Positions 1-64,000 of a stretch of 64,000 nt of DNA are shown in pieces. The notes beneath the pieces are model-generated. The model saw only the letters and a list, made by a program, of their open reading frames with translations. It was not told the DNA's origin and made no database searches. Positions within the stretch are counted from its first letter, which is position 1. Every line of letters begins with the position of its first letter. The DNA is from Alcanivorax sp. (GTDB taxonomy: Bacteria > Pseudomonadota > Gammaproteobacteria > Pseudomonadales > Alcanivoracaceae), in assembly GCA_017794945.1 (NCBI GenBank), contig CP051239.1, positions 1,912,692 through 1,976,691 of the forward strand, read 5' to 3'. Position numbers and translations under genes: made by a program.

Positions 1-37
1 TGAGTTCGGAAGTGTCGAGAGTCATAACGAACGGAAG

Positions 38-128
38 ATACAGGATGCAGGATACAGGATGAAGCGCGCGCACGGCCGTGCGGCGGGGCAGGCCTTTACC
101 CGCGCCTGTATCCTTCATCCTGTATCCT
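38..128. repeat. Palindromic repeat upstream of pdxH
   Basis: A perfect 16-bp inverted repeat (49-64 against 113-128, arms built on AGGATACAGGATGAAG) encloses 48 bases. The left arm is preceded by a second direct copy of ATACAGGATG (38-47 and 52-61). The element ends about 57 bases before pdxH. It has no T-run, so it is unlikely to be a terminator, and it looks like a dispersed repeat or small non-autonomous element. Copy number elsewhere in the genome cannot be seen here. Confidence 0.6.
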
Positions 129-184
129 GAATCCATAATGGATAGCTACAATCCCCGCATCACCGAATTGCCCAAGGACACCCC

Positions 185-814
185 ATGAAAGACGTACGCC
201 AGGAATACCACGCCCCCGGCCTCACCGAAGCGGACCTGCTGGCGGACCCGGTGGAACAAGCCCGCCAATGGGTCGACGACGCCATCAACGCCGAGCTGCC
301 CCTGGCCAACGCCATGACCCTGGCCACAGTCTCCGCCGACGGCCGCCCCTCCAGCCGCGTGGTGCTGCTCAAAGGCATCGAAGACGGCGGCTTCGTCTTC
401 TTCACCCACTACGACAGCCGCAAAGGCGACGACATCGCCGCCAACCCCAACGTCTCCTTCGTCATGTTCTGGGGCCCCTTCGACCGCCAACTGATCGTCA
501 ACGGCCGCGCCGAGAAAATCCCCGCCCAGCAATCCCGCGACTACTTCGCCAGCCGCCCGCGGGGCAGCCAGCTCAGTGCCGCCGTCTCGCATCAGAGCCG
601 GCCCGCCAGCCGTGAGCAGTTGGAGGCGGATATGGCTGAGCTGGCCGAGCAATATCCGGACGGTGAAAGCATTCCCATGCCGGAGACTTGGGGTGGTTAC
701 CGCATTGTCCCTGAAGAGATTCAGTTTTGGCATGGGCGGCCGAGTCGGTTGCATGACCGGTTTCGCTGTATCAGGGATGGCAATGACTGGACTCGCGAGC
801 GCCTGGCCCCCTGA
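185..814 (+). CDS. pdxH: Pyridoxamine 5'-phosphate oxidase
   Basis: This FMN enzyme oxidises pyridoxamine or pyridoxine 5'-phosphate to pyridoxal 5'-phosphate, the last step of vitamin B6 synthesis and salvage, in the cytosol. The 209-residue product is close to the usual length of about 215. It has the FMN/phosphate-binding block RVVLLKG (58-64), SRPRGSQ (123-129) and the long C-terminal signature around WGGYRIVPEEIQFWHG (169-184) followed by RLHDR, and it ends in RLAP as the E. coli enzyme does. It is intact and stands alone, on the left flank of the low-GC cassette block. The family assignment is secure. Confidence 0.97.
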   Translation: MKDVRQEYHAPGLTEADLLADPVEQARQWVDDAINAELPLANAMTLATVSADGRPSSRVVLLKGIEDGGFVFFTHYDSRKGDDIAANPNVSFVMFWGPFDRQLIVNGRAEKIPAQQSRDYFASRPRGSQLSAAVSHQSRPASREQLEADMAELAEQYPDGESIPMPETWGGYRIVPEEIQFWHGRPSRLHDRFRCIRDGNDWTRERLAP

Positions 815-835
815 TCCACGACCGCATTTAATACC

Positions 836-860
836 GCTCCTGCGTGTGCCGTAGGAGCGA
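836..860. repeat. Hairpin with GTAGGAGCGA repeat core
   Basis: GCTCCT (836-841) pairs with AGGAGC (853-858) around an 11-base loop just after pdxH. The right arm carries GTAGGAGCGA, which recurs downstream of the histidine kinase (35482) and, as a related form, downstream of glnG (57141). The shared position at gene 3' ends suggests a REP-type extragenic repeat rather than a regulatory site. There is no T-run. Confidence 0.4.
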
Positions 861-1013
861 GTGTGCCCCTCCACGAGCCGGATAGCCGCATTTGTGCCCT
901 GCGGAATTTTCTGGTTTTATCTTACTTCATCGAAATATTAATAATGTGATAACGCGCCAACTGACCATAGGATGCTTGAGTTGGCGTGCAAGGCTATTAA
1001 AACAAGGATCGTG

Positions 1014-1406
1014 ATGGCTGAGCGGCCCCCCAAGGAAGTTGTCGATACTCGAATCCGAAACCGGATCATGGGGTATCTTCAGCTCGTATCATCTGCGGCG
1101 CAGCAGAAAGATTGTCAGTGCCGCGTTCCCTATGTGAATGTGCCCGCCGAGCTCATATGTGGCTGGGAAGATTGGATGCCTGTCGAAGAGGGCGCTCAAG
1201 AGTTCACTCCGCCTGTTTACTCAGCTGAAGAGTACGAGGCAATAAAAAAGTATGGCTGTGCGTGGGGAGCCGTCGCTGCTGCGACATCAGAGGAAATGCC
1301 GTCACTTGAGGAGTTTATTGGAACGTCGGAGTGGGAGCGGCTGAAACAAGCAGCGGAGGAAGCCTTGAACGTTTTTCAGCGCCGTGGGGTATTCGAAGAA
1401 ACGTGA
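1014..1406 (+). CDS. Hypothetical protein in first cassette
   Basis: I do not recognise this 130-residue acidic, soluble protein. The ATG at 1014 is preferred because AAGGA lies seven bases upstream; an in-frame ATG at 972 has its GGA box touching the start codon. No signal peptide or membrane segment is visible. Cysteines cluster near residues 33-35 (KDCQC) and the C-terminal half is helix-rich and charged. Base composition is lower in GC than pdxH and resembles the other genes up to 4.65 kb. It is the first ORF of the cassette block and probably shares a cassette with the next ORF, since no clear attC lies between them. Confidence 0.6.
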   Translation: MAERPPKEVVDTRIRNRIMGYLQLVSSAAQQKDCQCRVPYVNVPAELICGWEDWMPVEEGAQEFTPPVYSAEEYEAIKKYGCAWGAVAAATSEEMPSLEEFIGTSEWERLKQAAEEALNVFQRRGVFEET

Positions 1407-1492
1407 AGGCGTTCTGGCAAGAAGCTTGGCTGGATATTTTGAACCTCTTTAGTGGCCTTAAACCGTCCGTTTAGATCAAGCGCTAAAAGTCT

Positions 1493-1834
1493 ATGAAAAC
1501 AGAGCACGATATAAAGTTATTGCTGTATGCGCAGCAAGCGCTCTTGGGCGAAGTGGCTCCACAGTTTAGGGCTGTGTCATTTAAGCTCTCTGCGGATGGC
1601 GAAGACTTGGTTGCTCGTTTCATATTTGATGGTGAGCCAACGAAAGAGGCCAAGGAAGTTGCTGGCGTTGCGATAACAAATTTGCTTGCAAACTACTCAA
1701 AAAACCATCGTAGTTACAAAGAAGAAATGTTGGGGTGCCCATACCCGCAAAAGATGGAGCACCTTCCGCTATTGGCCTATCTCCGAAATGAGGACGATTG
1801 GGGCACATGGACGAAACTGTACAAAACAACTTAA
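1493..1834 (+). CDS. Small hypothetical protein, possibly immunity-like
   Basis: This is a 113-residue cytosolic protein. It opens with a helix (LLLYAQQALLGEVAPQFRAV), continues with beta-prone segments (ARFIFDGEPTKEAKEVAG) and has a conserved-looking CPYPQKMEHL motif near residues 81-90. That pattern reminds me of small orphan or immunity-type proteins found in polymorphic-toxin and integron contexts, but I cannot name the family from memory with confidence and no toxin partner is visible. The stop codon runs straight into the attC-like site at 1829-1885, as expected for cassette cargo. Confidence 0.6.
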   Translation: MKTEHDIKLLLYAQQALLGEVAPQFRAVSFKLSADGEDLVARFIFDGEPTKEAKEVAGVAITNLLANYSKNHRSYKEEMLGCPYPQKMEHLPLLAYLRNEDDWGTWTKLYKTT

Positions 1835-1885
1835 AAAGAAAAGGCAGTCGGGCGCATAAATGCGCCGCTGCTTTTGACGTTAAGC
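1829..1885 (+). other. attC-like recombination site 1
   Basis: The site is 57 bases. R'' is a degenerate ACTTAAA at the stop codon of the preceding ORF; R' is GTTAAGC (1879-1885), a full match to GTTRRRY. Between them, arms AAAAGGCAG and CTGCTTTT and inner arms GGGCGCAT and ATGCGCC fold into an imperfect stem with unpaired bases, as attC sites do when single-stranded. Confidence 0.7.
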
Positions 1886-1900
1886 TCTAAAGGAGACTAG

Positions 1901-2500
1901 ATGATAGAGTTTTGTCCTCACTGTTGTAACAGAGCCAAGCAAGAGATGGTGCATGAGCAATATCATCGATCTATTGCTTGGGGAGTAGCCGATGGCGAAG
2001 AAGATGAATGCGAGGGGACATACCTCATCTATAAATGCACTACCTGTGATGAAATTCTTGTTTACTACCATCTCTTTGATTTTCCGCCATCACTTGTTTA
2101 TCCCGATATAAGTCTGGATGACTCCGTCCCTGATAGAATTCAGAAAATATATGGCGAGGCTGTAAGAATTAAGCACCTCTCGCCGAACTCGTTTGCGGTA
2201 CAGATTCGACGGGCTCTTGAAGCTCTTTGTCTAGACCGCGGAGTTCAAGATGGTGTTTTGGCGCGAAAGCTAAAGGTCCTGAGTGAACGGGGAGAAATAC
2301 CAAGCATTCTTTCTGAGGCGGGCGACATACTCCGTTTGATTGGAAACGTTGGTGCACACGCTAATGAAATTGACGTGCATCCTCTACAAGCTATGGCCAT
2401 TGATGATTTCTTTCAAGCTATAGTTGACTATGTTTATGTTTCGCCAGCTCGAATTCAGCATTTCAACGCCATGTTGCAAAAATATAAATCTAAGGCTTAA
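1901..2500 (+). CDS. DUF4145 domain protein (HEPN-like)
   Basis: The 199-residue cytosolic protein has an N-terminal zinc ribbon, CPHC (5-8) paired with CTTC (46-49). The DUF4145 core follows: an IYGEAVR helix near 83-89, the RRALEALC helix (103-110), and the hallmark ILRLIGNVGAHANE (143-156), then a C-terminal DFFQAIVDYVYVSPAR segment. DUF4145 proteins belong to the HEPN group and often occur near restriction and defence genes; whether this one is an RNase is unknown. The ribosome-binding site AAAGGAG lies about 8 bases upstream. The stop codon is embedded in R'' of the next attC, so this is the sole cargo of its cassette (1880-2560). Confidence 0.85.
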   Translation: MIEFCPHCCNRAKQEMVHEQYHRSIAWGVADGEEDECEGTYLIYKCTTCDEILVYYHLFDFPPSLVYPDISLDDSVPDRIQKIYGEAVRIKHLSPNSFAVQIRRALEALCLDRGVQDGVLARKLKVLSERGEIPSILSEAGDILRLIGNVGAHANEIDVHPLQAMAIDDFFQAIVDYVYVSPARIQHFNAMLQKYKSKA

Positions 2501-2566
2501 CAAGGCGGTGCTTTCGGACAAATTTTCCGCTGCGTTCCTAATTTGTCGCAGAGCGCGCCGTTAGAA
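2495..2566 (+). other. attC-like recombination site 2
   Basis: The site is 72 bases and one of the clearest in the array. R'' is GCTTAAC (2495-2501, a match to RYYYAAC, containing the TAA stop of the DUF4145 gene) and R' is GTTAGAA (2560-2566). Inner arms CGGACAAATT and AATTTGTCG pair with one extrahelical base, and AAGGCGGTGC pairs loosely with GAGCGCGCC. Confidence 0.85.
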
Positions 2567-2577
2567 GAGTCAATCTG

Positions 2578-2862
2578 ATGAGAGTAAATCGGAAAATCGT
2601 TGGTTCTCTATTAGTTCTAGTGGCACTTTCTACGGTTCTCTTTCACTATATGGGTAACTTTCTGGCTATCGACTCGTGCTTGGATTCAGGGAGAGCTTTC
2701 AATTACAGCTTAGGCGAATGCGGCAGTGCTGAGCACTATGAAACAAAATCATACGTAGCGAGATTCTGGTGGTTAATTTTAGTCACCTCGGCAAGTGCTA
2801 TTGTCGGGGTTTATCTTCTAACAAAAAGCTCAAAGGCGACGCCAAAAGGCGGCGCGCTTTAG
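2578..2862 (+). CDS. Small membrane protein, cassette cargo
   Basis: The product has 94 residues and two predicted membrane helices, at about residues 8-27 (IVGSLLVLVALSTVLFHYMG) and 64-82. The loop between them contains two cysteines and would be periplasmic or extracellular if the N-terminus is inside. I recognise no family. The ATG lies 12 bases after attC 2, and the 3' end reads into attC 3, so the basic tail (KSSKATPKGG) is encoded by the recombination site itself. That is unusual but known for short cassettes. Composition is AT-rich relative to the flanking chromosome. Confidence 0.65.
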   Translation: MRVNRKIVGSLLVLVALSTVLFHYMGNFLAIDSCLDSGRAFNYSLGECGSAEHYETKSYVARFWWLILVTSASAIVGVYLLTKSSKATPKGGAL

Positions 2863-2875
2863 CTTGGCGTTAGGT
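2816..2875 (+). other. attC-like recombination site 3
   Basis: The site is 60 bases. R'' is TTCTAAC (2816-2822) and R' is GTTAGGT (2869-2875). Stem arms AAGCTCAAAGGCG and CGCTTTAGCTT pair with an extrahelical C, closing on GACGCC and GGCGGC. It overlaps the last 16 codons of the upstream ORF. Confidence 0.75.
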
Positions 2876-2879
2876 GCTT

Positions 2880-3209
2880 ATGATAGAGACGGTGCTTGTT
2901 TCACTATGGCTGAGCATTTGTGCGTATTGGATATTCGTGCATGTCAAGTTTTACACAGCACTTAAGCGTCATGAGCCCGAGTTGTATAAAGAGAATTCTC
3001 GAGTTTCTCCGACGAAGTCCGCAACGGGTTTTGGGTATGTCGACTTTGCCCTTTCTGGTGGTCACAAGAAGTCTGAAAATAAAAATGTAATAAAATCCGG
3101 CGAGAGGCTAGTTCACGCCTATGAAGTCAGGCCCAAAGTGTTGGGCTACGGCTTCTTTTTTATGGCTATCTGGTTCGGAGTTTCAATGTTTCTTTGGGGT
3201 AACGAATGA
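2880..3209 (+). CDS. Small membrane protein, cassette cargo
   Basis: The product has 109 residues, an N-terminal membrane helix (about 3-23, ending in FVHVKFYTALKRHEPELY) and a C-terminal one (about 90-107, GYGFFFMAIWFGVSMFLW), with a polar cytosolic middle. The arrangement vaguely resembles UspB-like two-helix proteins, but I would not assign that name. The ATG at 2880 lies five bases after R' of attC 3, leaving almost no leader; an in-frame GTG at 2874 would lie inside the recombination site. The stop is five bases before R'' of attC 4. Confidence 0.65.
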   Translation: MIETVLVSLWLSICAYWIFVHVKFYTALKRHEPELYKENSRVSPTKSATGFGYVDFALSGGHKKSENKNVIKSGERLVHAYEVRPKVLGYGFFFMAIWFGVSMFLWGNE

Positions 3210-3213
3210 AGAC

Positions 3214-3291
3214 ACCTAACCAGTCCATGAAATGCGCTCCCTACGGTCGCCGGATCTCGTTTCACTCGGCCGTTTATGGCGGGCGTTATGT
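3214..3291 (+). other. attC-like recombination site 4
   Basis: The site is 78 bases. R'' is ACCTAAC (3214-3220, perfect RYYYAAC) and R' is GTTATGT (3285-3291). CCATGAAATGCG near R'' pairs with CGTTTATGG near R', with unpaired bases, and the middle is a variable GC-rich terminal structure, as in long attC sites. Confidence 0.8.
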
Positions 3292-3306
3292 GTTTATGAG
3301 GGCTGC

Positions 3307-3870
3307 ATGAGCGAGAAGCTGGAACCATTCATTCTGTATAGAGAAAAAGCGGAAAAGCTCTTGGCAAGTACATTTGCAAGAGAAATGGCAAAACCCACTG
3401 GGATCGATATTAGCTGGACTGAAGAAGGCCAAGTTGCTGTTCATCGAGGACCAGGCCAGGAGTCTATTGACGCGTATCTTCTGACTTTTCGGTTCTTTAT
3501 CCAGGGAAACGAAAGCATTTCCTTTCGAAACATGGGGGCACATTTTCGTGCGAGGATCAATGATGAAGACCTTGTTCATAGGTTCGAAGAGGCGAGAGAA
3601 GCTCTTAATAGATTTCTTGACGGTGACTCACATTTCAATGTTAAGGGCATGGTCAGTCGCCGTCAGTTAATGGAAGTATTTATTTTTGGTGACCTTAGTC
3701 ATGCTAACTACCAAGATAAAAGAAGCAGCTATAAGTCATGGATGGCCGACGAGTTTATGGCCGAGCTTATGAAAAATGAGTTCAGGCTCATTATTGGAAA
3801 GTGCTTAATTGTTATTGCTCATGTAGATAAGCTATGCAAAGAGGCAATTGAGCGGTATGGAAACACATAA
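3307..3870 (+). CDS. Hypothetical protein, cassette cargo
   Basis: This is a 187-residue soluble protein with no family I can recognise. The ATG at 3307 follows attC 4 by 15 bases; upstream in-frame starts lie inside the recombination site and are rejected. The N-terminal third is helical and charged (LEPFILYREKAEKLL). A central stretch, FRFFIQGNESISFRNMG, looks beta-rich, and the C-terminal 50 residues are strongly helical with an FRLIIGKCLIVIAHVDKLC segment. No signal peptide is present. The TAA stop lies inside R'' of attC 5, which fixes the gene as single-gene cassette cargo. Confidence 0.7.
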   Translation: MSEKLEPFILYREKAEKLLASTFAREMAKPTGIDISWTEEGQVAVHRGPGQESIDAYLLTFRFFIQGNESISFRNMGAHFRARINDEDLVHRFEEAREALNRFLDGDSHFNVKGMVSRRQLMEVFIFGDLSHANYQDKRSSYKSWMADEFMAELMKNEFRLIIGKCLIVIAHVDKLCKEAIERYGNT

Positions 3871-3939
3871 CAAGGAAATTAACTACGCGCCTGCGGCGCC
3901 GGACGCTCGTACCTCGCGCCGGTTATTGCGGCGTTAGCC
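3865..3939 (+). other. attC-like recombination site 5
   Basis: The site is 75 bases. R'' is ACATAAC (3865-3871, one mismatch to RYYYAAC) and R' is GTTAGCC (3933-3939). The centre GCGCCTGCGGCGCC...GGACGC...GCGCCGG is strongly self-complementary. It lies directly on the stop codon of the preceding ORF. Confidence 0.75.
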
Positions 3940-3961
3940 GGGGCTATGGGTAGGTGGTGTA

Positions 3962-4645
3962 ATGAAATCAGCCAAAAAAAAGACAACGTCCAAGAACATT
4001 CCTGATCTTTTCGGGAATATTGAGGGGTTGAAGCGGCATTCATTTATGTGCGTGTTCGTTCCTGAGCCATCACTCTCGCCAGCTGATAGACGGATTCGAG
4101 CCTGGCTTCTCCATACAATAGCCAGTGCTTCAAGACATTACACAAGAGCTCGAGAACTAGTCGAACTCCAAGATAGCGCGGATCAGTCACGAGATGGTGG
4201 CGCAATATTTCACATTCTTGATGTGTCAGAGCAGATTGAAGATTGCGTAACGGCGACGTATCGAGCTTGTATGGCAATCAAAAGGTTAGACTCCTGTGAG
4301 GAGGCACGAAAATTCTCCAGCGACTATAAAAAGTCGATTGAAGAGCTTCGCTCAATAAGAAATCAATTTGACCACATGCATTCCCAGGTTGCCGCCGCGG
4401 AGACAGGAAGTGGGCCAATATCTATCGTCTTCGGCGATGAGGGAAAAGCTATCAAATTCAGAAGATTAAACATGGCGACTCGCGACTTGCGTGCTCTAAT
4501 TGATGGGGTATACCGAGTTGTAGCAAGTTTGTACCCAGCCTTTAATGTGAATTCGAAGAAAGAAGCGGGAGGCCCAATCAGACTGGCTATGACTGCATCG
4601 ATTACAGTCACTGATGCCGATGGCAATACGAGAGAGATCGGCTAA
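3962..4645 (+). CDS. Hypothetical protein with HEPN-like Rx4H motif
   Basis: The 227-residue cytosolic protein is mainly helical in residues 40-145. The second long helix pair ends in EELRSIRNQFDHMHSQV, where R133-N-Q-F-D-H138 fits the Rx4-6H motif with a polar residue after the Arg, the catalytic signature of HEPN ribonucleases. The C-terminal part is beta-prone (LAMTASITVTDADGNTREI). The lysine-rich N-terminus (KSAKKKTTSK) is not a signal peptide. No adjacent nucleotidyltransferase (MNT) partner is visible, so a classic HEPN-MNT toxin-antitoxin pair is not supported. The stop codon falls in R'' of attC 6. Function is inferred from one motif only. Confidence 0.7.
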   Translation: MKSAKKKTTSKNIPDLFGNIEGLKRHSFMCVFVPEPSLSPADRRIRAWLLHTIASASRHYTRARELVELQDSADQSRDGGAIFHILDVSEQIEDCVTATYRACMAIKRLDSCEEARKFSSDYKKSIEELRSIRNQFDHMHSQVAAAETGSGPISIVFGDEGKAIKFRRLNMATRDLRALIDGVYRVVASLYPAFNVNSKKEAGGPIRLAMTASITVTDADGNTREIG

Positions 4646-4687
4646 CAATGCCATGCACGCTACAAGCGCGTGATGGCGGCGTTAGGT
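4640..4687 (+). other. attC-like recombination site 6 (array end)
   Basis: The site is 48 bases, the shortest and the last found. R'' is GGCTAAC (4640-4646) and R' is GTTAGGT (4681-4687). GCCATGCACGC pairs with GCGTGATGGC with one extrahelical base and a short loop. No further attC was found downstream before the 5.2 kb lipoprotein gene. Confidence 0.78.
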
Positions 4688-4726
4688 GGCAAGGCCTCGA
4701 AACTCTCTGAGGCCCGCCTTTCAACC

Positions 4727-4927
4727 TCAGCTACTACAATCTCGAATGATCGACAGCCGTCCGTCTTCAACCGTAATCGATACCGGTGTGTCGATGGAGA
4801 AGCCGGCTTGTTCGAGCCAGAGACCTTTCAGAAGAATGAATGGTGCCACGCGGTTCCCGCTGGAGGGAGTACGTTTTGGGATATAGTCCCAGTGGCCTTT
4901 GCGGACTTTGAGGGTGCGGTTGTTCAT
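4727..4927 (-). CDS. SymE family type I toxin-like protein
   Basis: The product has 66 residues. The N-terminus NNRTLKVRKGH, then PFILLKGLWLEQAGF, then TPVSITVEDGRLSII matches the SymE pattern (RxLKV, P-I-LKG-WLE-AGF, G-V-V-V--G-L-I), an AbrB-fold protein known in E. coli as an SOS-induced, sRNA-controlled toxin that affects RNA and the nucleoid. The start at 4927 is chosen because AGGAG lies 7 bases upstream; an in-frame ATG at 4948 would place that box inside the coding sequence. The gene runs against the cassette array and lies right after its last attC. No LexA-type box was confirmed. Confidence 0.75.
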   Translation of the reverse strand: MNNRTLKVRKGHWDYIPKRTPSSGNRVAPFILLKGLWLEQAGFSIDTPVSITVEDGRLSIIRDCSS

Positions 4928-4948
4928 GGTTGTGCTCCTGTTGTGCAA

Positions 4949-5053
4949 TTTCTAGGTTGCGTAAGTAGGGCGGTCGGGAGGCTAGAAACAGCAACAGGTA
5001 CTGCTCCGACTATTTCCTGCAAGCAGGTGTTCTATTCGTCGGACCTCCCGACC
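4949..5053. ncRNA. Structured leader region of symE-like gene
   Basis: Nested inverted repeats are visible: GGTCGGGAGG (4972-4981) with CCTCCCGACC (5044-5053), CCGAC (5006-5010) with GTCGG (5038-5042), and CCTGC (5016-5020) with GCAGG (5023-5027). They could fold into one long stem covering the presumed 5' leader of the SymE-like gene. In E. coli the symE leader is covered by the antisense RNA SymR, so an antisense or structured RNA here is plausible, but no promoter was confirmed. Confidence 0.4.
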
Positions 5054-5077
5054 ATTACATTCCCGGATTTCAGGCAC

Positions 5078-5110
5078 AAAAAAACCGCAGTACTTCCGGG
5101 ATGCGGTTTT
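5078..5110 (-). terminator. Rho-independent terminator, better on minus strand
   Basis: AAAACCGCA (5081-5089) pairs with TGCGGTTTT (5102-5110). Read on the minus strand the stem is followed by seven T residues; on the plus strand only four follow. It lies upstream of the SymE-like gene, so it may end a short minus-strand transcript or a plus-strand antisense RNA. Confidence 0.6.
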
Positions 5111-5120
5111 GCCGGCCTGC

Positions 5121-5150
5121 TAGAGTTTCTAGGCTCCTTCTGAAACTCTA
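5121..5150. repeat. Perfect 9-bp inverted repeat
   Basis: TAGAGTTTC (5121-5129) pairs with GAAACTCTA (5142-5150) across 12 bases, 45 bases upstream of the lipoprotein gene at 5196. It could be an operator or a leader hairpin. It is the third structured element in a 200-base gene-free stretch. Confidence 0.45.
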
Positions 5151-5195
5151 CCTGGATTTGCGATGCTGTCAATATGGACAGTGTGAGGAGGAATC

Positions 5196-5774
5196 ATGGC
5201 TTTTCCCAAACGCGGTGCAACGCTCACCGGAACCCTGTCAGCAAGCTTGCTAGCTATCTCCTTGATTGCCGGCTGCTCGGACCCGTCCTCGGACGCTGGG
5301 GACAAGGCGGCGTCGTCGACTCAGCCGTCCGCCGAGGCACCGGATGATTCAGGCAAACAGGAAGGTGCCGCTTCCTCCGGGCAGACCCGGGGCGGTGATG
5401 GCTCGGAGATTACGCTGAACGCCCTGACTGAGGAGGACATGCGCGAGGCCAGCCTTGCCGGCGAGCTGGGTTGCTCGTTCACCACGGAGGACGGAGAGGT
5501 GTTGCTGATTGCCATGGGCAATGTGGCTTCCTCCGATGCGGCACAGGGCGTGGTCAAGGTCGCCGGTTATGTGGAGCGCGTGTCGGCGCCTGGCGGCTTC
5601 GATGGCATGACGGCGGCGCCGACCTTCAGTGGTAAGGGCAAGACGGTTCACATCGAGGTCACCGGGGAGCCCGCCGAAGGCGGGGAGTCGCCGCCAAGGC
5701 CGGCAATGTTGACGTATGACCGGGCCGACGGCGCTCAGCGCGACTGGCAGGGCGAGTGGCGTTGCGGGCCTTAA
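5196..5774 (+). CDS. Hypothetical lipoprotein
   Basis: The 192-residue product has a lipoprotein signal peptide: basic MAFPKRGATL, a hydrophobic stretch, and lipobox LIAG with acylated Cys27. A low-complexity Ser/Asp/Glu/Ala linker (28-75) follows, then a globular domain (about 80-190) with a single Cys pair (GCSFT near 96 and WRCGP at the end) that could form a disulfide. It is probably a periplasm-facing outer-membrane lipoprotein. The ribosome-binding site GAGGAGG lies about 6 bases upstream. I recognise no family name. It may be cotranscribed with the membrane protein 9 bases downstream. Confidence 0.8.
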   Translation: MAFPKRGATLTGTLSASLLAISLIAGCSDPSSDAGDKAASSTQPSAEAPDDSGKQEGAASSGQTRGGDGSEITLNALTEEDMREASLAGELGCSFTTEDGEVLLIAMGNVASSDAAQGVVKVAGYVERVSAPGGFDGMTAAPTFSGKGKTVHIEVTGEPAEGGESPPRPAMLTYDRADGAQRDWQGEWRCGP

Positions 5775-5783
5775 GGATGCGGA

Positions 5784-6161
5784 ATGACTTCAGATAAGTG
5801 GATCAAGATTATAGCGTTGGTTCAGCTGGTGGCGGCCCTGCCTTGGCATGGTGTGTATCTTTTTGGTTGGTATGCGCGAGACGTGGCGGATTTTGACGCC
5901 TGGATGCTGTTTCTGGCTGTGGAAGGGATTCTTTTCCTGCTTATGCCATTGGTGTCGGTTGTTGGGGCTTTCCTGAATAAAAGGTGGGCGTGCTACACAC
6001 TAATGGTGTTTCCAGTGCTGGCCTTCATTCATGGCATTTCAGCCATACCTTACGTGTCGCATGTTGTGCCGGTTGGCCCTTGGCGCTCAATGGTTTTGGC
6101 TATAATAAATATCGGTAAGATTTATTTAGTTTATAGGATGAGAAAAGGGCCGAGGGCGTAA
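5784..6161 (+). CDS. Small four-helix inner-membrane protein
   Basis: The product has 125 residues and about four hydrophobic segments (7-26, 40-63, 68-88 and 96-118), with a basic C-terminus (YRMRKGPRA) that fits a cytosolic tail. No family is recognised. It begins 9 bases after the lipoprotein stop, with AAGGATGCGG as a plausible ribosome-binding region, so the two genes look like an operon. GC content is lower than in the housekeeping genes. Confidence 0.7.
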   Translation: MTSDKWIKIIALVQLVAALPWHGVYLFGWYARDVADFDAWMLFLAVEGILFLLMPLVSVVGAFLNKRWACYTLMVFPVLAFIHGISAIPYVSHVVPVGPWRSMVLAIINIGKIYLVYRMRKGPRA

Positions 6162-6225
6162 CGTGTCTGGCAACGAGCCGGTACATCGCCTTGGTTCTGT
6201 AAAGAAACTCGACTCCGGAGCTCAC

Positions 6226-6681
6226 ATGAGATTCCTGCTTATATTTCTCTTCCTCACAGGTTGTGCGAATACTTCTTACCAGTTCGAAAGAGCCAAATAT
6301 GAGTCCGGTCAGATTTGCCCCGAGTTGGTGGGGGTTTGGTACAGCGATATGACGGTGCGGACAGAGTCCGACGGTCAAGTACGGTATATCACGCAAGTGA
6401 GTCGCGATGCTGACGGAACCGGCTATCTGAAGGGTATAGGCTTCTACCAAGCCGGCTCTGAGGTTCAGGTTTGGGAATTCCCAATGACCTGGCGTTGTGA
6501 CTACGACTGGTACACGGAAAAGAACGAATGGGGCTATACCGCGTTTAAGATTCAGAGCATTTCTGATTCGATTATCTATGTCGATGAATTGGAGAATCTC
6601 GGAGTGGAGCCTTATGCCATCATTGAGGTCGATGATTATCATCCGCCCAATGAGAAGATCCGTGATTTCTTTGACCTATGA
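6226..6681 (+). CDS. Hypothetical lipoprotein
   Basis: The 151-residue product has a very short lipoprotein signal (MRFLLIFLFLTGC, acylated Cys13). The ATG at 6226 with CGGAG upstream is chosen over the GTG at 6163, which would bury the signal peptide. The mature part is beta-rich, with LVGVWYSDMTVRTESDG and FPMTWRCDYDWYTEKNEWGY, resembling lipocalin-like folds that assess Tyr/Trp-rich ligands, but no family is assigned. The stop overlaps the ATG of the ATPase gene (ATGA), implying translational coupling. Confidence 0.75.
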   Translation: MRFLLIFLFLTGCANTSYQFERAKYESGQICPELVGVWYSDMTVRTESDGQVRYITQVSRDADGTGYLKGIGFYQAGSEVQVWEFPMTWRCDYDWYTEKNEWGYTAFKIQSISDSIIYVDELENLGVEPYAIIEVDDYHPPNEKIRDFFDL

Positions 6682-7214
6682 ATCCTCGATTCGTCATTAC
6701 GGGTGGGCCCGGCGGTGGTAAAACGACGCTCCTCGAGACGTTGGCGGAGCGTGGATATCGTGTGGCCCCGGAGGCGGCCCGCCGTATTATCAGGGAGCGC
6801 CTGAGCGCGGGCTTGCCGCCTCGGCCGGAGCCGGCCTCGTTCGCCAGGGAAATCCTGGACTCGGATATACAGCAATACCGCGCCGCGACCGACCATGACG
6901 GCATCACCTTCTTCGACCGGGGCGTGCTGGACGCGCTTTACATGCTGGATCTCGAGTCCGCGCTCCCCCGCGATGAGATCGCGAGCCTTGTTCAGGCGTT
7001 TCCCTACAATGACACCGTGTTACTTCTGCCGCCCTGGGAGGCGATCTACGCCATGGACTCGGAGCGCGATCAGACGTTTGAGGAATCCGTGGCTGTGTTC
7101 GAGGGTATGCGGCGGTGGTATTCGCGGTGGGGTTACGAGACGGTGGAGGTGCCGAGGGCGGGCGTGGAGGCGCGTGTTTCGTTTATTCTGGAGCAGATCG
7201 GTCGATACCCGTGA
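6678..7214 (+). CDS. AAA family ATPase (AAA_28-type)
   Basis: The 178-residue cytosolic P-loop protein has Walker A GGPGGGKT at residues 9-16. A Walker B-like segment, ITFFDRGVLD, lies near 76-85, where FDRG is characteristic of the AAA_28/nucleotide-kinase-like group. The signature EAARRIIRE near 32-40 is also typical. The substrate is unknown; relatives are annotated as NTPases or putative kinases. The start overlaps the upstream lipoprotein stop by four bases, so the two are probably coexpressed, although no functional link is obvious. Confidence 0.85.
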   Translation: MNPRFVITGGPGGGKTTLLETLAERGYRVAPEAARRIIRERLSAGLPPRPEPASFAREILDSDIQQYRAATDHDGITFFDRGVLDALYMLDLESALPRDEIASLVQAFPYNDTVLLLPPWEAIYAMDSERDQTFEESVAVFEGMRRWYSRWGYETVEVPRAGVEARVSFILEQIGRYP

Positions 7215-7241
7215 ATAATCAGTACAGAGAGGTGCATCGTT

Positions 7242-7697
7242 ATGACGGAAGGTTTCGCAAATGCCAAGGGGCGCTGCCGTTGTGGGCGCGTTGAGTTCGA
7301 AGTTGATTCAATACCTATGGTCACCATGGCCTGCCATTGCACCGGATGCCAGCGTATGTCGTCCAGTGCGTTCAGCCTGAGCGCTTTGTTCCCTGGCGAG
7401 GCCTTCTCCGTCACCCGGGGTGAGCCGGTGATCGGCGGGCTCCATGGCGCCACGCGGCACTTCTTCTGCGGCTATTGCATGAGCTGGTTGTTCACCCGGC
7501 CGGAGGGGCAGGGGGATTTCGTCAATGTCCGCTCGACGATGTTTGATAACGCCGCTGACTACCGTCCGTTTATCGAGACGTTTACCAGCGAGAAGCTGGA
7601 TTGGGTCAGCACGGGTGCTACGCACAGCTTCCCTGAGTTCCCTCCTCAGGAACAATTCCCCGCTTTGCTTCAGAAGTACGCCGACCCAGCGCAGTGA
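7242..7697 (+). CDS. GFA family (glutathione-dependent formaldehyde-activating-like) protein
   Basis: The 151-residue protein has the zinc-binding cysteine pattern of the CENP-V/GFA fold: C12-x-C14 (CRCG), C31-x-C33-x2-C36 (CHCTGC) and C76-x2-C79 (CGYC), followed by a beta-sandwich. The founding enzyme condenses formaldehyde with glutathione; most paralogues of this size have no proven activity. The ATG at 7242 follows an AGAGAGG box. It stands alone between the ATPase and DinB genes. Confidence 0.9.
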
Positions 7698-7791
7698 TCG
7701 GCTGCTTGGATTAGGTTATTGTGGTGCTGGGTAAGCGGCACAAAGCCGTTCCGGTACCCGTGCCGGGGTACGTAAGTCAATTCGTGAGGGT

Positions 7792-8289
7792 ATGGATGTG
7801 AGCCTGGCCCATGTTCAAACCATGGCGCGGTACAACCGCTGGATGAACCAGAAGGTTTACGACGGCTGCGCCGGCCTGTCGGATGAAAACCGGAAGCGTG
7901 ATATGGGGGCGTTCTTCAAGTCGATCCATGGCACGCTCAACCATATTTTGCTCGCGGACCGGATCTGGGTGGGCCGGTTCACCGGTGAGCCTTTTCCAGT
8001 CACATCGCTCGATCAGGAGCTGTACGCGGATTTCCACGTGCTACGGGATGAGCGGGCGGCGGAGGACGAACGTATCATCGACTGGGTGGCGTCACTCTCG
8101 CCGGAAGACATGGAAAGCGAGCTGGTGTACACCAGTATTGTGAACCCAGAGCCTCGGCGTTACCCGCTCTGGTTTGCGCTGTCCCATTTCTTTAATCATC
8201 AGACGCACCATCGCGGCCAGATCACCACCCTTCTTACCCAGCTCGGCGTCGATGTGGGCGTTACCGACCTTATCGGAATGAAACCATGA
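7792..8289 (+). CDS. DinB family protein
   Basis: The 165-residue four-helix-bundle protein has candidate metal ligands His46 or His51 in FFKSIHGTLNHIL and a second histidine set in FFNHQTHHRGQ near 133-141, the standard DinB triad arrangement. DinB/YfiT-like proteins are metal-dependent transferases, often thiol S-transferases for mycothiol, bacillithiol or related thiols; the substrate here is unknown. The gene overlaps the next ORF by four bases (ATGA), so it is cotranslated with an NTF2-like protein. Confidence 0.92.
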   Translation: MDVSLAHVQTMARYNRWMNQKVYDGCAGLSDENRKRDMGAFFKSIHGTLNHILLADRIWVGRFTGEPFPVTSLDQELYADFHVLRDERAAEDERIIDWVASLSPEDMESELVYTSIVNPEPRRYPLWFALSHFFNHQTHHRGQITTLLTQLGVDVGVTDLIGMKP

Positions 8290-8639
8290 ACCAGCAGCAG
8301 GCGAACGCGTTCGCGGCGGAGTGGATCGAGGCGTGGAATGCGCACGATCTCGATCGCATCCTTTCTCACTATACCGATGATTTCGAGATGAATTCGCCGT
8401 TGATCGCCAAGCGTCTCGCGGAGCCGTCAGGGACCCTGAAAGGCAAGGCCGCGGTCGGTGAGTATTGGCAGGGCGCGTTGCGCGCTTACCCGGACCTCCG
8501 CTTTGAGCTGCTCAAGGTGCTGCGGGGCGTTTCCTGGGTCACGCTCTACTACCTCGGCGCAACGGGCAACGAGGTGGCGGAGACGTTCCTGTTTGACGGC
8601 AACGGGAAAGTCACGCGAGTGTTCGCGGCTTACGCCTAG
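8286..8639 (+). CDS. NTF2/SnoaL-like protein
   Basis: The 117-residue protein has the cone-shaped alpha+beta NTF2 pattern: helix AFAAEWIEAWNAHDLDRILSHYTDDFEMNSP, then AAVGEYWQGALRAYPDL, then the beta-strands ending in VTRVFAAYA. These small folds serve as isomerases, hydrolases or ligand binders. It overlaps the DinB gene by four bases and is convergent with a second NTF2-like gene at 8684. Confidence 0.85.
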   Translation: MNQQQANAFAAEWIEAWNAHDLDRILSHYTDDFEMNSPLIAKRLAEPSGTLKGKAAVGEYWQGALRAYPDLRFELLKVLRGVSWVTLYYLGATGNEVAETFLFDGNGKVTRVFAAYA

Positions 8640-8683
8640 GCCTCGGGTAATAGACCGTGGGGCCCCGTCCGTGCCGGATCCGG

Positions 8684-9010
8684 CTAGCCGATATCAAGCG
8701 CCTGGATCTTGTCGCCTGTCAGGTTGAAGGTATAGCGAAGCACCGCCGGGCTGCCGGGGAAGTTGCCGGAGACCCGCGCGCGAACGATCACGGTGGTATC
8801 TTTCTCTTCCATTTCCAGCGGTTCCGCCGTATAGCTGTATTTCTTCTTGGATTCGGTAAACCAGTCGGTGATCTCGGCGATCCCGTTATAGGTATGCTTC
8901 TCATCATGAACGGAAGCGTCCGGGGCGAAGCAGCGGTCCAGTGAGGCGCTGTCCTTGTCGTTGCTGAGCTGGAAGAAGAGGGCGATGGGCGCCGGGGAAT
9001 GAATGGTCAT
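8684..9010 (-). CDS. NTF2-like (SnoaL-type) protein
   Basis: The 108-residue protein shows the NTF2 layout: N-terminal helix IALFFQLSNDKDSASLDRCFAPDASVHDE, ITDWFTESKKKYSYTAEPLE, and strands VIVRARVSGNFPGSPAVLRYTFNL. It ends with a short strand DKIQALDIG. It is divergent from the HxlR regulator at 9104 with a 93-base shared promoter region, the classic arrangement for a regulator and its target. It is not close in sequence to the neighbouring NTF2-like protein at 8286. Confidence 0.85.
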   Translation of the reverse strand: MTIHSPAPIALFFQLSNDKDSASLDRCFAPDASVHDEKHTYNGIAEITDWFTESKKKYSYTAEPLEMEEKDTTVIVRARVSGNFPGSPAVLRYTFNLTGDKIQALDIG

Positions 9011-9103
9011 TGTCGGTTCCTGTGGCGGTGAATGGATGGTTCTGAAGTTTGATCAGGGCGCGCCCCTTCATCAAGAACGCACGAAAAAGTAAGTGGGTTA
9101 CCT

Positions 9104-9433
9104 ATGGGTAAGGCGTATACGCCGGAGACGGCGGCGGCGGACGTTGCGGCGGCGATGAAGGTGCTGGAAGGGCGCTGGAAGCTTATTCTTATGTTCCACC
9201 TCTTCGGTGGCCAGGTGCGGCGTTATTCGGAGCTGGAGAAATCCATCCCCGGTATCTCGCAAAAGATGCTGGCCCAACAGCTACGTGCACTGGAAGCGGA
9301 CGGCCTGGTGCGCAGAACGGTCTACCCGGAAGTGCCGCCGAAGGTGGAGTACCAGCTCACCGACTGGGGGCAGGCCCTTTGCCCGGTGCTGGATGCACTG
9401 CTTTCCTGGCGTGAGCGGAAGGACGAAGAATAA
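9104..9433 (+). CDS. HxlR family transcriptional regulator
   Basis: The 109-residue winged-helix DNA-binding protein has the HxlR signature: VLEGRWKLILMFHLFGG (residues 21-37), the recognition region RYSELEKSIPGISQKMLAQQLRALEADGLVRR, then the wing VYPEVPPKVEYQLTDWGQAL. Unlike the YodB/HypR redox subgroup it has no N-terminal Cys; its only Cys is in ALCPVLD near the C-terminus. It is divergent from the NTF2-like gene and probably controls it. The ATG follows a weak box. Confidence 0.92.
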   Translation: MGKAYTPETAAADVAAAMKVLEGRWKLILMFHLFGGQVRRYSELEKSIPGISQKMLAQQLRALEADGLVRRTVYPEVPPKVEYQLTDWGQALCPVLDALLSWRERKDEE

Positions 9434-9484
9434 GCTTTTGGCCTGTGAGCCGCCGAAACGAGTGCTTTGGGTGTTATTAAGGGT

Positions 9485-10123
9485 ATGAAAGACGCAAAGC
9501 GTTTTTGGGATGAGAGCGCCGAGAAGTACGTCAGGCGCCCGGTCAAAGACGTAGAGACCTATCAGAAGAAGCTGGCAATGACACGGCGGGTTCTGAGGCC
9601 GGACTCGAAAGTTCTGGAGTTTGGTTGCGGTAGCGGCGCCACGGCGTTATTTCACGCGCCCTTCGTGAAGCATATTGTCGCGACGGATCTGTCTGAAAAG
9701 ATGATAGAGGCCGCCGCAAGGCAGTCGTTGGAGGAAGGCGCCGACAACATTTCTTTCCGGTGTGGCACACTGGAAAGTCTGAATTTCAAGGATGCCGATT
9801 TCGACGCTGTTCTGGGGCTGAATGTGTTGCACCTTTTGGAAGACGTCGAGGGCACGGTGGCGCAAGTGTACAGGCTGCTACAACCCGGTGGTGTCTTCGT
9901 TTCCAGCACATCGCTGATAGCGGAGATAAGCTGGCCTTTGCGTTGTTTGATATCGGTTATGCAGGCGCTGGGCCTGGCGCCTCACGTGAGCCGGTTCACC
10001 CGGGATCAGCTTATCTCAACATTGCTGAATGTCGGTTTCACTATTGAGCAGGAGTGGCGGAGCAGCCGTGAGTCGGTATTCATCATAGCCAGAAAAGGTC
10101 CGCCGGCGCAGCAGAGCCTGTGA
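9485..10123 (+). CDS. Class I SAM-dependent methyltransferase
   Basis: The 212-residue cytosolic methyltransferase has motif I VLEFGCGSGA (43-52), the acidic motif II VATDLSEKM, the post-II segment LESLNFKDADFDAVLGLNVLHLL, and GGVFVSSTS. This is the methyltransferase 11 group. The ATG at 9485 with AAGGG upstream is preferred to a TTG at 9467. The acceptor substrate is unknown. The WPLRCLISVMQALGLAP insert in the C-terminal half may line a hydrophobic substrate site. Confidence 0.9.
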   Translation: MKDAKRFWDESAEKYVRRPVKDVETYQKKLAMTRRVLRPDSKVLEFGCGSGATALFHAPFVKHIVATDLSEKMIEAAARQSLEEGADNISFRCGTLESLNFKDADFDAVLGLNVLHLLEDVEGTVAQVYRLLQPGGVFVSSTSLIAEISWPLRCLISVMQALGLAPHVSRFTRDQLISTLLNVGFTIEQEWRSSRESVFIIARKGPPAQQSL

Positions 10124-10147
10124 CAGGTGAATGCGGGGAGCATGGGC

Positions 10148-10513
10148 ATGACGTATGAAGAGTTCAATCGCTTTTGCCGCGCGTTGCCCGCCACATCCCA
10201 TGTGGTCCAGTGGGGTGGCGCTCACGTCTGGAAAGTGGGCGGCAAGGTCTTCGCCATCGGCGGCTGGGAAAAGGCCGGCCAACCCGCCTTTACGTTTAAG
10301 GCGTCGGAACTTAACTTCGAGATTTTGCGCGATCAGCCGGGTTGCCGCCCGGCGCCGTATCTGGCGTCCCGGGGCATGCGGTGGATACAACAGTACGATG
10401 CCTGTGAAGAGACCGATGAGACGCTTCAATACTACCTCAAGGAGTCCCACCGCATCGTCTCTCTCGGGCTGACCAAGAAGTTGCAAGCGGAGCTCGGGCT
10501 AAACCGGAAATAG
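10148..10513 (+). CDS. MmcQ/YjbR family DNA-binding protein
   Basis: The 121-residue protein has the YjbR/CyaY-like fold pattern: MTYEEFNRFCRALPATSH, then VWKVGGKVFAIGGWEKAGQPAFTFKAS, then PYLASRGMRWI, then the terminal helix LGLTKKLQAEL. Family members are small double-wing DNA-binding-like proteins of uncertain role. GGGGAG seven bases upstream favours the ATG at 10148 over those at 10142 and 10127 (GTG). It is convergent with the urt operon end, 18 bases away, with no obvious terminator between. Confidence 0.9.
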   Translation: MTYEEFNRFCRALPATSHVVQWGGAHVWKVGGKVFAIGGWEKAGQPAFTFKASELNFEILRDQPGCRPAPYLASRGMRWIQQYDACEETDETLQYYLKESHRIVSLGLTKKLQAELGLNRK

Positions 10514-10531
10514 CCGTGGCGCCGCCCGCCG

Positions 10532-11227
10532 CTAGACGGTCAGGTACTTCTTTACCAGCTCGTCGCTGAGCGCGCCGATGTTGTCCTCGGCCACTTTGCT
10601 GCCCCGGTCGATGATGGCGAAGCGGTCGGCGGTGGCTCGGGCGAAGTGGAGTTTCTGTTCCACCAGCAGCACGGTGAGGCCCTCTTCCTTGTTCAGGGTT
10701 TTGATCACCTTGCCGATCATGTCGACGATGTTGGGCTGAATGCCCTCGGTGGGCTCGTCGAGGATCAGCAGGGTGGGGTCCAGGGCCAGCGCGCGCCCAA
10801 TGGCCAGCTGTTGCTGCTGCCCACCGGACAGGTCGCCGCCACGCCGATGACGCATGTCGTGCAGCACCGGAAACAGCTCATAGATACGCGCCGGGATCTT
10901 GCGACTCCGGTCAGCGCGAGCCTGCAGCCCCGTTTCCAGGTTCTCCTCCACGGTAAGCAGCGGAAAAATCTCCCGCCCCTGCGGCACATAACCGATACCC
11001 GCCCGCGCCCGCTCCTCGGCGGCTTTCTTACTCAGGTCCTTACCATCAAACTCAATCCTGCCCGTAGCGGCGGGCAACAACCCCATCACCGACTTCAACA
11101 ACGTGGTCTTCCCCACGCCGTTCCGCCCCATCACACAAAGACACTCGCCTTTCTCCAGGTTCAGGTCGACATCCCAAAGGGTGTGGGATTCGCCGTAATA
11201 TTGATTCAACCCACTCACACTCAACAT
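10532..11227 (-). CDS. urtE: Urea ABC transporter ATP-binding protein UrtE
   Basis: This LivF-type ATPase (231 residues) powers high-affinity urea import with UrtD. Walker A GRNGVGKT is at 34-41, the Q-loop region at YVPQGREIFPLLT (80-92), ABC signature LSGGQ at 133-137 and Walker B LLILDEP at 153-159. YVPQGREIFPLLTVEENL and EPTEGIQP are typical of UrtE. It is the last gene of the minus-strand urea operon, separated from urtD by 66 bases holding a short TTAACT-rich repeat. Confidence 0.95.
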   Translation of the reverse strand: MLSVSGLNQYYGESHTLWDVDLNLEKGECLCVMGRNGVGKTTLLKSVMGLLPAATGRIEFDGKDLSKKAAEERARAGIGYVPQGREIFPLLTVEENLETGLQARADRSRKIPARIYELFPVLHDMRHRRGGDLSGGQQQQLAIGRALALDPTLLILDEPTEGIQPNIVDMIGKVIKTLNKEEGLTVLLVEQKLHFARATADRFAIIDRGSKVAEDNIGALSDELVKKYLTV

Positions 11228-11262
11228 GCGCTGTTCTCCCAGGCGACTCCAGGCCGCCCGCT

Positions 11263-11290
11263 ATTAACTATTCACTGTTAACTCTTAACT
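11263..11290. repeat. TTAACT-type short repeat between urtD and urtE
   Basis: The stretch ATTAACTATTCACTGTTAACTC continues with TTAACTGAATTA, giving several spaced copies of TTAACT or GTTAAC in an otherwise GC-rich operon. It is AT-rich and gene-free, and may be a remnant insertion or an RNase E target. It has no clear hairpin. Confidence 0.4.
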
Positions 11291-11293
11291 GAA

Positions 11294-12130
11294 TTACCCG
11301 GTTTCGCCGAGATACACCTCAATCACCTTCGGATCATTCTGCACGTCCTGCATCCTGCCCTCGGCCAACACACTGCCCTGGTGCAGCACGGTGACGGTAT
11401 TGGCGATCGAGCGAATAAACTCCATATCGTGCTCCACCACCATCACCGAGTGCTCGCCGGCCAGGCTTTGCAGCAGCTCGGCGGTGCGCTCCACTTCCTG
11501 GCGGGTCATGCCGGCGATGGGCTCGTCCACCAGCAGCAGCCGGGGCTTCTGCATCAGCACCATGGCGATCTCCAGCCATTGTTTCTGGCCGTGGGAGAGG
11601 GCGCCGGCGAGCTGATTTTTTTGCGCGAGCAGGCCGACGGTTTCCAGGGTTTGCGCCATCCAGTCGTACTGCTGTCCGGTGACCGGTTGCAGCAGCGCCT
11701 GCCAGGTGCCCTTGGGCCCGGCCATGGCCAGCTCCAGGTTCTCCAGGGCGGTGTGTTCCGGGAACACGGTGGGTTTCTGGAACTTGCGGCCGATGCCGGC
11801 GGTGGCGATCTCGGTTTCGCTCATTCGCGTGAGGTCCAGCGTCTGCCCGAAGAAGCAGCTGCCGGTGTCGGGCCGGGTCTTGCCGGTAATCACGTCCATC
11901 ATGGTGGATTTGCCGGCGCCGTTGGGGCCGATGATGCAGCGCAGCTCGCCGGGCTCGATGTAGAGCGTCAGGTCGTTGAGCGCCTTGAAGCCGTCGAAGC
12001 TGACGGTGATGTCTTCCATATAGAGGATGTGCTTGCCGCCGGTGTCCAGCTGCCCCGGGCGCACCGGGCGGGTGCCCGGTCGAAGCGGGCCGAACACCTG
12101 GTCGCGGCGGAAGGTGTCACGCAGGCTCAT
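11294..12130 (-). CDS. urtD: Urea ABC transporter ATP-binding protein UrtD
   Basis: This LivG-type ATPase (278 residues) has an N-terminal extension of about 38 residues before the ABC core, usual for UrtD. Walker A GPNGAGKS is at 68-75, the signature is LSHGQKQWLEIA (LSHGQ instead of LSGGQ, a UrtD hallmark) and Walker B is RLLLVDEP. EHDMEFIRSIANTVTVLHQG carries the H-loop. The start overlaps the urtC stop by 14 bases. It pairs with UrtE to drive UrtBC. Confidence 0.96.
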   Translation of the reverse strand: MSLRDTFRRDQVFGPLRPGTRPVRPGQLDTGGKHILYMEDITVSFDGFKALNDLTLYIEPGELRCIIGPNGAGKSTMMDVITGKTRPDTGSCFFGQTLDLTRMSETEIATAGIGRKFQKPTVFPEHTALENLELAMAGPKGTWQALLQPVTGQQYDWMAQTLETVGLLAQKNQLAGALSHGQKQWLEIAMVLMQKPRLLLVDEPIAGMTRQEVERTAELLQSLAGEHSVMVVEHDMEFIRSIANTVTVLHQGSVLAEGRMQDVQNDPKVIEVYLGETG

Positions 12131-13256
12131 GGTCGGCCTCCTTATCGGTGGCGTCGGGTTGCCGTTTGGGTTTGAGCAGGCTCTGGGCCAGGCCCACCAG
12201 CCCCTGGGGCAGGAATACGGTGACCGCGACGAAGAGGCCGCCGAGGGCGAACAGCCAGGCTTCCGGCATTACGCCGGTGAACACGGTCTTGCCGTAGTTC
12301 ACCAGGATGGCGCCGATCACCGCGCCGTAGAGGGTGGCGCGGCCGCCCACGGCCACCCACACCACTAGCTCGATGGAGTTGAGCGGCGAGAATTCGCCGG
12401 GGTTGATGATGCCCACCTGCGGCACATAGAGCGCCCCGGCGATGCCGGCCAGCACCGCGCTGAGGGTGAAGATCCACAGCTTGTAGTGTTCGGTGCGGTA
12501 GCCGAGGAAGCGGGCGCGGGATTCCGCGTCGCGTACCGCCATCACGGTGCGCCCCAGGCGGGTGCCGGTGATCCAGCGGCTGAGCACGAAGGCCCCGCCC
12601 AGGGCCACCGCCGAGGCGATCAGCAGCGCCACCCGGGTGCTGTCCTCGCGCAGCGAGAAGCCGAGGATGTCCTTGAAGTCGGTGAGGCCGTTGTTACCGC
12701 CGAAGCCCAGCTCGTTGCGGAAGAACGCCAGCATCAGCGCGTAGGTGAGCGCCTGGGTGATGATCGACAGATAGACGCCGGTGACCCGCGAGCGGAACGC
12801 CAGCCAGCCGAACACGAACGCCAGCACGCCGGGCACCAGCGCGACCATGATCATGGCGAAGCCGAAGCTGTCGAAGCCGTGCCAATACCAGGGCAGTTCC
12901 TCCCAGTTGAGGAACACCATGAAGTCCGGCAGCGTCGGGTGGCCGTAGACGCCTCGGTCGCCGATCTGGCGCATCAGGTACATGCCCATGGCGTAGCCGC
13001 CCAGGGCGAAGAAGGCGCCATGACCGAGGCTGAGAATACCGCAGTAGCCCCACACCAGATCCAGCGCCAGGGCCAGCAGGGCATAGCAGAGGTACTTGCC
13101 CAGCAGGCTGACGGTGTAGCTGCTTACGTGCAGACCGGACTCCGCCGGCACCAGCAGGTTGAGCAGGGCGACGATGAGCACCGCCCCGAACAGAATGCCC
13201 AGGAAGGTCTTGGCGGTGCGGTCGGTGAGCGCGGTGGTGAGATCCGAATGTCGCAT
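12117..13256 (-). CDS. urtC: Urea ABC transporter permease UrtC
   Basis: This LivM-type permease (379 residues) has about 9-10 membrane helices. The region LALDLVWGYCGILSLGHGAFFALGGYAMGMY near 65-95 and the FLGYRTEHYKLWIFTLSAVLAGIAGALYVP loop are family hallmarks. The start at 13256 is chosen because its ATG overlaps the urtB stop (TAATG on the minus strand) and gives MRHSDLTTALTDR; the upstream in-frame extension is the urtB shadow. It forms the channel heterodimer with UrtB in the inner membrane. Confidence 0.95.
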   Translation of the reverse strand: MRHSDLTTALTDRTAKTFLGILFGAVLIVALLNLLVPAESGLHVSSYTVSLLGKYLCYALLALALDLVWGYCGILSLGHGAFFALGGYAMGMYLMRQIGDRGVYGHPTLPDFMVFLNWEELPWYWHGFDSFGFAMIMVALVPGVLAFVFGWLAFRSRVTGVYLSIITQALTYALMLAFFRNELGFGGNNGLTDFKDILGFSLREDSTRVALLIASAVALGGAFVLSRWITGTRLGRTVMAVRDAESRARFLGYRTEHYKLWIFTLSAVLAGIAGALYVPQVGIINPGEFSPLNSIELVVWVAVGGRATLYGAVIGAILVNYGKTVFTGVMPEAWLFALGGLFVAVTVFLPQGLVGLAQSLLKPKRQPDATDKEADHEPA

Positions 13257-14956
13257 TATTCCTCCGCGGCCCGGCCGCGCTGCGGAAACAGCCCGCGCGG
13301 TTTGCGTTGAATGAACAGGATGATGAACACCAGCACCATGATCTTGGCGAGCACGGCGCCGGCCATGGGCTCGATGATCTTGTTGGCGATGCCCAGGCTG
13401 AAGGCGGCGGTGAGCGTGCCCCACAGGTTCCCGACGCCGCCGAACACCACCACCATGAAGGAGTCGATGATGTAGGCCTGGCCCAGGTTGGGGCCCACGT
13501 TGGTGAGCTGCGCCAGCGCCACCCCGGCGATACCGGCGATGCCCGAGCCCAGGCCGAAGGTGAGGGCGTTGACCCGTTCGCTGCGGATGCCCATGGCGCG
13601 GGCGGTGCCCCGGTTCTGGCTGACCGCGCGTACCTGCAGGCCGAGGCGCGTTTTCTTGAGCACCAGTTGCAGGGCGAAGAACACGATCAGCGCGAATACG
13701 ATGATGTAGAGCCGGTTATAGGTCAGCGAGAAGATCGGGTTGATTTCCAGCGCGCCGCTCATCCATTCCGGGGTCACCACGCTGCGGTTGAGCGGCGAGA
13801 AAATCACCCGCACCGCCTGTTGCAGAATCAGGCTGACGCCGAAGGTGGCGAGCAGGGTTTCCAGCGGCCGGCCGTACAGAAAGCGAATCACGCCGCGCTC
13901 GATGACGATGCCGACGAGGGCGGACACCAGAAAGGCGGCGGGCAGCGCCACCAGCAGCGACCACTCGTGCCCGTCGGGAAAAATCTGCTGCACCACGAAG
14001 GTGGTGTAGGCGCCCAGCATGATCAGCTCGCCGTGGGCCATGTTGATCACGCCCATGACGCCGAAGGTGATGGCCAGGCCGATGGCGGCCAGCAGCAGCA
14101 CCGAGCCCAGGCTGAGACCGAAAAAGAGGGTGTCGGCGGTTTCATAGCGCTCGGTGCGTTGGTCGATTTTGCTCAGTGCGCGCTCGGCGGCGTTGCGTTC
14201 GGCGGCGGCGTCGCTTTGTGCCAGCCGGTCGCGGAGCACATTGCGCACCGCCGGCTCCAGGCTGCCGGCCACCGCGTCGATGGCGTTCAGCCGCTCATTG
14301 AGATGGCTGGCCGGATCGCGCAGCACCGCGATGTTCAGGGCGGTGTCGATGACGCCCTTGACCAGCGGGTTGGCTTCTTCCGCCTGGCGGGCACGCAGCG
14401 CGTCCAGCACCACCGGGTCGGTGTTGCCCACCAGGCGCCGGGCGGCTTCCCGGCGGTTGAGCGGGTTGGGGTTGGCCAGCGCGGTGACCGATTTCAGGTC
14501 GCGGATTTGCTGGCGCAGCCGGTTGTTGATAATCACCGGGCGCGCGGCGCGGGCCTCGGCCCTGCCCACATCCTCTTCGCTGATCGGGTCGCGCAGCGCC
14601 CAGCCGCCGTCGGCCTGCTCGCCGAGCACGATGCGGTCGCCGGCCAGGTCGTGCAGCAACTCGCGGTCGAGCAGGGCCTGCAGCAGCGCTTCGCCGCGCT
14701 CGTGGCCGGAACGGGCGATAGTCTCAATGGCTTCGGCTTTGACATCGAAATCGCGGCTCTTGAATTTGGCCAATGACGTTCGCAGCGCTTCCTCCTTGGA
14801 AACGCCGGGCGCCACCGACTCCGATGGGCGGCCTTCGCCGTCGGGCGAGGCCATGGTGGTCTGCCCGGCGTCATCGGTCGGCGCGGCGCTGGTTTGCGCC
14901 AGTGCCGTGCCGGCAACGCCGAGCAGCATAAAAATCAGTAGTAGAACCCTTGGCAT
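13256..14956 (-). CDS. urtB: Urea ABC transporter permease UrtB
   Basis: This LivH-type permease has 566 residues. A cleavable signal (about 1-20, ending ALA-Q) precedes a long soluble periplasmic domain (about 21-275, helical, with DAVAGSLEPAVRNVLRDRLAQSD), which is usual for UrtB and absent from amino-acid LivH. The C-terminal permease (about 280-550) contains MGVINMAHGELIMLGAYTTF and FGGVGNLWGTLTAAFSLG. It is one base from urtC by TAATG coupling. The large N-terminal domain explains its length relative to LivH (about 290). Confidence 0.96.
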   Translation of the reverse strand: MPRVLLLIFMLLGVAGTALAQTSAAPTDDAGQTTMASPDGEGRPSESVAPGVSKEEALRTSLAKFKSRDFDVKAEAIETIARSGHERGEALLQALLDRELLHDLAGDRIVLGEQADGGWALRDPISEEDVGRAEARAARPVIINNRLRQQIRDLKSVTALANPNPLNRREAARRLVGNTDPVVLDALRARQAEEANPLVKGVIDTALNIAVLRDPASHLNERLNAIDAVAGSLEPAVRNVLRDRLAQSDAAAERNAAERALSKIDQRTERYETADTLFFGLSLGSVLLLAAIGLAITFGVMGVINMAHGELIMLGAYTTFVVQQIFPDGHEWSLLVALPAAFLVSALVGIVIERGVIRFLYGRPLETLLATFGVSLILQQAVRVIFSPLNRSVVTPEWMSGALEINPIFSLTYNRLYIIVFALIVFFALQLVLKKTRLGLQVRAVSQNRGTARAMGIRSERVNALTFGLGSGIAGIAGVALAQLTNVGPNLGQAYIIDSFMVVVFGGVGNLWGTLTAAFSLGIANKIIEPMAGAVLAKIMVLVFIILFIQRKPRGLFPQRGRAAEE

Positions 14957-14996
14957 GATGGTCCCTCGGTTTGGTCCTGGCCTTCGCGGAGAGAAG

Positions 14997-15018
14997 GCGG
15001 GCCGGCGAACCGGCCCGC
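14997..15018 (-). other. UUCG-capped hairpin downstream of urtA
   Basis: On the minus strand GCGGGCCGG, TTCG and CCGGCCCGC make a perfect 9-bp stem with a UUCG tetraloop in the 85-base urtA-urtB gap. It has no T-run, so it is more likely to protect the urtA mRNA 3' end than to terminate fully. This is the known strategy for making more binding protein than permease. Confidence 0.7.
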
Positions 15019-15041
15019 GGTGCGGACGTGGCCGCTGCTGC

Positions 15042-16343
15042 TTACTTGGCGGTCTGGCCGCCGCAGGTTTTGGTTTTGGTGTTGTAGTTGCCGCAGTTGA
15101 CCGGGTCGGTCCAGTCGGCGATCAGGTTCTTGGAGTCGGGCAGATAGTCGGACCAGGCGTCGCCGGGCACCACGCCGTCGGTCTGCGAGACCACCGCGAA
15201 CTGGCCGTTGTCCTGGATTTCGCCGATCAGCACCGGTTTGGAGAGGTGATGGTTTTTGTTCATCACCGCGGTGCCGCCAGTGAGATTGGGGGTTTCCACG
15301 CCGATCATCGCCTTGGCGACTTTGTCGGTGTCGGTGGACTTGGCTTTCTCCACCGCTTTTACCCACATGTTGAAGCCGATGTAGGTGGCTTCCATGGGGT
15401 CGTTGGTGACGCGGTCGTCATCGCCGATGTAGTCGTGCCACTGCTCGATGAACTGGTTGTTCTCCGGCGTATAGACGCTCTGGAAGTAGTTCCAGGCGGC
15501 CAGGTGGCCGACCAGCGGGCCGGTGTTGATGCCGGACAGTTCCTGCTCGCCCACGGAGAAGGCGATCACCGGAATGTCGGAGGCGTCCATCCCCTGGTTG
15601 GAGAGCTCTTTGTAGAACGGCACGTTGGCGTCGCCGTTGATGGTGGAGACCACGGCGGTTTTCTTGCCTTCGCTGCCGAATTCCTTGATGCGCGACACGA
15701 TCGACTGCCAGTCGGAATGCCCGAACGGGGTGTAGTTGATCATGATGTCGTCCTCGGCGATGCCCTTGGACTTGAGATAGGCTTCGAGGATCTTGTTGGT
15801 GGTGCGCGGGTAAACGTAGTCGGTGCCGGCCAGCACGAAGCGCTCGATGCCCAGGTCGTCGAGCAGGTAGTCCACCGCCGGGATCGCTTGCTGGTTGGGC
15901 GCGGCGCCGGTGTAGAAGACGTTCTTGGAGGATTCCTCGCCTTCGTACTGCACCGGGTAGAACAGCAGGCCGTTGAGTTCTTCCACCACCGGCAGCACGG
16001 ACTTACGGGACACCGAGGTCCAGCAGCCGAAGATCACGTCCACCTTGTCCTGGGTGATCAGCTGGCGGGCTTTTTCCGCGAACAGGGGCCAGTCGGAGGC
16101 CGGGTCCACGACCACCGGCTCCAGCTTCTTGCCCATGACGCCGCCTTTTTCGTTCTGCTTTTCGATCATCATCAGCACCGTGTCTTTCAGTGTCGATTCA
16201 CTGATCGCCATGGTGCCGGACAGGGAGTGCAGCACCCCCACCTTGATGGTGTCGGCGGCCATCACCAGGCCGCTGTAGGAGATGGCGCCGGCGGCGATGC
16301 CCGCCTGGGCCAGACGTTTAAGACTGAATTTTTTGGTCTTCAT
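15042..16343 (-). CDS. urtA: Urea ABC transporter substrate-binding protein UrtA
   Basis: This periplasmic urea receptor has 433 residues. A twin-lysine signal peptide (MKTKKFSLKRLAQAG...VMA, about 29 residues) precedes DTIKVGVLHSLSGTMAISESTLKDT, the UrtA/AmiC-like N-lobe start. FGCWTSVSRKSVLPVVEELNGLLFYPVQYEGEE and YVYPRTTNKIL are family-specific. It ends in a Cys-containing segment (VNCGNYNTKTKTCGG) that could form a disulfide. It follows gntR by 42 bases and is the first transporter gene of the operon. Confidence 0.97.
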   Translation of the reverse strand: MKTKKFSLKRLAQAGIAAGAISYSGLVMAADTIKVGVLHSLSGTMAISESTLKDTVLMMIEKQNEKGGVMGKKLEPVVVDPASDWPLFAEKARQLITQDKVDVIFGCWTSVSRKSVLPVVEELNGLLFYPVQYEGEESSKNVFYTGAAPNQQAIPAVDYLLDDLGIERFVLAGTDYVYPRTTNKILEAYLKSKGIAEDDIMINYTPFGHSDWQSIVSRIKEFGSEGKKTAVVSTINGDANVPFYKELSNQGMDASDIPVIAFSVGEQELSGINTGPLVGHLAAWNYFQSVYTPENNQFIEQWHDYIGDDDRVTNDPMEATYIGFNMWVKAVEKAKSTDTDKVAKAMIGVETPNLTGGTAVMNKNHHLSKPVLIGEIQDNGQFAVVSQTDGVVPGDAWSDYLPDSKNLIADWTDPVNCGNYNTKTKTCGGQTAK

Positions 16344-16385
16344 GGTGTTCCCCTTTCTCTTTTCCGATCCGTAAATGGTTAGGTC

Positions 16386-17108
16386 TCACTGGAAATTGTT
16401 ATCGGCGGCTTCGGGCTCACGGCCCTTGGCGCGCGCTTCGTGCAGCATGTGCAGCGTGATTTTTCTGACTTCGTTGCGGCTGGTCTCGATATGGGCCTTG
16501 AGCATCATCAGCGCCTGCTCGGTGCGGTGATGGGCAATGGCGTCGAGGATGCGGCCGTGTTCGTCGTAGGTGGCGTCGACGCGCGGCGGCTTGGTGAAAT
16601 CCAGCCGGCGGATAATACGCAGCCGTTCGGTGAGGTCGTGGTGGATGCGCGCCATTTCGGTATTGCCGGCGGCCTCCACCAGGGTTTCGTGAAAACGCTC
16701 GTCCAGGCCGGACAGCGTGCTCACGTCGCGCAGTCTCTCGGCGGGCGGCACCCGCCAGATGCGCATCAGGTCCTCGAGCAGGATCTCCGGCTGCTGCAGA
16801 TCGCACAGCCGGCGCACCGCCGCGCACTCCAGCACGGTGCGCACGTCGTAGAGCTCTTCGAAGTAATCGAAGTCGAACGGCTTCACCTGCCAGCCGCTGC
16901 GCTGCAGGACCTGCACATAGGTCTCGCGCTCAAGACGGAACAGAGCTTCGCGGACCGGCGTGCGGGAGGCGCCCATGCGCTCGGCGATCTCGTTCTCGCT
17001 GAAGCGGTCGCCGGGCAGCAGCCGGAAATCGAAGATGTCTTTCTTCAATTGCCGGTAGATGCGCTCGGCCAGGTTCTCGCCGCGACCGCCCTTGAGCCCG
17101 ATCTTCAT
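16386..17108 (-). CDS. GntR family regulator, FCD type, in urea operon
   Basis: The 240-residue regulator has a winged helix at 12-75 (LAERIYRQLKKDIFDFRLLPGDRFSE, then MGASRTPVREALFRLERE) and a helical FCD ligand-binding domain at 85-225 with acidic and His residues (RFHETLVEAAGN, YDEHGRILDAI) that bind metal and ligand in relatives. It lies between uca and urtA, its ATG overlapping the uca stop (ATGA), so it is made as part of the operon. It probably senses a urea-pathway metabolite and controls the operon, perhaps through the palindrome at 22505-22546; target and ligand are not shown by sequence. Confidence 0.92.
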   Translation of the reverse strand: MKIGLKGGRGENLAERIYRQLKKDIFDFRLLPGDRFSENEIAERMGASRTPVREALFRLERETYVQVLQRSGWQVKPFDFDYFEELYDVRTVLECAAVRRLCDLQQPEILLEDLMRIWRVPPAERLRDVSTLSGLDERFHETLVEAAGNTEMARIHHDLTERLRIIRRLDFTKPPRVDATYDEHGRILDAIAHHRTEQALMMLKAHIETSRNEVRKITLHMLHEARAKGREPEAADNNFQ

Positions 17109-20100
17109 GCCGCGCTCTCCGTGTCGATCACGACCACCGGGTCGCCGGCGTTGATCACGGTGCCCGGTTTGCAGTGCAGCCCGGTGACGGTGCCGGCGAC
17201 GCTGGCGGTGATCTCGAATTCCATCTTCATGGCTTCCACGATCACCAGGGTCTGGCCGGCTTCCACGCTGGCGCCTTCTTCCACCAGCAGCTTCCAGACG
17301 TTGCCGCTGATTTCGGCGCTGACCAGGTGGCCGTCCACCTCACCGATGTCGGCTTTGCTGCCCATCAGCGCGGATTCGATCTGTTCGTCTTCGTTCTGCC
17401 AGCGGGTCACTTCGTCCCGGTAGGCGGCCTGCTGGTGCTCGCGGAAGGCCGCCATTTCCGGCTCGATGCTTTCCAGGAAGCGGCGGTGCTCGGCCAGGCT
17501 GAAGGTCTCCTCGGTGATCTCCACTTCCAGGCGCCCTTCGCGGAAGGCATCGCGCATGTCCGCCAGTTCTGCTTCGCTCACCGGGTAGTAGCGCACCTGG
17601 TCGAAGAAGCGCAGCAGCCAGGGTTCGCCGGGCTGGAACTGTCGGTTCTTCAGGTGTTTGTTCCAGATCGGCAGGGTGCGGCCGATCAGCTGGTAGCCGC
17701 CCGGCGAATCCATGCCGTAGATGCACATATAGACGCCGCCGATGCCCACCGTGCCCTCGGCGGTGTAGGTGCGTGCCGGGTTGTATTTGGAGGTCATCAG
17801 ACGGTGGCGCGGGTCCACCGGCACGGCGCAGGGCGCGCCCAGGTAGACGTCGCCCAGGCCCAGCACCATGTAGCTGGCCTTGAAGACGATGTCCTTGACC
17901 TGCTCGGTGCTGTCCAGGCCGTTGATGCGGCGGATGAATTCCACGTTGTTGGGCAGCCAGGGCGCGTCGGACCGGATGGTCTCCTGGTAGCGTTGCACCG
18001 CGTCCAGGGTGGCGCTGTCCTCGAACGCCAGCGGCAGGTGCAGCACCCGGGAGCGCACCTCCATGTTGTCCACGGAGCCGATGGCTTTTTCGCGTTCGAG
18101 CAGTGCTTTCACCAGGCGGGCTTGGTCGATCAACCGCGAGTCGTAGTGCACCTGCAGGCTGCGCACGCCGGGGGAGAGTTCCAGGATGCCGGGCACCGGC
18201 TCGGCCTTGAGGTTTTCCATCAGCGCGTGCACGCGCAACCGCAGCGCCAGATCCAGCACGTTGTCGCCGTACTCGATGAGGATGTATTTGTCGCCGGCCT
18301 GGCGGTAGGTGATGCGCGGCACATGGCCGTCCGCGTCCAGCTCGGCGACCATGGTGGCGGAAGTAAACGCCGGGTCGGTTGCATCGTGCAGATCCGGGGA
18401 CACCACCGGCACCGGCGCCAGTGTCTCCACGGCGGCGTCCTGGGCCTGTTCCATGGCCAGCGCTTCGGCGAAGGCGACGGGTGTGAAGCGGATGCTGTCG
18501 CCGGGCTTGAGCTGACCCACTTTCCACAGCTCCGCCTTGGCGATGGTCACCGGGCAGACGAAGCCGCCCAGGCTGGGGCCGTCCTTGGTGAGGATCACCG
18601 GGAAGTCTCCGGTGAAGTTGATCGAGCCGATGGCGTATTCGTTGTCGTGCAGGTTGGACGGGTGCAGCCCGGCCTCGCCGCCGTCGGTGCGCGCCCAGGT
18701 GGGCTTGGGGCCCACCAGGCGGATGCCCAGGCGGTTGGAGTTGTAGTGCACCTGCCAGTCCGCTTGGAAGAACTGCTCAATGGCCTCTTCGGTGAAGAAG
18801 TCCGGCGCGCCGTGGGGGCCGTACAGCACCTTGATGTCCCAATGTTGCGGGTAGTCCGGAATCATCGCTTCCGGCATCGGCGCCGGTTCATGCTCCGGTG
18901 CCGGCGTCGGGCAGCCCGCCAGTCGTGGCTGGCAGATCGACAGCACGTCGCCCTTGCGGAGGGTGCGGCCGCCGTGGCCGCCGAATTGGCCGAGCACGAA
19001 GGTGGCTTTGCTGCCCAGGTAGTCGGGCACGTCGATACCGTTGCGCACCGCGATGTAGGTGCGGCAGCCGCTGGAGGCCTTACCGGTGGTAAGCGTCTGG
19101 CCCGCTTTCACCGACACCGGCTGCCACATCGGCACCGGCTCGCCGTCCAGGGTGGCGTCGCAGGCGGCGCCGGTGAGCGCCACCACGGTGTCGCTGTGGA
19201 ATTTCAGTGACGGGCCCACCAGCGTGGTTTCCAGGCCGGCGGCGCTGGCGTGGTTGCCGACGATGCGGTTGCCGAGACGGAAGGCGTAATCGTCCATGGG
19301 CCCGGAGGGCGGCACGCCGATGTCCCAGTAGCCGGCGCGGCCGGGGTAGTCCTGCACCGTGGTGTAGGTGCCCGCATCGACGACCTCGAAGGCGGTGGGC
19401 GTGTACTTGAAGCGTTCCAGATAACGGGTGGACACTTTGCCTTCCACCACCGCCGGGTCGCGCAGAATCTGGCGCAGGTAATCCAGGTTGGTGGCGATGC
19501 CGGACAGGCGCGTGGCGGCCAGCGCGTCCTGCATTTTGTTCAGCGCCGCCGGGCGGTCGTCGCCGTGCACGATCACCTTGGCGAGCATCGGGTCGTAGTG
19601 CGGGCTGACCTGGGTGCCGGTGTCCACCCAGCCGTCCAGGCGGATGTCGTCAGGGAAGAAGACTTCGGTCAGCTCGCCGGGGCTGGGCTGGAAGTCCTTG
19701 AGCGCGTCTTCCGCGTAGATGCGCACTTCCATGGCGTGGCCCCGGCTCCGGTAGTCCGCGTCCAGCGGCGGGGTTTCGCCGCCGGCCAGCATCACCATCC
19801 ACGCCACCAGGTCGACGCCGAACACCGCCTCGGTGACGCCGTGCTCCACCTGCAGGCGGGTGTTCACTTCCAGGAAATAGAATTCGTCGCGCTCGTCGTC
19901 GTAGATGTATTCCACGGTGCCGGCGGACTGGTAGTTCACCGACTCGCCCAGGCGGGCGGCGCTGGCGTGCAGTTTTTCCCGGGTGGCCTGGGGCAGGTTG
20001 GGGGCCGGGGTTTCCTCCACCACTTTCTGGTTGCGTCGCTGCAGGGAGCATTCGCGCTCGCCCAGGGCCAACACCTTGCCGTTGCCGTCGCCGAAGATCT

Positions 20101-20743
20101 GCACTTCCACGTGACGGGCGCGGGCCACGAAGCGTTCGATAAAGACGCCGCTGTCGGAGAAAAAGTTCTCCCCCATGCGTTTTACCGATTCGAAGGCGTC
20201 CACCAGTTCCTGTTCGTTGTCGCAGCGGCTCAGGCCGATGCCGCCGCCACCGGCGGTGCTTTTCAGCATGATCGGGTAGCCGATGTCGGCGGCGGCGCTT
20301 TTCGCGTCGTCCAGGCTTTGCAGCAGGCCGGTGCCCGGCGCCAGCGGCACGCCGGCGGCTTCCGCCAGGGCGCGGGCTTCGTGCTTGAGGCCGAAGCGGC
20401 GCAGCTGGTCCGGGGTCGGGCCGATGAACCGGATGCCGGCCTCCGCGCAGGCTTCGGCGAAGTCCGCGTTCTCGGACAGAAAGCCGTAGCCGGGGATGAT
20501 GCCCTGGGCGCCGGTGTCCCTGGCGGCTTGCAGAATCAGTTCGCTGCGCAGGTAGCTTTCGGCGGCGGTCTGGCCGCCCAGCGCCACCGCTTCATCGGCG
20601 GCGCTGACGTGCTGGCTGTTGCGGTCGGCGTCGGAGTACACCGCCACCGAGGCGATGCCCATTTCCTTGAGGGTGCGACAGATGCGTACCGCGATCTCCC
20701 CCCGGTTGGCGATCAGAACTTTGCTCAGCCCATTTTTATGCAT
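17105..20743 (-). CDS. uca: Urea carboxylase
   Basis: This biotin enzyme converts urea, bicarbonate and ATP to allophanate. Its 1212 residues hold an N-terminal biotin carboxylase (about 5-450, with glycine-rich TAGGGGIGLSRC and EVNTRLQVEHGVTE), a KipA/AHS2-type carboxyltransferase half (about 470-770, starting VDAGTYTTVQDYPGR), a KipI/AHS1-type half (about 820-1030, with RSLQVHYDSRLIDQA) and a C-terminal biotinyl domain with VEAMKMEF (biotin on about Lys1173). Length matches the family (about 1200). It overlaps the atzF stop by 8 bases upstream and gntR by 4 downstream. Confidence 0.97.
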   Translation of the reverse strand: MHKNGLSKVLIANRGEIAVRICRTLKEMGIASVAVYSDADRNSQHVSAADEAVALGGQTAAESYLRSELILQAARDTGAQGIIPGYGFLSENADFAEACAEAGIRFIGPTPDQLRRFGLKHEARALAEAAGVPLAPGTGLLQSLDDAKSAAADIGYPIMLKSTAGGGGIGLSRCDNEQELVDAFESVKRMGENFFSDSGVFIERFVARARHVEVQIFGDGNGKVLALGERECSLQRRNQKVVEETPAPNLPQATREKLHASAARLGESVNYQSAGTVEYIYDDERDEFYFLEVNTRLQVEHGVTEAVFGVDLVAWMVMLAGGETPPLDADYRSRGHAMEVRIYAEDALKDFQPSPGELTEVFFPDDIRLDGWVDTGTQVSPHYDPMLAKVIVHGDDRPAALNKMQDALAATRLSGIATNLDYLRQILRDPAVVEGKVSTRYLERFKYTPTAFEVVDAGTYTTVQDYPGRAGYWDIGVPPSGPMDDYAFRLGNRIVGNHASAAGLETTLVGPSLKFHSDTVVALTGAACDATLDGEPVPMWQPVSVKAGQTLTTGKASSGCRTYIAVRNGIDVPDYLGSKATFVLGQFGGHGGRTLRKGDVLSICQPRLAGCPTPAPEHEPAPMPEAMIPDYPQHWDIKVLYGPHGAPDFFTEEAIEQFFQADWQVHYNSNRLGIRLVGPKPTWARTDGGEAGLHPSNLHDNEYAIGSINFTGDFPVILTKDGPSLGGFVCPVTIAKAELWKVGQLKPGDSIRFTPVAFAEALAMEQAQDAAVETLAPVPVVSPDLHDATDPAFTSATMVAELDADGHVPRITYRQAGDKYILIEYGDNVLDLALRLRVHALMENLKAEPVPGILELSPGVRSLQVHYDSRLIDQARLVKALLEREKAIGSVDNMEVRSRVLHLPLAFEDSATLDAVQRYQETIRSDAPWLPNNVEFIRRINGLDSTEQVKDIVFKASYMVLGLGDVYLGAPCAVPVDPRHRLMTSKYNPARTYTAEGTVGIGGVYMCIYGMDSPGGYQLIGRTLPIWNKHLKNRQFQPGEPWLLRFFDQVRYYPVSEAELADMRDAFREGRLEVEITEETFSLAEHRRFLESIEPEMAAFREHQQAAYRDEVTRWQNEDEQIESALMGSKADIGEVDGHLVSAEISGNVWKLLVEEGASVEAGQTLVIVEAMKMEFEITASVAGTVTGLHCKPGTVINAGDPVVVIDTESAA

Positions 20744-22505
20744 TGCTCAAACCTCTTATGTAGTGCCTCCACCCCCCAAGGGCGGTTATGTCGGTGGCGT
20801 CGTCGATGGCCCAGCCTTCGCAGATGAAGCCCTTCACCTGACGGCCGTCTTCGGTTTCCAGCGTGCCGATGCCCAGCGGTGCCGGGATCAGCGCCACGAA
20901 GCCGCCGAATTCGCTGACCGGCAGTTTCCACAGTTCGATTTCGATGGCGGCGCCGTCGGCGCCCTTGATCAGGCCGGGCTTGGGCGGCGTGGTGTTGGCC
21001 AGGGCGTACAGCCGGTAGCAGGGCGCCGTGCGGGTGCTTTCCAGCAGCACGGCGCCCCGGTCGGTGAGTTGATGATTGAGCGGCATGCCGGTGAGGTGGG
21101 CGCCCACCACCGCCACGGTGACCATGCCGTCGTCGCTGCCGGCGGCGGGCGCTTGCGGGGACGGCAGGGCGTTGTCCGTGGCGCCGGCCTTCCACGGCCG
21201 GTGGCGCTGCCAGCGACGGCCGAATTCGGCCAGGGCGCCGTCCTGCCAGGCTGTGCCGATCAGGGTGATGCCCGCCGGCAGGCCGTCGTCGCGGAAGCCG
21301 CCGGGCAGGGCCAGGGCGCACATATCCAGCAGGTTGACGAAGTTGGTCCAGGTGCCGAGCTGGCTGTTGAGTTTGACCGGCTCCTCGGCCACCGCCGCGC
21401 GGGTATGGATGCCCGGCGTGGACGGCACCACCAGGGCGTCCACTTTCGCCATCAGTTGATCGGCCTCGCGGCGCAGGTCGGCCAGACGGTACTGGGCGCG
21501 GAAGCCGTCGGCGGCGCTCATATCCCTGGCGGGCAGAATCACATCGCGGATCACTGGTAGCAGCGCGTCTTTTTCCAGCAGCGGCTCGGCCACGGTGTAG
21601 CGTTCCGCGACCCAGGGGCCCTGGTAGAGCAGCTCGGCGGTTTCGCGCAGCACGCCGGTGTCCAGCGGGATCAGCTCGGCGATTTCCGCCAGCTCTTCCA
21701 GGTGGCGCTGCCAGGCGGCGGCGGCGCGCTGGTCGCCGAACCAGGGCGTGTCCTTGGGAATGCCCAGGCGTGGCCGTTCCGGCAGGGCGGCGGGCAGGGG
21801 TTGCGGCGCCGGCCGGGCGTAGCCGTCCAGCTCGTCGTAACCGCGAAACAGGTCGTAGACGCTTTGCGCGTCCTCCACGCTCAGCGCGAATACGCTGATG
21901 CAGTCCAGGGTGCGGCAGGCGGGCACCACGCCGCGCGTGCTCATGCTGCCCTTGGTGGGCTTGAGGCCCACGGTGTTGGTGAAGGCCGCCGGCACCCGGC
22001 CGGAGCCGGCGGTGTCGGTGCCCAGCGCGAACGGCACCAGGCCCAGCGAGACCACCGCCGCCGAACCGGCGCTGGAGCCGCCGGAAATATAGTCCGGGTT
22101 AAAGGGGTTGGGCACTTCACCATAGGGCGAGCGCACGCCCACCAGGCCGGTGGCCAGCTGATCCAGGTTGGTCTTGCCGACCAGGATGGCGCCGGCGTCG
22201 AGCAGCGCCTGCACCGCCGGCGCGGTTTCCTTGGCGTTGTAGGTGTAGGCCGGGCAGGCGGCGGTGGTGGGCAGGCTGCCCACGTCGATGTTGTCTTTCA
22301 CCGCGAACGGCACGCCGTAGAGCGGCAGGCTGGGATCGCTGAGGCGCTCCGCCTGGGCCAGCAGGCTGGATTCGTCCAGCAGGTGGATCCACAGGGCCCG
22401 CTCGCTGTCCTGCAGCTGAGCGGAGAGAGCTTTCATGGCCGATACCGGAGTGACGTTCTTTTTCCGGTAGGCGGCGCGCCATTGATCGATGGTCCAGCCA
22501 AGCAC
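20736..22505 (-). CDS. atzF: Allophanate hydrolase
   Basis: This hydrolase converts allophanate to two CO2 and two ammonia, completing ATP-dependent urea breakdown. The 589-residue product has an amidase-signature domain with the triad Lys70 (VPFAVKDN), cis-Ser144 (SGGSSAGS) and nucleophile Ser168 (GTDTAGSGR), at the same spacing as AtzF. A C-terminal domain (about 430-589) ends in GFICEGWAIDDATDITALGGWRHY. The start is GTG at 22505 with a GAGG box upstream; it sits inside the operator-like palindrome. Standing first in the operon ahead of uca is less common than following it. Confidence 0.96.
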   Translation of the reverse strand: MLGWTIDQWRAAYRKKNVTPVSAMKALSAQLQDSERALWIHLLDESSLLAQAERLSDPSLPLYGVPFAVKDNIDVGSLPTTAACPAYTYNAKETAPAVQALLDAGAILVGKTNLDQLATGLVGVRSPYGEVPNPFNPDYISGGSSAGSAAVVSLGLVPFALGTDTAGSGRVPAAFTNTVGLKPTKGSMSTRGVVPACRTLDCISVFALSVEDAQSVYDLFRGYDELDGYARPAPQPLPAALPERPRLGIPKDTPWFGDQRAAAAWQRHLEELAEIAELIPLDTGVLRETAELLYQGPWVAERYTVAEPLLEKDALLPVIRDVILPARDMSAADGFRAQYRLADLRREADQLMAKVDALVVPSTPGIHTRAAVAEEPVKLNSQLGTWTNFVNLLDMCALALPGGFRDDGLPAGITLIGTAWQDGALAEFGRRWQRHRPWKAGATDNALPSPQAPAAGSDDGMVTVAVVGAHLTGMPLNHQLTDRGAVLLESTRTAPCYRLYALANTTPPKPGLIKGADGAAIEIELWKLPVSEFGGFVALIPAPLGIGTLETEDGRQVKGFICEGWAIDDATDITALGGWRHYIRGLSNA

Positions 22506-22546
22506 GATCGCATACCTCGTTGTATACCAGTGGGTATGCCGATCGG
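22505..22546. promoter_or_regulatory. Operator-like inverted repeat over atzF leader
   Basis: GCATACC (22510-22516) and GGTATGC (22533-22539) form a 7-bp inverted repeat 16 bases apart; the match extends outward (CGATCG on both sides with one gap). A palindromic GTATAC lies at the centre (22522-22527). It overlaps the presumed transcription start and leader of atzF, a position suited to repression. It is the natural candidate site for the operon's own GntR-FCD regulator. Confidence 0.6.
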
Positions 22547-22562
22547 TGCAAGGCGGGTGCCA
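22547..22562 (-). promoter_or_regulatory. Sigma-54 promoter of the urea operon
   Basis: On the minus strand TGGCAC, five bases, then TTGCA gives a -24/-12 element matching the RpoN consensus (TGGCAC N5 TTGCW). The start of transcription would fall near 22536, about 30 bases before the atzF GTG. Sigma-54 dependence implies an enhancer-binding activator; NtrC, encoded in this window, is the likely one, but I found no clear NtrC site upstream. Confidence 0.8.
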
Positions 22563-22763
22563 GTGTGGGGTGTGCTGCCTAAATGGCTGAAATAACGTGT
22601 ATTTTTTGTGAGAGAGGGAAGATCGGGAGCGGCGTCGGCGAGTGCCGTGCTGCCTCTTTGTGGGGCGGTTGCGCGATTATTGGGCGTTGCGCGTTAGCAA
22701 CGCGGCGCCTTCGGGGAGGCGCCGGTTGAAGTCGGGACGTCGCGGGACGCCCCGGGGGGAGGT

Positions 22764-23978
22764 TTACTCAGACTTCGAATCTTCCAGGGTGGTGACCGGC
22801 TCCCAGATGCCTTCGGTGACCTTGGAAAGAATGATGTCGTTGCCGGCACGGTGGTTATCGGCGCTCATTTTGATGTCCACGCCGGTGACCGGGTCGCTGA
22901 AGTCCAGGGATTCCATGGCGGCCAGGAAGGATTCGGTGGTCAGATCCGGGCCGGCCTTGCGCAGCGCTTCGATGGTCACTTCAGCGCCGACCCGGCCGAG
23001 CACGGCGCCGCCGCTGGGCACGGAGCCATACTTCTCTTTGTACTCATCGGCCCATTCCTTGGCTTCCGGCACGTCCTTCATGCGGCTGACGATGTCCTGC
23101 CAGGGCGACACGCCGTAGAGGCCTTCGGTCACGCCACCGGGCGCGGCGGCCACGGCGGAGTGGAAGCCGGCCTGGGAAACCAGGAACTTCACGTCGTCCC
23201 AGCCCATCTGCTTGGCGGTGGCGACCACGGTGATGATCGGCCGGATCGGCAGGGCCACGCCCACCAGCTCACAGCCGGCGTCGCGCAGGCGCGCCAGGGT
23301 GCCGCTGAAGTCACTTTCGTCCGGGCGGTGAGAGCTGCTTTCCACCAGGGTCAGGGCTTCGTTCTGGTCGGCGGCGTCCTTCATGGCCTGGTTCACTTCT
23401 TCGCCGAAGTCGGACGGGATGTACATCACGCAGGCTTTTTCCATGTCGTACTCGTCGGCCATCCAGCTGGCGCCTTTGAGCACGCCTTCGTAGTAGCTGG
23501 GGCCGAACACGAAGCGGCGTGAGAAATCGCCTTCGGTTTCCATCGGCCGGGACAGCGCCAGCGGCAGAATGCTGGGCACGTTGTTGCTGTCCATCACCGG
23601 GAAGGCCGCCAGGTTATGGGGCGTGCCCAGGCTCATCAGCATGGCGAACACTTCATCCCGGGTGACCAGTTTGTTGACGGCCTGGGTGGCCTTGGGCACC
23701 TGGTAGGCGTGGTCCTCGACGATGTAGCGGATTTTGCGGCCGTGGATGCCGCCCTCCGCGTTGACCTCGTCGAACATGTCGTTCGCCACTTGGACGGCGG
23801 GTGAGGAAAACGCCGCGAACACCCCGGACAGATCGTGCATGCCGCCCAGTTTGATCTCGGTGTCGGTGACGCCGCGAACCGGCTCGGCGGCTTTTTCAGC
23901 GGTTTTTTCTTCTTCCTTGGTATCACTGCAACCCAGCAGGCTTACGGCAGCCAGGGCAGCCAGACAGAGCTTCTTCAT
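22764..23978 (-). CDS. ABC transporter substrate-binding lipoprotein (LivK-type)
   Basis: The 404-residue product has a lipobox LLGC (Cys17) after a short signal, so it is tethered rather than freely periplasmic, unusual for a Gram-negative LivK. A Lys/Glu-rich linker (18-33) precedes a Peripla_BP_6 fold beginning VTDTEIKLGGMHDLSGVFAAFSS. The ligand-pocket region differs from classical Leu/Ile/Val binders, so the ligand is not predictable. It follows the acyl-CoA synthetase gene by 28 bases and is the last gene of the livHMGF-synthetase operon. The ligand may be an organic acid. Confidence 0.9.
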   Translation of the reverse strand: MKKLCLAALAAVSLLGCSDTKEEEKTAEKAAEPVRGVTDTEIKLGGMHDLSGVFAAFSSPAVQVANDMFDEVNAEGGIHGRKIRYIVEDHAYQVPKATQAVNKLVTRDEVFAMLMSLGTPHNLAAFPVMDSNNVPSILPLALSRPMETEGDFSRRFVFGPSYYEGVLKGASWMADEYDMEKACVMYIPSDFGEEVNQAMKDAADQNEALTLVESSSHRPDESDFSGTLARLRDAGCELVGVALPIRPIITVVATAKQMGWDDVKFLVSQAGFHSAVAAAPGGVTEGLYGVSPWQDIVSRMKDVPEAKEWADEYKEKYGSVPSGGAVLGRVGAEVTIEALRKAGPDLTTESFLAAMESLDFSDPVTGVDIKMSADNHRAGNDIILSKVTEGIWEPVTTLEDSKSE

Positions 23979-24006
23979 GATGCACTCTCCTATCGTACGC
24001 GGACAA

Positions 24007-25821
24007 TTAGTACATGGAATCGATCAGGTGTTTGTGTTTTTTCTCCACGAAGGAACGCTTCAACTTCATGGTGGCGGTCAGCTCCTCATCCTCGGCGGTG
24101 AGAAGCACATCGATCAGGCGGAAATACTTGATCTGTTCCACCTGGGCGAACTGTTTGTTCACGTCCTTGATGATGCCGTCGATCAGGTCGACCACCTCTT
24201 TGGCGCGGCAAAGGGACGCGAAGTTTGAAAATGGCACCTGACGATCCTGGGCGTATTTCTCCACGTTTTCCTGGTCGATCATGATCAGGCAGGTCAGGTA
24301 TTTGCGTTTGTCGCCGATCACCACCGCATCGGAAATGTAGGGTGAGAATTTCAGCCGGCTTTCGATTTCCGCGGGCGTGATGTTCTTGCCGCCGGCGGTG
24401 ATGATGATGTCCTTGAGGCGGCCGGTGATGGTGAGCATGCCGTCTTCCAGGCGGCCCACGTCGCCGGTGTGCAGCCAGCCGTCGCGGATGTCCTCGGCGG
24501 TTTTCTCCGGCTTGCGCCAGTAGCCGGCGAACACGTGCCCGCCGCGCACCAGCACTTCGCCGTTGTCGGCGATACGCACCCGGGTGTCCGGCAGGGGTTC
24601 GCCGACGCTGCCCACCTGTTCCCGCTCGCGGCTGTTGAGCGACACCACGCCGGTGGTCTCGGTCATGCCGTAGCCTTCGTACAGGGGCACGCCCAGGGCG
24701 CGGAACCAGCGTATCTGGTCCGGTGAAATAGGCGCGGCGCCGGTGGTGCCCCGGCGCAGCCGCGACATGCCGATCAGATCGCGCACATTGCGCAGCACCA
24801 GGAGGTTCCAGAACTGATAGCGCACCGCGTTCAGCGGCGAGCGCTGTTTATCGCAGTGCCAGGCCCGGCCGGCGGCCAGGGCGTGGTCGAAGCACCAGCG
24901 GCCGAAGCCGGTGGCTTCGTCGCGCAGGGTCATCAGTGAGCTATAGATCTTTTCCCACAGGCGTGGCACGGCGGCGAAGGTATGCGGTGACACTTCGCGC
25001 AGGTTTTCGAATACGGTTTCCGGGCTTTCCGCGAAGTTGACGGTGCAGCCTTTGTAGATCGGCACTTCCACCGACACCAGCCGCTCAAGAATATGGCACA
25101 GCGGCAGAAAGCAAAGCTGATCGTCTTCCTGGCGGGCTTCCAGCAGCGCCTCGCCGGCGGCCAGCTGGAACAGCACGTTCTGGTGGCTGATCATGGCGCC
25201 CTTGGGGGCGCCGGTGGTGCCGGAGGTGTAGATCAGCATGCGGATGTCATCCGGCTGGCTCATGGCGATGCTGGCGCTGAACTGCTCCTCGGCGTCGGCG
25301 ATGCCGTTGCCGAGCTCGTAGAGTTCATCCAGGAACATCACCATCGGGTCCTGAAAATCACGCAGGCCCTTGCGGTCGAATACGATGACTTTTTTCAGCG
25401 TGGGCACCTGATCGCGAACGGTCATGTACTTGTCCAGCTGTTCGTCGTTCTCCACGAACAGGAACGCGGAGCCGCTGTCGTTGACCAGGTAGGCGAGCTG
25501 CTCGGCGCTGTCGGTGGTGTAGACACCGTTGCTGATGCCGCCGGCGCCGGCGATGCCCAGATCACAGTAGAGCCATTCCTTGTTGTCCTCACTGAGGATG
25601 GACACCGGCTGGCCCCGTTCCAGGCCCAGCGACAGCAACGCCACGCCAATGGCGCGGGCGTGCTCGTAATAGTCGCGCCAGCTGTAGCTCTGCCAGATGC
25701 CCAGGTCCTTTTCGCGGTGGGCGATGCGCTCGCCCCGTTCCAGGCACTGCTGGCGCCAGAGTTTGACCACGGTGTCGCAACCGTGGAGAAGGGTCGGAGT
25801 GGTTTCGGTTGCAGTCATCAT
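24007..25821 (-). CDS. Long-chain-type acyl-CoA synthetase (AMP-forming)
   Basis: The 604-residue ANL-superfamily ligase activates a carboxylic acid to acyl-AMP, then acyl-CoA. The P-loop motif MLIYTSGTTGAPKGA lies near 195, YGMTETTGVVSLNS carries motif A5, GWLHTGDVG with GRLKDIIITAGGKNITP carries the A8 hinge, and a catalytic Lys lies in LTATMKLKRSFVEKK near the C-terminus. It is of the FadD15/ACSL-like soluble type. Its ATG overlaps the livF stop by one base (TGATG), so it is made with the transporter and may trap the imported acid as CoA ester. Confidence 0.92.
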   Translation of the reverse strand: MMTATETTPTLLHGCDTVVKLWRQQCLERGERIAHREKDLGIWQSYSWRDYYEHARAIGVALLSLGLERGQPVSILSEDNKEWLYCDLGIAGAGGISNGVYTTDSAEQLAYLVNDSGSAFLFVENDEQLDKYMTVRDQVPTLKKVIVFDRKGLRDFQDPMVMFLDELYELGNGIADAEEQFSASIAMSQPDDIRMLIYTSGTTGAPKGAMISHQNVLFQLAAGEALLEARQEDDQLCFLPLCHILERLVSVEVPIYKGCTVNFAESPETVFENLREVSPHTFAAVPRLWEKIYSSLMTLRDEATGFGRWCFDHALAAGRAWHCDKQRSPLNAVRYQFWNLLVLRNVRDLIGMSRLRRGTTGAAPISPDQIRWFRALGVPLYEGYGMTETTGVVSLNSREREQVGSVGEPLPDTRVRIADNGEVLVRGGHVFAGYWRKPEKTAEDIRDGWLHTGDVGRLEDGMLTITGRLKDIIITAGGKNITPAEIESRLKFSPYISDAVVIGDKRKYLTCLIMIDQENVEKYAQDRQVPFSNFASLCRAKEVVDLIDGIIKDVNKQFAQVEQIKYFRLIDVLLTAEDEELTATMKLKRSFVEKKHKHLIDSMY

Positions 25822-26600
25822 CAGCGCCAGGTCTTCTTTCGTTTCCAGCGTTTTTCCGGTCGGTCATCCCCCGCCGACTGGCCCAGATAAAATTCTTGGA
25901 TATCGTCGCTGGCGAGCAGGTCCCGGGCGCTGCCGTCCATGACGATGCGGCCGGTTTCCAGCACGTAGCCATGGTCGGCGGTGTTCAGGGCCACCCGCGC
26001 GTTCTGCTCCACCAGCAACAGGGTCACGCCCTGTTCCTTATTGAGGCGGCGGATGATCTCGAAGATTTCCTGCACCAGCAGCGGTGACAGGCCCAGGGAG
26101 GGTTCGTCCAGCAGCATCAGCGACGGACGCGACATCAACCCGCGCCCGATGGCCAGCATTTGCTGCTGGCCGCCGGACAGGGTGCCGGCCGCCTGGTTGC
26201 GCCGTTCCAGCAACATCGGGAAGTAGTCGTAAACCATTTCCATGTCGCCGCGGATGCCGGCTTTGTCGCGCCGGGTGTACGCGCCCATGCTCAGGTTTTC
26301 TTCCACACTGAGGAACGGGAACACTTCGCGCCCCTCGGGTACGTGGGCGATGCCCTGGCGCACCAGCTTGTCCGGGTCGCTGCCCTGGATGAATTCCCCG
26401 GCCAGGCTGATGCTGCCCTTGCGTGGCGACAGGGTGCCGGAGATGGTTTTCATCAGCGTGGTCTTGCCGGCGCCGTTGGCGCCCAGAATGGCCACCACCT
26501 TACCCTTGAAGACATCGATGGAGACGCCCCGCAGGGCCATCACCGGGCCGTAAAAAGCTTCCAGGTTTTGTACTCGCAGCAGTGGGGAGGCGTCGCTCAT
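25821..26600 (-). CDS. livF: Branched-chain-type ABC transporter ATPase LivF
   Basis: The 259-residue ATPase has Walker A GANGAGKT near 41-48, VPEGREVFPFLSVEENLSMGAYTR, signature LSGGQQQMLAIGRGL and Walker B LMLLDEPSLGLSP. The start MSDASPLLRVQNLEAFYG is fixed by the ATGA overlap with the livG stop; the longer in-frame ORF is livG read in another frame. It pairs with LivG. The gene symbol denotes family, not proven amino-acid transport. Confidence 0.93.
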   Translation of the reverse strand: MSDASPLLRVQNLEAFYGPVMALRGVSIDVFKGKVVAILGANGAGKTTLMKTISGTLSPRKGSISLAGEFIQGSDPDKLVRQGIAHVPEGREVFPFLSVEENLSMGAYTRRDKAGIRGDMEMVYDYFPMLLERRNQAAGTLSGGQQQMLAIGRGLMSRPSLMLLDEPSLGLSPLLVQEIFEIIRRLNKEQGVTLLLVEQNARVALNTADHGYVLETGRIVMDGSARDLLASDDIQEFYLGQSAGDDRPEKRWKRKKTWR

Positions 26601-27367
26601 GCGGTTTCCTCCGTGCCCAGATAGGCTTCGATCACCTTGGGGTCCGCCTGCACTTCGGCGGCGGTGCCCATCGCCAGCGGCCGGCCTTCCGCCACCGCCA
26701 GTACCCGGTTGGAGACGCGGGAAACCAGGCTCATATCGTGCTCCACCATGAGGACCGTGAGGCCCAGGTCTTTCTGCATGTCCTCGATCCACCAGGCCAT
26801 GTTCTGGGTCTCTTCCACGCTCAGGCCGGAGGCCGGCTCGTCGAGCAGAATCAGCTTGGGTTCGCTGGACAGGGCGCGGGCGATTTCCACTACCTTGCGC
26901 ACCCCGTAGGGCAGGCCGGCGATCAGCTTGTCCCGGTAGGCGGCCAGGTCGAGAAAGTCGATCACTTCCTCCACCTGGCGGCGGTGTTCGCGCTCGCTGC
27001 GCCGTACCTTGGGCAGGAAGAACAGCTCTTCGAACCAGCGCGTATCACGGCGGCAATGGCGGCCGATCAGCAGGTTCTGCAGCACCGAGGAATGATCGAA
27101 CAGCTCGATGTTCTGGAAGGTCCGGGCGATACCCAGCCCGGCCACGTCGTGGGCCGGGCGGCCGGTAATATCCTCGCCGTCGAAAACGATCCGGCCGCCA
27201 CTCGGTTCGTACAAGCGGCTGATCAGATTGAAAATGGTGGATTTGCCGGCGCCGTTGGGGCCCACCAGGGTAAACACTTCGCCGGGCTCCACCTCGAAGC
27301 TGACGCCGTCCACCGCTTTCACGCCGCCGAAGGAAATGGACAGATCCTTAACCTGTAACAGACTCAT
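26597..27367 (-). CDS. livG: Branched-chain-type ABC transporter ATPase LivG
   Basis: The 256-residue ATPase has Walker A GPNGAGKS near 37-44, the LivG-specific GIARTFQNIELFDHSSVLQNLLIG block, signature region LPYGVRKVVEIARAL (a variant of LSGGQ usual in LivG) and Walker B LILLDEPASGLS. HDMSLVSRVSNRVLAV holds the H-loop. It overlaps livM by four bases upstream and livF by four downstream, so translation is tightly coupled. Confidence 0.94.
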   Translation of the reverse strand: MSLLQVKDLSISFGGVKAVDGVSFEVEPGEVFTLVGPNGAGKSTIFNLISRLYEPSGGRIVFDGEDITGRPAHDVAGLGIARTFQNIELFDHSSVLQNLLIGRHCRRDTRWFEELFFLPKVRRSEREHRRQVEEVIDFLDLAAYRDKLIAGLPYGVRKVVEIARALSSEPKLILLDEPASGLSVEETQNMAWWIEDMQKDLGLTVLMVEHDMSLVSRVSNRVLAVAEGRPLAMGTAAEVQADPKVIEAYLGTEETA

Positions 27368-28461
27368 CGTTGCCGCTCCGTTTTCAGGTAGGTGCGTGTG
27401 CGCCGGAACATGCCCTTGCGGTACAGCGGAAACAGCTGCAGCCAGGTGCGCACCTTGAACCAGACGCCGTACAGGCCGCGTGGCTCATAGATCACCATGA
27501 GCAAAATCAGCAGGGCGAACAGGGCGGTGTCCATACCGGGGTAGGCGGCGATGGAAATGCCGGCGGTGTTGTTGAGGAAGTCGCGCAGCATGGCGATGCT
27601 TTGCGGCAGCAGCACCACCACGATGGCACCGAAGAAGGCGCCGTGCACCGAACCCAGGCCGCCGATCACCACCTGCAGCAGCAGGGTGATGGAGATCAGC
27701 ACCAGGAAGCTTTCGTAGTTCACCGCCTGGGCCAGATGGGCGTAGAGCGCGCCGGCCAGGCCGGTCATGGCGCAGGAAAGCGCGAACGACAGTGTCTTGG
27801 CGCGGGCCACGTTCACGCCCAGGGCGCGGGCGGACACTTCGCTGTCGCGCACCGCCAGGAAAGAGCGCCCGGACGCGCTGCGCAGCAGATTCAGGTAGCC
27901 CAGGGTGACGATCACCAACACCGCCAGGCACAGGTAATAGAAAGCCGCCGGGCTGGAGTAGCGGTCGATGGTCATGCCGAACAGATCGATGGGCGGCGCG
28001 AACAAGCCGGCCACGCCGCCGGTTACCGGCTCGGCGATAATCGACAGGTCCTCGATGATGATGCTCAGCGCCAGCGTGGCGATGGCCAGGTAGATACCGC
28101 TCATGCGCAGGATCGGGCGGGAGATGATCGCGCCCAGCACCCCGGAGGTGACGGCGCTGGCCAGCAGGGCGGGAATAAAATGCCAGCCGCGCATCATCAG
28201 CGCCAGATTGGTGAAGGCGCCGATGGCCATGAAGGCGGCATGGCCGAGGCTGACCTGACCGGTGTGGCCGCTGATCAGCATCAGGCCCAGCCCCGCCAGG
28301 GACCAGATCAGTACCGCGGTCAGCTCGCCTAGGTAATAAGCACCGAGCAGCCAGGGCGCGGCCAGCAAGAGGGCGATCAGCAGAGCGTACTGGGCCAGGT
28401 GCCAGCGCCCTTCAAACAGGTTGATATCGTCGTCGTAGCGACTCTTGAAACGGTTACTCAT
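27364..28461 (-). CDS. livM: Branched-chain-type ABC transporter permease LivM
   Basis: The 365-residue inner-membrane permease has about 8-9 helices. The LGLMLISGHTGQVSLGHAAFMAIGAFTNLALMMRGWH block and SEVSARALGVNVARAKTLSFALSCAMTGLAGALYAH loop are LivM hallmarks. A basic C-terminal tail (RKGMFRRTRTYLKTERQR) is cytosolic. It begins 6 bases after the livH stop on the minus strand. Confidence 0.94.
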   Translation of the reverse strand: MSNRFKSRYDDDINLFEGRWHLAQYALLIALLLAAPWLLGAYYLGELTAVLIWSLAGLGLMLISGHTGQVSLGHAAFMAIGAFTNLALMMRGWHFIPALLASAVTSGVLGAIISRPILRMSGIYLAIATLALSIIIEDLSIIAEPVTGGVAGLFAPPIDLFGMTIDRYSSPAAFYYLCLAVLVIVTLGYLNLLRSASGRSFLAVRDSEVSARALGVNVARAKTLSFALSCAMTGLAGALYAHLAQAVNYESFLVLISITLLLQVVIGGLGSVHGAFFGAIVVVLLPQSIAMLRDFLNNTAGISIAAYPGMDTALFALLILLMVIYEPRGLYGVWFKVRTWLQLFPLYRKGMFRRTRTYLKTERQR

Positions 28462-28467
28462 GAGGGC

Positions 28468-29343
28468 CTACACCTTCTTCTGGCTGATCTGGGCGAACAG
28501 GCCGCCGGGGCGCAAGACCAGCACCACCAGCATTAGCAGGTAGGGGGCGATCTGACCGACCTCGGGCAGGAAGCGGCCGGCGAACGGTTCCACGATGCCC
28601 ACCAGCAGACCGCCCAGCAGGGCCCCGGGCAGCGAGCCCAGGCCGCCGATCACCGCCGCCGCGAAGGCCTTGATGCCGAACAGCAGGCCCACGGAGGGTT
28701 CCACCGCGCCCTTGGCGGCGAACAGCACCCCGGCGATGGCCGCCACCACCCCGGACAGGGCCCAGACGATGGCGTTGATGCGCTTGACCGGGATACCCAT
28801 GTAGTAGGCCGCCATCTGGTTCTGGCTGCTGGCCTGCATGGCCACGCCCAGGCGGGTGCGGGCAAAGAAGAAGTAGAGGACCGTGGTCAACGCCACGGTG
28901 GTGAGAATGATCAGCGCGTCGACCACCGGAATCATCAGCTCACCCAGCATCCACACCTGGGCGACGAAAGGGGTTTCCAGGGAAGTGGGGTCGTGGCCCC
29001 AGATCACGCCCGCGAAAAAGCGCATCAGAAAGCCGAGCGCGATGGTGAGGATCACCATGGCGAACTGCGGCTGGCCGAAGATGGCGCGCAGCACGAAGCG
29101 GTCGAGCAGATAACCGAACAGGCCGAGCAGCAGAGCGGCCAGGGTGATGCCGATCAGGAAGGGCAGATCCGCGTAGCTGGCGTTGATGAAGGTGATGCCG
29201 AGAAAGGCCCCCAGCATCATCATGTCGCCCTGGGCGAAATTGACCGCTTCCGACGCCTTGTAGATCAAAACAAAACCCAGCGCCAACAAACCGTAGATAC
29301 AGCCGTTAGCTATCCCGCTGACCAGCAGCTGGAGTATATCCAT
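28468..29343 (-). CDS. livH: Branched-chain-type ABC transporter permease LivH
   Basis: The 291-residue permease has about 8 helices. MDILQLLVSGIANGCIYGLLALGFVLIYKASEAVNFAQGDMMMLGAF is the classic LivH opening and FAAAVIGGLGSLPGALLGGLLVG the C-terminal hallmark. It is the first gene of the operon livH-livM-livG-livF-acyl-CoA synthetase-lipoprotein binding protein. GAGAGG upstream is a fair ribosome-binding site. An 8-bp inverted repeat about 70 bases upstream may be the operator. Confidence 0.94.
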   Translation of the reverse strand: MDILQLLVSGIANGCIYGLLALGFVLIYKASEAVNFAQGDMMMLGAFLGITFINASYADLPFLIGITLAALLLGLFGYLLDRFVLRAIFGQPQFAMVILTIALGFLMRFFAGVIWGHDPTSLETPFVAQVWMLGELMIPVVDALIILTTVALTTVLYFFFARTRLGVAMQASSQNQMAAYYMGIPVKRINAIVWALSGVVAAIAGVLFAAKGAVEPSVGLLFGIKAFAAAVIGGLGSLPGALLGGLLVGIVEPFAGRFLPEVGQIAPYLLMLVVLVLRPGGLFAQISQKKV

Positions 29344-29412
29344 GGTGCCTCTCTCCCGGGGCTTTTTCTTTTTGGAGTTTGTTGTGTAATGAGATTGAGA
29401 CTAGCCGAAGTT

Positions 29413-29441
29413 TTACATTCCCACCAGTAGGGAGAATGTAA
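29413..29441. promoter_or_regulatory. Operator-like inverted repeat upstream of livH
   Basis: TTACATTC (29413-29420) and GAATGTAA (29434-29441) form a perfect 8-bp inverted repeat separated by 13 bases, inside the 343-base gene-free stretch between livH and tRNA-Phe. Apart from this, the tRNA terminator and a small hairpin near 29555-29575, I see nothing else in that stretch. The regulator is unknown; none is encoded next to the operon. Confidence 0.5.
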
Positions 29442-29648
29442 TCGTTTTAATTCGGTCATTGACAGGGGAGGAGGGATTTTTTTGCTGGGTGCCAGAGGGG
29501 GTTTAAGACAATTTAGTGGACCCTTTTAGGGTTGGAAAGGGCTCTGGCATCCTGCCGGGAGCTTCGCTCCCTTTCGCGGGCGAGGCCCGCTCGCACCACA
29601 ACGTCGCACCCGTCGCGGGCCGGGCTCGCTTCCGCCGCTGGCGGACAT

Positions 29649-29681
29649 AAAAAAAGCCCCGCCGATTGGCGGGGCTTTTTT
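29649..29681 (-). terminator. Terminator of tRNA-Phe
   Basis: GCCCCGCC (29656-29663), a four-base loop and GGCGGGGC (29668-29675) form a perfect 8-bp stem, with at least six T residues on either strand. It lies just after the tRNA-Phe 3' end on the minus strand. Confidence 0.9.
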
Positions 29682-29686
29682 GCGTC

Positions 29687-29762
29687 TGGTGCCCGGAGAC
29701 AGAATCGAACTGCCGACACGGGGATTTTCAATCCCCTGCTCTACCGACTGAGCTATCCGGGC
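29687..29762 (-). tRNA. tRNA-Phe (GAA)
   Basis: The 76-nt cloverleaf has acceptor stem GCCCGGA paired with TCCGGGC, D-arm GCTCAGTCGGTAGAGC, anticodon stem GGGGA/TCCCC with loop TTGAAAA (anticodon GAA at positions 34-36) and T-arm with GTTCGATTC; the CCA end is encoded. It is followed by a strong terminator. Its position next to yggX-mutY is common in gammaproteobacteria. Confidence 0.97.
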
Positions 29763-29812
29763 GTAGGGCGCGTATTAAACCGACTCGACCCGGCCCCGTC
29801 AAGCGCGCTTGG

Positions 29813-30097
29813 CTATTGGTTGGCGTCTTTTGTGGGCGGAACGTAACCCTCTGCTTTTTCGACGCTTTCGTTGTTCAAAAAGCGATCACGTTGCTCGTCC
29901 AGGAACGCCTTGGCCTTGGGGTCCATCACGTTCAGGTGTTTCTCGTTGATCAGCAGGGTCTGGTGCTGCAGCCATTCCTGCCAGGCCCGCCGGGACACGT
30001 TGTCATAGATGTCCTGCCCCTTGGGGCCGGGGAAGGGTGGCTTTTCCAGCCCTTCCAGATCCTGCTGGTACTTGCGGCAAAAGACGGTATGGGTCAT
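29813..30097 (-). CDS. yggX: Oxidative damage protection / Fe(2+)-trafficking protein YggX
   Basis: The 94-residue cytosolic protein matches YggX across its length: [54 protein letters not shown], with the conserved Cys near residue 7. It protects Fe-S clusters from oxidants and is proposed to carry iron. It follows mutY by 23 bases on the same strand; MutY holds a [4Fe-4S] cluster, which makes the operon link sensible. Confidence 0.97.
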
Positions 30098-30120
30098 CGC
30101 GGGTGCACCTCCGATGCGGG

Positions 30121-31197
30121 TTAGAGCAGGCCGGCCTGACGTGGGCCGTGCAACTGCCCCAGTAGCTTTTTGACCGGTGCCGCCAGGCCCAGCTCACCGG
30201 GGTCGGCGGGGGCGACCCAGCGGCCCTGGGCATCCTGCACACCGGCGCCGGTGGTGTCCACCCGGATCAGCAGCGGCTCGATGTCCAGGTGGAAGTGGCT
30301 GAAGGTGTGGCGGAAGGGCGTCAATGCTTCCTGGTCGCGGACGTCCAGGCCGCGCTCGGCGAGGGCGCTGCTTTGCCGGTCCTGGGGGTCGAGCTGGGGG
30401 AAGCACCACAGGCCGCCCCAGATGCCGCTGGGCGGGCGCGGTTCCAACCAGACGCGGCCGTCCGGGTGCTGCAGGATCAGCATGCGGGTCTGGCGCACCG
30501 GCTTTTCCTTGGCCGGCTTGCGGCCCGGGTAGTCCTGCGGGTTGCCGTCGGCACGGGCCTGGCACCAGTGGGAAACCGGGCAGCTCGGACAGTCCGGCCG
30601 CCGCCGGGTGCACAGGGTGGCGCCCAGGTCCATCACCGCCTGGGTGTAGTCCGCCAGCCGCCGGTCCGGCGTGTAGTGCTCGGCCAGTTCCCAGAGCCGG
30701 TTTTCCACCGGCTTTTTGCCGGGCCAGCCGGGCACCGCGTGCAGACGGCTGAGCAGGCGTTTGACGTTGCCGTCGAGAATCGGCGCGCGCACCCCGCGGC
30801 TCTGCGCCAGAATCGCGCCGGCGGTGGAGCGGCCGATGCCGGGCAGGGTGGCCACGTCTTCCACGGTGTCCGGGAAGTCGCCGCCGTGTTCGTCCACCAG
30901 TTGCCGGGCGGCCTTGTGCAGGTTGCGGGCACGGGCGTAGTAGCCCAGGCCGGTCCACAGGTGCAGTACCTGGTCGGCGTCGGCGGCGGCCAGGGCGTGC
31001 ACGTCGGGGAAGCTGTCCATGAAGCGCTGAAAATAGCCGATCACGGTGCTGACCTGGGTTTGCTGCAACATGATTTCCGACACCCACACCCGGTAGGGCG
31101 TGCGCGGATGCTGCCAGGGCAGGTCCTGACGGCCGTGCTGGTCGTACCAGGCCAGCACGGCGTCACTGAAGGTGCTACGGTTCGGAGCGCTGCTCAA
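30121..31197 (-). CDS. mutY: Adenine DNA glycosylase MutY
   Basis: This glycosylase removes adenine mispaired with 8-oxoguanine. In 358 residues it has Glu41 in [10 protein letters not shown], the helix-hairpin-helix [13 protein letters not shown] (118-130), Asp142 in LDGNVKRLL, the [4Fe-4S] ligands C196-x6-C203-x2-C206-x5-C212 and a NUDIX-like C-terminal domain that reads 8-oxoG. The start is taken as TTG at 31197, which overlaps the asmA stop by four bases and gives [21 protein letters not shown]; there is no ATG nearby in frame, and the upstream in-frame reading is asmA in another frame. Confidence 0.94.
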
Positions 31198-33419
31198 CGG
31201 TTGAAGAACCCCTTGAGCTTGTCGCCCATCTCTTCCTTGATTTTCTCTTCGGCTTTTTGCTTGGCGGCGTTTTTCAGCACTTCCTCGGTGGTGTCGCCTT
31301 CCGCGTCGATGCCGAGTTTGTCCTTGAGCTTGCCCTTGGCGGCGTTGGTGGCCGCCTGCTGGGCGATCTTGGCGAAGCCTTCGCGGTCCGGGCCGCACCA
31401 CTTGGCGGGGCTGCCGGCCAGGCTGCCCTGGCAGCGCAGCGGCCAGGTGACGTCTTCCAGGTATTTGCTGCCGCCCAGCTCCGGGGACTGCATGCCGATT
31501 TTCAGGTCGAATTCCTGGGTCAGCATGTTCATCCAGCCGTTGCCGGAGAGGGTGCCTTTGTCGAGTTTGGCTTCCAGGCTATCCAGGTTGGCGACCTGCT
31601 GGTTGAGGCTGGCCTTGGTGGTCAGGTCGATGATCTTGGTGTCCTCGGACAGCGCCGCCGGCAACTTGCCGGATTCCTGATTGGGGATCAATGCGCTGAG
31701 GCCCTGGAAGCGGCCCAGCATATCGTTGACGCCGCCTACCAGGGTGCCGTACAGGTTCAGGCCGCGCACGGTGCCGTCGGCCAGGTTCATGCTGGCGTTG
31801 CCCTTGGCGGAATTGACCAGCGCTTTTTCACTGTTGCCGGAGGCGCTGAAGTCCAGGTCCATGGAGAAGATGCCCTTGGCCAGGTCCTTGTCCAGGGCCA
31901 TGGCGACCACCGGCTGCAGCTGCATGCTGGACACGTTCTGCTTGAAGCTGATGCGCGGTGTGTTGCCGGACACGTCCAGGCGGCCGCTGGCGTTGAAGCC
32001 GCCTTGCAGAGTGTTGCCGGAGGCCTTGGTAAGGCGCAGCACACCCTCCTTGGCGTCGACGTTAAAGACGATGTTGCTGGCCTGGATGGTGTCGTAGTTG
32101 AGTTCACCGATCTTGAGGCTGCCGTCGAGCAGCAGCGGGCGCAGGCTCTCCACCGGAATCAGCTCCGCTTCGGAGAGCTGGGTGGTGCCCCCTTCCTTGC
32201 CGCCGGTGCCGCCGCCGGCACCGCTGGCCGCGGCGCTGTCTTCCTCATCGCTTTGCGGCGGCAGGTAGCCGTCCAGGGTGATCTTGTCCAGGTTCAGGTC
32301 GAACACGATCTTGCCGGTCTCCAGGTTTTCCAGGCCGGCCTTGCCGCTCAGGGTGCTGCTGTCCAGGGTAATCTTGAGCGGGTTGACCATGACGCTGTTG
32401 GCCGGGCCGTCCAGGGTGGCGCTCAAGGCCACTTTGCTGAGGGCGCTGTCGTCGCGGGTCTCGATGGGGGCCTCGCCGATCGCTTCCAGGGCTTTGTTGG
32501 CGTCGAACGGTTCGGTGTTGATCTGGCCGGCCACTTTCATCTCGCCGGTCAGGCCGGTGACGGTGGCGTTACCGGTGGTGCGCGTTCCGGCGGCTTCCAG
32601 CAGCAGGTCGGTGATCCGGGCACTGTCCTCGTCCAGGTTCACGTCCAGCTTCTGCTCAAGATGCACGCTCACCGGGTTGGTGGTCATGCCGGCGATGTCC
32701 GCGTCCAGGGTCATCGGATCAAGCACGAAGTGATTGTTGTCCAGGTCGGCGGCCAGGGTGGTGTCCAGATTCAGGTCCACGCGCATGTCGCTCTGGTCCT
32801 GGTAGCGCAGCGACATTTGCATCGGGAACGGCTCTTCCAGGCTCACGTCCTGGGCGTTGAAGTTGAAATGCTCAACGCGGATGTCGGTGCCGTCGGTGGT
32901 ATTCTGGTAGCGGATCTTGCCGTCGGTGATGGCGACGCTGGGAATGGTCAGCGGGATGTCCATGCCGCCGCTCTCGCCGGGCTGTTCTTGCTCGGCGGGG
33001 GCGGTCTCCTCCTGGGCGCCGTCCTGCGGGCCGATCTTCTCCCAGTTGGCGCCGTCGGCGGTTTCCACCAGGTTCACCTCCAGGCCGTCCAGGGTGACGC
33101 CGTCCATCTCCACCTGGCCGAACAGGAGCGGCCACACGGCCACGCCGACGCTGGCGCTGTTGATGCCGGCGAACAGTTCTTCCTCGCCGGCGATACGCGC
33201 CTCGGTGCGGCCCAGGCTGACGCCCAGTGACGGCCAGAACTGCCAGGCCAGGTCGCCGGGGATCTCCAGATCCAGGTTGGCCTGGGTCATGGCCTGTTCA
33301 CGGATCTGCGGCTTGAAATCGTTTGGGTCGATCACCTGGGTGACCACGAACACGGTCGCCGCCAGCAGGACCACCAGAGCGGCGATGACGATGAGGAAAA
33401 TTTTGATCGCGCGTGCCAT
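31194..33419 (-). CDS. AsmA family protein
   Basis: The 741-residue product has an N-terminal membrane anchor (about 5-27, [21 protein letters not shown]), then [42 protein letters not shown], the AsmA N-terminal signature. A long repetitive beta-groove region follows, with [19 protein letters not shown] as the conserved C-terminal AsmA motif. Such bridge-like proteins act in phospholipid transfer between inner and outer membrane. A low-complexity patch ([16 protein letters not shown], near 400) is a linker. A TATAAT at 33457-33462 (minus) is a likely -10 box. It is followed by the overlapping mutY. Confidence 0.92.
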
Positions 33420-33456
33420 AGAACAGCTCTCCTTGCGCCCCGGGCCGGGGGCCGGG

Positions 33457-33462
33457 ATTATA
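33457..33462 (-). promoter_or_regulatory. Putative -10 box of the asmA-mutY-yggX operon
   Basis: A perfect TATAAT on the minus strand (plus-strand ATTATA) lies 38 bases upstream of the asmA start. The -35 region at 17 bases (TTCGGT) is weak. The same 146-base gap must hold the promoter of the divergent histidine kinase, where CATGATAA is repeated at 33521 and 33531. Confidence 0.45.
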
Positions 33463-33565
33463 GCAATAGAATGTACCCAACCGAACGTGAAGACCGTGGC
33501 GGGGATCGACGGTTAGAAGACATGATAAAGCATGATAATAAGTATCGCTCTTTGGGGAGCCGGTT

Positions 33566-35479
33566 TTGTTAAAGTTCCGTAATATCCTGGTTTGCATGGG
33601 GTTGCTGTGGTGCGCGCTGGCCGGCGCGGAGCCGGTGGTAACGCCGCAGCCGGACCAGGAACAGGTGCCCGTGGCCCGTTCCATGGAGGTGCTGGTGGAC
33701 CCGGAAGGGCACTGGGATTTCAGCCAGGTGAGCAACCCGTTTTCCGGGCGCTTTGTCCGCAACACCGCCACCGAACCCAATTTCGGTTTCACCAGCAGCA
33801 CCATCTGGCTGCGTTTCACCCTGGACACCAGCCGCGTCCGGGGGCAAAGCTGGTATCTGGTGGAACGCTATCCGATTCTCGACCATATCAGCCTGTTCGC
33901 GCCCACTGAAGACGGCGGCTACCGGCGGGTGGACCTGGGTGACACGCTGCCGTTCGATCAGCGCCTGATGGACCACCGGGCGTTTATTTTTCCTCTCGAC
34001 ACCGACCTGACCGGAGCCAACACCTACTATGTGCGCGTCAGCGGCAAGGGCGCGATCAATTTGTCGCCGATGCTCTACAGCGCCGCCGGGCTGGTGGAAT
34101 ACACCTACCGGGATATCCTGCTGTACGGGGTGTTCTACGGCTGCCTGCTGATCATGGTGGTCTACAACGCCCTGCTGGCACTGTCGCTCAAGGAACCGGT
34201 GTACCTGTATTTCGTGCTGTTCCTTGTGGGCATCACGGTGTTCAACCTGAACGTCAATGGCTTCGGGCTGCAGTTCGTGTGGCCGGAGGTGCCCCGGCTC
34301 AATGAGTATTATTGGCTGGGCATCTATATCTGCACGCCGGCGCTGGCCATGTACTCGCGCCATTTTCTCGGCCTCAAGCAGCGTTTCCCGCGCTATGACC
34401 GGGTGATCCGCCACTATCTGGCCGGCATCGCCGTGTTGCTGGTGGTGCAGCTGCTGATCGCGCCGCCCTGGTCCTATTACCTGTCCACGCTGCTGGTGCT
34501 GGTCACCGTGCTGTTGTTCAGCTGGCTGGGCTGGATGGTGTGGTCGCGCGGCTACCGGGCGGCGCGGCTGTACGTGGCGGCCTGGTCCGTGTTCCTGGTG
34601 CTGATTTTCTTCTTCGTGCTTGGCAACCTGGATTGGATTCCCTATGCCTCGGTGATCAGCATGCTGCCCCACCTCGGCGCCCTGTGGGTGGTGATGATGC
34701 TGTCCCTGGCCCTGGGTGACCGCATCCGCTTCCTGGAACGCGAACGGAACCAGCTGTTCCTGGAGGCGCGCGAGAACCTGGAGCGTCACGTGGAAGAGAT
34801 CGAGCAGATGAACCGGGACAAGTCCACGTTTTTGCAGTACGTCAGCCACGAGTTGAACACGCCGATCAACTGGATCGGCGCGGCCAACTCCCTGGACGGC
34901 GGCGAAACCGGCGCCGATCAGAGCGATGTCTGGGCGCTGGTGCGCAAGGGGCAGCAACGGTTGATGGGCATGGTCAGCACCTCGCTGCGCTATTTCGACC
35001 TGGCCGACCGCAGCACGCCGCCGCTGGTGGCCCGTTGCCGGCCCCTGTGGATGCTGGACGCGCTGCTCGCCGCCCGCGCCCGGGCGCTGGAGGACCAGGG
35101 CCTGAAGGTGGTCAGCCGCATCTCACCGAATCTGTACGTGCGCGCCAACGAGACCGAGCTCCAGGAGGTGCTGGCGATGGCCCTGGATAACGCCATTCGC
35201 TTCAGTCCGCGCGGCGGTGAGATCACCGTTACCAGCGAGGTGATGGTGGGCGAGGCGGAGCTGCGCATCCGCGACCGCGGCCGGGGCGCCGGCCCAGATC
35301 AGCTCGAGAGCCTGTTCGAGCCGTTCTTCGTGATGGGCTCGCGCCACCACGAAGAGGGCTACGGCCTGTCACTGGCCATGGCGCGGGTGATGATCGAGCA
35401 GGCCGGCGGCCGCATCTGGGCGGAAAGCGCCGGCCTCGATCGCGGCTTCACCCTGATCATCCGGCTGCCGCTCGCCTGA
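33566..35479 (+). CDS. 7TMR-DISM sensor histidine kinase (orphan)
   Basis: The 637-residue kinase has a signal peptide (1-21), a periplasmic jelly-roll sensor of the 7TMR-DISMED2 type (about 35-175, with FGFTSSTIWLRFTLD and SWYLVERYPILDHISLF), seven helices (about 180-385), a short coiled coil (385-415), HisKA with His428 (YVSHELNTP) and HATPase with NAIRFSPRGGEI, DRGRGAG and GYGLSLAMARVMIEQAGG. The start is TTG at 33566, with GGGGAG five bases upstream. No response regulator is adjacent. Such receptors sense extracellular small molecules, possibly carbohydrates; the ligand is unknown. Confidence 0.9.
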   Translation: MLKFRNILVCMGLLWCALAGAEPVVTPQPDQEQVPVARSMEVLVDPEGHWDFSQVSNPFSGRFVRNTATEPNFGFTSSTIWLRFTLDTSRVRGQSWYLVERYPILDHISLFAPTEDGGYRRVDLGDTLPFDQRLMDHRAFIFPLDTDLTGANTYYVRVSGKGAINLSPMLYSAAGLVEYTYRDILLYGVFYGCLLIMVVYNALLALSLKEPVYLYFVLFLVGITVFNLNVNGFGLQFVWPEVPRLNEYYWLGIYICTPALAMYSRHFLGLKQRFPRYDRVIRHYLAGIAVLLVVQLLIAPPWSYYLSTLLVLVTVLLFSWLGWMVWSRGYRAARLYVAAWSVFLVLIFFFVLGNLDWIPYASVISMLPHLGALWVVMMLSLALGDRIRFLERERNQLFLEARENLERHVEEIEQMNRDKSTFLQYVSHELNTPINWIGAANSLDGGETGADQSDVWALVRKGQQRLMGMVSTSLRYFDLADRSTPPLVARCRPLWMLDALLAARARALEDQGLKVVSRISPNLYVRANETELQEVLAMALDNAIRFSPRGGEITVTSEVMVGEAELRIRDRGRGAGPDQLESLFEPFFVMGSRHHEEGYGLSLAMARVMIEQAGGRIWAESAGLDRGFTLIIRLPLA

Positions 35480-35481
35480 CT

Positions 35482-35507
35482 TGTAGGAGCGAATCTCCCA
35501 CAAGGAG
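35482..35507. repeat. TGTAGGAGCG extragenic repeat
   Basis: CTTGT AGGAGCGAATCTCCC ACAAG forms a small hairpin (outer CTTGT with ACAAG, inner GGAG with CTCC) right after the kinase stop codon. It shares the GTAGGAGCGA core with the element at 836-860. It is probably a REP-type repeat. Confidence 0.45.
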
Positions 35508-35527
35508 GTCCCAAGAGGCCTGGGGAG

Positions 35528-35830
35528 TTAGCGCCGGCATTTCTCGGGCAGGGCGAGCGCTCCGCCGTGATGTTTCTCCAGCAGCCGCAGGAAGTCCCGC
35601 CCCACGCCGCGTCCACGGGTGGCGGGGTGCACCACCATCCACGCCAGGGCGTCGCCGTCGAGCAGCGCCACCGCCACCGGCGCGCCGTTGAAATGGGCGG
35701 CCGCCACCGGGCGCCCGGCGTCCAGGGCCTGGCCCAGTTCGGCGGCGTAGTCCGGGTCGTCGCGCAGCACCTTGCTGAAGCGTTGCGCCAGTTCCGCGTC
35801 GGGGGCATGAAATTCAAGACTGATCGGCAT
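35528..35830 (-). CDS. GNAT-type acetyltransferase-like protein
   Basis: The 100-residue product looks like a minimal GNAT core: WMVVHPATRGRGVGRDFLRLLEKHHG contains the acetyl-CoA pyrophosphate loop motif R-G-x-G-V/I-G (72-77), preceded by strands VAAAHFNGAPVAVALLDGDALAW. The ATG at 35830 has CGGAG upstream. At 100 residues it is shorter than usual (about 140-170), so it lacks the last strands; the substrate is unknown. It is divergent from the his operon with about 90 bases between. Confidence 0.8.
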   Translation of the reverse strand: MPISLEFHAPDAELAQRFSKVLRDDPDYAAELGQALDAGRPVAAAHFNGAPVAVALLDGDALAWMVVHPATRGRGVGRDFLRLLEKHHGGALALPEKCRR

Positions 35831-35864
35831 AGGGTCTCCGCTAACCGGTAAATGGCCGCCACGC

Positions 35865-35893
35865 TGGTGAGGGGGCGCCGAGGGCCGTATAAT
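35865..35893 (+). promoter_or_regulatory. Promoter of the hisBHAF operon
   Basis: A perfect TATAAT (35888-35893) lies 27 bases before the hisB ATG; the -35 candidate TGGTGA (35865-35870, 17-base spacer) is weak. The implied leader is about 20 bases, so a leader-peptide attenuator is unlikely here. Confidence 0.6.
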
Positions 35894-35920
35894 ACGGGGT
35901 TCCGTTTTCTGGAGGTACCG

Positions 35921-36526
35921 ATGAGCGAACGCCGCGCCACCGTGGAGCGAAACACCCTGGAGACCCAGATTCGCGTCAGCGTGAATCTTGATGGCACCGG
36001 AGTGAGCAAGCTGGATACCGGCCTGCCGTTCCTGGAACACATGCTCGACCAGGTGGCCCGCCACGGTCTGATCGACCTGGACATCGAGGCCAAGGGCGAC
36101 TTGCACATCGATGCGCACCACACGGTGGAGGACATCGGCATCACCCTGGGCCAGGCCCTGGCCCGCGCCTGGGGCGACAAGAAGGGCGTGCGCCGCTACG
36201 GCCACGCCTATGTGCCCCTGGACGAGGCCCTGTCACGGGTGGTGATCGACCTGTCCGGTCGCCCGGGTCTGGAAATGCACGTGGATTTTACCCGCGGCAT
36301 GATCGGCGGGTTCGACGTGGACCTGTTCTATGAGTTTTTCCAGGGGCTGGTGAACCACGCCATGATTACCGTGCACATCGACAATCTGCGCGGCAAGAAC
36401 GCCCACCACCAGGCCGAGACCGTGTTCAAGGCGTTCGGGCGCACCCTGCGCATGGCGGTGGAGCCGGATCCGCGCATGGACGGCGTGACCCCGAGCACCA
36501 AGGGCACGCTCACCGAAAACCCGTAA
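35921..36526 (+). CDS. hisB: Imidazoleglycerol-phosphate dehydratase
   Basis: This enzyme is step 6 of histidine synthesis, dehydrating IGP to imidazole acetol-phosphate with Mn2+. The 201-residue protein has the paired metal motifs [11 protein letters not shown] and [18 protein letters not shown] and the [14 protein letters not shown] block. It is the monofunctional type, without the phosphatase domain fused in E. coli. The start [17 protein letters not shown] is set by the GGAGG 6 bases upstream. It is first of hisB-hisH-hisA-hisF. Confidence 0.97.
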
Positions 36527-36543
36527 TCAATTCGAGGCGCCCC

Positions 36544-37188
36544 ATGAGCGAAACCGTGGCCGTAGTCGACTACGGCATGGGCAATCTCCATTCCGCCGGC
36601 AAAGCGCTGGAAAAGATGGCCGCCGACGGCCAGCGGATCCTGATCACCGGAGACCCGGAGCAGGTGCGCGCCGCCGACCGGGTGGTGTTCCCCGGCGTCG
36701 GCGCGATCCGTGACTGCATCAAGGTGATCACCGAAACCGGCCTGGACCGGGCGATTCTCGACGCCATCGACGCCCATAAGCCGGTGCTCGGCATCTGCGT
36801 GGGCATGCAGGCGATGATGGACTTCAGCGAAGAGAACGACGGCATCGACTGCCTGGGTGTGTTCTCGGGCCGGGTTCAGTTCTTCGGCGCGCCGATGGGC
36901 GACACCGGGCGCCCGCTGAAGGTGCCGCACATGGGCTGGAATCAGGTGCAGCAGGTCAACGACCACCCGCTGTGGGCGGGCATCGACGACAACAGCCGCT
37001 TCTACTTCGTGCACAGCTACTGCGCCACCGGGGTGCCCGACGAGCAGATGGCCGGCCGCTGTGAGTACGGCCTGGCGTTCGCCGCCGCCGTCGCCAAGCG
37101 CAATGTGTTCGCGGTGCAGTTCCACCCGGAAAAGAGCGCCGACGCCGGCCTCAAGCTGCTGGAAAACTTTCTGCGCTGGCGGCCCTGA
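36544..37188 (+). CDS. hisH: Imidazole glycerol phosphate synthase, glutaminase subunit
   Basis: This subunit supplies ammonia to HisF. The 214-residue class I glutamine amidotransferase has nucleophile Cys85 in LGICVGMQAM, the oxyanion region PGVGAIRD, and the His-Glu pair in VQFHPEKS near the C-terminus. VVDYGMGNLHS is the family's opening. It lies 17 bases after hisB, with AGGCGCCCC as a weak box. Confidence 0.97.
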   Translation: MSETVAVVDYGMGNLHSAGKALEKMAADGQRILITGDPEQVRAADRVVFPGVGAIRDCIKVITETGLDRAILDAIDAHKPVLGICVGMQAMMDFSEENDGIDCLGVFSGRVQFFGAPMGDTGRPLKVPHMGWNQVQQVNDHPLWAGIDDNSRFYFVHSYCATGVPDEQMAGRCEYGLAFAAAVAKRNVFAVQFHPEKSADAGLKLLENFLRWRP

Positions 37189-37233
37189 GCGCCGCGTCCT
37201 CTTATTTCAGCCTGTTAAACAAGCGAGATCGTC

Positions 37234-38012
37234 ATGGAACTGATTCCCGCCATCGATTTGAAAGACGGCCACTGCGTACGCCTCAAGCAGGGCCGCATGG
37301 ACGACGACACGGTGTTTTCCGAGGACCCGGTGGCGGTGGCCGACCACTGGGTGAAGCAGGGCGCGCGGCGCCTGCACCTGGTGGACCTGAACGGCGCCTT
37401 CGCCGGTGAGCCGGTGAACGGCGAGATCGTCAACGCCATCGCCCGCGCCCACCCGGGCCTGCCGATCCAGATCGGCGGCGGCATCCGCAGCGCCGAGACC
37501 ATCCAGGCCTACCTGGACGCCGGCGTTCAGTGGGTGATCATCGGCACCAAGGCGGTGAAAGAGCCGCAATTCGTGCGCGACATGTGCAAGCAGTTCCCCG
37601 GCCACGTGATCGTCGGCCTGGACGCCAAGGACGGTAAAGTGGCCACCGACGGCTGGGCCGAAGTCACCGACATCGACGTGGTGGACCTGGCGCGCCAGTT
37701 CGAGCACGACGGCGTGGTGGCCATCGTCTACACCGACATCAGCCGTGACGGCATGCTGCAGGGCGTCAACGTGGAAGCCACCGAGCGGCTCGCCGAAGCG
37801 ATCAGCATTCCGGTGATCGCCTCCGGCGGCATCACCGACATGGAAGACGTGCGCCGGCTGTGCGGGGCGCGCACCGTGGGCATCACCGGCGCCATCACCG
37901 GCCGCGCCATCTACGAGGGCACCCTGGATTTCGCCCAGGGGCAGGCCCTGGCCGACGAGCTGCAATCCCGGGGGCCGGGCATGTCCGGCACCACCGGTAG
38001 TGGAGTGCGAAA

Positions 38013-38016
<4 letters not shown>
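37234..38016 (+). CDS. hisA: Phosphoribosylformimino-5-aminoimidazole carboxamide ribotide isomerase
   Basis: This enzyme is step 4 of histidine synthesis, an Amadori rearrangement on a half-barrel-duplicated TIM barrel. The 260-residue protein begins [19 protein letters not shown] with catalytic Asp8; IQIGGGIRS and [13 protein letters not shown] are the two phosphate-binding loops, and [12 protein letters not shown] carries the second catalytic Asp. It is about 15 residues longer than usual through a C-terminal tail ([15 protein letters not shown]). It overlaps hisF by four bases. Confidence 0.97.
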
Positions 38017-38786
<770 letters not shown>

Positions 38787-38804
38787 TACTGCCGGGGGCC
38801 TGAC

Positions 38805-39251
38805 GTGCGGATCTGGATAGACGCGGACGCCTGTCCGGCGGTGATCCGCGACGTGCTGTTCCGCGCCGCTGACCGGCGCGCCATCGACACCACGCTGGTG
38901 GCCAACCATTTCATCCCCAAGCCGCGCTCGCCGCACCTCCGCGCGGTGCAGGTGGAAGCCGGCTTCGACCGCGCCGACGATTACATCGCCGAGCAGGTCG
39001 AGCCCGGCGACCTGGTGATCACCGGCGACATTCCGCTCGCCGCCCGGGTGGTGGAGAGCGGTGGCACCGCGCTCAACCCCCGTGGCACCCTTTACGACAG
39101 CGAGAGCATCCGCGAACATCTGGGCCGCCGCGACTTCATGGAAGAACTGCGCTCCGCTGGGGTGCAGACCGGCGGCCCGTCGTCGTTGAGCAAAAGCGAC
39201 GTTCAGACCTTCGCCAATGCGCTCGACCGCTTTATCGCGCGAGCCCGGTAA
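38805..39251 (+). CDS. yaiI: YaiI/YqxD family (DUF188) protein
   Basis: The 148-residue cytosolic protein opens RIWIDADACPAVIRDVLFRAADR and continues VEAGFDRADDYIAEQVEPGDLVITGDIPLAARVVE, the conserved NYN/PIN-like nuclease-fold signature with acidic residues D6, D8 and D59-D60 placed for metal binding. Biochemical function is not established. The start is GTG at 38805, 18 bases after hisF. It is often found in such his-linked groups. Confidence 0.94.
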   Translation: MRIWIDADACPAVIRDVLFRAADRRAIDTTLVANHFIPKPRSPHLRAVQVEAGFDRADDYIAEQVEPGDLVITGDIPLAARVVESGGTALNPRGTLYDSESIREHLGRRDFMEELRSAGVQTGGPSSLSKSDVQTFANALDRFIARAR

Positions 39252-39273
39252 CACCCCCGGCCAGGAAGGACCC

Positions 39274-39690
39274 ATGCTGAAAATCTCCAACAATGTGACC
39301 ATCCCCGAGTCCGAGATCGAATGGCAGGCGATCCGCGCCCAGGGCGCCGGCGGCCAGAACGTCAATAAGGTCGCCTCGGCGATCCACCTGCGTTTCGACA
39401 TCGGCGCCTCGTCCCTGCCCGAGTTCTACAAGGAGCGGCTGCTGGCCTGGTCCGACCGGCGCATCACCACCGAAGGGGTGGTGGTGATCAAGGCACAGCG
39501 CTTCCGCACCCAGGAAAAGAACCTGGATGACGCCCTGGCGCGGCTGAAAGCGCTGATCCTGGACGCCACCGTGGAGCAGAAAAAGCGCAAACCCACCAAG
39601 CCGTCCAAGGCCGCCAAGCGCAAGCGCATGGACAAAAAGACCCGCCACGGCCAGACCAAGGCGCTGCGCAAACCACCCATCGACGGTTGA
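39274..39690 (+). CDS. arfB: Alternative ribosome-rescue factor ArfB
   Basis: This factor (also called YaeJ) hydrolyses peptidyl-tRNA on ribosomes stalled at mRNA 3' ends. The 138-residue protein has GGQ at 26-28 within RAQGAGGQNVNKVASAIHLRFD and a long basic C-terminal tail (KKRKPTKPSKAAKRKRMDKK) that fits in the empty mRNA channel. AGGAAGGA five bases upstream fixes the start at 39274. It is the last gene of the his-yaiI-arfB run. Confidence 0.96.
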   Translation: MLKISNNVTIPESEIEWQAIRAQGAGGQNVNKVASAIHLRFDIGASSLPEFYKERLLAWSDRRITTEGVVVIKAQRFRTQEKNLDDALARLKALILDATVEQKKRKPTKPSKAAKRKRMDKKTRHGQTKALRKPPIDG

Positions 39691-39770
39691 CCGGCAGGCG
39701 CTCTGTACAAGAGTCGCCGCCACGGGCCCCGTAGGCTAAGCTCCTTGCGACGATAACAAAGGAGCGCAGC

Positions 39771-40652
39771 ATGGATCAGGCCAGTCTGGTTGAAATCGGT
39801 TTACCCGCCGCCCTGTTTCTTATCATGGTGGGCATGGGGCTCACCCTCACCCCCAAGGATTTCCGCGAAGTCTTGATTGCCCCGCGGGCCACGGTTTACG
39901 GCATGGTGGCGCAGATCGTTCTGCTGCCGCTGGTGGGCGTGGGGCTGGCCATGACGCTGGATCTTTCCCCGGCGCTGGCGGTGGGGCTGGTGATTATCGC
40001 CGCCTGCCCGGGCGGTACCACCTCCAACCTGTTCGCCTTTCTCGGCCGTGGCGACGTGGCGCTGTCCATCGTGCTGACGGTGGCCGCCAGCCTGGTCACG
40101 GTGGTGACCCTGCCGATGTTCACCAGCTGGGCGCTGGGCCATTTCCGGGACAGCGATCTGGTGCTGGAGCTGCCGGTGCTGCGCACTATCCTCACCCTGG
40201 TGGTGATCATCCTGGTGCCGGTGAGCATCGGCATGACGATCCGTCATTTCCGCCAGGACTGGGCGGTGAAGGGCGAAAAGCTGGTCAGCGTGTTCGGCCT
40301 GCTGGTGCTGGTGGCGGTGATCGTGATGCTGCTGGTGGATCTGGGCGCGGAAGCGCTGGTGCTGCTGCGCCAGGGTGGCGCGGCGGTGATTCTGCTGAAC
40401 CTGATCGGCCTGGGGCTGGGTCTGTTCGGTGGCCGCCTGATCGGGCTGAGCCGGCCGCAGGCGTTCACCGTGGCCATTGAGCTGGGCATCAAGAACGGTA
40501 CCCTGGGGCTGATGGTGACTCTGACGCTGCTGCAGTCGGACGCCATGTCGGTGCCGGCGGCGGTGTACGGGGTGATGATGTTCCTGTTCGGTTTCCTGAT
40601 GATCGGCTATGCCCGTCTGACGGGCATCGGCCGGGCGCCGGTCACGTCCTGA
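39771..40652 (+). CDS. Bile acid:sodium symporter family protein
   Basis: The 293-residue inner-membrane protein has about 9-10 helices. It shows MGLTLTPKDFREVLIAPRA near the start, VGLVIIAACPGGTTSNLFAFLGRGDVALSI (the conserved crossover region with Na+-site residues) and FTVAIELGIKNGTLGLMVTL, the second hallmark. The family (SBF, ASBT-like) imports organic anions with sodium; the substrate in a marine bacterium is unknown. An 80-base gap precedes it; GGAG lies close to the ATG. It is convergent with ctpA. Confidence 0.93.
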   Translation: MDQASLVEIGLPAALFLIMVGMGLTLTPKDFREVLIAPRATVYGMVAQIVLLPLVGVGLAMTLDLSPALAVGLVIIAACPGGTTSNLFAFLGRGDVALSIVLTVAASLVTVVTLPMFTSWALGHFRDSDLVLELPVLRTILTLVVIILVPVSIGMTIRHFRQDWAVKGEKLVSVFGLLVLVAVIVMLLVDLGAEALVLLRQGGAAVILLNLIGLGLGLFGGRLIGLSRPQAFTVAIELGIKNGTLGLMVTLTLLQSDAMSVPAAVYGVMMFLFGFLMIGYARLTGIGRAPVTS

Positions 40653-40670
40653 CCGGCGCGTCCGGGCGGG

Positions 40671-41987
40671 TTACTCCTCGCGGGTGGCGCGCCGCCGTTC
40701 CGCCAGGTTGATGCCCTTGAGGATCGAGAGCGCCTGGGACAGCGGGTAGTCGCGGCTGGCCAGGGGCTCTTCGCCACCTTTTTCCAGCGCTTCCTTCTGC
40801 GCCTGATTGAGCAGGTGATGGGGCAGGTCCGCTTCGCGGGGGCGTTGGTCCTTCAGCAGCTCGACGCTGGAGACCTGCACCGGGATATCCGGCTCGATGC
40901 CTTCCGCCTGAATCGAACGGCCGTCCGGCGTGTAGTAACGGGCGGTGGTCAGCTTCAGGGCGTTGTCGCCACTGATCGGCAGCACTGTCTGCACCGAGCC
41001 CTTGCCGAAGGTGCGGGTGCCGACCACCACGGCGCGGCCCTGGTCCTGGAGGGCGCCGGCGACGATCTCCGACGCCGAGGCCGAGCCGCCGTTGACCAGC
41101 ACCACCAGGGGCAAACCTTCGATCTCGTCGCCGGGGTTGGCTCTGTAGTCGTTGCGGCTCTCGCTCTCGCGGCCCTGGGTGTAGACGATCAGCCCGGCAT
41201 CGAGGAACAGGTCGCTGATTTCCACCGCGCCGCCGAGCACGCCGCCCGGGTTGTTGCGCAGATCGAGGATCAGCCCGCTGAGCTCGCCCTTGGCTTTCAG
41301 TTCGTTGAGGGCTTTCTTGGCCTCGTGGCCGGTGTTGTTCTGGAACTGGGAAATGCGCAGGTAGCCGTAGCCCGGCTCCAGCATGTTGCTTTTCACGCTT
41401 TCCACTTTGATGCGGTCACGCTTGAGCGTCACCGGGCGCGGCTTTTCGTCGCCGTCGCTGAGCACCGACAGGGTGACTTCGGAGCCCGCTTCGCCGCGCA
41501 TCAGCTCCACCGCTTCCGCCAGGCTCAGGCCTTTGACGAAGGTGTCGTCGATCTTGAGGATCAGGTCGCCGGCCTGGATGTCGGCGCGGCTGGCCGGTGA
41601 ATCGTCGATCGGCGAGACCACCTTGACGAAGCCGTCCTCCATGGTCACTTCCAGGCCCAGACCGCCGAACTCGCCGCTGGTGGTGGATTGCAGATCCTCG
41701 AACTGGTCCGGGGTCAGGTAGGCGGAGTGCGGGTCCAGCTCCATCAACATGCCGCGGATCGCCGCCTGGATCAGTTCTTTCTCATCCACGTCCTGCACAT
41801 AGGCGCCGCGCACACGCTCCAGTACTTCCGCGAAGGCGCGCAGCTCGGTGACCGGAACGCCGTCCTGGCGGGCCTGTTCATCGATTTCGGGGTCGGCGGC
41901 CAGGGTCGGGGCGGAGACGGAAACGGTGAGGAGCAGAGCGGCGCTCAGTGCGGTGCGGCGGAGCAGGGGGTGAGACGTTTTCAGCAT
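40671..41987 (-). CDS. ctpA: Carboxy-terminal processing protease (S41)
   Basis: This periplasmic tail-specific protease has 438 residues: a signal peptide (1-30, ending TLAA), a PDZ domain (about 90-180, GGLGLEVTMEDGFVKVVSPIDDSPA) and an S41 catalytic core with the Ser/Lys dyad in NGGSASASEIVAGAL and TFGKGSVQT. RYYTPDGRSIQAEGIEPDI is the usual C-terminal signature. The start MLKTSHPLLRR is chosen for the signal peptide. It lies 17 bases downstream of the envC-like gene; CtpA and EnvC-like proteins both act on the envelope during division. Confidence 0.96.
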   Translation of the reverse strand: MLKTSHPLLRRTALSAALLLTVSVSAPTLAADPEIDEQARQDGVPVTELRAFAEVLERVRGAYVQDVDEKELIQAAIRGMLMELDPHSAYLTPDQFEDLQSTTSGEFGGLGLEVTMEDGFVKVVSPIDDSPASRADIQAGDLILKIDDTFVKGLSLAEAVELMRGEAGSEVTLSVLSDGDEKPRPVTLKRDRIKVESVKSNMLEPGYGYLRISQFQNNTGHEAKKALNELKAKGELSGLILDLRNNPGGVLGGAVEISDLFLDAGLIVYTQGRESESRNDYRANPGDEIEGLPLVVLVNGGSASASEIVAGALQDQGRAVVVGTRTFGKGSVQTVLPISGDNALKLTTARYYTPDGRSIQAEGIEPDIPVQVSSVELLKDQRPREADLPHHLLNQAQKEALEKGGEEPLASRDYPLSQALSILKGINLAERRRATREE

Positions 41988-42004
41988 GTAATTCCCCAGA
42001 CACA

Positions 42005-43189
42005 CTAGTTTCGGGCAAGGGGCGGCAGTGTAACACGGCGGTCGCACCAGCGTGTCGGGTTCACCACCTTGCCCCGATTGCGGATTTCAAAGTACAGCGC
42101 GCTGCGGTTATTGCCGCCGGACTGGCCGGCGAGCGCAAGGGTATCGCCCACCGCGACCCATTCGCCCACGTCGCGCAGCAGGCTTTGATTGTAGCCGTAA
42201 AGCGTCAGGTAGCCACCGCCGTGGTCGACGATGGTGAGCAGGCCGTAGCCGCGCATCCAGTCGGCGAACACCACCCGCCCGGGGTGGATGGCGCGCACCG
42301 GCGTACCCTCCTCGGCGGCCAGTACCACGCCTTCCCAGCGCAGCGCGCCCTCGCGGCTGGAGTTGAAGCTCGACAAGACCTGGCCGGGCACTGGCCAGGG
42401 CAGTTCGCCGGCCAGTTTGGAAAACGGCGTGCCGCGCTCGGCGGGGGCCACCTCCGGCATGCTGCGTTCCATTTCCGCGAGCAACTTTTCCAGACGCTGC
42501 TGGTCGGCGCGCAGCCGGTCGATGTCGCCGCCGCGCTGGTCCAGGGAGCGTTCCAGTTTGGCCAGGGTGGTTTCCCGTTCCTGGGCGGCCTGCTCCAGCT
42601 GCTCCTGGCTGCGCGCCAGGGCGGTGCGGCGATCCAGCAGGTCGGCGCGGGCGTCGGCCACTTCTTGCGCCACCCGGCGCAGCTCCACCAGCTCGTCTTC
42701 CAGGTGGGCGAGGCGGTCGGTGCGGGCGCGCTGGAAATACTCCTGGTAGCGCAGCAGGCGCGCGATCTGGTCCGGCTCCTGCTGGTTGAGCATCAGTTTC
42801 AGCCGTTCCTCGCGGCCGCTCTGGTAACTGGCGCGTACCGTCTTCACCAGCCAGCGCAACTGCACCTTCTTCTCCTCGGCCAGTCGCGCCTGCTCCGCCT
42901 CCAGCCGGGTCAGGCGGGACTCGGCCTGGCGGGCGTCGCGTTCCAGCTGGCGCCGCTCACGGGTCAGCTCGCCGACCCGGGTTTCCGCCTCGCGCAGCTC
43001 GCTTTGCACCGAGTCGCGCTGGCGGGCTTCCTTCCGCTGGGCATCGGACAGCGCCTCGATGCGCTCCTTGAGCGCTTCCAGCTGCTGCTCGGAAGGCTGT
43101 TCGGCGGGCGCGCCGGCGCTGGCCAGCACCAGCGCCGGCACCAGCAGCAGCCTGAGTAATCGACAATGGGGTTTCGCGGGTTCCGTCAT
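42005..43189 (-). CDS. envC: EnvC-like murein hydrolase activator
   Basis: The 394-residue product has a signal peptide (about 1-29), a long coiled coil (about 32-245, rich in Glu/Arg heptads) and a C-terminal LytM/M23 domain (about 275-390). The domain keeps VRAIHPGRVVFADWMRGYGLLTIVDHGGGYLTLYGYN but lacks the catalytic HxH (LYFEIRNRG in its place) and has Gly-Tyr where the H of YxH is expected, so it is degenerate. EnvC acts by activating amidases AmiA/B rather than cutting peptidoglycan. It is cotranscribed with ctpA. Confidence 0.93.
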   Translation of the reverse strand: MTEPAKPHCRLLRLLLVPALVLASAGAPAEQPSEQQLEALKERIEALSDAQRKEARQRDSVQSELREAETRVGELTRERRQLERDARQAESRLTRLEAEQARLAEEKKVQLRWLVKTVRASYQSGREERLKLMLNQQEPDQIARLLRYQEYFQRARTDRLAHLEDELVELRRVAQEVADARADLLDRRTALARSQEQLEQAAQERETTLAKLERSLDQRGGDIDRLRADQQRLEKLLAEMERSMPEVAPAERGTPFSKLAGELPWPVPGQVLSSFNSSREGALRWEGVVLAAEEGTPVRAIHPGRVVFADWMRGYGLLTIVDHGGGYLTLYGYNQSLLRDVGEWVAVGDTLALAGQSGGNNRSALYFEIRNRGKVVNPTRWCDRRVTLPPLARN

Positions 43190-43258
43190 GGTGCCTTATC
43201 TTAACCGAGCGCTGGTGTGTATACTTGTCGCCGATTTTCCGCCGGCAGGAATGCAGTC

Positions 43259-43675
43259 ATGGATCGTATCATCGAGTTCGCCACCAACCACTATATTCTG
43301 GTGTTTGCCTTTTTAGCGCTGTGGGGCGCGTTTTTCGTGATTGAGTCCCGCCGTGGCGGCAAAGCCATCACGCCGCAGTTCGCCACCAATCTGGTCAATC
43401 AGAAGGATGCGGTGATCGTGGACGTGCGCGCCGCCGACGAGTTCCGCGAGGGGCATATCCCGGGCAGTGTGAACATTCCCCAGAGCCAGGTCACGGACCG
43501 GATGGGCGAATTGGAAAAATATAAGGACAAGCCGCTTATTCTGACCTGCAAGATGGGCAACCAGGCGGCGCATCTGGGGCGCCAGCTGCGCAACAAGGGC
43601 TTTTCCGAGCTCTACCGTATCCAGGGCGGCGTCACCGCCTGGCGCAATGATAACCTGCCGGTGTCCAAGGGCTGA
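43259..43675 (+). CDS. Membrane-anchored rhodanese-like protein
   Basis: The 138-residue protein has an N-terminal membrane helix (about 10-28) and a rhodanese domain: VIVDVRAADEFREGHIPGSVNIP and the active-site loop CKMGNQA with Cys97. YibN-type proteins of this layout lie next to grxC-secB in many gammaproteobacteria. It may relay sulfur or act in membrane-protein biogenesis. A candidate -10 TATACT is at 43220-43225. The grxC ATG overlaps its stop by one base (TGATG). Confidence 0.93.
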   Translation: MDRIIEFATNHYILVFAFLALWGAFFVIESRRGGKAITPQFATNLVNQKDAVIVDVRAADEFREGHIPGSVNIPQSQVTDRMGELEKYKDKPLILTCKMGNQAAHLGRQLRNKGFSELYRIQGGVTAWRNDNLPVSKG

Positions 43676-43929
43676 TGGCGGACGTCACCCTTTACAGCAC
43701 CGGCTGGTGCCCGTTTTGCGTACGCGCCAAGCGTTTGCTGGCGGGCAAGAACGCCCGGGTCCACGAGATCGATGTGGACCGGGAGCCTGACGCCCGCCGG
43801 GAGATGATGGCGCGCAGCGGCCGCCGCACGGTGCCGCAGATATGGATCGGGGACCGCCATGTGGGCGGTTGCGATGAACTTTTCGCATTGGAGCGGGCGG
43901 GCGAACTGGACGCCCTGCTTGCCGGATGA
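43675..43929 (+). CDS. grxC: Glutaredoxin 3
   Basis: The 84-residue dithiol glutaredoxin has redox motif C12-P-F-C15, the cis-Pro segment TVPQIWIG and the glutathione-binding GGCDE. It reduces protein disulfides using glutathione. It begins at the rhodanese stop and is 24 bases before secB, so rhodanese-grxC-secB is one operon. Confidence 0.97.
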   Translation: MADVTLYSTGWCPFCVRAKRLLAGKNARVHEIDVDREPDARREMMARSGRRTVPQIWIGDRHVGGCDELFALERAGELDALLAG

Positions 43930-43953
43930 CGGAACCGAACAACGGAGACAATC

Positions 43954-44421
43954 ATGGCCGACGAACAGAAAAAGACCTTCCAGTTGCAGCGCGTCTACCT
44001 TAAGGACGCCTCTTTCGAGTGCCCGGGGGCGCCGGATATCTTCCTGCAGGAGTGGAAGCCGAAGATGAACGTGCAGCTGAACAACGGCGCACGCCGCATC
44101 GGTGAAGGTACCGAGTACGAAGTGGAAGTGACGGTCACCGTCACCGCCAAGTCCGAGGACGAGCAGAAGACCTTCTATCTGGCCGAAGTGAAGCAGGCCG
44201 GTATCTTCACGCTGGCCGGCATCGAAGGCGAGGAGCGCGATCAGCTGTTGGGCGCCTACTGCCCCAATGTGCTGTTCCCCTACGCCCGTGAGGTGGTGTC
44301 CGACCTGGTCGCCAAGGGCTCCTTCCCGCAGATGATCCTGCAGCCGCTCAACTTCGACGCGCTCTACCAGCAGCAGCGCGAGAAGCAGCAGAACGGCGAC
44401 GGCGAGCCCACCGTCCAGTAA
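43954..44421 (+). CDS. secB: Protein-export chaperone SecB
   Basis: The 155-residue homotetrameric chaperone holds presecretory proteins unfolded and delivers them to SecA. FQLQRVYLKDASFECPGAPDIF is the family start, and TLAGIEGEERDQLLGAYCPNVLFPYAREVVSDLVAKGSFPQMILQPLNFDALY is the conserved C-terminal half. ACGGAGAC eight bases upstream supports the ATG. It ends the rhodanese-grxC-secB operon. Confidence 0.98.
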   Translation: MADEQKKTFQLQRVYLKDASFECPGAPDIFLQEWKPKMNVQLNNGARRIGEGTEYEVEVTVTVTAKSEDEQKTFYLAEVKQAGIFTLAGIEGEERDQLLGAYCPNVLFPYAREVVSDLVAKGSFPQMILQPLNFDALYQQQREKQQNGDGEPTVQ

Positions 44422-44430
44422 GCAACGGCG

Positions 44431-44895
44431 TCAGATCGCGCCGGGGTAGCCGAGCTGCCGCCAGGCTTCATAGAGCGTGATCGCCACCGCGTTACTGAGA
44501 TTCAGACTGCGGCTGTTGGCGCCCATCGGCAGCCGCAGCCGCTGCTCCGGGGCCAGTCCTTCCAGAATAGCGGGGGGCAGGCCCCGGGTTTCCGGTCCGA
44601 ACAGCAATACATCCCCATCCCGAAACTTCACCTGGCTTGGCGCCGGGCCGCCTTTGGTGGTCAGCGCGAATTGACGCACGGTCGGGTAGTCTCGACAGAA
44701 GCTTTGATAGTCCGGGTGCACGGTAACGTTGGCGTATTCGCTGTAATCCAGGCCGGCGCGGCGCAGGCGCCGCTCATCCAGCTCGAAGCCGAGCGGTTCG
44801 ATCAGATGCAGGGCGGCGCCGGTGTTGGCCGCCAGGCGCATGATGTTGCCGGTGTTGGGCGGTATTTCCGGCTCGAACAGAGCAATGTTCAGCAT
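44431..44895 (-). CDS. trmL: tRNA (cytidine/uridine-2'-O-)-methyltransferase TrmL
   Basis: The 154-residue SPOUT methyltransferase 2'-O-methylates the wobble base of tRNA-Leu isoacceptors. It has [24 protein letters not shown] at the N-terminus, [10 protein letters not shown] (SAM knot) and [21 protein letters not shown] at the C-terminal knot. It is convergent with secB, 9 bases apart with no obvious terminator. Confidence 0.97.
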
Positions 44896-44940
44896 TCATG
44901 AAACCCATGTAATTGAAGGCGAAAAAGCTTGTCGCGTCCT

Positions 44941-45070
44941 AGCAGGGTGGCGAGTCACCGGGCAGGGCTGACCAGGACACGCCACGAGTACATCCCTGTA
45001 GGCTCGCGTTTGGCCGTCCCTGGCCAAACACGGTCCTGGGCAGCCCTGCCCGGCGCCTCGCCGGTGCTAC
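44941..45070. repeat. Large near-perfect palindrome (about 130 bp)
   Basis: A 21-bp arm (44958-44978) pairs with 45033-45053 with one mismatch (arms begin CCGGGCAGGGCTG). Looser outer pairing extends it, and an inner stem TTTGGCC/GGCCAAA (45010-45027) has a six-base loop. The gap holds GAGTACATCCCTGTAGGCTC, itself partly palindromic (TACA...TGTA). It occupies most of the 275-base gap between trmL and the DUF2007 gene and contains no ORF. It resembles a dispersed intergenic element or a cruciform-forming mobile element. Confidence 0.7.
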
Positions 45071-45170
45071 ACTGGGACGCCGCAATCCCCGATAAGCCTT
45101 AAGCCGTTAAGGGTAGCGTGTTGGCGCCGCACCATGGTATTCCATTCAGGTTTGAAATACGGAGCCGCCC

Positions 45171-45518
45171 ATGAAGCGTGTCTATGAAGCCGGTGACGGG
45201 CTGGAAGCGCATATGCTGGCCGGGTTGCTGGAGCAGGCCGGCATTCTTGCCCAGGTGCGTGGCGATATGCTGCAGGGCGCGGTGGGCGAGTTGCCCGCTT
45301 CCGGGTTGGCCAGCGTGTGGGTGAACGAGGACGATGAGGCCCGCTCGCTGGCGGTGATCGCCGACTACGAGGCCAGCCAGCCACCGCCGTCCGGGCCCAC
45401 CCTGCGCGAGCGCATCCGTGAGCCGGGGCGTGCCGAGACGGACAGCACCCGCGCCTTCCGCAAGGGACTGCTGATCGGGCTGTTTCTCGGCGCGGCGCTG
45501 ATGGCGTGGCTGCTGTAG
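45171..45518 (+). CDS. DUF2007 domain protein with C-terminal membrane anchor
   Basis: The 115-residue product has a DUF2007 domain (about 1-66: KRVYEAGDGLEAHMLAGLLEQAGILAQVRGDMLQGAVGELP), a family proposed to be a small signal-transducing or ligand-binding module, followed by a polar linker and a C-terminal helix (about 100-115, GLLIGLFLGAALMAWLL) that would anchor it in the inner membrane as a tail-anchored protein. GGAGCC lies just upstream. It is alone between two repeat elements. Confidence 0.88.
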   Translation: MKRVYEAGDGLEAHMLAGLLEQAGILAQVRGDMLQGAVGELPASGLASVWVNEDDEARSLAVIADYEASQPPPSGPTLRERIREPGRAETDSTRAFRKGLLIGLFLGAALMAWLL

Positions 45519-45607
45519 GTCGGGTTAGGCCGAAGGCCGTAACCCGACACTCGTTGAGTGCGGCGCCTACCATTTGGTGTCGGGTTACGCTTCGCTAACC
45601 CGACCTA
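45516..45607. repeat. GTAGGTCGGGTTAG inverted repeat
   Basis: GTAGGTCGGGTTAG (45516-45529) pairs perfectly with CTAACCCGACCTAC (45594-45607), and an inner GTAACCCGACA pairs with TGTCGGGTTAC. The left arm begins inside the last codons of the DUF2007 gene. This sequence type is a known dispersed intergenic repeat in many proteobacteria. Confidence 0.7.
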
Positions 45608-45636
45608 CGCGGCTCTATTCAGGACGGGTCAGGCGC

Positions 45637-45668
45637 AATAAAAGGGCCCCTTCCGGGGCCTTATTTAT
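45637..45668. terminator. Bidirectional terminator between DUF2007 gene and typA
   Basis: GGGCCCC and GGGGCC pair around a TTCC loop, with A/T-rich flanks (ATAAAA before, TTATTTAT after) usable from both strands. It lies 12 bases after the typA stop (minus strand). Confidence 0.75.
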
Positions 45669-45680
45669 GCTCCACCCGCT

Positions 45681-47489
45681 TCAGCGGCTGGCGCGTTTGC
45701 GCTCGGTTTCGGTGAGCAGCTTTTTACGTAGGCGGATGTGGTTGGGGGTGATTTCCGCCAGTTCGTCGTCTTCGATGAAGTCCAGGGCCTGCTCCAGGCT
45801 GAAGCGCACCGGCGGGGTGAGAATCACGTTCTCATCGGTGCCGGAGGCGCGCATGTTGGTGAGCTGCTTGCCCTTGGTGGGGTTCACCACCAGATCGTTG
45901 CCGCGGCTGTGGATGCCGATCAGCTGGCCTTCGTACACTTCCACGTTGGGCTCGATCAGCATGCGGCCGCGCTCCTGCAGGTTGAACAGGGCGAACGCCA
46001 GCACCTTGCCTTTGACCATGGAGACCAGCACGCCGTTATTGCGCTGGGCCATGTCGCCGGCCTTGAACTCGCCGTAGTGACTGAAGGTGCTGTTGAGGAT
46101 GCCGGTGCCGGAGGTGAGCGTCAGGAACAGGCTGCGGAAGCCGATCAGGCCGCGGCTGGGCACCACGAAGGTCAGGCGTACCCGGCCCTTGCCGTCCGGC
46201 TCCATGTTGGTCATCTCGCCGCGGCGCAGGCCCAGCTGCTCCATGATGGCGCCCTGGTGCTGTTCTTCCACGTCGGCCATCACGTTCTCGTAGGGCTCCT
46301 GCTTCTGGCCGTCCACTTCGCGTACGATCACCTGCGGGCGGCCCACGGCCAGCTCGAAGCCTTCGCGGCGCATGTTCTCGATCAGCACCGACAGGTGCAG
46401 CTCGCCACGGCCGGAGACGCGGAACTGGTCGGCGCTGCCGGTTTCTTCCACGCGCAGGGCCACGTTGTGCTTGAGCTCCGCTTCCAGGCGCTCGCGGATC
46501 TGGCGGCTGGTGACGAACTTGCCGTCCTGGCCGGCGAACGGCGAGGTGTTGACGTGGAACACCATGCTCACGGTGGGTTCGTCCACGGTCAGCGGCGGCA
46601 GGGCTTCCACCTTGTTGGGGTCGCACAGGGTGTCGGAGATATCCAGCGGGTCCATGCCGGTGACGCAGACGATGTCGCCGGCGCCGGCTTCGGACACATC
46701 CACCCGGTCGAGGCCGTGGTAACCCATGATCTGCAGAATGCGGCCGTTACGCACCTTGCCTTCGCGGTCGATGATCTTGACCGTGGAGTTGGCTTTGATT
46801 TTGCCGCGCTTGATGCGGCCGATGCCGATCACGCCCAGGTAGCTGTTGTAGTCCAGAGAGGAAATCTGCATCTGGAACAGGCCGTCCTGTTCCACTTCCG
46901 GTGCCGGCACGCGGTCGATGATGGTCTGGAACAGGAAGGTCATGTCGTCGCCGAGCTGGTCCGCTTCCGGGCCGGCCACGCCGTTGAGGGCGGAGGCGTA
47001 GACCACCGGGAAGTCCAACTGCTCGTCGCTGGCGCCGAGGGTGTCGAACAGGTCGAACACCTGGTCGATCACCCAGTCCGGGCGGGCACCGGGGCGGTCC
47101 ACCTTGTTGACCACCACGATCGGCTTGAGGCCGGCGGCGAACGCTTTCTGGGTCACGAAACGGGTTTGCGGCATGGGGCCGTCCACCGCGTCGACCAGCA
47201 GCAGCACCGAGTCCACCATGGACATCACCCGTTCCACCTCGCCGCCGAAGTCGGCGTGGCCGGGGGTGTCGACGATGTTGATCTGGTAGTCGCCGTACTT
47301 GAGGGCGGTGTTCTTGGAGAGGATGGTGATGCCCCGTTCCTTCTCCAGGTCGTTGGAGTCCATCACCCGTTCCACGTCGCCGGCGCGATCTCCCAGGGTG
47401 CCGGACTGTTGCAGCAGCTTGTCCACCAGGGTGGTCTTGCCGTGGTCAACGTGGGCGATGATGGCGATATTGCGCAGGCGTTCAATCAC
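45681..47489 (-). CDS. typA: Translational GTPase TypA/BipA
   Basis: The 602-residue ribosome-associated GTPase helps 50S assembly and stress growth. The G1 motif AHVDHGKTT is at 12-20, G2/switch ERGITI follows with [14 protein letters not shown] (G3) and [15 protein letters not shown] (G4); then domains II, III, V and the C-terminal domain, with [15 protein letters not shown]. Length matches the family. The 375-base gap to the divergent gene at 47865 has no other gene; it holds the promoters of both, including a possible TACAAT -10 on the minus strand near 47610 and CATAAT on the plus strand at 47657. Confidence 0.98.
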
Positions 47490-47864
47490 AGAAATGGCTC
47501 CGTAGGGAAAAAAGTCGCTCTCCGTCCGTTGGCGGACCAGCGTGAAAATGGGTCCGCGACCGGCCGGAAGGGCCCGTGAAACGGAGTGGGAGGCGGATTA
47601 GGCGGCGCATTGTACAGCCCTTGTACCCACGGAAGCCACACGAAGGTGTGTCATGGCATAATGTGACCCGGCGCAAAGTTTTACTTTTGTTGCTCCGGTT
47701 GAGCTCCGACTGCCCTAGAATGTCGCAACCAAACAGGGGTCAACCGGTCTCAGCAGCGTGCGCCGAACGGCCGCGCGGGCCGAGGAACCTTTGGCGGGCG
47801 CCAGGGCTGGCTCCCGTGCCGTGGCTGACCGCCGGTGACGAAAGAATTGGAATAAGGCTGAAAA

Positions 47865-49403
47865 ATGCGTTCTGTGAAATTGCACGCCCGGCTGCTCGCC
47901 GCTTTTTTGTTGGTGCTGGGGGTTGGCAGTATTGCCTACCAGATATGGGTCCAGAAAGTGCCGCTCACCGAGAGTGAGAGTGACCCGGTATGGGTGGTGG
48001 ATGCCCAGGTCAGCTTCCAGGCGCGGGAAAACACCCCGATCAAGGCGCGCATGTACGTGCCGCCGCTGGACAGCGGCTTCACCGCCTTGAACGAGAGCTT
48101 TATTTCCAATAACTACGGGGTCAACGTTAACCGGGAGAACGGTAACCGGGTGGTGACCTGGTCGGCGCGCCGTGCCGATGGGCGCCAGAACCTGTATTAC
48201 AGGCTGATGCTCACCTCGCGCTTCGCCGAACCGGCGCCGGCGGTCGAGGACGGCCCCCAGTTCCGCGCCGCGCCGCCGCTGGAAGGCCCGGAGCGGCTCG
48301 CCGCCGACGCTCTGCTGGCGCCCATTCGCCAGCATTCCGCGGACGTGGAGACCTTCGTCAGCGAGACCATCAAGCGCGTCAATAACATGGAAAGCGACAA
48401 CGTGCGTCTGTTGCTCGGCGGCGACCGCAGCCCCGAGAACCGCGCCCGGGTGGTCGATCTGCTGCTGGCGGTGGCGCACATTCCCGCCGAGCCGGTGCAC
48501 ACCCTGCAGCTGAATGAAAGCCGGGACCAGCAGCCGGAGCTGTGGCTGCGCACCTACAACGGGAAAAACTGGTTGTATTTCAACCCCTTGGATGGCCGTC
48601 AGGGGCTGCCCGACGACCGTCTGGTGTGGTGGAGCGGCAACAAGCCGCTGCTCGCTCTGGAAGGCGCCCGCAACGCGAAGGTGGACTTCGGCGTGCATCG
48701 CAACGAAATGAGCGCGCTGCAACTGGCCCAGTCGCTGCGTTTCCAGGACCAGAGCAGCTTTATCGATTATTCGCTTTACGAGTTGCCGGTGCCGTCCCAG
48801 CAGCTTTTCCGCATCCTGATGATGATTCCGGTGGGCGTGCTGCTGGTGCTGTTGATCCGCTCCCTGGTCGGCATGGAGACGCTGGGCACCTTCACGCCGG
48901 TGCTGATCGCCCTGGCGTTCCGTGAAACCGAGGTGATCTGGGGCGTGCTGTTGTTCACCTTTATCACCGCCATCGGTCTGTCGGTGCGCGGCTATCTGGA
49001 GCACCTGAAGCTGCAGTTGCTGGCGCGGCTGTCGATCGTGCTCACCTTCGTGGTCATCCTGATGGCGCTGATCAGCCTGGTGGGCTACAAGTTGGGGCTG
49101 TCCACCGGTCTGTCCGTGGCGCTGTTCCCGATGGTGATTCTGACCATGGTGATCGAGCGTATCTCGATCGTCTGGGAGGAACGCGGCGGCGGCCAGTCGT
49201 TGAAAGTGGCCATCGGCACCCTGATCGCGGCGGTGCTGTGTCACCTGTTGATGGTCTGGCAGCCGCTGGTGTATTTCGTGTTCACCTTCCCCGGCGTGTT
49301 GCTGGTGCTGGCGGCGGTGATGGTGCTGATGGGCCACTACCGTGGCTACCGCCTGGCGGAGCTGATGCGCTTCCGTGCAATGACCGATGAAGGTGGCCGC
49401 TGA
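47865..49403 (+). CDS. Inactive transglutaminase fused to seven membrane helices
   Basis: The 512-residue inner-membrane protein has an N-terminal helix (about 8-26), a periplasmic transglutaminase-like domain (about 40-300, with LVWWSGNKPLL and KNWLYFNPLDG but no recognisable Cys-His-Asp triad), then seven helices (about 318-500, MMIPVGVLLVLLIRSLVGMETLGTFTPVLIALAFRETEV...). This 7TM-transglut family is almost always paired with an ATP-grasp ligase, as here: the downstream gene starts at its stop (overlap at 49403). A predicted role is in peptide modification at the membrane; experimental data are limited. Confidence 0.93.
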   Translation: MRSVKLHARLLAAFLLVLGVGSIAYQIWVQKVPLTESESDPVWVVDAQVSFQARENTPIKARMYVPPLDSGFTALNESFISNNYGVNVNRENGNRVVTWSARRADGRQNLYYRLMLTSRFAEPAPAVEDGPQFRAAPPLEGPERLAADALLAPIRQHSADVETFVSETIKRVNNMESDNVRLLLGGDRSPENRARVVDLLLAVAHIPAEPVHTLQLNESRDQQPELWLRTYNGKNWLYFNPLDGRQGLPDDRLVWWSGNKPLLALEGARNAKVDFGVHRNEMSALQLAQSLRFQDQSSFIDYSLYELPVPSQQLFRILMMIPVGVLLVLLIRSLVGMETLGTFTPVLIALAFRETEVIWGVLLFTFITAIGLSVRGYLEHLKLQLLARLSIVLTFVVILMALISLVGYKLGLSTGLSVALFPMVILTMVIERISIVWEERGGGQSLKVAIGTLIAAVLCHLLMVWQPLVYFVFTFPGVLLVLAAVMVLMGHYRGYRLAELMRFRAMTDEGGR

Positions 49404-50392
49404 TGTTCGGAATCCGCACCTGGAGGGCGCTGCGCCGCCGTGGCGTCCTGGGCATCAACCAGCGCAACGGCGATTACATTCTGGCGTACAACGACCGCCG
49501 GCTGTATCCGCTGGTGGACGATAAGATCCGCACCAAGAAGCTGGCCCTGGACGCCGGCATCCAGGTGCCGGACATGTACGGCATCATTGATACCGAGCAG
49601 GGCATCAGTAAGCTCCAGCGCATTGTCGAGACCCACGGCGACTTCGTGATCAAGCCGGCCCAGGGCGCCGGCGGCGATGGCATCATGGTGATCTCCGACC
49701 GCTTCGAGGGCTACTACCGGGGTGCGTCCGGTCGTATGATCAGCCCCGAGGAGCTGGAGTTTCATATCTCCGGGATTATCTCCGGCATCTATTCCCTGGG
49801 CGGCCATCGCGACCGCGCGCTGATCGAATACCGGGTGCGCTCCACCGACCTGTTCGACCGCATCAGCATCGGCGGCGTACCGGATGTGCGCATCATCGTG
49901 CTCAAGGGGTACCCGGTGGCCGCCATGCTGCGCCTGCCCACCCGCCAGTCCGACGGCAAGGCCAACCTGCACCAGGGCGCCATCGGCGTGGGCGTGGACA
50001 TCGCCACCGGCGTCACCCTGAGCGGTACCTGGCACAATCTGAAGATCGACCGTCACCCGGACACCGCCCACCCGGTGGCCGGCGTGCAAATTCCCGACTG
50101 GGGGGCCTGCCTGGAGCTGGCGGCCCGCTGCTATGAGCTCACCGGCCTGGGGTATCTGGGCGTGGATCTGGTGATGGACAAGCACAAGGGCCCGTTGATG
50201 CTGGAGCTCAACGCCCGCCCCGGGCTGAATATTCAGATCGCCAACGACGACGGGCTGCTGCGCCGCTGCCGCATCGTCGAGGATCATCTGGACGGCCTGG
50301 ACTGGACCATGGAGCCGGTGGCCCGCCGCCTGGCGCTCTCCAAGCGCGAGTTCGCCGTGGCCCGGCTGCCGGAAGCCCCCGAAGCGCCCTGA
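49403..50392 (+). CDS. Alpha-L-glutamate ligase-type ATP-grasp protein
   Basis: The 329-residue ATP-grasp enzyme is RimK-like: DFVIKPAQGAGGDGIMVI carries the ATP-binding lysine and glycine loop, IEYRVRSTDLFDRISIGGVPDVRIIVLKGYPVAAMLRLPTR the central module, and GYLGVDLVMDKHKGPLMLELNARPGLNIQIAN the Mg-binding Glu/Asn. It presumably ligates an amino acid to an acceptor, yet unidentified. It is translationally coupled to the 7TM-transglut gene. The aspartyl-protease (RimB-like) gene that often completes this set is absent from the window. Confidence 0.93.
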   Translation: MFGIRTWRALRRRGVLGINQRNGDYILAYNDRRLYPLVDDKIRTKKLALDAGIQVPDMYGIIDTEQGISKLQRIVETHGDFVIKPAQGAGGDGIMVISDRFEGYYRGASGRMISPEELEFHISGIISGIYSLGGHRDRALIEYRVRSTDLFDRISIGGVPDVRIIVLKGYPVAAMLRLPTRQSDGKANLHQGAIGVGVDIATGVTLSGTWHNLKIDRHPDTAHPVAGVQIPDWGACLELAARCYELTGLGYLGVDLVMDKHKGPLMLELNARPGLNIQIANDDGLLRRCRIVEDHLDGLDWTMEPVARRLALSKREFAVARLPEAPEAP

Positions 50393-50424
50393 CCCCGGCG
50401 CTTCGTCAACAAAGCGTGATTTGC

Positions 50425-50430
50425 TATACT
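50425..50430 (+). promoter_or_regulatory. Putative -10 box of PP-loop/tusA operon
   Basis: TTGC TATACT (50421-50430) resembles an extended -10 element, 49 bases before the ATG at 50479. The -35 (TTCGTC, 50402-50407) is weak. Confidence 0.4.
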
Positions 50431-50478
50431 CTGCCGCCCGTTTCCGACCATCTCCTTTAAAACAGGGCGAGTATCGTT

Positions 50479-51588
50479 ATGTCCGAGGCAGCCGCACCCG
50501 TCACCCGGCCCAGCGCCGACCCGCTTCCGCGCCGCGCCATCGCGCTGGTATCCGGCGGGCTGGACTCCATGCTGGCGGTGAAAGTGATGCAGGAGCAGGG
50601 CATTCACGTGGAGGGCGTGAACTTCTTCACCGGCTTCTGCGTGGAGGGCCACACCCACGCGATCCGCAAGAAGGACAAGGACAAGAACAAGCGCAACAAC
50701 GCCCTCTGGGTCGCCGAGGAGCTGGGCATCAAGCTGCACATCATCGATATCTCCGAGGAGTACAAGGATGTGGTGCTCAACCCCAAGCACGGCTACGGCG
50801 CCCACCTGAACCCCTGCCTGGACTGCAAGATCTTCATGGTCAATCAGGCCACGCTGATGCTCAACAAGGCCCGTGAACTGGCCGGCGAGAAGGGCTTCGA
50901 CTTCATCATCACCGGTGAGGTGGTGGGCCAGCGACCCAAGAGCCAGCGCAAGGAAACCATGCCCATCATCAGCAGTGAGTCCGGCGCCGACGACCGTCTG
51001 CTGCGCCCGCTCAGCGCGCTCAATCTGCCGGAGACCCTGCCCGAGCGCGAAGGCTGGGTGGACCGCTCCCGGCTGCACGATTTCTCCGGCCGCAACCGCA
51101 AGCCGCAGATCGAGCTGGCGCGGCGTTTCGGCCTGGAGGACTACGCCCAGCCCTCCGGCGGCTGCTGCTTCCTGACCGACGAATCCTACTCCCGCAAGCT
51201 GGCCGACCTGTGGCGGGCCCGCAATGAGCGCCGCTACGAACTGGACGACATCATGCTGCTGAAAGTGGGCCGGCATATTCGTCCGCAGCCGCACCTGAAG
51301 CTGATCATCAGCCGCGAGGAAGGGGAGAACCGCTTCCTGGAAGGCTACCGCTACCAGTTCACCAGCCTCACCACGGTGAGCTGCCCCGGCCCGCTGGCGC
51401 TGGTGGACGGGCGCTTTGAATCGGAAGCGGAGCTGGAGCAGGCCGCCGCCATCGTGGCGCGCTACTCCAAGGGACGCGGCGACGACACCGTCACCGTGGA
51501 AGTCAAAGAGCCCGGTGGCGTTGCCCGCGAGGTGCGCATAGCGCCGGCGCGCCCCGAGGATATCCCCAAGAACTGGTTGGTGGCTTAG
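50479..51588 (+). CDS. PP-loop ATPase, tRNA-thiolation-like
   Basis: The 369-residue protein has an N-type PP-loop SGGLDS (25-30) of the adenosine nucleotide alpha-hydrolase group, a Cys pair in NPCLDCKIFM and GGCCFLTDESYSRKL, and the long block DFIITGEVVGQRPKSQRKETMP. The same family is annotated as a MnmA- or ThiI-like subunit, and fused or adjacent SirA/TusA domains are common. Together with the tusA-like gene five bases downstream, a sulfur transfer to tRNA or another RNA is likely, but the product base is unknown. It has no THUMP domain, so it is not ThiI. Confidence 0.88.
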   Translation: MSEAAAPVTRPSADPLPRRAIALVSGGLDSMLAVKVMQEQGIHVEGVNFFTGFCVEGHTHAIRKKDKDKNKRNNALWVAEELGIKLHIIDISEEYKDVVLNPKHGYGAHLNPCLDCKIFMVNQATLMLNKARELAGEKGFDFIITGEVVGQRPKSQRKETMPIISSESGADDRLLRPLSALNLPETLPEREGWVDRSRLHDFSGRNRKPQIELARRFGLEDYAQPSGGCCFLTDESYSRKLADLWRARNERRYELDDIMLLKVGRHIRPQPHLKLIISREEGENRFLEGYRYQFTSLTTVSCPGPLALVDGRFESEAELEQAAAIVARYSKGRGDDTVTVEVKEPGGVAREVRIAPARPEDIPKNWLVA

Positions 51589-51592
51589 CCCC

Positions 51593-51856
51593 ATGGACCC
51601 CTCAATGAGCGACGAAACCCTTCACGATCTGGATGTGCGCCGCCAGTTGTGCCCCATTCCAGTGATCAAAACCCAGAACAAGGTCGCCGAACTGGCGCAG
51701 GGTGAGGTGCTGAGGGTAACCTGCACGGACCCGGGGGCGCTCAACGACATTCCCGCCTGGTGCCGAATCAATGGCCACGAAGTGCTGGCCACGGAGGAAA
51801 GTGACCTGGAGGTGGTGATCACCCTGCGGGTCGGGGAACCCTCTGTTGCACTCTAG
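51593..51856 (+). CDS. tusA: TusA-like sulfur carrier protein
   Basis: The 87-residue protein has the TusA/SirA active site C20-P-x-P (LCPIPVIKTQNKVAELAQGEVLRVTCTDPGALNDIPAWC). The Cys carries persulfide from a cysteine desulfurase. An in-frame ATG at 51605 is an alternative start. It is five bases after the PP-loop ATPase and probably its sulfur donor. Its TAG stop lies inside the first NtrC site of glnA, so its 3' end doubles as regulatory DNA. Confidence 0.93.
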   Translation: MDPSMSDETLHDLDVRRQLCPIPVIKTQNKVAELAQGEVLRVTCTDPGALNDIPAWCRINGHEVLATEESDLEVVITLRVGEPSVAL

Positions 51857-51863
51857 TGGTGCA
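51847..51863. promoter_or_regulatory. NtrC binding site 1 of glnA
   Basis: The 17-base TGCACTCTAGTGGTGCA matches the NtrC dyad (TGCAC N7 GTGCA). Its centre is 30 bases from the second site, about three helical turns, as in the E. coli glnA enhancer. It overlaps the tusA stop codon. Confidence 0.85.
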
Positions 51864-51876
51864 CAAATACCAGAAG

Positions 51877-51893
51877 AGCACTGATTTGGTGCA
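51877..51893. promoter_or_regulatory. NtrC binding site 2 of glnA
   Basis: The 17-base AGCACTGATTTGGTGCA has one base off the outer TGCA arm. It lies about 70 bases upstream of the -24 element, in the right range for an enhancer. A further half-site GTGCAGGCGCAC follows at 51904-51915. Confidence 0.82.
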
Positions 51894-51954
51894 CTATATC
51901 CGAGTGCAGGCGCACTGATCGGGCCGAATACAGGCTGCTGCGCCAAAAAAGGGC

Positions 51955-51970
51955 TGGCACAGTATTTGCT
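51955..51970 (+). promoter_or_regulatory. Sigma-54 promoter of glnA
   Basis: TGGCAC, five bases, TTGCT is a strong RpoN -24/-12 match. Transcription would start near 51981, giving a leader of about 100 bases before the glnA ATG at 52082. With the two NtrC sites this is the canonical nitrogen-limitation promoter. Confidence 0.9.
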
Positions 51971-52081
51971 GACCTATTGGCATGCAGGCCCAGTTGGCCG
52001 AGACTAACGGTTCTTCGCGCGGCCGCCCCACGGCGGATGCGAGTAGCCAGACACATACCCGTTCCAGGAGGACGCTCAACA

Positions 52082-53488
52082 ATGTCTGAAAAGACGCTGA
52101 AACTGATTAAAGATAACGACGTGAAGTGGGTGGATCTGCGTTTTACCGACAGCCATGGTAAAGAGCAGCACGTGACCCTCCCCGTCGGCGAAATCGACGA
52201 CGACTTCTTCCAGGACGGCAAGATGTTCGATGGTTCCTCCATCGCCGGCTGGAAGGGCATCAACGAGTCCGACATGATTCTGATGCCCGAAGACGAAACC
52301 GCCGTTCTCGACCCGTTCACCGACGTGGCCACGCTGAACCTGCGCTGCAACATCGTTGAGCCGGCCACCATGCAGGGTTACCAGCGCGATCCGCGCTCCG
52401 TGGCGCTGCGCGCCGAGGAATACCTGAAGTCCACCGGTATCGCCGACACCGCTCTGTTCGGCCCGGAGCCGGAATTCTTCGTGTTCGATTCGGTACAGTG
52501 GAAGTCCGACATGTCCGGCGCCATGTACAACATCTACTCCGAGGAAGCGGCCTGGGTGTCCGCCGATGAGTTCGAGAAGAACAACATCGGTCACCGCCCC
52601 GGCGTGAAAGGCGGCTACTTCCCGGTACCGCCGGTGGACAGCCTGCACGACCTGCGCGGCGCCATGTGTTCCGCCATGGAGCAGATGGGTCTGGAAATCG
52701 AAGTGCACCACCACGAAGTGGGCACCGCCGGCCAGTGCGAGATCGGTGTGGGCGCCAACACCCTCACCAAGAAAGCCGACGAAGTTCAGATCCTCAAGTA
52801 CTGCGTGCACAACGTGGCCCACGCCTACGGCAAGACCGCCACTTTCATGCCCAAGCCGCTGATCGGTGACAACGGTTCCGGTATGCACGTGCATATGTCC
52901 CTGGCCAAAGACGGCAAGAACCTGTTCGCCGGTGATGAGTACGCGGGCCTGTCCGAAGAAGCGCTGTTCTACATCGGTGGCGTGATCAAGCACGCGCGCG
53001 CCCTGAACGCCTTCACCAACGGCTCCACCAACTCCTACAAGCGTCTGGTGCCCGGCTTCGAAGCCCCGGTAATGCTGGCGTACTCCGCCCGTAACCGTTC
53101 CGCTTCCATCCGGATTCCGTGGGTGAGCAACCCGAAAGCGCGTCGTATCGAGACCCGCTTCCCGGATCCGTCCGCCAACCCGTACCTGTGCTTCGCGGCA
53201 CTGATGATGGCCGGCCTGGACGGCATCAAGAACAAGATCCACCCGGGCGACGCCATGGACAAGGATCTCTACGATCTGCCGGCGGAAGAAGCCAAGGACA
53301 TCCCCACCGTGGCGCACACCCTGACCATGGCACTGGATGCTCTGGAAGCCGACCACGAGTTCCTGACCCAGGGCGACGTGTTCACCAAGGACATGCTGGA
53401 GGGCTACATCGAGCTCAAGCGTGGCGAGATCGAGCGCCTGAACATGACCCCGCACCCGGTCGAGTTCGACATGTACTACAGCTGCTAA
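52082..53488 (+). CDS. glnA: Glutamine synthetase, type I
   Basis: This enzyme makes glutamine from glutamate, ammonia and ATP as a dodecamer. At 468 residues it matches E. coli Gln[20 protein letters not shown], the glutamate flap, [17 protein letters not shown] and [33 protein letters not shown] are present. The adenylylation Tyr is Y397 in DLYDLP, so GlnE control is expected. AGGAGG eight bases upstream sets the start. It ends with a strong terminator. Confidence 0.99.
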
Positions 53489-53511
53489 GCCTCGCGGCGA
53501 CCGCAGTCCCG

Positions 53512-53543
53512 AAAAGCCCGGCCTTCGCGCCGGGCTTTTTATT
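53512..53543 (+). terminator. Terminator of glnA
   Basis: AAAAGCCCGGC (53512-53522), a six-base loop CTTCGC and GCCGGGCTTTTT (53529-53540) form a perfect stem with a T-run, 24 bases after the glnA stop. Confidence 0.93.
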
Positions 53544-53707
53544 AATGGGTCCTCTCCAGCCGGGGGCGCGGGTCTGTGTTCTGCCCTTCCGAGACCGAAC
53601 CGGCTACGGAGCCACAACCGACCTTCCCGCTAAAGTGGGATGAAGCCCCTTTTTTTGTCGGGGCCCCGGCGTCAGAATCGAAGTAACGCCCAACAAGGAT
53701 GAGCCCG

Positions 53708-54424
53708 ATGAAAACCTGGTGGCCACTACTGCTGCTTGCCCTGCCAATACTCGCCGTGGCGCAGACTACCGACCGGCCGGACACCGGCTCAAAAGGCATC
53801 TACCGGACCGTGGACGCCAACGGCAATGTGGTATTCACCGACAACCCGCCGGACAAGAACCGCGCCGAGGAGGTGAAGGTGGGGCCCACCAACACCATGG
53901 ACAGCCCGCCGATGGAATCGCGCGCCGAACCCCGCGGCGACGCGCCGCCGGAACCGCCGCCGTTGCCGGACACCGGCTATGAGACGCTGTCGATCAACGC
54001 GCCGGACGCCGGCGCTAACCTGCGTATTCCCCAGGACAACCCGATCCAGGTGCGCGTGTCGCTGTCGCCGTCGCTGAAAAGCGGGCACCGCCTGGTGATC
54101 CTCGATAACGGCACGCCGCTGGAAGGTACCGCCATGGACTTCCCCAACCCCGGTGAGCACACCCTGGTGGCCCAGGTGCGCGACAGCGACGGGACGGTGC
54201 TGATCGAATCCAAGCCGGTGCTGTTCTACGTGATGCGGACCACCGCCGACAGTGGCGGCCAGCAGGGTAAAGGGTCCGCCTTTCCCACCTTCGGTGGCCG
54301 GGCCGAGCGTGGCGGTTCCGCCACCACCGGCGGCAGCGCCGACCGGGGCGCCGGCGCCGATCGTGGCAGTAGCGCCGGCGTGGGCGGCGCTGCTCAGCGT
54401 GTTATCCGTCCTTCCGACGATTGA
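53708..54424 (+). CDS. DUF4124 domain periplasmic protein
   Basis: The 238-residue product has a signal peptide (1-19, MKTWWPLLLLALPILAVAQ), a DUF4124 domain (about 28-60, IYRTVDANGNVVFTDNPPDKNRAEEV, the usual beta-hairpin at the N-terminus of periplasmic proteins), a Pro-rich linker (60-95) and an Ig-like beta domain (about 100-180). The C-terminus is low complexity, rich in Gly/Ser/Arg (GGSATTGGSADRGAGADRGS). The ATG at 53708 is better spaced from AAGGA than that at 53699. Genes of this type sit between glnA and glnL in related bacteria; the role is unknown. Confidence 0.9.
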   Translation: MKTWWPLLLLALPILAVAQTTDRPDTGSKGIYRTVDANGNVVFTDNPPDKNRAEEVKVGPTNTMDSPPMESRAEPRGDAPPEPPPLPDTGYETLSINAPDAGANLRIPQDNPIQVRVSLSPSLKSGHRLVILDNGTPLEGTAMDFPNPGEHTLVAQVRDSDGTVLIESKPVLFYVMRTTADSGGQQGKGSAFPTFGGRAERGGSATTGGSADRGAGADRGSSAGVGGAAQRVIRPSDD

Positions 54425-54432
54425 ATCCCTTG

Positions 54433-54449
54433 TGCACCAAAAGTGTGCA
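54433..54449. promoter_or_regulatory. NtrC binding site upstream of glnL
   Basis: The 17-base TGCACCAAAAGTGTGCA is a near-perfect NtrC dyad, 110 bases before the glnL start and just after the DUF4124 stop. In E. coli the single NtrC site at glnL represses; the same is likely here. Confidence 0.82.
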
Positions 54450-54558
54450 CATTCTCGCCATACCTCCTAGACTGCACCGTGACGAACAGGTCCTTGGCCC
54501 GCCTGCTGCCCTGTGAAGGCGCCGTTCCGGGTGGCCTGATAATTGCTTATGCCCTGTT

Positions 54559-55668
54559 ATGGCCCGAACTATGACGACAGATACGGTGTTGCAAAGACGG
54601 CTGCTGGATCATCTCCGTACCGCGGTAATGATGCTCGACAGTGATCTGCGCGTGCGCTACCTCAACCCCGCGGCGGAAATGCTCCTCGCCACCAGTGCGT
54701 CTCGAATAATCGGGCAGAGATTGCCGGAGTACTTCTTCGACGACGAGGACGCGCGGGGTGCCCTGCAACAGTGCATGAATGAAGGGCACCCGTTCACCCG
54801 CCGCGAAGCCCGGCTTAACGTGGCGCCGGGGCAACAAGCGGTGGTCGATTACAGCGTCAGCCCGATCCATGAGCGCGGCCAGAGTATGGCGCTGCTGGTG
54901 GAAATGCAGTCCCTGGACCGGCTGTTGCGCATCACCCGGGAAGAGGGGCTGATGCACGCCCACCAGGCGACCCGCGCTCTGGTGCGTGGCGTCGCCCATG
55001 AGATCAAGAACCCGCTTGGCGGTATCCGCGGTGCCGCCCAGCTGCTCGAGCGGGCGCTGCCGGACCCGGAACTGGCCGAGTACACCCGGGTGATCATCGA
55101 CGAGGCGGACCGCCTGCGCTCGGTGGCGGACCGGATGCTGGGCCCGCGCAAGCCGCCGGCGTTCGCGCCGGTCAATATTCACGAATGCCTGGAGCATGTG
55201 CGCCAGTTGTTGCTGGCGGAGTACCCGGAAGGGGTGCTGCTGCGCCGCGATTACGACGTCAGTCTGCCGGAAGTGATCGCCGACCGGGACCAGCTGATTC
55301 AGGTGCTGCTGAACCTGATGCGCAACGCCATGCAGGCGTTGCTGGAGGCGGGCACCGAGAACGCCCGCGTGGTGATGCGCACCCGCGCGCTGCGCCAGTT
55401 CACCATCGGCGTGCAGCGTCACCGGCTGGTGCTGCGCGTGGATATTGAAGACAACGGCCCGGGGATTTCCCAGGAGCTGCAGGAAACGATTTTTTATCCC
55501 ATGGTCAGCGGCCGGGCCAACGGCTCGGGACTGGGGCTGTCCATCGCCCAGTCGATCATCAGCCAGCACCAGGGTCTGATTGAGTGCGAGAGCGAGCCCG
55601 GACGTACCTGTTTCAGCCTGCTGCTGCCCATGGAACCGGTGGATACAACGGAGAGCAAAGGATCATGA
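54559..55668 (+). CDS. glnL: Nitrogen regulation histidine kinase NtrB (GlnL)
   Basis: This cytosolic kinase and phosphatase of NtrC is controlled by PII. The 369-residue protein has a PAS domain (about 12-115, HLRTAVMMLDSDLRVRYLNPAAE), HisKA with His147 (VAHEIKNPLGG) and HATPase (NLMRNAMQALLEAG, EDNGPGIS, GSGLGLSIAQSIISQHQG). An in-frame ATG at 54571 is an alternative start; neither has a strong box. It overlaps glnG by four bases, so the two-component pair is one operon. Confidence 0.97.
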   Translation: MARTMTTDTVLQRRLLDHLRTAVMMLDSDLRVRYLNPAAEMLLATSASRIIGQRLPEYFFDDEDARGALQQCMNEGHPFTRREARLNVAPGQQAVVDYSVSPIHERGQSMALLVEMQSLDRLLRITREEGLMHAHQATRALVRGVAHEIKNPLGGIRGAAQLLERALPDPELAEYTRVIIDEADRLRSVADRMLGPRKPPAFAPVNIHECLEHVRQLLLAEYPEGVLLRRDYDVSLPEVIADRDQLIQVLLNLMRNAMQALLEAGTENARVVMRTRALRQFTIGVQRHRLVLRVDIEDNGPGISQELQETIFYPMVSGRANGSGLGLSIAQSIISQHQGLIECESEPGRTCFSLLLPMEPVDTTESKGS

Positions 55669-57089
55669 CCGCAACCATTTGGGTGATCGACGACGACCGC
55701 TCCATTCGCTGGGTGCTGGAAAAGGCGCTCGGCCAGGAAGGCTACCAGCCGGTGTGTTTTGAAGACGCCGACGAGGCCCTTAACCGCCTCGACGAAGGCG
55801 GCGCCGAGCCCGACGTGCTGATTTCCGACGTGCGCATGCCGGGCACCGATGGTCTGCGCATGCTCAAGATCCTGCAGCGCAAGAACCCCAATCTGCCGGT
55901 GATCATCATGACCGCCCATTCCGACCTGGACTCGGCGGTGGCCTCCTACCAGGGCGGGGCGTTCGAATACCTGCCCAAGCCCTTCGACGTGGACGAGGCG
56001 GTGGCGCTGGTCAAACGGGCGATCAAGCACCGCAAGGAGAACGACGAAGAGTTCGTGGCGCCGGCGGCGGAAACACCCACCGAGATCATCGGCGAGGCGC
56101 CGGCCATGCAGGAGGTGTTCCGCGCCATCGGCCGGCTCAGCCACTCCAACGTGACGGTGCTGATCAACGGTCAGTCCGGTACCGGTAAAGAGTTGGTGGC
56201 CCGGGCGCTGCACCGCCATTCCATGCGCCGCGAGAAGAACTTCGTGGCGCTCAATATGGCGGCGATCCCCAAGGATCTGATCGAGTCGGAACTGTTCGGC
56301 CATGAGAAGGGCGCTTTCACCGGCGCCAACAGCCAGCGGGTCGGTCGCTTCGAGCAGTCCAACGGCGGCACCCTGTTTCTCGATGAAATCGGTGATATGC
56401 CGCTGGAAGCCCAGACCCGTTTGCTGCGCGTTCTCCAGGAGAATGAATTCTACCGGGTCGGCGGCACCACCCCGATCCACGTGGACGTGCGCATTATCGC
56501 CGCCACCCACCAGGACCTGGAAAAGCTGGTTCGCGACGGCGATTTCCGCGAGGACCTGTTCCACCGCCTGAACGTGATTCGCATCCACATCCCGCGTCTT
56601 GCTGAGCGCCGCGAGGACATCCCCGCTCTGGCCGGCTATTTTCTTCAGCACGCCGCCCAGGAGCTGGGTGTCGACCCCAAAGTGCTGCACAAGGACACCG
56701 AAAAGTATCTGGCCGCCATGCCCTGGCCGGGCAATGTGCGGCAACTGGAAAATACCTGCCGCTGGCTGACGGTGATGGCCTCCGGCCGGGAAGTGCTGGT
56801 CGACGACCTGCCACCGGAGCTGCGCCAGAGCGGCAGCAAGCCCACGGAAACCGGCGGCGATTGGCTGAAATCCCTGCGCCAGTGGGCCGACCGGGCGTTG
56901 GCCCGTGGCGACCGGGGTATTCTCGAGCAGGCGGTGCCGGAGTTCGAGCGCACCATGATCGAAGTGGCCCTGCAGCACACCGGCGGCCGCAAGCGCGACG
57001 CCGCCGGGCTGCTCGGCTGGGGCCGTAACACCCTTACCCGCAAGATCAAGGAACTGGACATGGAAGCGGAGTTCAGCGGCGACGACTAA
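55665..57089 (+). CDS. glnG: Nitrogen response regulator NtrC (GlnG)
   Basis: This sigma-54 activator has 474 residues: receiver with phospho-acceptor Asp55 (VLISDVRMPG), AAA+ with Walker A GQSGTGKE (169-176) and the sigma-54-contact loop GAFTGA (216-221), and a C-terminal Fis-type helix-turn-helix (GRKRDAAGLLGWGRNTLTRKIKEL). It binds the dyads seen upstream of glnA and glnL. The ATG at 55665 overlaps the glnL stop. It is the presumed activator of the urea operon's sigma-54 promoter. Confidence 0.98.
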   Translation: MTATIWVIDDDRSIRWVLEKALGQEGYQPVCFEDADEALNRLDEGGAEPDVLISDVRMPGTDGLRMLKILQRKNPNLPVIIMTAHSDLDSAVASYQGGAFEYLPKPFDVDEAVALVKRAIKHRKENDEEFVAPAAETPTEIIGEAPAMQEVFRAIGRLSHSNVTVLINGQSGTGKELVARALHRHSMRREKNFVALNMAAIPKDLIESELFGHEKGAFTGANSQRVGRFEQSNGGTLFLDEIGDMPLEAQTRLLRVLQENEFYRVGGTTPIHVDVRIIAATHQDLEKLVRDGDFREDLFHRLNVIRIHIPRLAERREDIPALAGYFLQHAAQELGVDPKVLHKDTEKYLAAMPWPGNVRQLENTCRWLTVMASGREVLVDDLPPELRQSGSKPTETGGDWLKSLRQWADRALARGDRGILEQAVPEFERTMIEVALQHTGGRKRDAAGLLGWGRNTLTRKIKELDMEAEFSGDD

Positions 57090-57140
57090 CCGCCCGGATG
57101 GCGGCGACCCTTGAGGGCGGGGCCTGTGCGAGCGGGCCCT

Positions 57141-57165
57141 TGTGGGAGCGGGCCAAGCCCGCGAA
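57141..57165. repeat. REP-like repeat after glnG
   Basis: TGTGGGAGCGGGC, CAA and GCCCGC form a tight 6-bp hairpin (57148-57162), matching the core of the REP elements common in Pseudomonas. It lies 52 bases after the glnG stop and also shares GGGAGCG with the other repeats in this window. Confidence 0.65.
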
Positions 57166-57218
57166 AGGCCGGCAAAGCCGGCCGGCAACGGCTGCCAGGC
57201 AGGATGCCAGTGAGCTCT

Positions 57219-57677
57219 CTATTCGCCCAACCCCCGCGCCTCCAATTCCACCAACACCCAATCCCCACCGTCTTCGCGCCAACGACTCCGCACCCGGAAA
57301 CTGTCCGCGTCCTCCGGCAGCGTGGCACGGCCACCCCACACCAGAGCGTTAAAGGTGACCTCCGCGTCGCGCAGCGTCACCGGATCCAGCGACACCTGCA
57401 CATTGAGAAAATTGACCTGCCGCTCGGGGTAGCGCAGAAACACTCCCACCAGACGTCGGCCGACCGCTTTGCGGTCCATATCCCGGTAGTGGAAATTCGC
57501 CGCCAGCCGGTCCATGACCGCGCCCACGTCGCCCCCTTCAAGGCCGTTTTCCAGCTCAGTGATGGCCTCGCGCAGGGCCGCTTCCGGCGGTGGGGTCTCA
57601 CAGCCGGTGAGCAGCGGTTGCAGGGCCACCAACAGACAGTATGCTGTCAGCCGAGCCCAGCGGCGGATGTCACGCAT
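57219..57677 (-). CDS. Hypothetical lipoprotein, NTF2-like
   Basis: The 152-residue product has a lipoprotein signal with lipobox LLTGC (Cys26). The mature part, EAALREAITELENGLEGGDVGAVMDRLAANFHYRDMDRKAVGRRLVGVFL followed by beta-strands ending in WREDGGDWVLVELEARG, looks like an NTF2-type fold. The start codon shares the CATG palindrome (57675-57678) with the divergent pip start, leaving no intergenic space, so one start may be wrong. The function is unknown. Confidence 0.8.
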   Translation of the reverse strand: MRDIRRWARLTAYCLLVALQPLLTGCETPPPEAALREAITELENGLEGGDVGAVMDRLAANFHYRDMDRKAVGRRLVGVFLRYPERQVNFLNVQVSLDPVTLRDAEVTFNALVWGGRATLPEDADSFRVRSRWREDGGDWVLVELEARGLGE

Positions 57678-58596
57678 GTCATTATTCCCCCCAATCGAGC
57701 CCTACCATCGCCAGTATCTGGATGTGGGTGATAACCACCTGTTGTATGTGGAGCAGAGCGGCAACCCGGACGGTGAGCCGGTGGTGGCCCTGCACGGCGG
57801 CCCGGGCGGCGGCAGCTCGCCGTTGCTGCGGCGGCTGTTCGATCCCCGGCGCTATCGCATCGTGGTGTTCGATCAGCGCGGCGCCGGGCGCAGCCGGCCC
57901 TACGCCAGCACCGAGCATAACACCCTGCCGGATCTGGTCGCCGACCTGGAGCGCATCCGCGAGCATTTGATGATCCCCCGCTGGCGGGTGATGCTGGGCG
58001 GCTCCTGGGGCGTCACTCTGGCGCTGGCCTATGCGTTGGAGTGCCCCTCCCGGGTGGCGTCGCTGGTGTTGCGCGGCGTGTTTCTGTGCCGGCAACAGGA
58101 TATCGACTGGCTCTACACCGACCGGGGCGCGGCGCGTTTTTATCCGGACCTGTGGGCGCGCCTGCTGGAGGCGCTGCCGCCCGGCGAGGGCGACTTGGTC
58201 ACCCGCTACCACCGCGCTTTGCCGGGCCCGGATGGCGAACGTCTGGCCCGGGAGTGGACGCTTTGGGAAGCGCGCCTGTCCAGTCTGAATCCGCCAGCGG
58301 AAATCAACGTGGATCATAACGCCCGCGCCATGGCGCGGCTGGAAACCCATTACTTCGTCAACGGCGGCTTTTTGGAACGCCCGATTCTGCCCCGCGCCGG
58401 GGCGCTGACCTGCCCGGTGGAAATCGTGCACGGCCGCTATGACATGGTGTGCCCGCCGGAGCAGGCCTGGCTGTTGCATCAGGCGCTGCCGGACAGCCGC
58501 CTTAACTGGGTGCCGGCGGCGGGGCACAGCAGCGCCGAGCCGGCCATCGCCGAGGCGCTGGTGGCCGCGGTCACGCGCCTGGGTCGGCAGGGCTGA
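57676..58596 (+). CDS. pip: Prolyl aminopeptidase
   Basis: This enzyme removes N-terminal proline from peptides. The 306-residue alpha/beta hydrolase (S33) has ALHGGPGGGSSPLLRRLFDPRRYRIVVFDQRGAGRSRP, the nucleophile elbow GGSWG (Ser110), an Asp in VHGRYDMVCPP and His in AAGHSSAEP. SLFPPIEPYHRQYLDVGD is the typical start, so the ATG at 57676 is used; 57667 is also possible. The 3' end overlaps the DUF3261 gene by 26 bases (convergent). Confidence 0.95.
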   Translation: MSLFPPIEPYHRQYLDVGDNHLLYVEQSGNPDGEPVVALHGGPGGGSSPLLRRLFDPRRYRIVVFDQRGAGRSRPYASTEHNTLPDLVADLERIREHLMIPRWRVMLGGSWGVTLALAYALECPSRVASLVLRGVFLCRQQDIDWLYTDRGAARFYPDLWARLLEALPPGEGDLVTRYHRALPGPDGERLAREWTLWEARLSSLNPPAEINVDHNARAMARLETHYFVNGGFLERPILPRAGALTCPVEIVHGRYDMVCPPEQAWLLHQALPDSRLNWVPAAGHSSAEPAIAEALVAAVTRLGRQG

Positions 58597-59116
58597 GAAT
58601 CAGCAGGTAATCGTGGCGGGCGTTATACACCGGCAGCGGCCGGCTGGACGGCTCCTCGCTTTGGTAATCCACCCGCGATTCGGTGGCGCCGTTGAAGCGC
58701 AGTATTCGCCCTTCGTCGTCGGCGGCCAGGGTCCAGCCCGGTGTGAGTCCGGCGCGCAGCCGTTCCAGCGGCCATAGCGCCAACTGCAGGTCGGCGATCA
58801 GATCGTCGGCGGAAATCTCTGGCGGCAAATAGGGCGTGCGCCTCACGTTCAGCCGCCCCTCCCCATACCGCATTTCCACCATCAGCCGGTCGCCCTCGTC
58901 GGTGATCGTGATGTGGGTGCTTTCCGGCGTCAGGCCGAGGCGCGCCTGCGCATAATGGATGCGATCGCCGACGCGAATTTCCAGGCCGCGCTGGATTTCC
59001 CGGTATTCACCGAACGTGGCCGCCGGTGGCCGGGGGCCGCGCACCGGGTCGGCCCATAGCTGGCAGCCTTGGAGTGAGACGAGCAGTGCAATGAGAAACA
59101 GTGTGCGATGCGGCAT
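58571..59116 (-). CDS. DUF3261-like lipoprotein
   Basis: The 181-residue product has a signal peptide and lipobox LQGC (Cys18). The mature protein is beta-rich, with THITITDEGDRLMVEMRYGEGRLNVRRTPYLPPEISADDLIADLQLALWPLERLRAGL followed by a final strand pair, which fits DUF3261 outer-membrane lipoproteins. Those often accompany aryl-polyene clusters, but none is seen here. The C-terminus overlaps pip. The family call is from memory of the pattern. Confidence 0.7.
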   Translation of the reverse strand: MPHRTLFLIALLVSLQGCQLWADPVRGPRPPAATFGEYREIQRGLEIRVGDRIHYAQARLGLTPESTHITITDEGDRLMVEMRYGEGRLNVRRTPYLPPEISADDLIADLQLALWPLERLRAGLTPGWTLAADDEGRILRFNGATESRVDYQSEEPSSRPLPVYNARHDYLLILSPADPGA

Positions 59117-59221
59117 AGGCCCCGATAGCAGTCAGAACGAGAACCGATTATGGTGCGGCCATACTGCACGGGCAATGGTGGCCCGGGATGTCGGCTCAAT
59201 TTATAGAAACAAGGAGACCGG

Positions 59222-59659
59222 GTGAGAGTTCTATTGCAGCGGGTAACGTCGGCGGAGGTCAGAGTGTCCGGCCGGGTGGTTGGCGCGATCGGTTCCGGGC
59301 TTCTGGCGTTCGTGGGCATGGAGCGTGGCGATGACGACACCACCGTGGAGCGTATGGCCGGCCGGGTCGCCGGTTACAGGATGTTCGCCGATGAACAGGG
59401 AAGGATGAACCGCAGCGTACGGGATATCGGCGGAGCCGTGCTCCTGGTGTCCCAGTTCACGCTGGCGGCGGATACCGGCAAAGGCCGCCGTCCGAGTTTC
59501 TCCCAGGCGGCGGAGCCGGGCGAGGCCCGGCGCCTTTGCAATGCGCTGGCCGCCAGCTTGCGTGATTCGGGGCTGCCGGTCGCCGAGGGGGAATTCGGCG
59601 CCGATATGCAGGTGAGCCTGGTCAACGACGGGCCGGTAACCTTCATTATCAATCTGTGA
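59222..59659 (+). CDS. dtd: D-aminoacyl-tRNA deacylase
   Basis: This enzyme hydrolyses D-amino acids from mischarged tRNA, and also glycine from tRNA-Ala. The 145-residue protein has the SQFTLA motif (77-82) and the cross-subunit NDGPVTF (135-141), with RVLLQRVTSAEVRVSGRVVG at the start. The start is GTG at 59222 with AAGGAGACC upstream. It is a standalone gene. Confidence 0.98.
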   Translation: MRVLLQRVTSAEVRVSGRVVGAIGSGLLAFVGMERGDDDTTVERMAGRVAGYRMFADEQGRMNRSVRDIGGAVLLVSQFTLAADTGKGRRPSFSQAAEPGEARRLCNALAASLRDSGLPVAEGEFGADMQVSLVNDGPVTFIINL

Positions 59660-59680
59660 CGCCGTTGCTGTCCCCTTATG

Positions 59681-59708
59681 TTGCAAAGACGTGACCCTGC
59701 TTTATGAT
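59681..59708 (+). promoter_or_regulatory. Promoter of the DUF3015 gene
   Basis: TTGCAA (59681-59686), a 16-base spacer and TATGAT (59703-59708) form a reasonable sigma-70 promoter, about 70 bases before the ATG at 59777. Confidence 0.6.
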
Positions 59709-59776
59709 GAATTTTAAGCTCCCGGGGGAAACCGCATGGGGGCGCAACCAGAAAGCGTAAATAAATGGAGATATTT

Positions 59777-60256
59777 ATGAAAAAAGTATTGTTGGCAGCA
59801 GCACTGCTGGGCGCTTCCGTTTCCGCTCAGGCGGTCGCTCCGGGTGGCCCCGGCTGTGGTTGGGGTAACCTGATTTTCGAAGGCAAGTCCGGCATGCCGG
59901 TTCACCTGCTGGCGACCATCGTTAACGGTACTTCCGGTAACGCCACCTTTGGCATGACCAGTGGCACCAACGGTTGTGACACCAGCGGCGCTCTCACCTA
60001 CAGCGGCGAAAGCCTGCTCAGCATGAACGGCGTGCTGGAAGAAGTGGCTCAGGATATGGCCACCGGCGAAGGCGAAGCCCTCACCGCGCTGTCCGTTTCC
60101 ATTGGCGTTTCCGGTGACGACCGCGCCCATTTCAACAGCGTGATGCACGACAACTTCGCGTCCATCTTTCCCCGCCAGGACGTGAGCGCCGGTGAAGTGA
60201 TGCAGCGGATCACCGCTGTCATGCAGAACGATCAGAAACTGGCGAAGTACGTATAA
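59777..60256 (+). CDS. DUF3015 family periplasmic protein
   Basis: The 159-residue product has a signal peptide (KKVLLAAALLGASVSAQA, about 1-19). The mature part starts VAPGGPGCGWGNLIFEGKSGMPVHLLATIVNGTSGN and contains the Cys pair (GCGWG and NGCDTS) and SGESLLSMNGVLEEVAQDMATGEGEAL typical of DUF3015, an abundant but uncharacterised exported family. GGAG six bases upstream supports the ATG at 59777 rather than 59765. It has its own promoter and terminator. Confidence 0.92.
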   Translation: MKKVLLAAALLGASVSAQAVAPGGPGCGWGNLIFEGKSGMPVHLLATIVNGTSGNATFGMTSGTNGCDTSGALTYSGESLLSMNGVLEEVAQDMATGEGEALTALSVSIGVSGDDRAHFNSVMHDNFASIFPRQDVSAGEVMQRITAVMQNDQKLAKYV

Positions 60257-60271
60257 AAACCGCCCCATGAG

Positions 60272-60297
60272 CCCGCCTCCGTCCGGAGGCGGGTTTT
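60272..60297 (+). terminator. Terminator of the DUF3015 gene
   Basis: CCCGCCTCC (60272-60280), a four-base loop and GGAGGCGGG (60285-60293) form a perfect 9-bp stem followed by TTTT. Confidence 0.88.
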
Positions 60298-60324
60298 AAG
60301 CTCCCACCTGAAGATGGAATTCGC

Positions 60325-62145
60325 ATGCGTGCCGCCCTGCTGTGCGTCCTGGTATTGTTTTGCACCACCGTCGCCCAGGCCCGGGACCTGGAGCAGCTTG
60401 CACAACAGCCACGCTGGCGGGCGCTTTTGCATATCAACCCCGGTGCCACCCTGCGCGACCGCCAGCGCAGCTATGTGGACGACGCGGATTTTTTCCTGGC
60501 CCCGGACGGCGCCGCCAATCCGGCCTCGGAGCTGGCCGCCACGGTCGAGGCGCTGGAGCAGGAAGGCGCCGCGGCTCGCTGCCGCTTTCCCGCCCGTTAT
60601 CGTTTCGTCGCCGAAGCACTCGGTTGGCGGCAAACGGAGCCGTTCGCCCATTGCGCGGAGTATCAGGAGTGGCGCCGCGCGGTACACGCCAAGCGGGCGG
60701 TTCTGGTTTTCCCCGCGTCCTATTTGAACAGTCCCTCCTCCATGTTCGGTCACACCCTGCTTCGACTGGACCAGGGCGATGACGACGGCGCCGTGTGGCT
60801 GTCCTGGGCGATCAACTTCGGCGCCGTGACCACCGAGCAGGATAATTCACTGTTCTATATTTACCGGGGGCTGGCGGGCGGCTATCCGGGCCGCTTCAAC
60901 CTGGTGCCCTATGTTCAGAAGATCCAGCAGTACTCGAACATGGAGAGCCGGGATATCTGGGAGTACACCCTGAAGCTCGACCAGAGTCAGATTGATTGGA
61001 TGATCGACCACCTCTGGGAGCTGAGGGATATTAATTTCGACTACTACTTTTTTGATGAAAACTGCTCTTTCCGTCTGCTCGAGCTGATTCAGGTGGCGCG
61101 TCCGAATGGCGGGCTGCTGGATGAGCTGCGTTTCGCCGAGCTGCCGGTGAATACGGTGCGCGCGCTGGATCAGCGCGGTCTGGTGACCGAACGCCACTAC
61201 CGGCCTTCCAAGGAGGTGGAGCTGGCCGCCCTGAGCGACCGGCTCGACGCCCAGGAGCAGGCGCTGGCGCGGCGCCTGGCGGCGGATCCCGCGGTGGCGG
61301 AAAGTGACGCCTTTCAATCGCGGCCGCCCCGGAGGCAGGCGATGATGGCGCGTACCGCCTACAGCTACGTGCGTTTCGTTAACCGCAAGGCGGCACGCAC
61401 CGAAGACATCGCCGGCCGTTCGTTCGCGCTGCTCACGCTGGTCAACCGGCTGCCGTCGGTGGAAGACCCGGAACTACCGGATAAGGCGCCACCGGAAGCC
61501 GGCCACGGGTCGCAGATGCTGGCCGCGTCCGGCGGCCAGCGGGGCAGTGACGACTTCGGTGAAGTCAGCTACCGGCTTACCTATCACGATCTTTTGGACA
61601 ACCGCCGTGGTTTTCTGGACGGCGCCCAGATTCAGGGGCTGGGTATCACCCTGCGCAGCACCGAATCCGGCGCGGCCCGGCTTGAGGAGCTGGATTTGGT
61701 GAGCATTCGCTCGCTGTCGCCGCGTGGTCGTTTCTCCAAGCCGCTGAGCTGGTATGTGGAAGGCGGCCTGGAGCGGGCCTGGGCAGGACGGCGCCGGCTG
61801 ACCCGTTATGTACAGGGCGGGGCCGGCGGCAGCTGGCGACGCGGACCCTTGCAACCCTATCTGCTGGCCAGTGTCCGGGCGGAGAACAACAGTGATTTCG
61901 GTCCCCTGATCACGCCGGGTGGCGGCGCCGAAGCCGGCATGCTGTATCATGCCGGTCGCTGGCAGTGGCAGGTCAGCAGTGCCGGCCACTATTTCAGTAA
62001 TGACGTGTACCGCCACCGCTCCACTTTGGCGGTACAGTATGCCGTGGCCCGTGAGCACGGCCTGCGCGCCTCACTGGAGCGCGAGGGTTGGCGCGGCGAC
62101 GGCGAAACCGAATTCAAAGTACAGTGGCGATGGTATTTCGACTGA
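60325..62145 (+). CDS. DUF4105 (Lnb N-terminal) domain envelope protein
   Basis: The 606-residue product has a signal peptide (about 1-19, ending AQA), a domain about 20-110, then DUF4105 (about 115-290) with VLVFPASYLNSPSSMFGHTLLRLDQGDDD, FGAVTTEQDNSLFYIYRGLAGGYPGRFNLVPYVQKIQQYSNMESRDIWEYTL and YYFFDENCSFRLLELI. The H, C and R residues of these motifs match an NlpC/P60-like active site. The C-terminal third (about 380-606) is beta-rich with alternating pattern and ends in WRWYFD, like an outer-membrane barrel; it may be a barrel-anchored peptidase or amidase. Confidence 0.88.
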   Translation: MRAALLCVLVLFCTTVAQARDLEQLAQQPRWRALLHINPGATLRDRQRSYVDDADFFLAPDGAANPASELAATVEALEQEGAAARCRFPARYRFVAEALGWRQTEPFAHCAEYQEWRRAVHAKRAVLVFPASYLNSPSSMFGHTLLRLDQGDDDGAVWLSWAINFGAVTTEQDNSLFYIYRGLAGGYPGRFNLVPYVQKIQQYSNMESRDIWEYTLKLDQSQIDWMIDHLWELRDINFDYYFFDENCSFRLLELIQVARPNGGLLDELRFAELPVNTVRALDQRGLVTERHYRPSKEVELAALSDRLDAQEQALARRLAADPAVAESDAFQSRPPRRQAMMARTAYSYVRFVNRKAARTEDIAGRSFALLTLVNRLPSVEDPELPDKAPPEAGHGSQMLAASGGQRGSDDFGEVSYRLTYHDLLDNRRGFLDGAQIQGLGITLRSTESGAARLEELDLVSIRSLSPRGRFSKPLSWYVEGGLERAWAGRRRLTRYVQGGAGGSWRRGPLQPYLLASVRAENNSDFGPLITPGGGAEAGMLYHAGRWQWQVSSAGHYFSNDVYRHRSTLAVQYAVAREHGLRASLEREGWRGDGETEFKVQWRWYFD

Positions 62146-63080
62146 TTGCGGCCGTTTGTCTGGCCTTGCTTCTCCAGGGTTGCAGCAGCCTGTTCTTCTA
62201 CCCCATGGAGCCCTGGGTCCAGAACCCGGCCCGCCAAGGGCTCGACTATGAAGACGTGGTGCTGATACACCCCGACGGTCTGCGTATCCATGGCTGGTGG
62301 CTGCCCGCCCGGGGTACCGCCCGGGGTACTGTTTACTTCCTGCACGGCAATGCCCAGAACATCAGTACCCATCTGATGAACGTGCACTGGCTGCCGGAGC
62401 GCGGGTATAACGTTTTCCTGCTCGACTACCGGGGTTATGGCCTTTCCGAGGGCAACCCGGATCTCGAGGGCGCCCAGGCCGATATCCAGCTGGGCCTGGA
62501 CTGGCTGGCGCAATCGCGCCGCCTGGACGGGGCGCCGCTGGTGCTGTTCGGGCAAAGCCTGGGCGGCGCCATGGCCACCGGGGTGCTGGCCCGTGAACGT
62601 AACGACGGCTTTGTCGATTGCGTGATGCTGGAGGCGCCGTTCGCCAGCTACCGCGACGTGGCCTCGGACGTGATGGCGCGCAGTTGGCTGCTCTGGCCAC
62701 TGCGCTGGATGGTGCTGCCCACCTTGCCGGCCCGCGCCAACGACCCCGAGCGCCAGGTGGCGGAGCTGGCGCCCCGGCCTTTGTTGATCCTGCACAGCAA
62801 GGAGGATCCGGTGGTGCCTTACCAGCAGGGTCGCCGCCTCTACGCGGCGGCCCGGCCCCCCAAGACGTTTCAGCCCCTGAAGGGCGGGCATACCCAGAGC
62901 GTTCGTGATCCGGCGGTCCGTGATCGGCTGGTGGCGTTCATGCAGAATAACGAATGCGCGGCGCGTCCCGCGGCGCCGGCGCCGGCTTCCGCCCCGGCCG
63001 AGCCGGAGCAGGCGCCGGCCCCGGTCTCGGAGCCCGGTGTCGAGGCCCGGGCCACGCCGGCGTCGGGCTACCGGTTCTGA
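62130..63080 (+). CDS. Alpha/beta hydrolase lipoprotein
   Basis: The 316-residue product has a signal and lipobox LQGC (Cys18), then YEDVVLIHPDGLRIHGWWLPARG, VYFLHGNAQNISTHLMNV (oxyanion HGN), LDYRGYGLSEGNPDLEGAQAD and the nucleophile elbow FGQSLGG; Asp in HSKEDPVVPYQQG and His in GGHTQS complete the triad. A Pro/Ala-rich tail (about 290-316) follows. This is the BEM46/YfhR-like group. The ATG at 62130 overlaps the DUF4105 gene by 16 bases. It is convergent with tatC, overlapping its stop by 13 bases. Confidence 0.9.
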   Translation: MVFRLIAAVCLALLLQGCSSLFFYPMEPWVQNPARQGLDYEDVVLIHPDGLRIHGWWLPARGTARGTVYFLHGNAQNISTHLMNVHWLPERGYNVFLLDYRGYGLSEGNPDLEGAQADIQLGLDWLAQSRRLDGAPLVLFGQSLGGAMATGVLARERNDGFVDCVMLEAPFASYRDVASDVMARSWLLWPLRWMVLPTLPARANDPERQVAELAPRPLLILHSKEDPVVPYQQGRRLYAAARPPKTFQPLKGGHTQSVRDPAVRDRLVAFMQNNECAARPAAPAPASAPAEPEQAPAPVSEPGVEARATPASGYRF

Positions 63081-63850
63081 GGGGTGTCCTGTTCCCGGTC
63101 CAGTTGCTGGCGGCGCACCATGCGCCCGAACACCAGGCCGATCTCGAACAGCAGCCACATGGGCACCGCCAGCAGGGTCTGGCTAATGATGTCCGGTGGC
63201 GTCAGCATCATGCCGATCACGAAGCACGCCACCACCACATAGGCCCGTGAGGCGGCCAGCTTTTCCACCGTGGTGATGCCGGTGGCCACCATCAGCACGA
63301 TGGCGATGGGCAGCTCGAAGGCGACACCGAAGGCGAGGAACAGCGCCAGCACGAAATCCAGATAGCTGCTGATGTCCGTGGTCACCGCCACGCCTTCCGG
63401 GGCGATGGTGGTGAAGAACTGGAACATCAGCGGGAAGACCACGAAGTAGGCGAAGGCCGCGCCGCCGTAGAACAGCAGCACACTGCTGGCCAGCAGCGGC
63501 ACTGCCAACTTTTTCTCGTGGCGGTACAGGCCCGGCGCCACGAAGGCCCAGGCCTGGTGCAGAATAAACGGCATCGCCACGAAGATGCTCAGGTAGAGCG
63601 TCAACTTGAACGGCGCCAGGAACGGCGACGCCACGCCGGTGGCGATCATGTTGGTGCCTTCCGGCATGGCGTCCATCAGCGGGCGCGCCACCAGGGTGTA
63701 GAGATCGCGGGAAAAGTAGAACAACCCGAGGAAGATCACCAGCACCACCACCAGGGTTTTCAGCAGGCGGTTGCGCAGTTCGAGCAGATGGCTGACCAGG
63801 GTTTGCGGGGTGTCATCGGGGCGTTGGTCGTCGCGGCGCTCTTCACTCAT
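63068..63850 (-). CDS. tatC: Sec-independent translocase subunit TatC
   Basis: The 260-residue six-helix receptor of the Tat export pathway binds twin-arginine signals. SHLLELRNRLLKT (cytosolic N-terminus), MPEGTNMIATGVASPFLAPFKLTLYLSIFVAMPFILHQAWAFVAPGLYRHEKK and the FGVAFELPIAIVLM helix are conserved, with the family Glu in the second transmembrane region. It overlaps the tatB stop by 8 bases. Confidence 0.98.
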   Translation of the reverse strand: MSEERRDDQRPDDTPQTLVSHLLELRNRLLKTLVVVLVIFLGLFYFSRDLYTLVARPLMDAMPEGTNMIATGVASPFLAPFKLTLYLSIFVAMPFILHQAWAFVAPGLYRHEKKLAVPLLASSVLLFYGGAAFAYFVVFPLMFQFFTTIAPEGVAVTTDISSYLDFVLALFLAFGVAFELPIAIVLMVATGITTVEKLAASRAYVVVACFVIGMMLTPPDIISQTLLAVPMWLLFEIGLVFGRMVRRQQLDREQDTPQNR

Positions 63851-64000
63851 TCGGTTTCTTCTCGGCCTCCGGCGTCTGGCCGTTGTCCTGGTTGTCGGGC
63901 TGGTCGAGGGTTTCCGGGCGGCGCCGCGCGCGGGCCACTTCGTCCGGTGACAGCAGGCTGTCGCGGGCCTCGCGGATGCTGTCCTCGTCCAGGCCCATTT
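63843..64000 (-). CDS. tatB: TatB, C-terminal part (partial)
   Basis: The last 51 codons and stop of tatB run off the right edge. The readable tail MGLDEDSIREARDSLLSPDEVARARRRPETLDQPDNQDNGQ is the flexible, acidic, helix-breaking C-terminus usual for TatB. The overlap with tatC confirms a tat operon. The N-terminal membrane helix lies outside the window. Confidence 0.85.
   Translation of the reverse strand, partial: MGLDEDSIREARDSLLSPDEVARARRRPETLDQPDNQDNGQTPEAEKKPNE

Follow-up and report, generated by a model that had tools for sequence, protein, structure and literature searches.

The block of captured foreign genes behind pdxH in the 64,000-nucleotide stretch of DNA analysed here (contig CP051239.1, hereafter the window) is the remnant of an integron whose integrase has been lost, and its relatives carry further copies of the attI element at other places in the chromosome, most of them with no trace of intI just upstream. 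Our results show that the six sites pointed out in an earlier note are attC sites of integron cassettes, and that the block is a CALIN (cluster of attC sites lacking an integrase), as that note had proposed. We also conclude that it is a decayed sedentary integron, since in five of seven named relatives intI or a remnant lies behind pdxH, and the window keeps a diverged attI. The scattered attI copies could explain where such stranded gene blocks come from, although they may be either attI-only copies or lost platforms.

Results

The six sites are co-oriented attC sites

Six sites are present within 2.9 kb, all in one orientation (Table 1). A blastn search of the block against plasmids hit 12 records, all 12 on five of the six sites, at 79–89% identity with attC-like stretches of plasmid integrons, while the sixth (4640-4687) matched two genus genomes over about 43 bases. 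A covariance model built from nine plasmid attC sites (R1), run with filters off on both strands of the window, gave five hits at E<=10, all of them among the six sites, and missed site 2. This model is not independent of the window, however, because its training loci were fetched for matching it, and three of the nine training sites are the close partners of window sites 1, 3 and 5 (84–89%). Without those three, a sequence profile gave four hits at E<=10, all among the six sites (E 0.001, 0.03, 0.3 and 3), and a third model without partners (R3) gave four hits, two of them among the six sites (E 0.003 and 0.9) and two at chance places. A strict motif-and-fold attC finder, which was too narrow and noisy, found two of the six sites plus one other hit on the plus strand, and four hits on the minus strand, two of them antisense to the same sites.

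As predicted for recombination by IntI, each of cassettes 2-6 has an R'' box complementary to its own left end, by 4, 6, 5, 8 and 5 bases, respectively, beyond GTT/AAC. All 20 other pairings give 1-2 bases, and the true pairing is the best of 120. In contrast, site 1 has a mutated R'' and no matching left end was found upstream (TTAAGT in window positions 1-1829). The ab initio cassette finder also lists chance cassettes over the whole window, five linked on the plus strand (two of them starting inside ORFs) and three linked on the minus strand. The GC content is 46.9% against 64.2%. No intI was found in the window (tblastn with the IntI of the genus genome G011, lowest E 1.0), and no integrase passes the IntI cut-off in the genome (Alloalcanivorax, one contig), where the best TIGR02249 match reaches 88 of the 265 bits required.

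Table 1. Features of the pdxH locus in the window.
Feature	Position	Strand	Observations
pdxH	185..814	+	Chromosomal anchor gene of the integron platform in the genus; Pfam PNPOx_N and PNP_phzG_C
attI relic, diverged	864..1001	+	Core GTTRG has become ATTAA (window reads ATTAAA); nhmmer E 5e-10; model R2 E 2.4e-9 (window 879-990); alignment
Cassette 1	998..1879	+	ORFs 1014-1406 and 1493-1834, may be two cassettes fused by attC loss; left end not matched by its R''; ORF 1014-1406 weakly like the SCO4402 family, below cut-off
attC 1	1829..1885	+	R'' mutated (AAA for AAC); blastn 89% over 55 bases to Pseudoalteromonas pNC201; R1 31.8 bits, E 2e-4, partner in training
Cassette 2	1880..2560	+	ORF 1901-2500 (199 aa), Cys-rich N terminus plus DUF4145 (Pfam E 1.3e-13); PD-T7-4-like (PADLOC E 9e-17, residues 5-192)
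attC 2	2495..2566	+	blastn 79-88% to Vibrio pectenicida, Shewanella, Pseudoalteromonas and pKAZ2; missed by R1 and R3
Cassette 3	2561..2869	+	ORF 2578-2862 (94 aa), unknown, membrane-like by eye; no family over cut-off
attC 3	2816..2875	+	blastn 83% to the stretch just behind a class D beta-lactamase gene in Providencia; R1 33.2 bits, E 9e-5, partner in training; R3 without partner 24.7 bits, E 0.003
Cassette 4	2870..3285	+	ORF 2880-3209 (about 109 aa), unknown, membrane-like by eye; no family over cut-off
attC 4	3214..3291	+	blastn 80% to the Salinivibrio kushneri large plasmid; R1 16.5 bits, E 0.45
Cassette 5	3286..3933	+	ORF 3307-3870 (187 aa), unknown; one 30% match, in a Bradyrhizobium plasmid
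attC 5	3865..3939	+	blastn 87% to the site between a zinc-ribbon gene and qnrVC4 in Enterobacter kobei; R1 33.9 bits, E 6e-5, partner in training
Cassette 6	3934..4681	+	ORF 3962-4645 (227 aa), unknown; no plasmid match; no family over cut-off
attC 6	4640..4687	+	91% and 88% to genus genomes G006 and G005; R1 15.2 bits, E 0.89; R3 14 bits
symE/sRNA-Xcc1 unit	4682..5185		Right end of the block; conserved to about 5185 in genus copies; no attC seen at its right border
symE-like type I toxin gene	4727..4927	-	Reversed; Pfam SymE_toxin 47.3 bits, cut-off 29, on the frame 4727-4948
sRNA-Xcc1	4964..5053	-	Upstream of symE; Rfam RF02221 55.5 bits, gathering 53

Contrary to the earlier note, which considered the cargo to be entirely of unknown function, one cassette encodes a PD-T7-4-like protein and a symE/sRNA-Xcc1 unit ends the block, although cargo searches gave little beyond DUF4145 and SymE. 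The symE unit could not be recognised as a gene cassette, since R1 has no hit to the right of 4687 and there is no CTAAC-type R'' in 4601-5700 apart from that of site 6. The locus is not fixed in relatives. Over 13 genus genomes, the window's own included, a DNA search with 880-5200 found only attC sites and the symE unit in the other genomes.

The block lies at the integron platform of the genus

Behind pdxH, the match to intI spans HMM positions 3-312 in G011, while there is a 135-aa remnant in the ALOHA MAG (G004), one of 83 aa in A. mobilis (G001), one of 15 aa in A. gelatiniphagus (G003) and scraps in A. marinus SY10-13 (G012). The element whose diverged homologue lies at the left end of the block starts about 94-105 nt upstream of the intI match, divergent from it, in five genomes (G001, G004 and the genomes G014, G029 and G031), and a LexA-like box with at most one mismatch lies at exactly -41 in 10 of 59 copies. 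Nevertheless, of 19 family genomes with intI over the cut-off, only three (G014, G029 and G031) have this element beside it, and G024, G036, G038, G039 and G041 have intI but no copy; their IntI may use another attI.

Scattered attI copies received cassettes

The attI element occurs in 13 of 13 genus genomes, with 2-9 copies each, in 31 of 46 genomes of the family, and in 6 of 194 of the order, all six in the family. A DNA search with window 830-1012 over the 46 family genomes had given mostly short weak matches, and plasmids hold no copy of the guaA-type element at E<=0.01. Of the 59 copies studied, 54 show no intI trace just upstream (27 of them are of the guaA/tetR type). Among the 47 copies with a core, 25 passed a test for a first-cassette junction at the G|TT core with 7-mers, against a permuted mean of 3.3 (max 11); 19 passed with 8-mers against 0.95 (max 5), and 12 with 9-mers against 0.07 (max 2), in 300 permutations. 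Of these 25 copies, 22 lie away from pdxH. Of 32 attC hits near copies, 30 are on the element's strand, and the other two are antisense to the same sites. Orthologous copies share their flank to about the core and then diverge, and copies group by locus (mean identity 0.735, against 0.650 with shuffled labels, max 0.677). On the other hand, 22 of the 47 copies with a core fail the junction test, 12 of 59 lack a GTT[AG] core, and in one group of three copies (N3) the shared flank runs through the core, so no cassette sits there.

Discussion

We propose, with good confidence, that the block is the leftover cassette array of a sedentary chromosomal integron of Alloalcanivorax at pdxH. IntI once joined circular cassettes to attI and later to attC sites, at the G|TT crossover and in one orientation; in this lineage intI was deleted and the attI core decayed, in an order that we can only infer, so the array is frozen. 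In the genus the same attI element exists at several chromosomal places, and many of these copies also received cassettes at their cores. The simplest reading is that one IntI served scattered attI sites in trans, although this catalysis, and how the copies arose, are inferred. Only G011 of the 13 genus genomes has intI over the cut-off, and there an insertion-sequence-like stretch abuts it, so action in trans is never seen in one genome with an intact platform. The window's own attI core is lost, and the left end of cassette 1 does not match its R''. We consider it somewhat more likely than not that Alloalcanivorax and some relatives ran a distributed integron, in which one integrase acted in trans on a set of attI sites held behind pdxH and guaA, beside a tetR-type gene, and elsewhere, many with cassettes of their own and some beside defence genes, and that the integrase was then lost again and again, leaving several CALINs per genome.

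Other explanations were considered. It remains possible, though we think it less likely, that the extra attI copies are relics of several complete integrons, each of which lost its own intI, without attI-only copying. Four of the eight copies of class C and one single copy keep a LexA-like box at -41, which fits lost platforms better than attI-only copies (one such box, in G004, is at another offset), and G006 has a 45-aa intI remnant at a second place, C1:579608. However, 26 of the 27 guaA/tetR-type copies have a conserved GTAAGGGCTTACTT-like stretch, in most of them with a terminator-like hairpin, where intI and its promoter should be (by a motif search allowing 4 substitutions, read with the alignment), and none of the 27 shows an intI remnant in the 700 nt upstream.

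It is unlikely that the repeated element is the attachment site or hot spot of another recombinase, for example of islands at guaA. Copies of the guaA type carry the 3' end of this gene, and a large Dsr1-like gene lies between two copies, but the homology and fixed spacing to intI, the attC-bearing cassettes in the same orientation and the R'' matching at the core argue against it. Even less likely is an off-target landing of cassettes at pdxH (an attG event by an integrase elsewhere) where there was never a platform. Off-target insertion is one of three proposed origins of CALINs (PMC8618304) and no intI passes the cut-off in this genome, but five of seven named relatives carry intI or remnants behind pdxH and the window keeps an attI homologue there. 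That the six sites are chance hairpins between small genes, as the weak or missing scores of some of them under R1 and R3 might suggest, is excluded by their homology to attC sites and the R'' self-match, and their single orientation also argues against it.

CALINs are common and their origin is debated, with degraded integrons, off-target insertion or rearrangement as candidates (PMC8618304, PMC9024848). Extra attI copies could explain both this origin and the recurrence of CALINs at fixed loci in Xanthomonas, and they would go unseen because attI sites are poorly described outside class 1 and not detected there by IntegronFinder (PMC9024848). They would also give one genome several separate places where cassettes can land. 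To our knowledge, and only within the open literature searched, such a set of attI copies at distant chromosomal loci is new, although attI-like secondary sites have been mentioned.

The block resembles other CALINs in its co-oriented attC sites with cassettes and no intI nearby or over the cut-off in the genome, but here the origin is visible. As in the sedentary chromosomal integron at ilvD in Xanthomonas (PMC12444791), there is a fixed chromosomal anchor, intI loss, different cassettes per species and a symE/sRNA-Xcc1 unit; what differs is the presence of several attI copies per genome, most without detectable intI and many with cassettes joined at them, whereas for the Xanthomonas CALINs at recurrent loci we found no attI explanation in the text consulted. 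In the complex class 1 integron SGI1 more than one attI site is also loaded with cassettes (PMC7056807), but there both sites lie within one complex integron, while here the copies lie at several distant chromosomal loci and are shared between species. At attG sites (Loot et al. 2024, as cited in PMC12444791) cassettes are likewise found outside the integron, but the sites described here are homologues of the intI-adjacent attI. Finally, in delta-attI cassettes (PMC12901181) attI sequence also occurs away from its platform, but there attI fragments (14-18 nt for attI1) replace attC inside class 1/2 cassettes, while here about 147 nt stand at chromosomal loci.

An array of attC sites behind pdxH

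The stretch analysed lies in a single-contig genome of 3.14 Mb whose completeness is listed as 86.47%, so that the absence of a gene elsewhere in this genome is fairly but not fully secure. The genus is Alloalcanivorax, the nearest named pdxH being that of A. venustensis ISO4 (95% identical). Behind pdxH lies a block of low GC content (46.9%, compared with 64.2% for positions 5300-64000), which holds six hairpin sites on the plus strand, each at or near the end of a small gene. The features discussed here are collected in the table.

Features of the window and of related loci
Feature	Sequence	Coordinates	Strand
pdxH	window	185-814	
diverged copy of the attI element	window	864-1001	
inverted repeat of the attI relic	window	947-992	
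low-GC block	window	998-4681	
ORF with DUF4145, PD-T7-4-like	window	1901-2500	
attC 2	window	2495-2566	plus
attC 3	window	2816-2875	plus
attC 6	window	4640-4687	plus
symE/sRNA-Xcc1 unit	window	4682-5185	symE reversed
guaA locus with two attI copies	same genome as the window, C1	642000-660000	
LmuB-like and PDC-S31 genes around an attI copy	A. mobilis (G001), contig C12, locus L105	6026-9222	
first cassette at a solo attI, LigB-family gene	same genome as the window, C1:1530.2k, locus L185	774-1571	
insertion-sequence-like stretch	A. profundimaris (G011), locus L073	from about 11609	

Our results show that the six sites are real attC sites. A blastn search of positions 900-5200 against plasmids gave 12 records, and all 12 places fall on five of the six sites. 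Two of the partners are the site between a zinc-ribbon gene and qnrVC4 in Enterobacter kobei and the stretch just behind a class D beta-lactamase gene in Providencia. The remaining site, attC 6, has no plasmid match but matches two genomes of the genus, G006 (91%, 44 bases) and G005 (88%, 43 bases). A covariance model built from nine plasmid attC sites of other genera (R1) gave five hits over the 64 kb, on both strands, with filters off and at E<=10, and all five (E 6e-5, 9e-5, 2e-4, 0.45 and 0.89) coincide with sites proposed in the earlier note, while attC 2 was missed. The training of this model is not independent, since the plasmid loci had been retrieved because they matched the window, and three of the nine sites are 84-89% identical to attC 1, 3 and 5, and a fourth is 80% identical to attC 5. 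When the three closest sites were removed, a sequence profile gave four hits at E<=10, all four at sites of the earlier note (E 0.001, 0.03, 0.3 and 3). A further model (R3), built from eight sites without close partners (four from plasmids and four from other loci of the genus found with R1), also gave four hits, namely attC 3 (E 0.003), attC 6 (E 0.9) and two chance places (E 4.3 and 8). In the whole genome, where 150 of 1956 candidates were scored, R1 gave four hits at E<=10, the three best being in this array.

A sharper test is provided by the R'' box, which in a cassette inserted by IntI is complementary to the cassette's own left end and not to that of its neighbour. For cassettes 2-6 the match beyond GTT/AAC is 4, 6, 5, 8 and 5 bases, and all 20 other pairings among them give 1-2. 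In the wider 6 by 6 table, the R'' box of attC 4 also matches the start of the symE unit (5 bases) and the mutated R'' box of attC 1 matches the start of cassette 2 (3 bases). An ab initio cassette finder detected 5 linked cassettes in 901-5300 against a mean of 0.01 and a maximum of 1 in 200 resamples, although two of the five starts listed are inside ORFs and are probably due to chance, and the whole window shows 3 linked cassettes on the minus strand.

Absence of the integrase and the pdxH locus in relatives

Pfam searches identified three tyrosine recombinases in the genome, but none of them passes the IntI model (TIGR02249, cut-off 265 bits; best score 88), and the IntI of a neighbour gave nothing below E 1 in the window. 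The block meets the definition of a CALIN, which requires at least two attC sites (PMC9024848), and the earlier note was right in proposing a CALIN.

In five of seven named relatives, intI or a trace of it lies behind pdxH, on the other strand. In A. profundimaris (G011) it covers HMM positions 3-312 without stops, whereas a 135-aa remnant is present in the ALOHA MAG (G004), 83 aa in A. mobilis (G001), 15 aa in A. gelatiniphagus and scraps in A. marinus SY10-13; none was seen in A. venustensis ISO4 or A. marinus NMRL4. In A. profundimaris a stretch that by eye resembles an insertion sequence abuts the start of intI. Thus, pdxH is most likely the ancestral platform, with intI lost in several lineages. 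The window keeps a diverged copy of the attI element (nhmmer E 5e-10; E 2.4e-9 with R2, a sequence-only model of the element), whose core GTTRG now reads ATTAA. Although its core is lost, this relic keeps a long inverted repeat whose arms differ on both sides from those of relatives (GCGCCAACT/AGTTGGCG). Over 13 genomes of the genus, the window's own included, the DNA search of 880-5200 found only attC sites and the symE unit in the other genomes.

Cassette cargo

One ORF of the array carries DUF4145 (E 1.3e-13) and matches PADLOC PD-T7-4 over residues 5-192 (E 9e-17), a defence role being a prediction. Right of the last attC there is a reversed symE (47.3 bits, cut-off 29) with sRNA-Xcc1 upstream (55.5 bits, gathering 53). 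This pair is the most widespread integron cassette in Xanthomonas, where it is also reversed (PMC12444791); here it has no recognisable attC on its right. The unit is multi-copy in the genus, and RF02221 was detected in 13 of 20 symE-related loci scanned (18 hits, with some overlap). sRNA-Xcc1 sits as a 5' leader of symE, which may be its regulator. The other ORFs have no family over cut-off.

Copies of the attI element at other chromosomal loci

Upstream of intI in the relatives lies a conserved element of about 147 nt ending in CCTAATACCTG/TTAG (the slash marks the recombination point), with unrelated DNA after the core. By our arithmetic, it starts about 94-105 nt from the intI match, divergently, in five genomes, two with intI remnants (G001 and G004) and three with intI over the cut-off (G014, G029 and G031). 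A LexA-like box, taking CTGTN8ACAG as the motif, sits at exactly -41 with at most one mismatch in 10 of 59 copies, and intI is SOS-induced (PMC8618304). However, of 19 genomes of the family with intI over the cut-off, only those three have the element beside it.

The same element occurs elsewhere. The R2 model found 2-9 hits at E<=0.01 in each of 13 genomes of the genus, 67 in all, some of them partial. At least one hit is present in 31 of 46 genomes of the family, and of 194 genomes drawn from the order 6 have one, all six of this family. The genome carrying the window has 7, the window's included. We retrieved 60 stretches holding 59 distinct copies, which by their upstream DNA fall into a guaA/tetR group (27), a pdxH group (9, of which G006:C1:579608 is not behind pdxH), class C (8), class D (4), N3 (3), two pairs and four singletons, one of which (G005:C34) lies behind pdxH. 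An intI trace within 700 nt upstream, as far as the retrieved sequence extends, is seen for 5 of 59 copies. In the genome carrying the window, one copy begins at the end of guaA (GMP synthase, 822 bits); guaA is followed there by an attI copy with a broken core, a 1269-aa Dsr1-like (SIR2 domain) gene and a second attI copy with a cassette. In A. mobilis a LmuB (Lamassu)-like gene lies before, and a PDC-S31 (DUF2971) gene after, a guaA/tetR-type attI copy, so that defence-like genes sit at these sites.

Are the copies used? R1 gave 32 hits at E<=5 in the 60 stretches, of which 30 are on the strand of the element and two are antisense to the same sites, although some are one site seen in two overlapping stretches and many score weakly. 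For the 47 copies with a GTT[AG] core (12 of 59 lack it), we asked whether the complement of the first bases after the core recurs as R'' downstream. With 7-mers, 25 of 47 pass against a mean of 3.3 (max 11) when starts are exchanged between copies 300 times; with 8-mers, 19 against 0.95 (max 5); and with 9-mers, 12 against 0.07 (max 2). Interestingly, 22 of the 25 are away from pdxH. On contig C14 of A. profundimaris the core reads GTTAAATCT and the R'' box AGATTTAAC lies 390 nt on. In the genome carrying the window, which is without IntI, junctions pass at C1:651.7k, 1136.6k and 1530.8k, and the first cassette at a solo attI in this genome encodes a LigB-family aromatic ring-opening dioxygenase, a plausible metabolic cargo. 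Orthologous copies were also compared. In class C and E pairs the shared flank ends between -24 and +10 of the core (class D: -17 to +30) and different DNA follows, and in class C shared flank resumes about 2-6 kb on. In N3 the flank runs through the core, so these copies are empty or not attI.

Origin of the copies

The copies look old, since those at one locus in different species are more alike (mean 0.735) than with shuffled labels (0.650, max 0.677), and copies at different loci of one genome are no more alike than strangers (0.623 against 0.621). Four of the eight class C copies and some others keep the LexA-like box, so they may be full platforms that lost intI, and G006 has a 45-aa intI remnant at a second locus. 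In contrast, 26 of 27 guaA/tetR-type copies have at that place a GTAAGGGCTTACTT-like stretch, mostly with a terminator-like hairpin (a loose motif, read with the alignment), and none of the 27 shows an intI trace, so attI alone, or attI with the guaA end, may have been copied, although we cannot decide between these origins for all copies.

IntI, present in relatives and lost here, would recombine the folded attC strand with attI between G and TT, giving same-strand arrays. With several attI copies in the chromosome, one IntI could load each of them, an action on solo copies that we infer from the junctions, and on loss of intI each would become a CALIN.

Comparison with known integrons

The array is in itself a further example of the CALINs already known. 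What appears to be new is the scattered attI family around it, which may represent a concrete and testable source of CALINs. In our literature searches, which mostly did not cover subscription papers, we found no report of attI copies scattered over a chromosome and holding cassettes. Integrons have typically one attI (PMC9024848). Two attI sites are known within the complex class 1 integron of SGI1 (PMC7056807), and attI-like secondary sites are mentioned for off-target recombination (PMC10127599).
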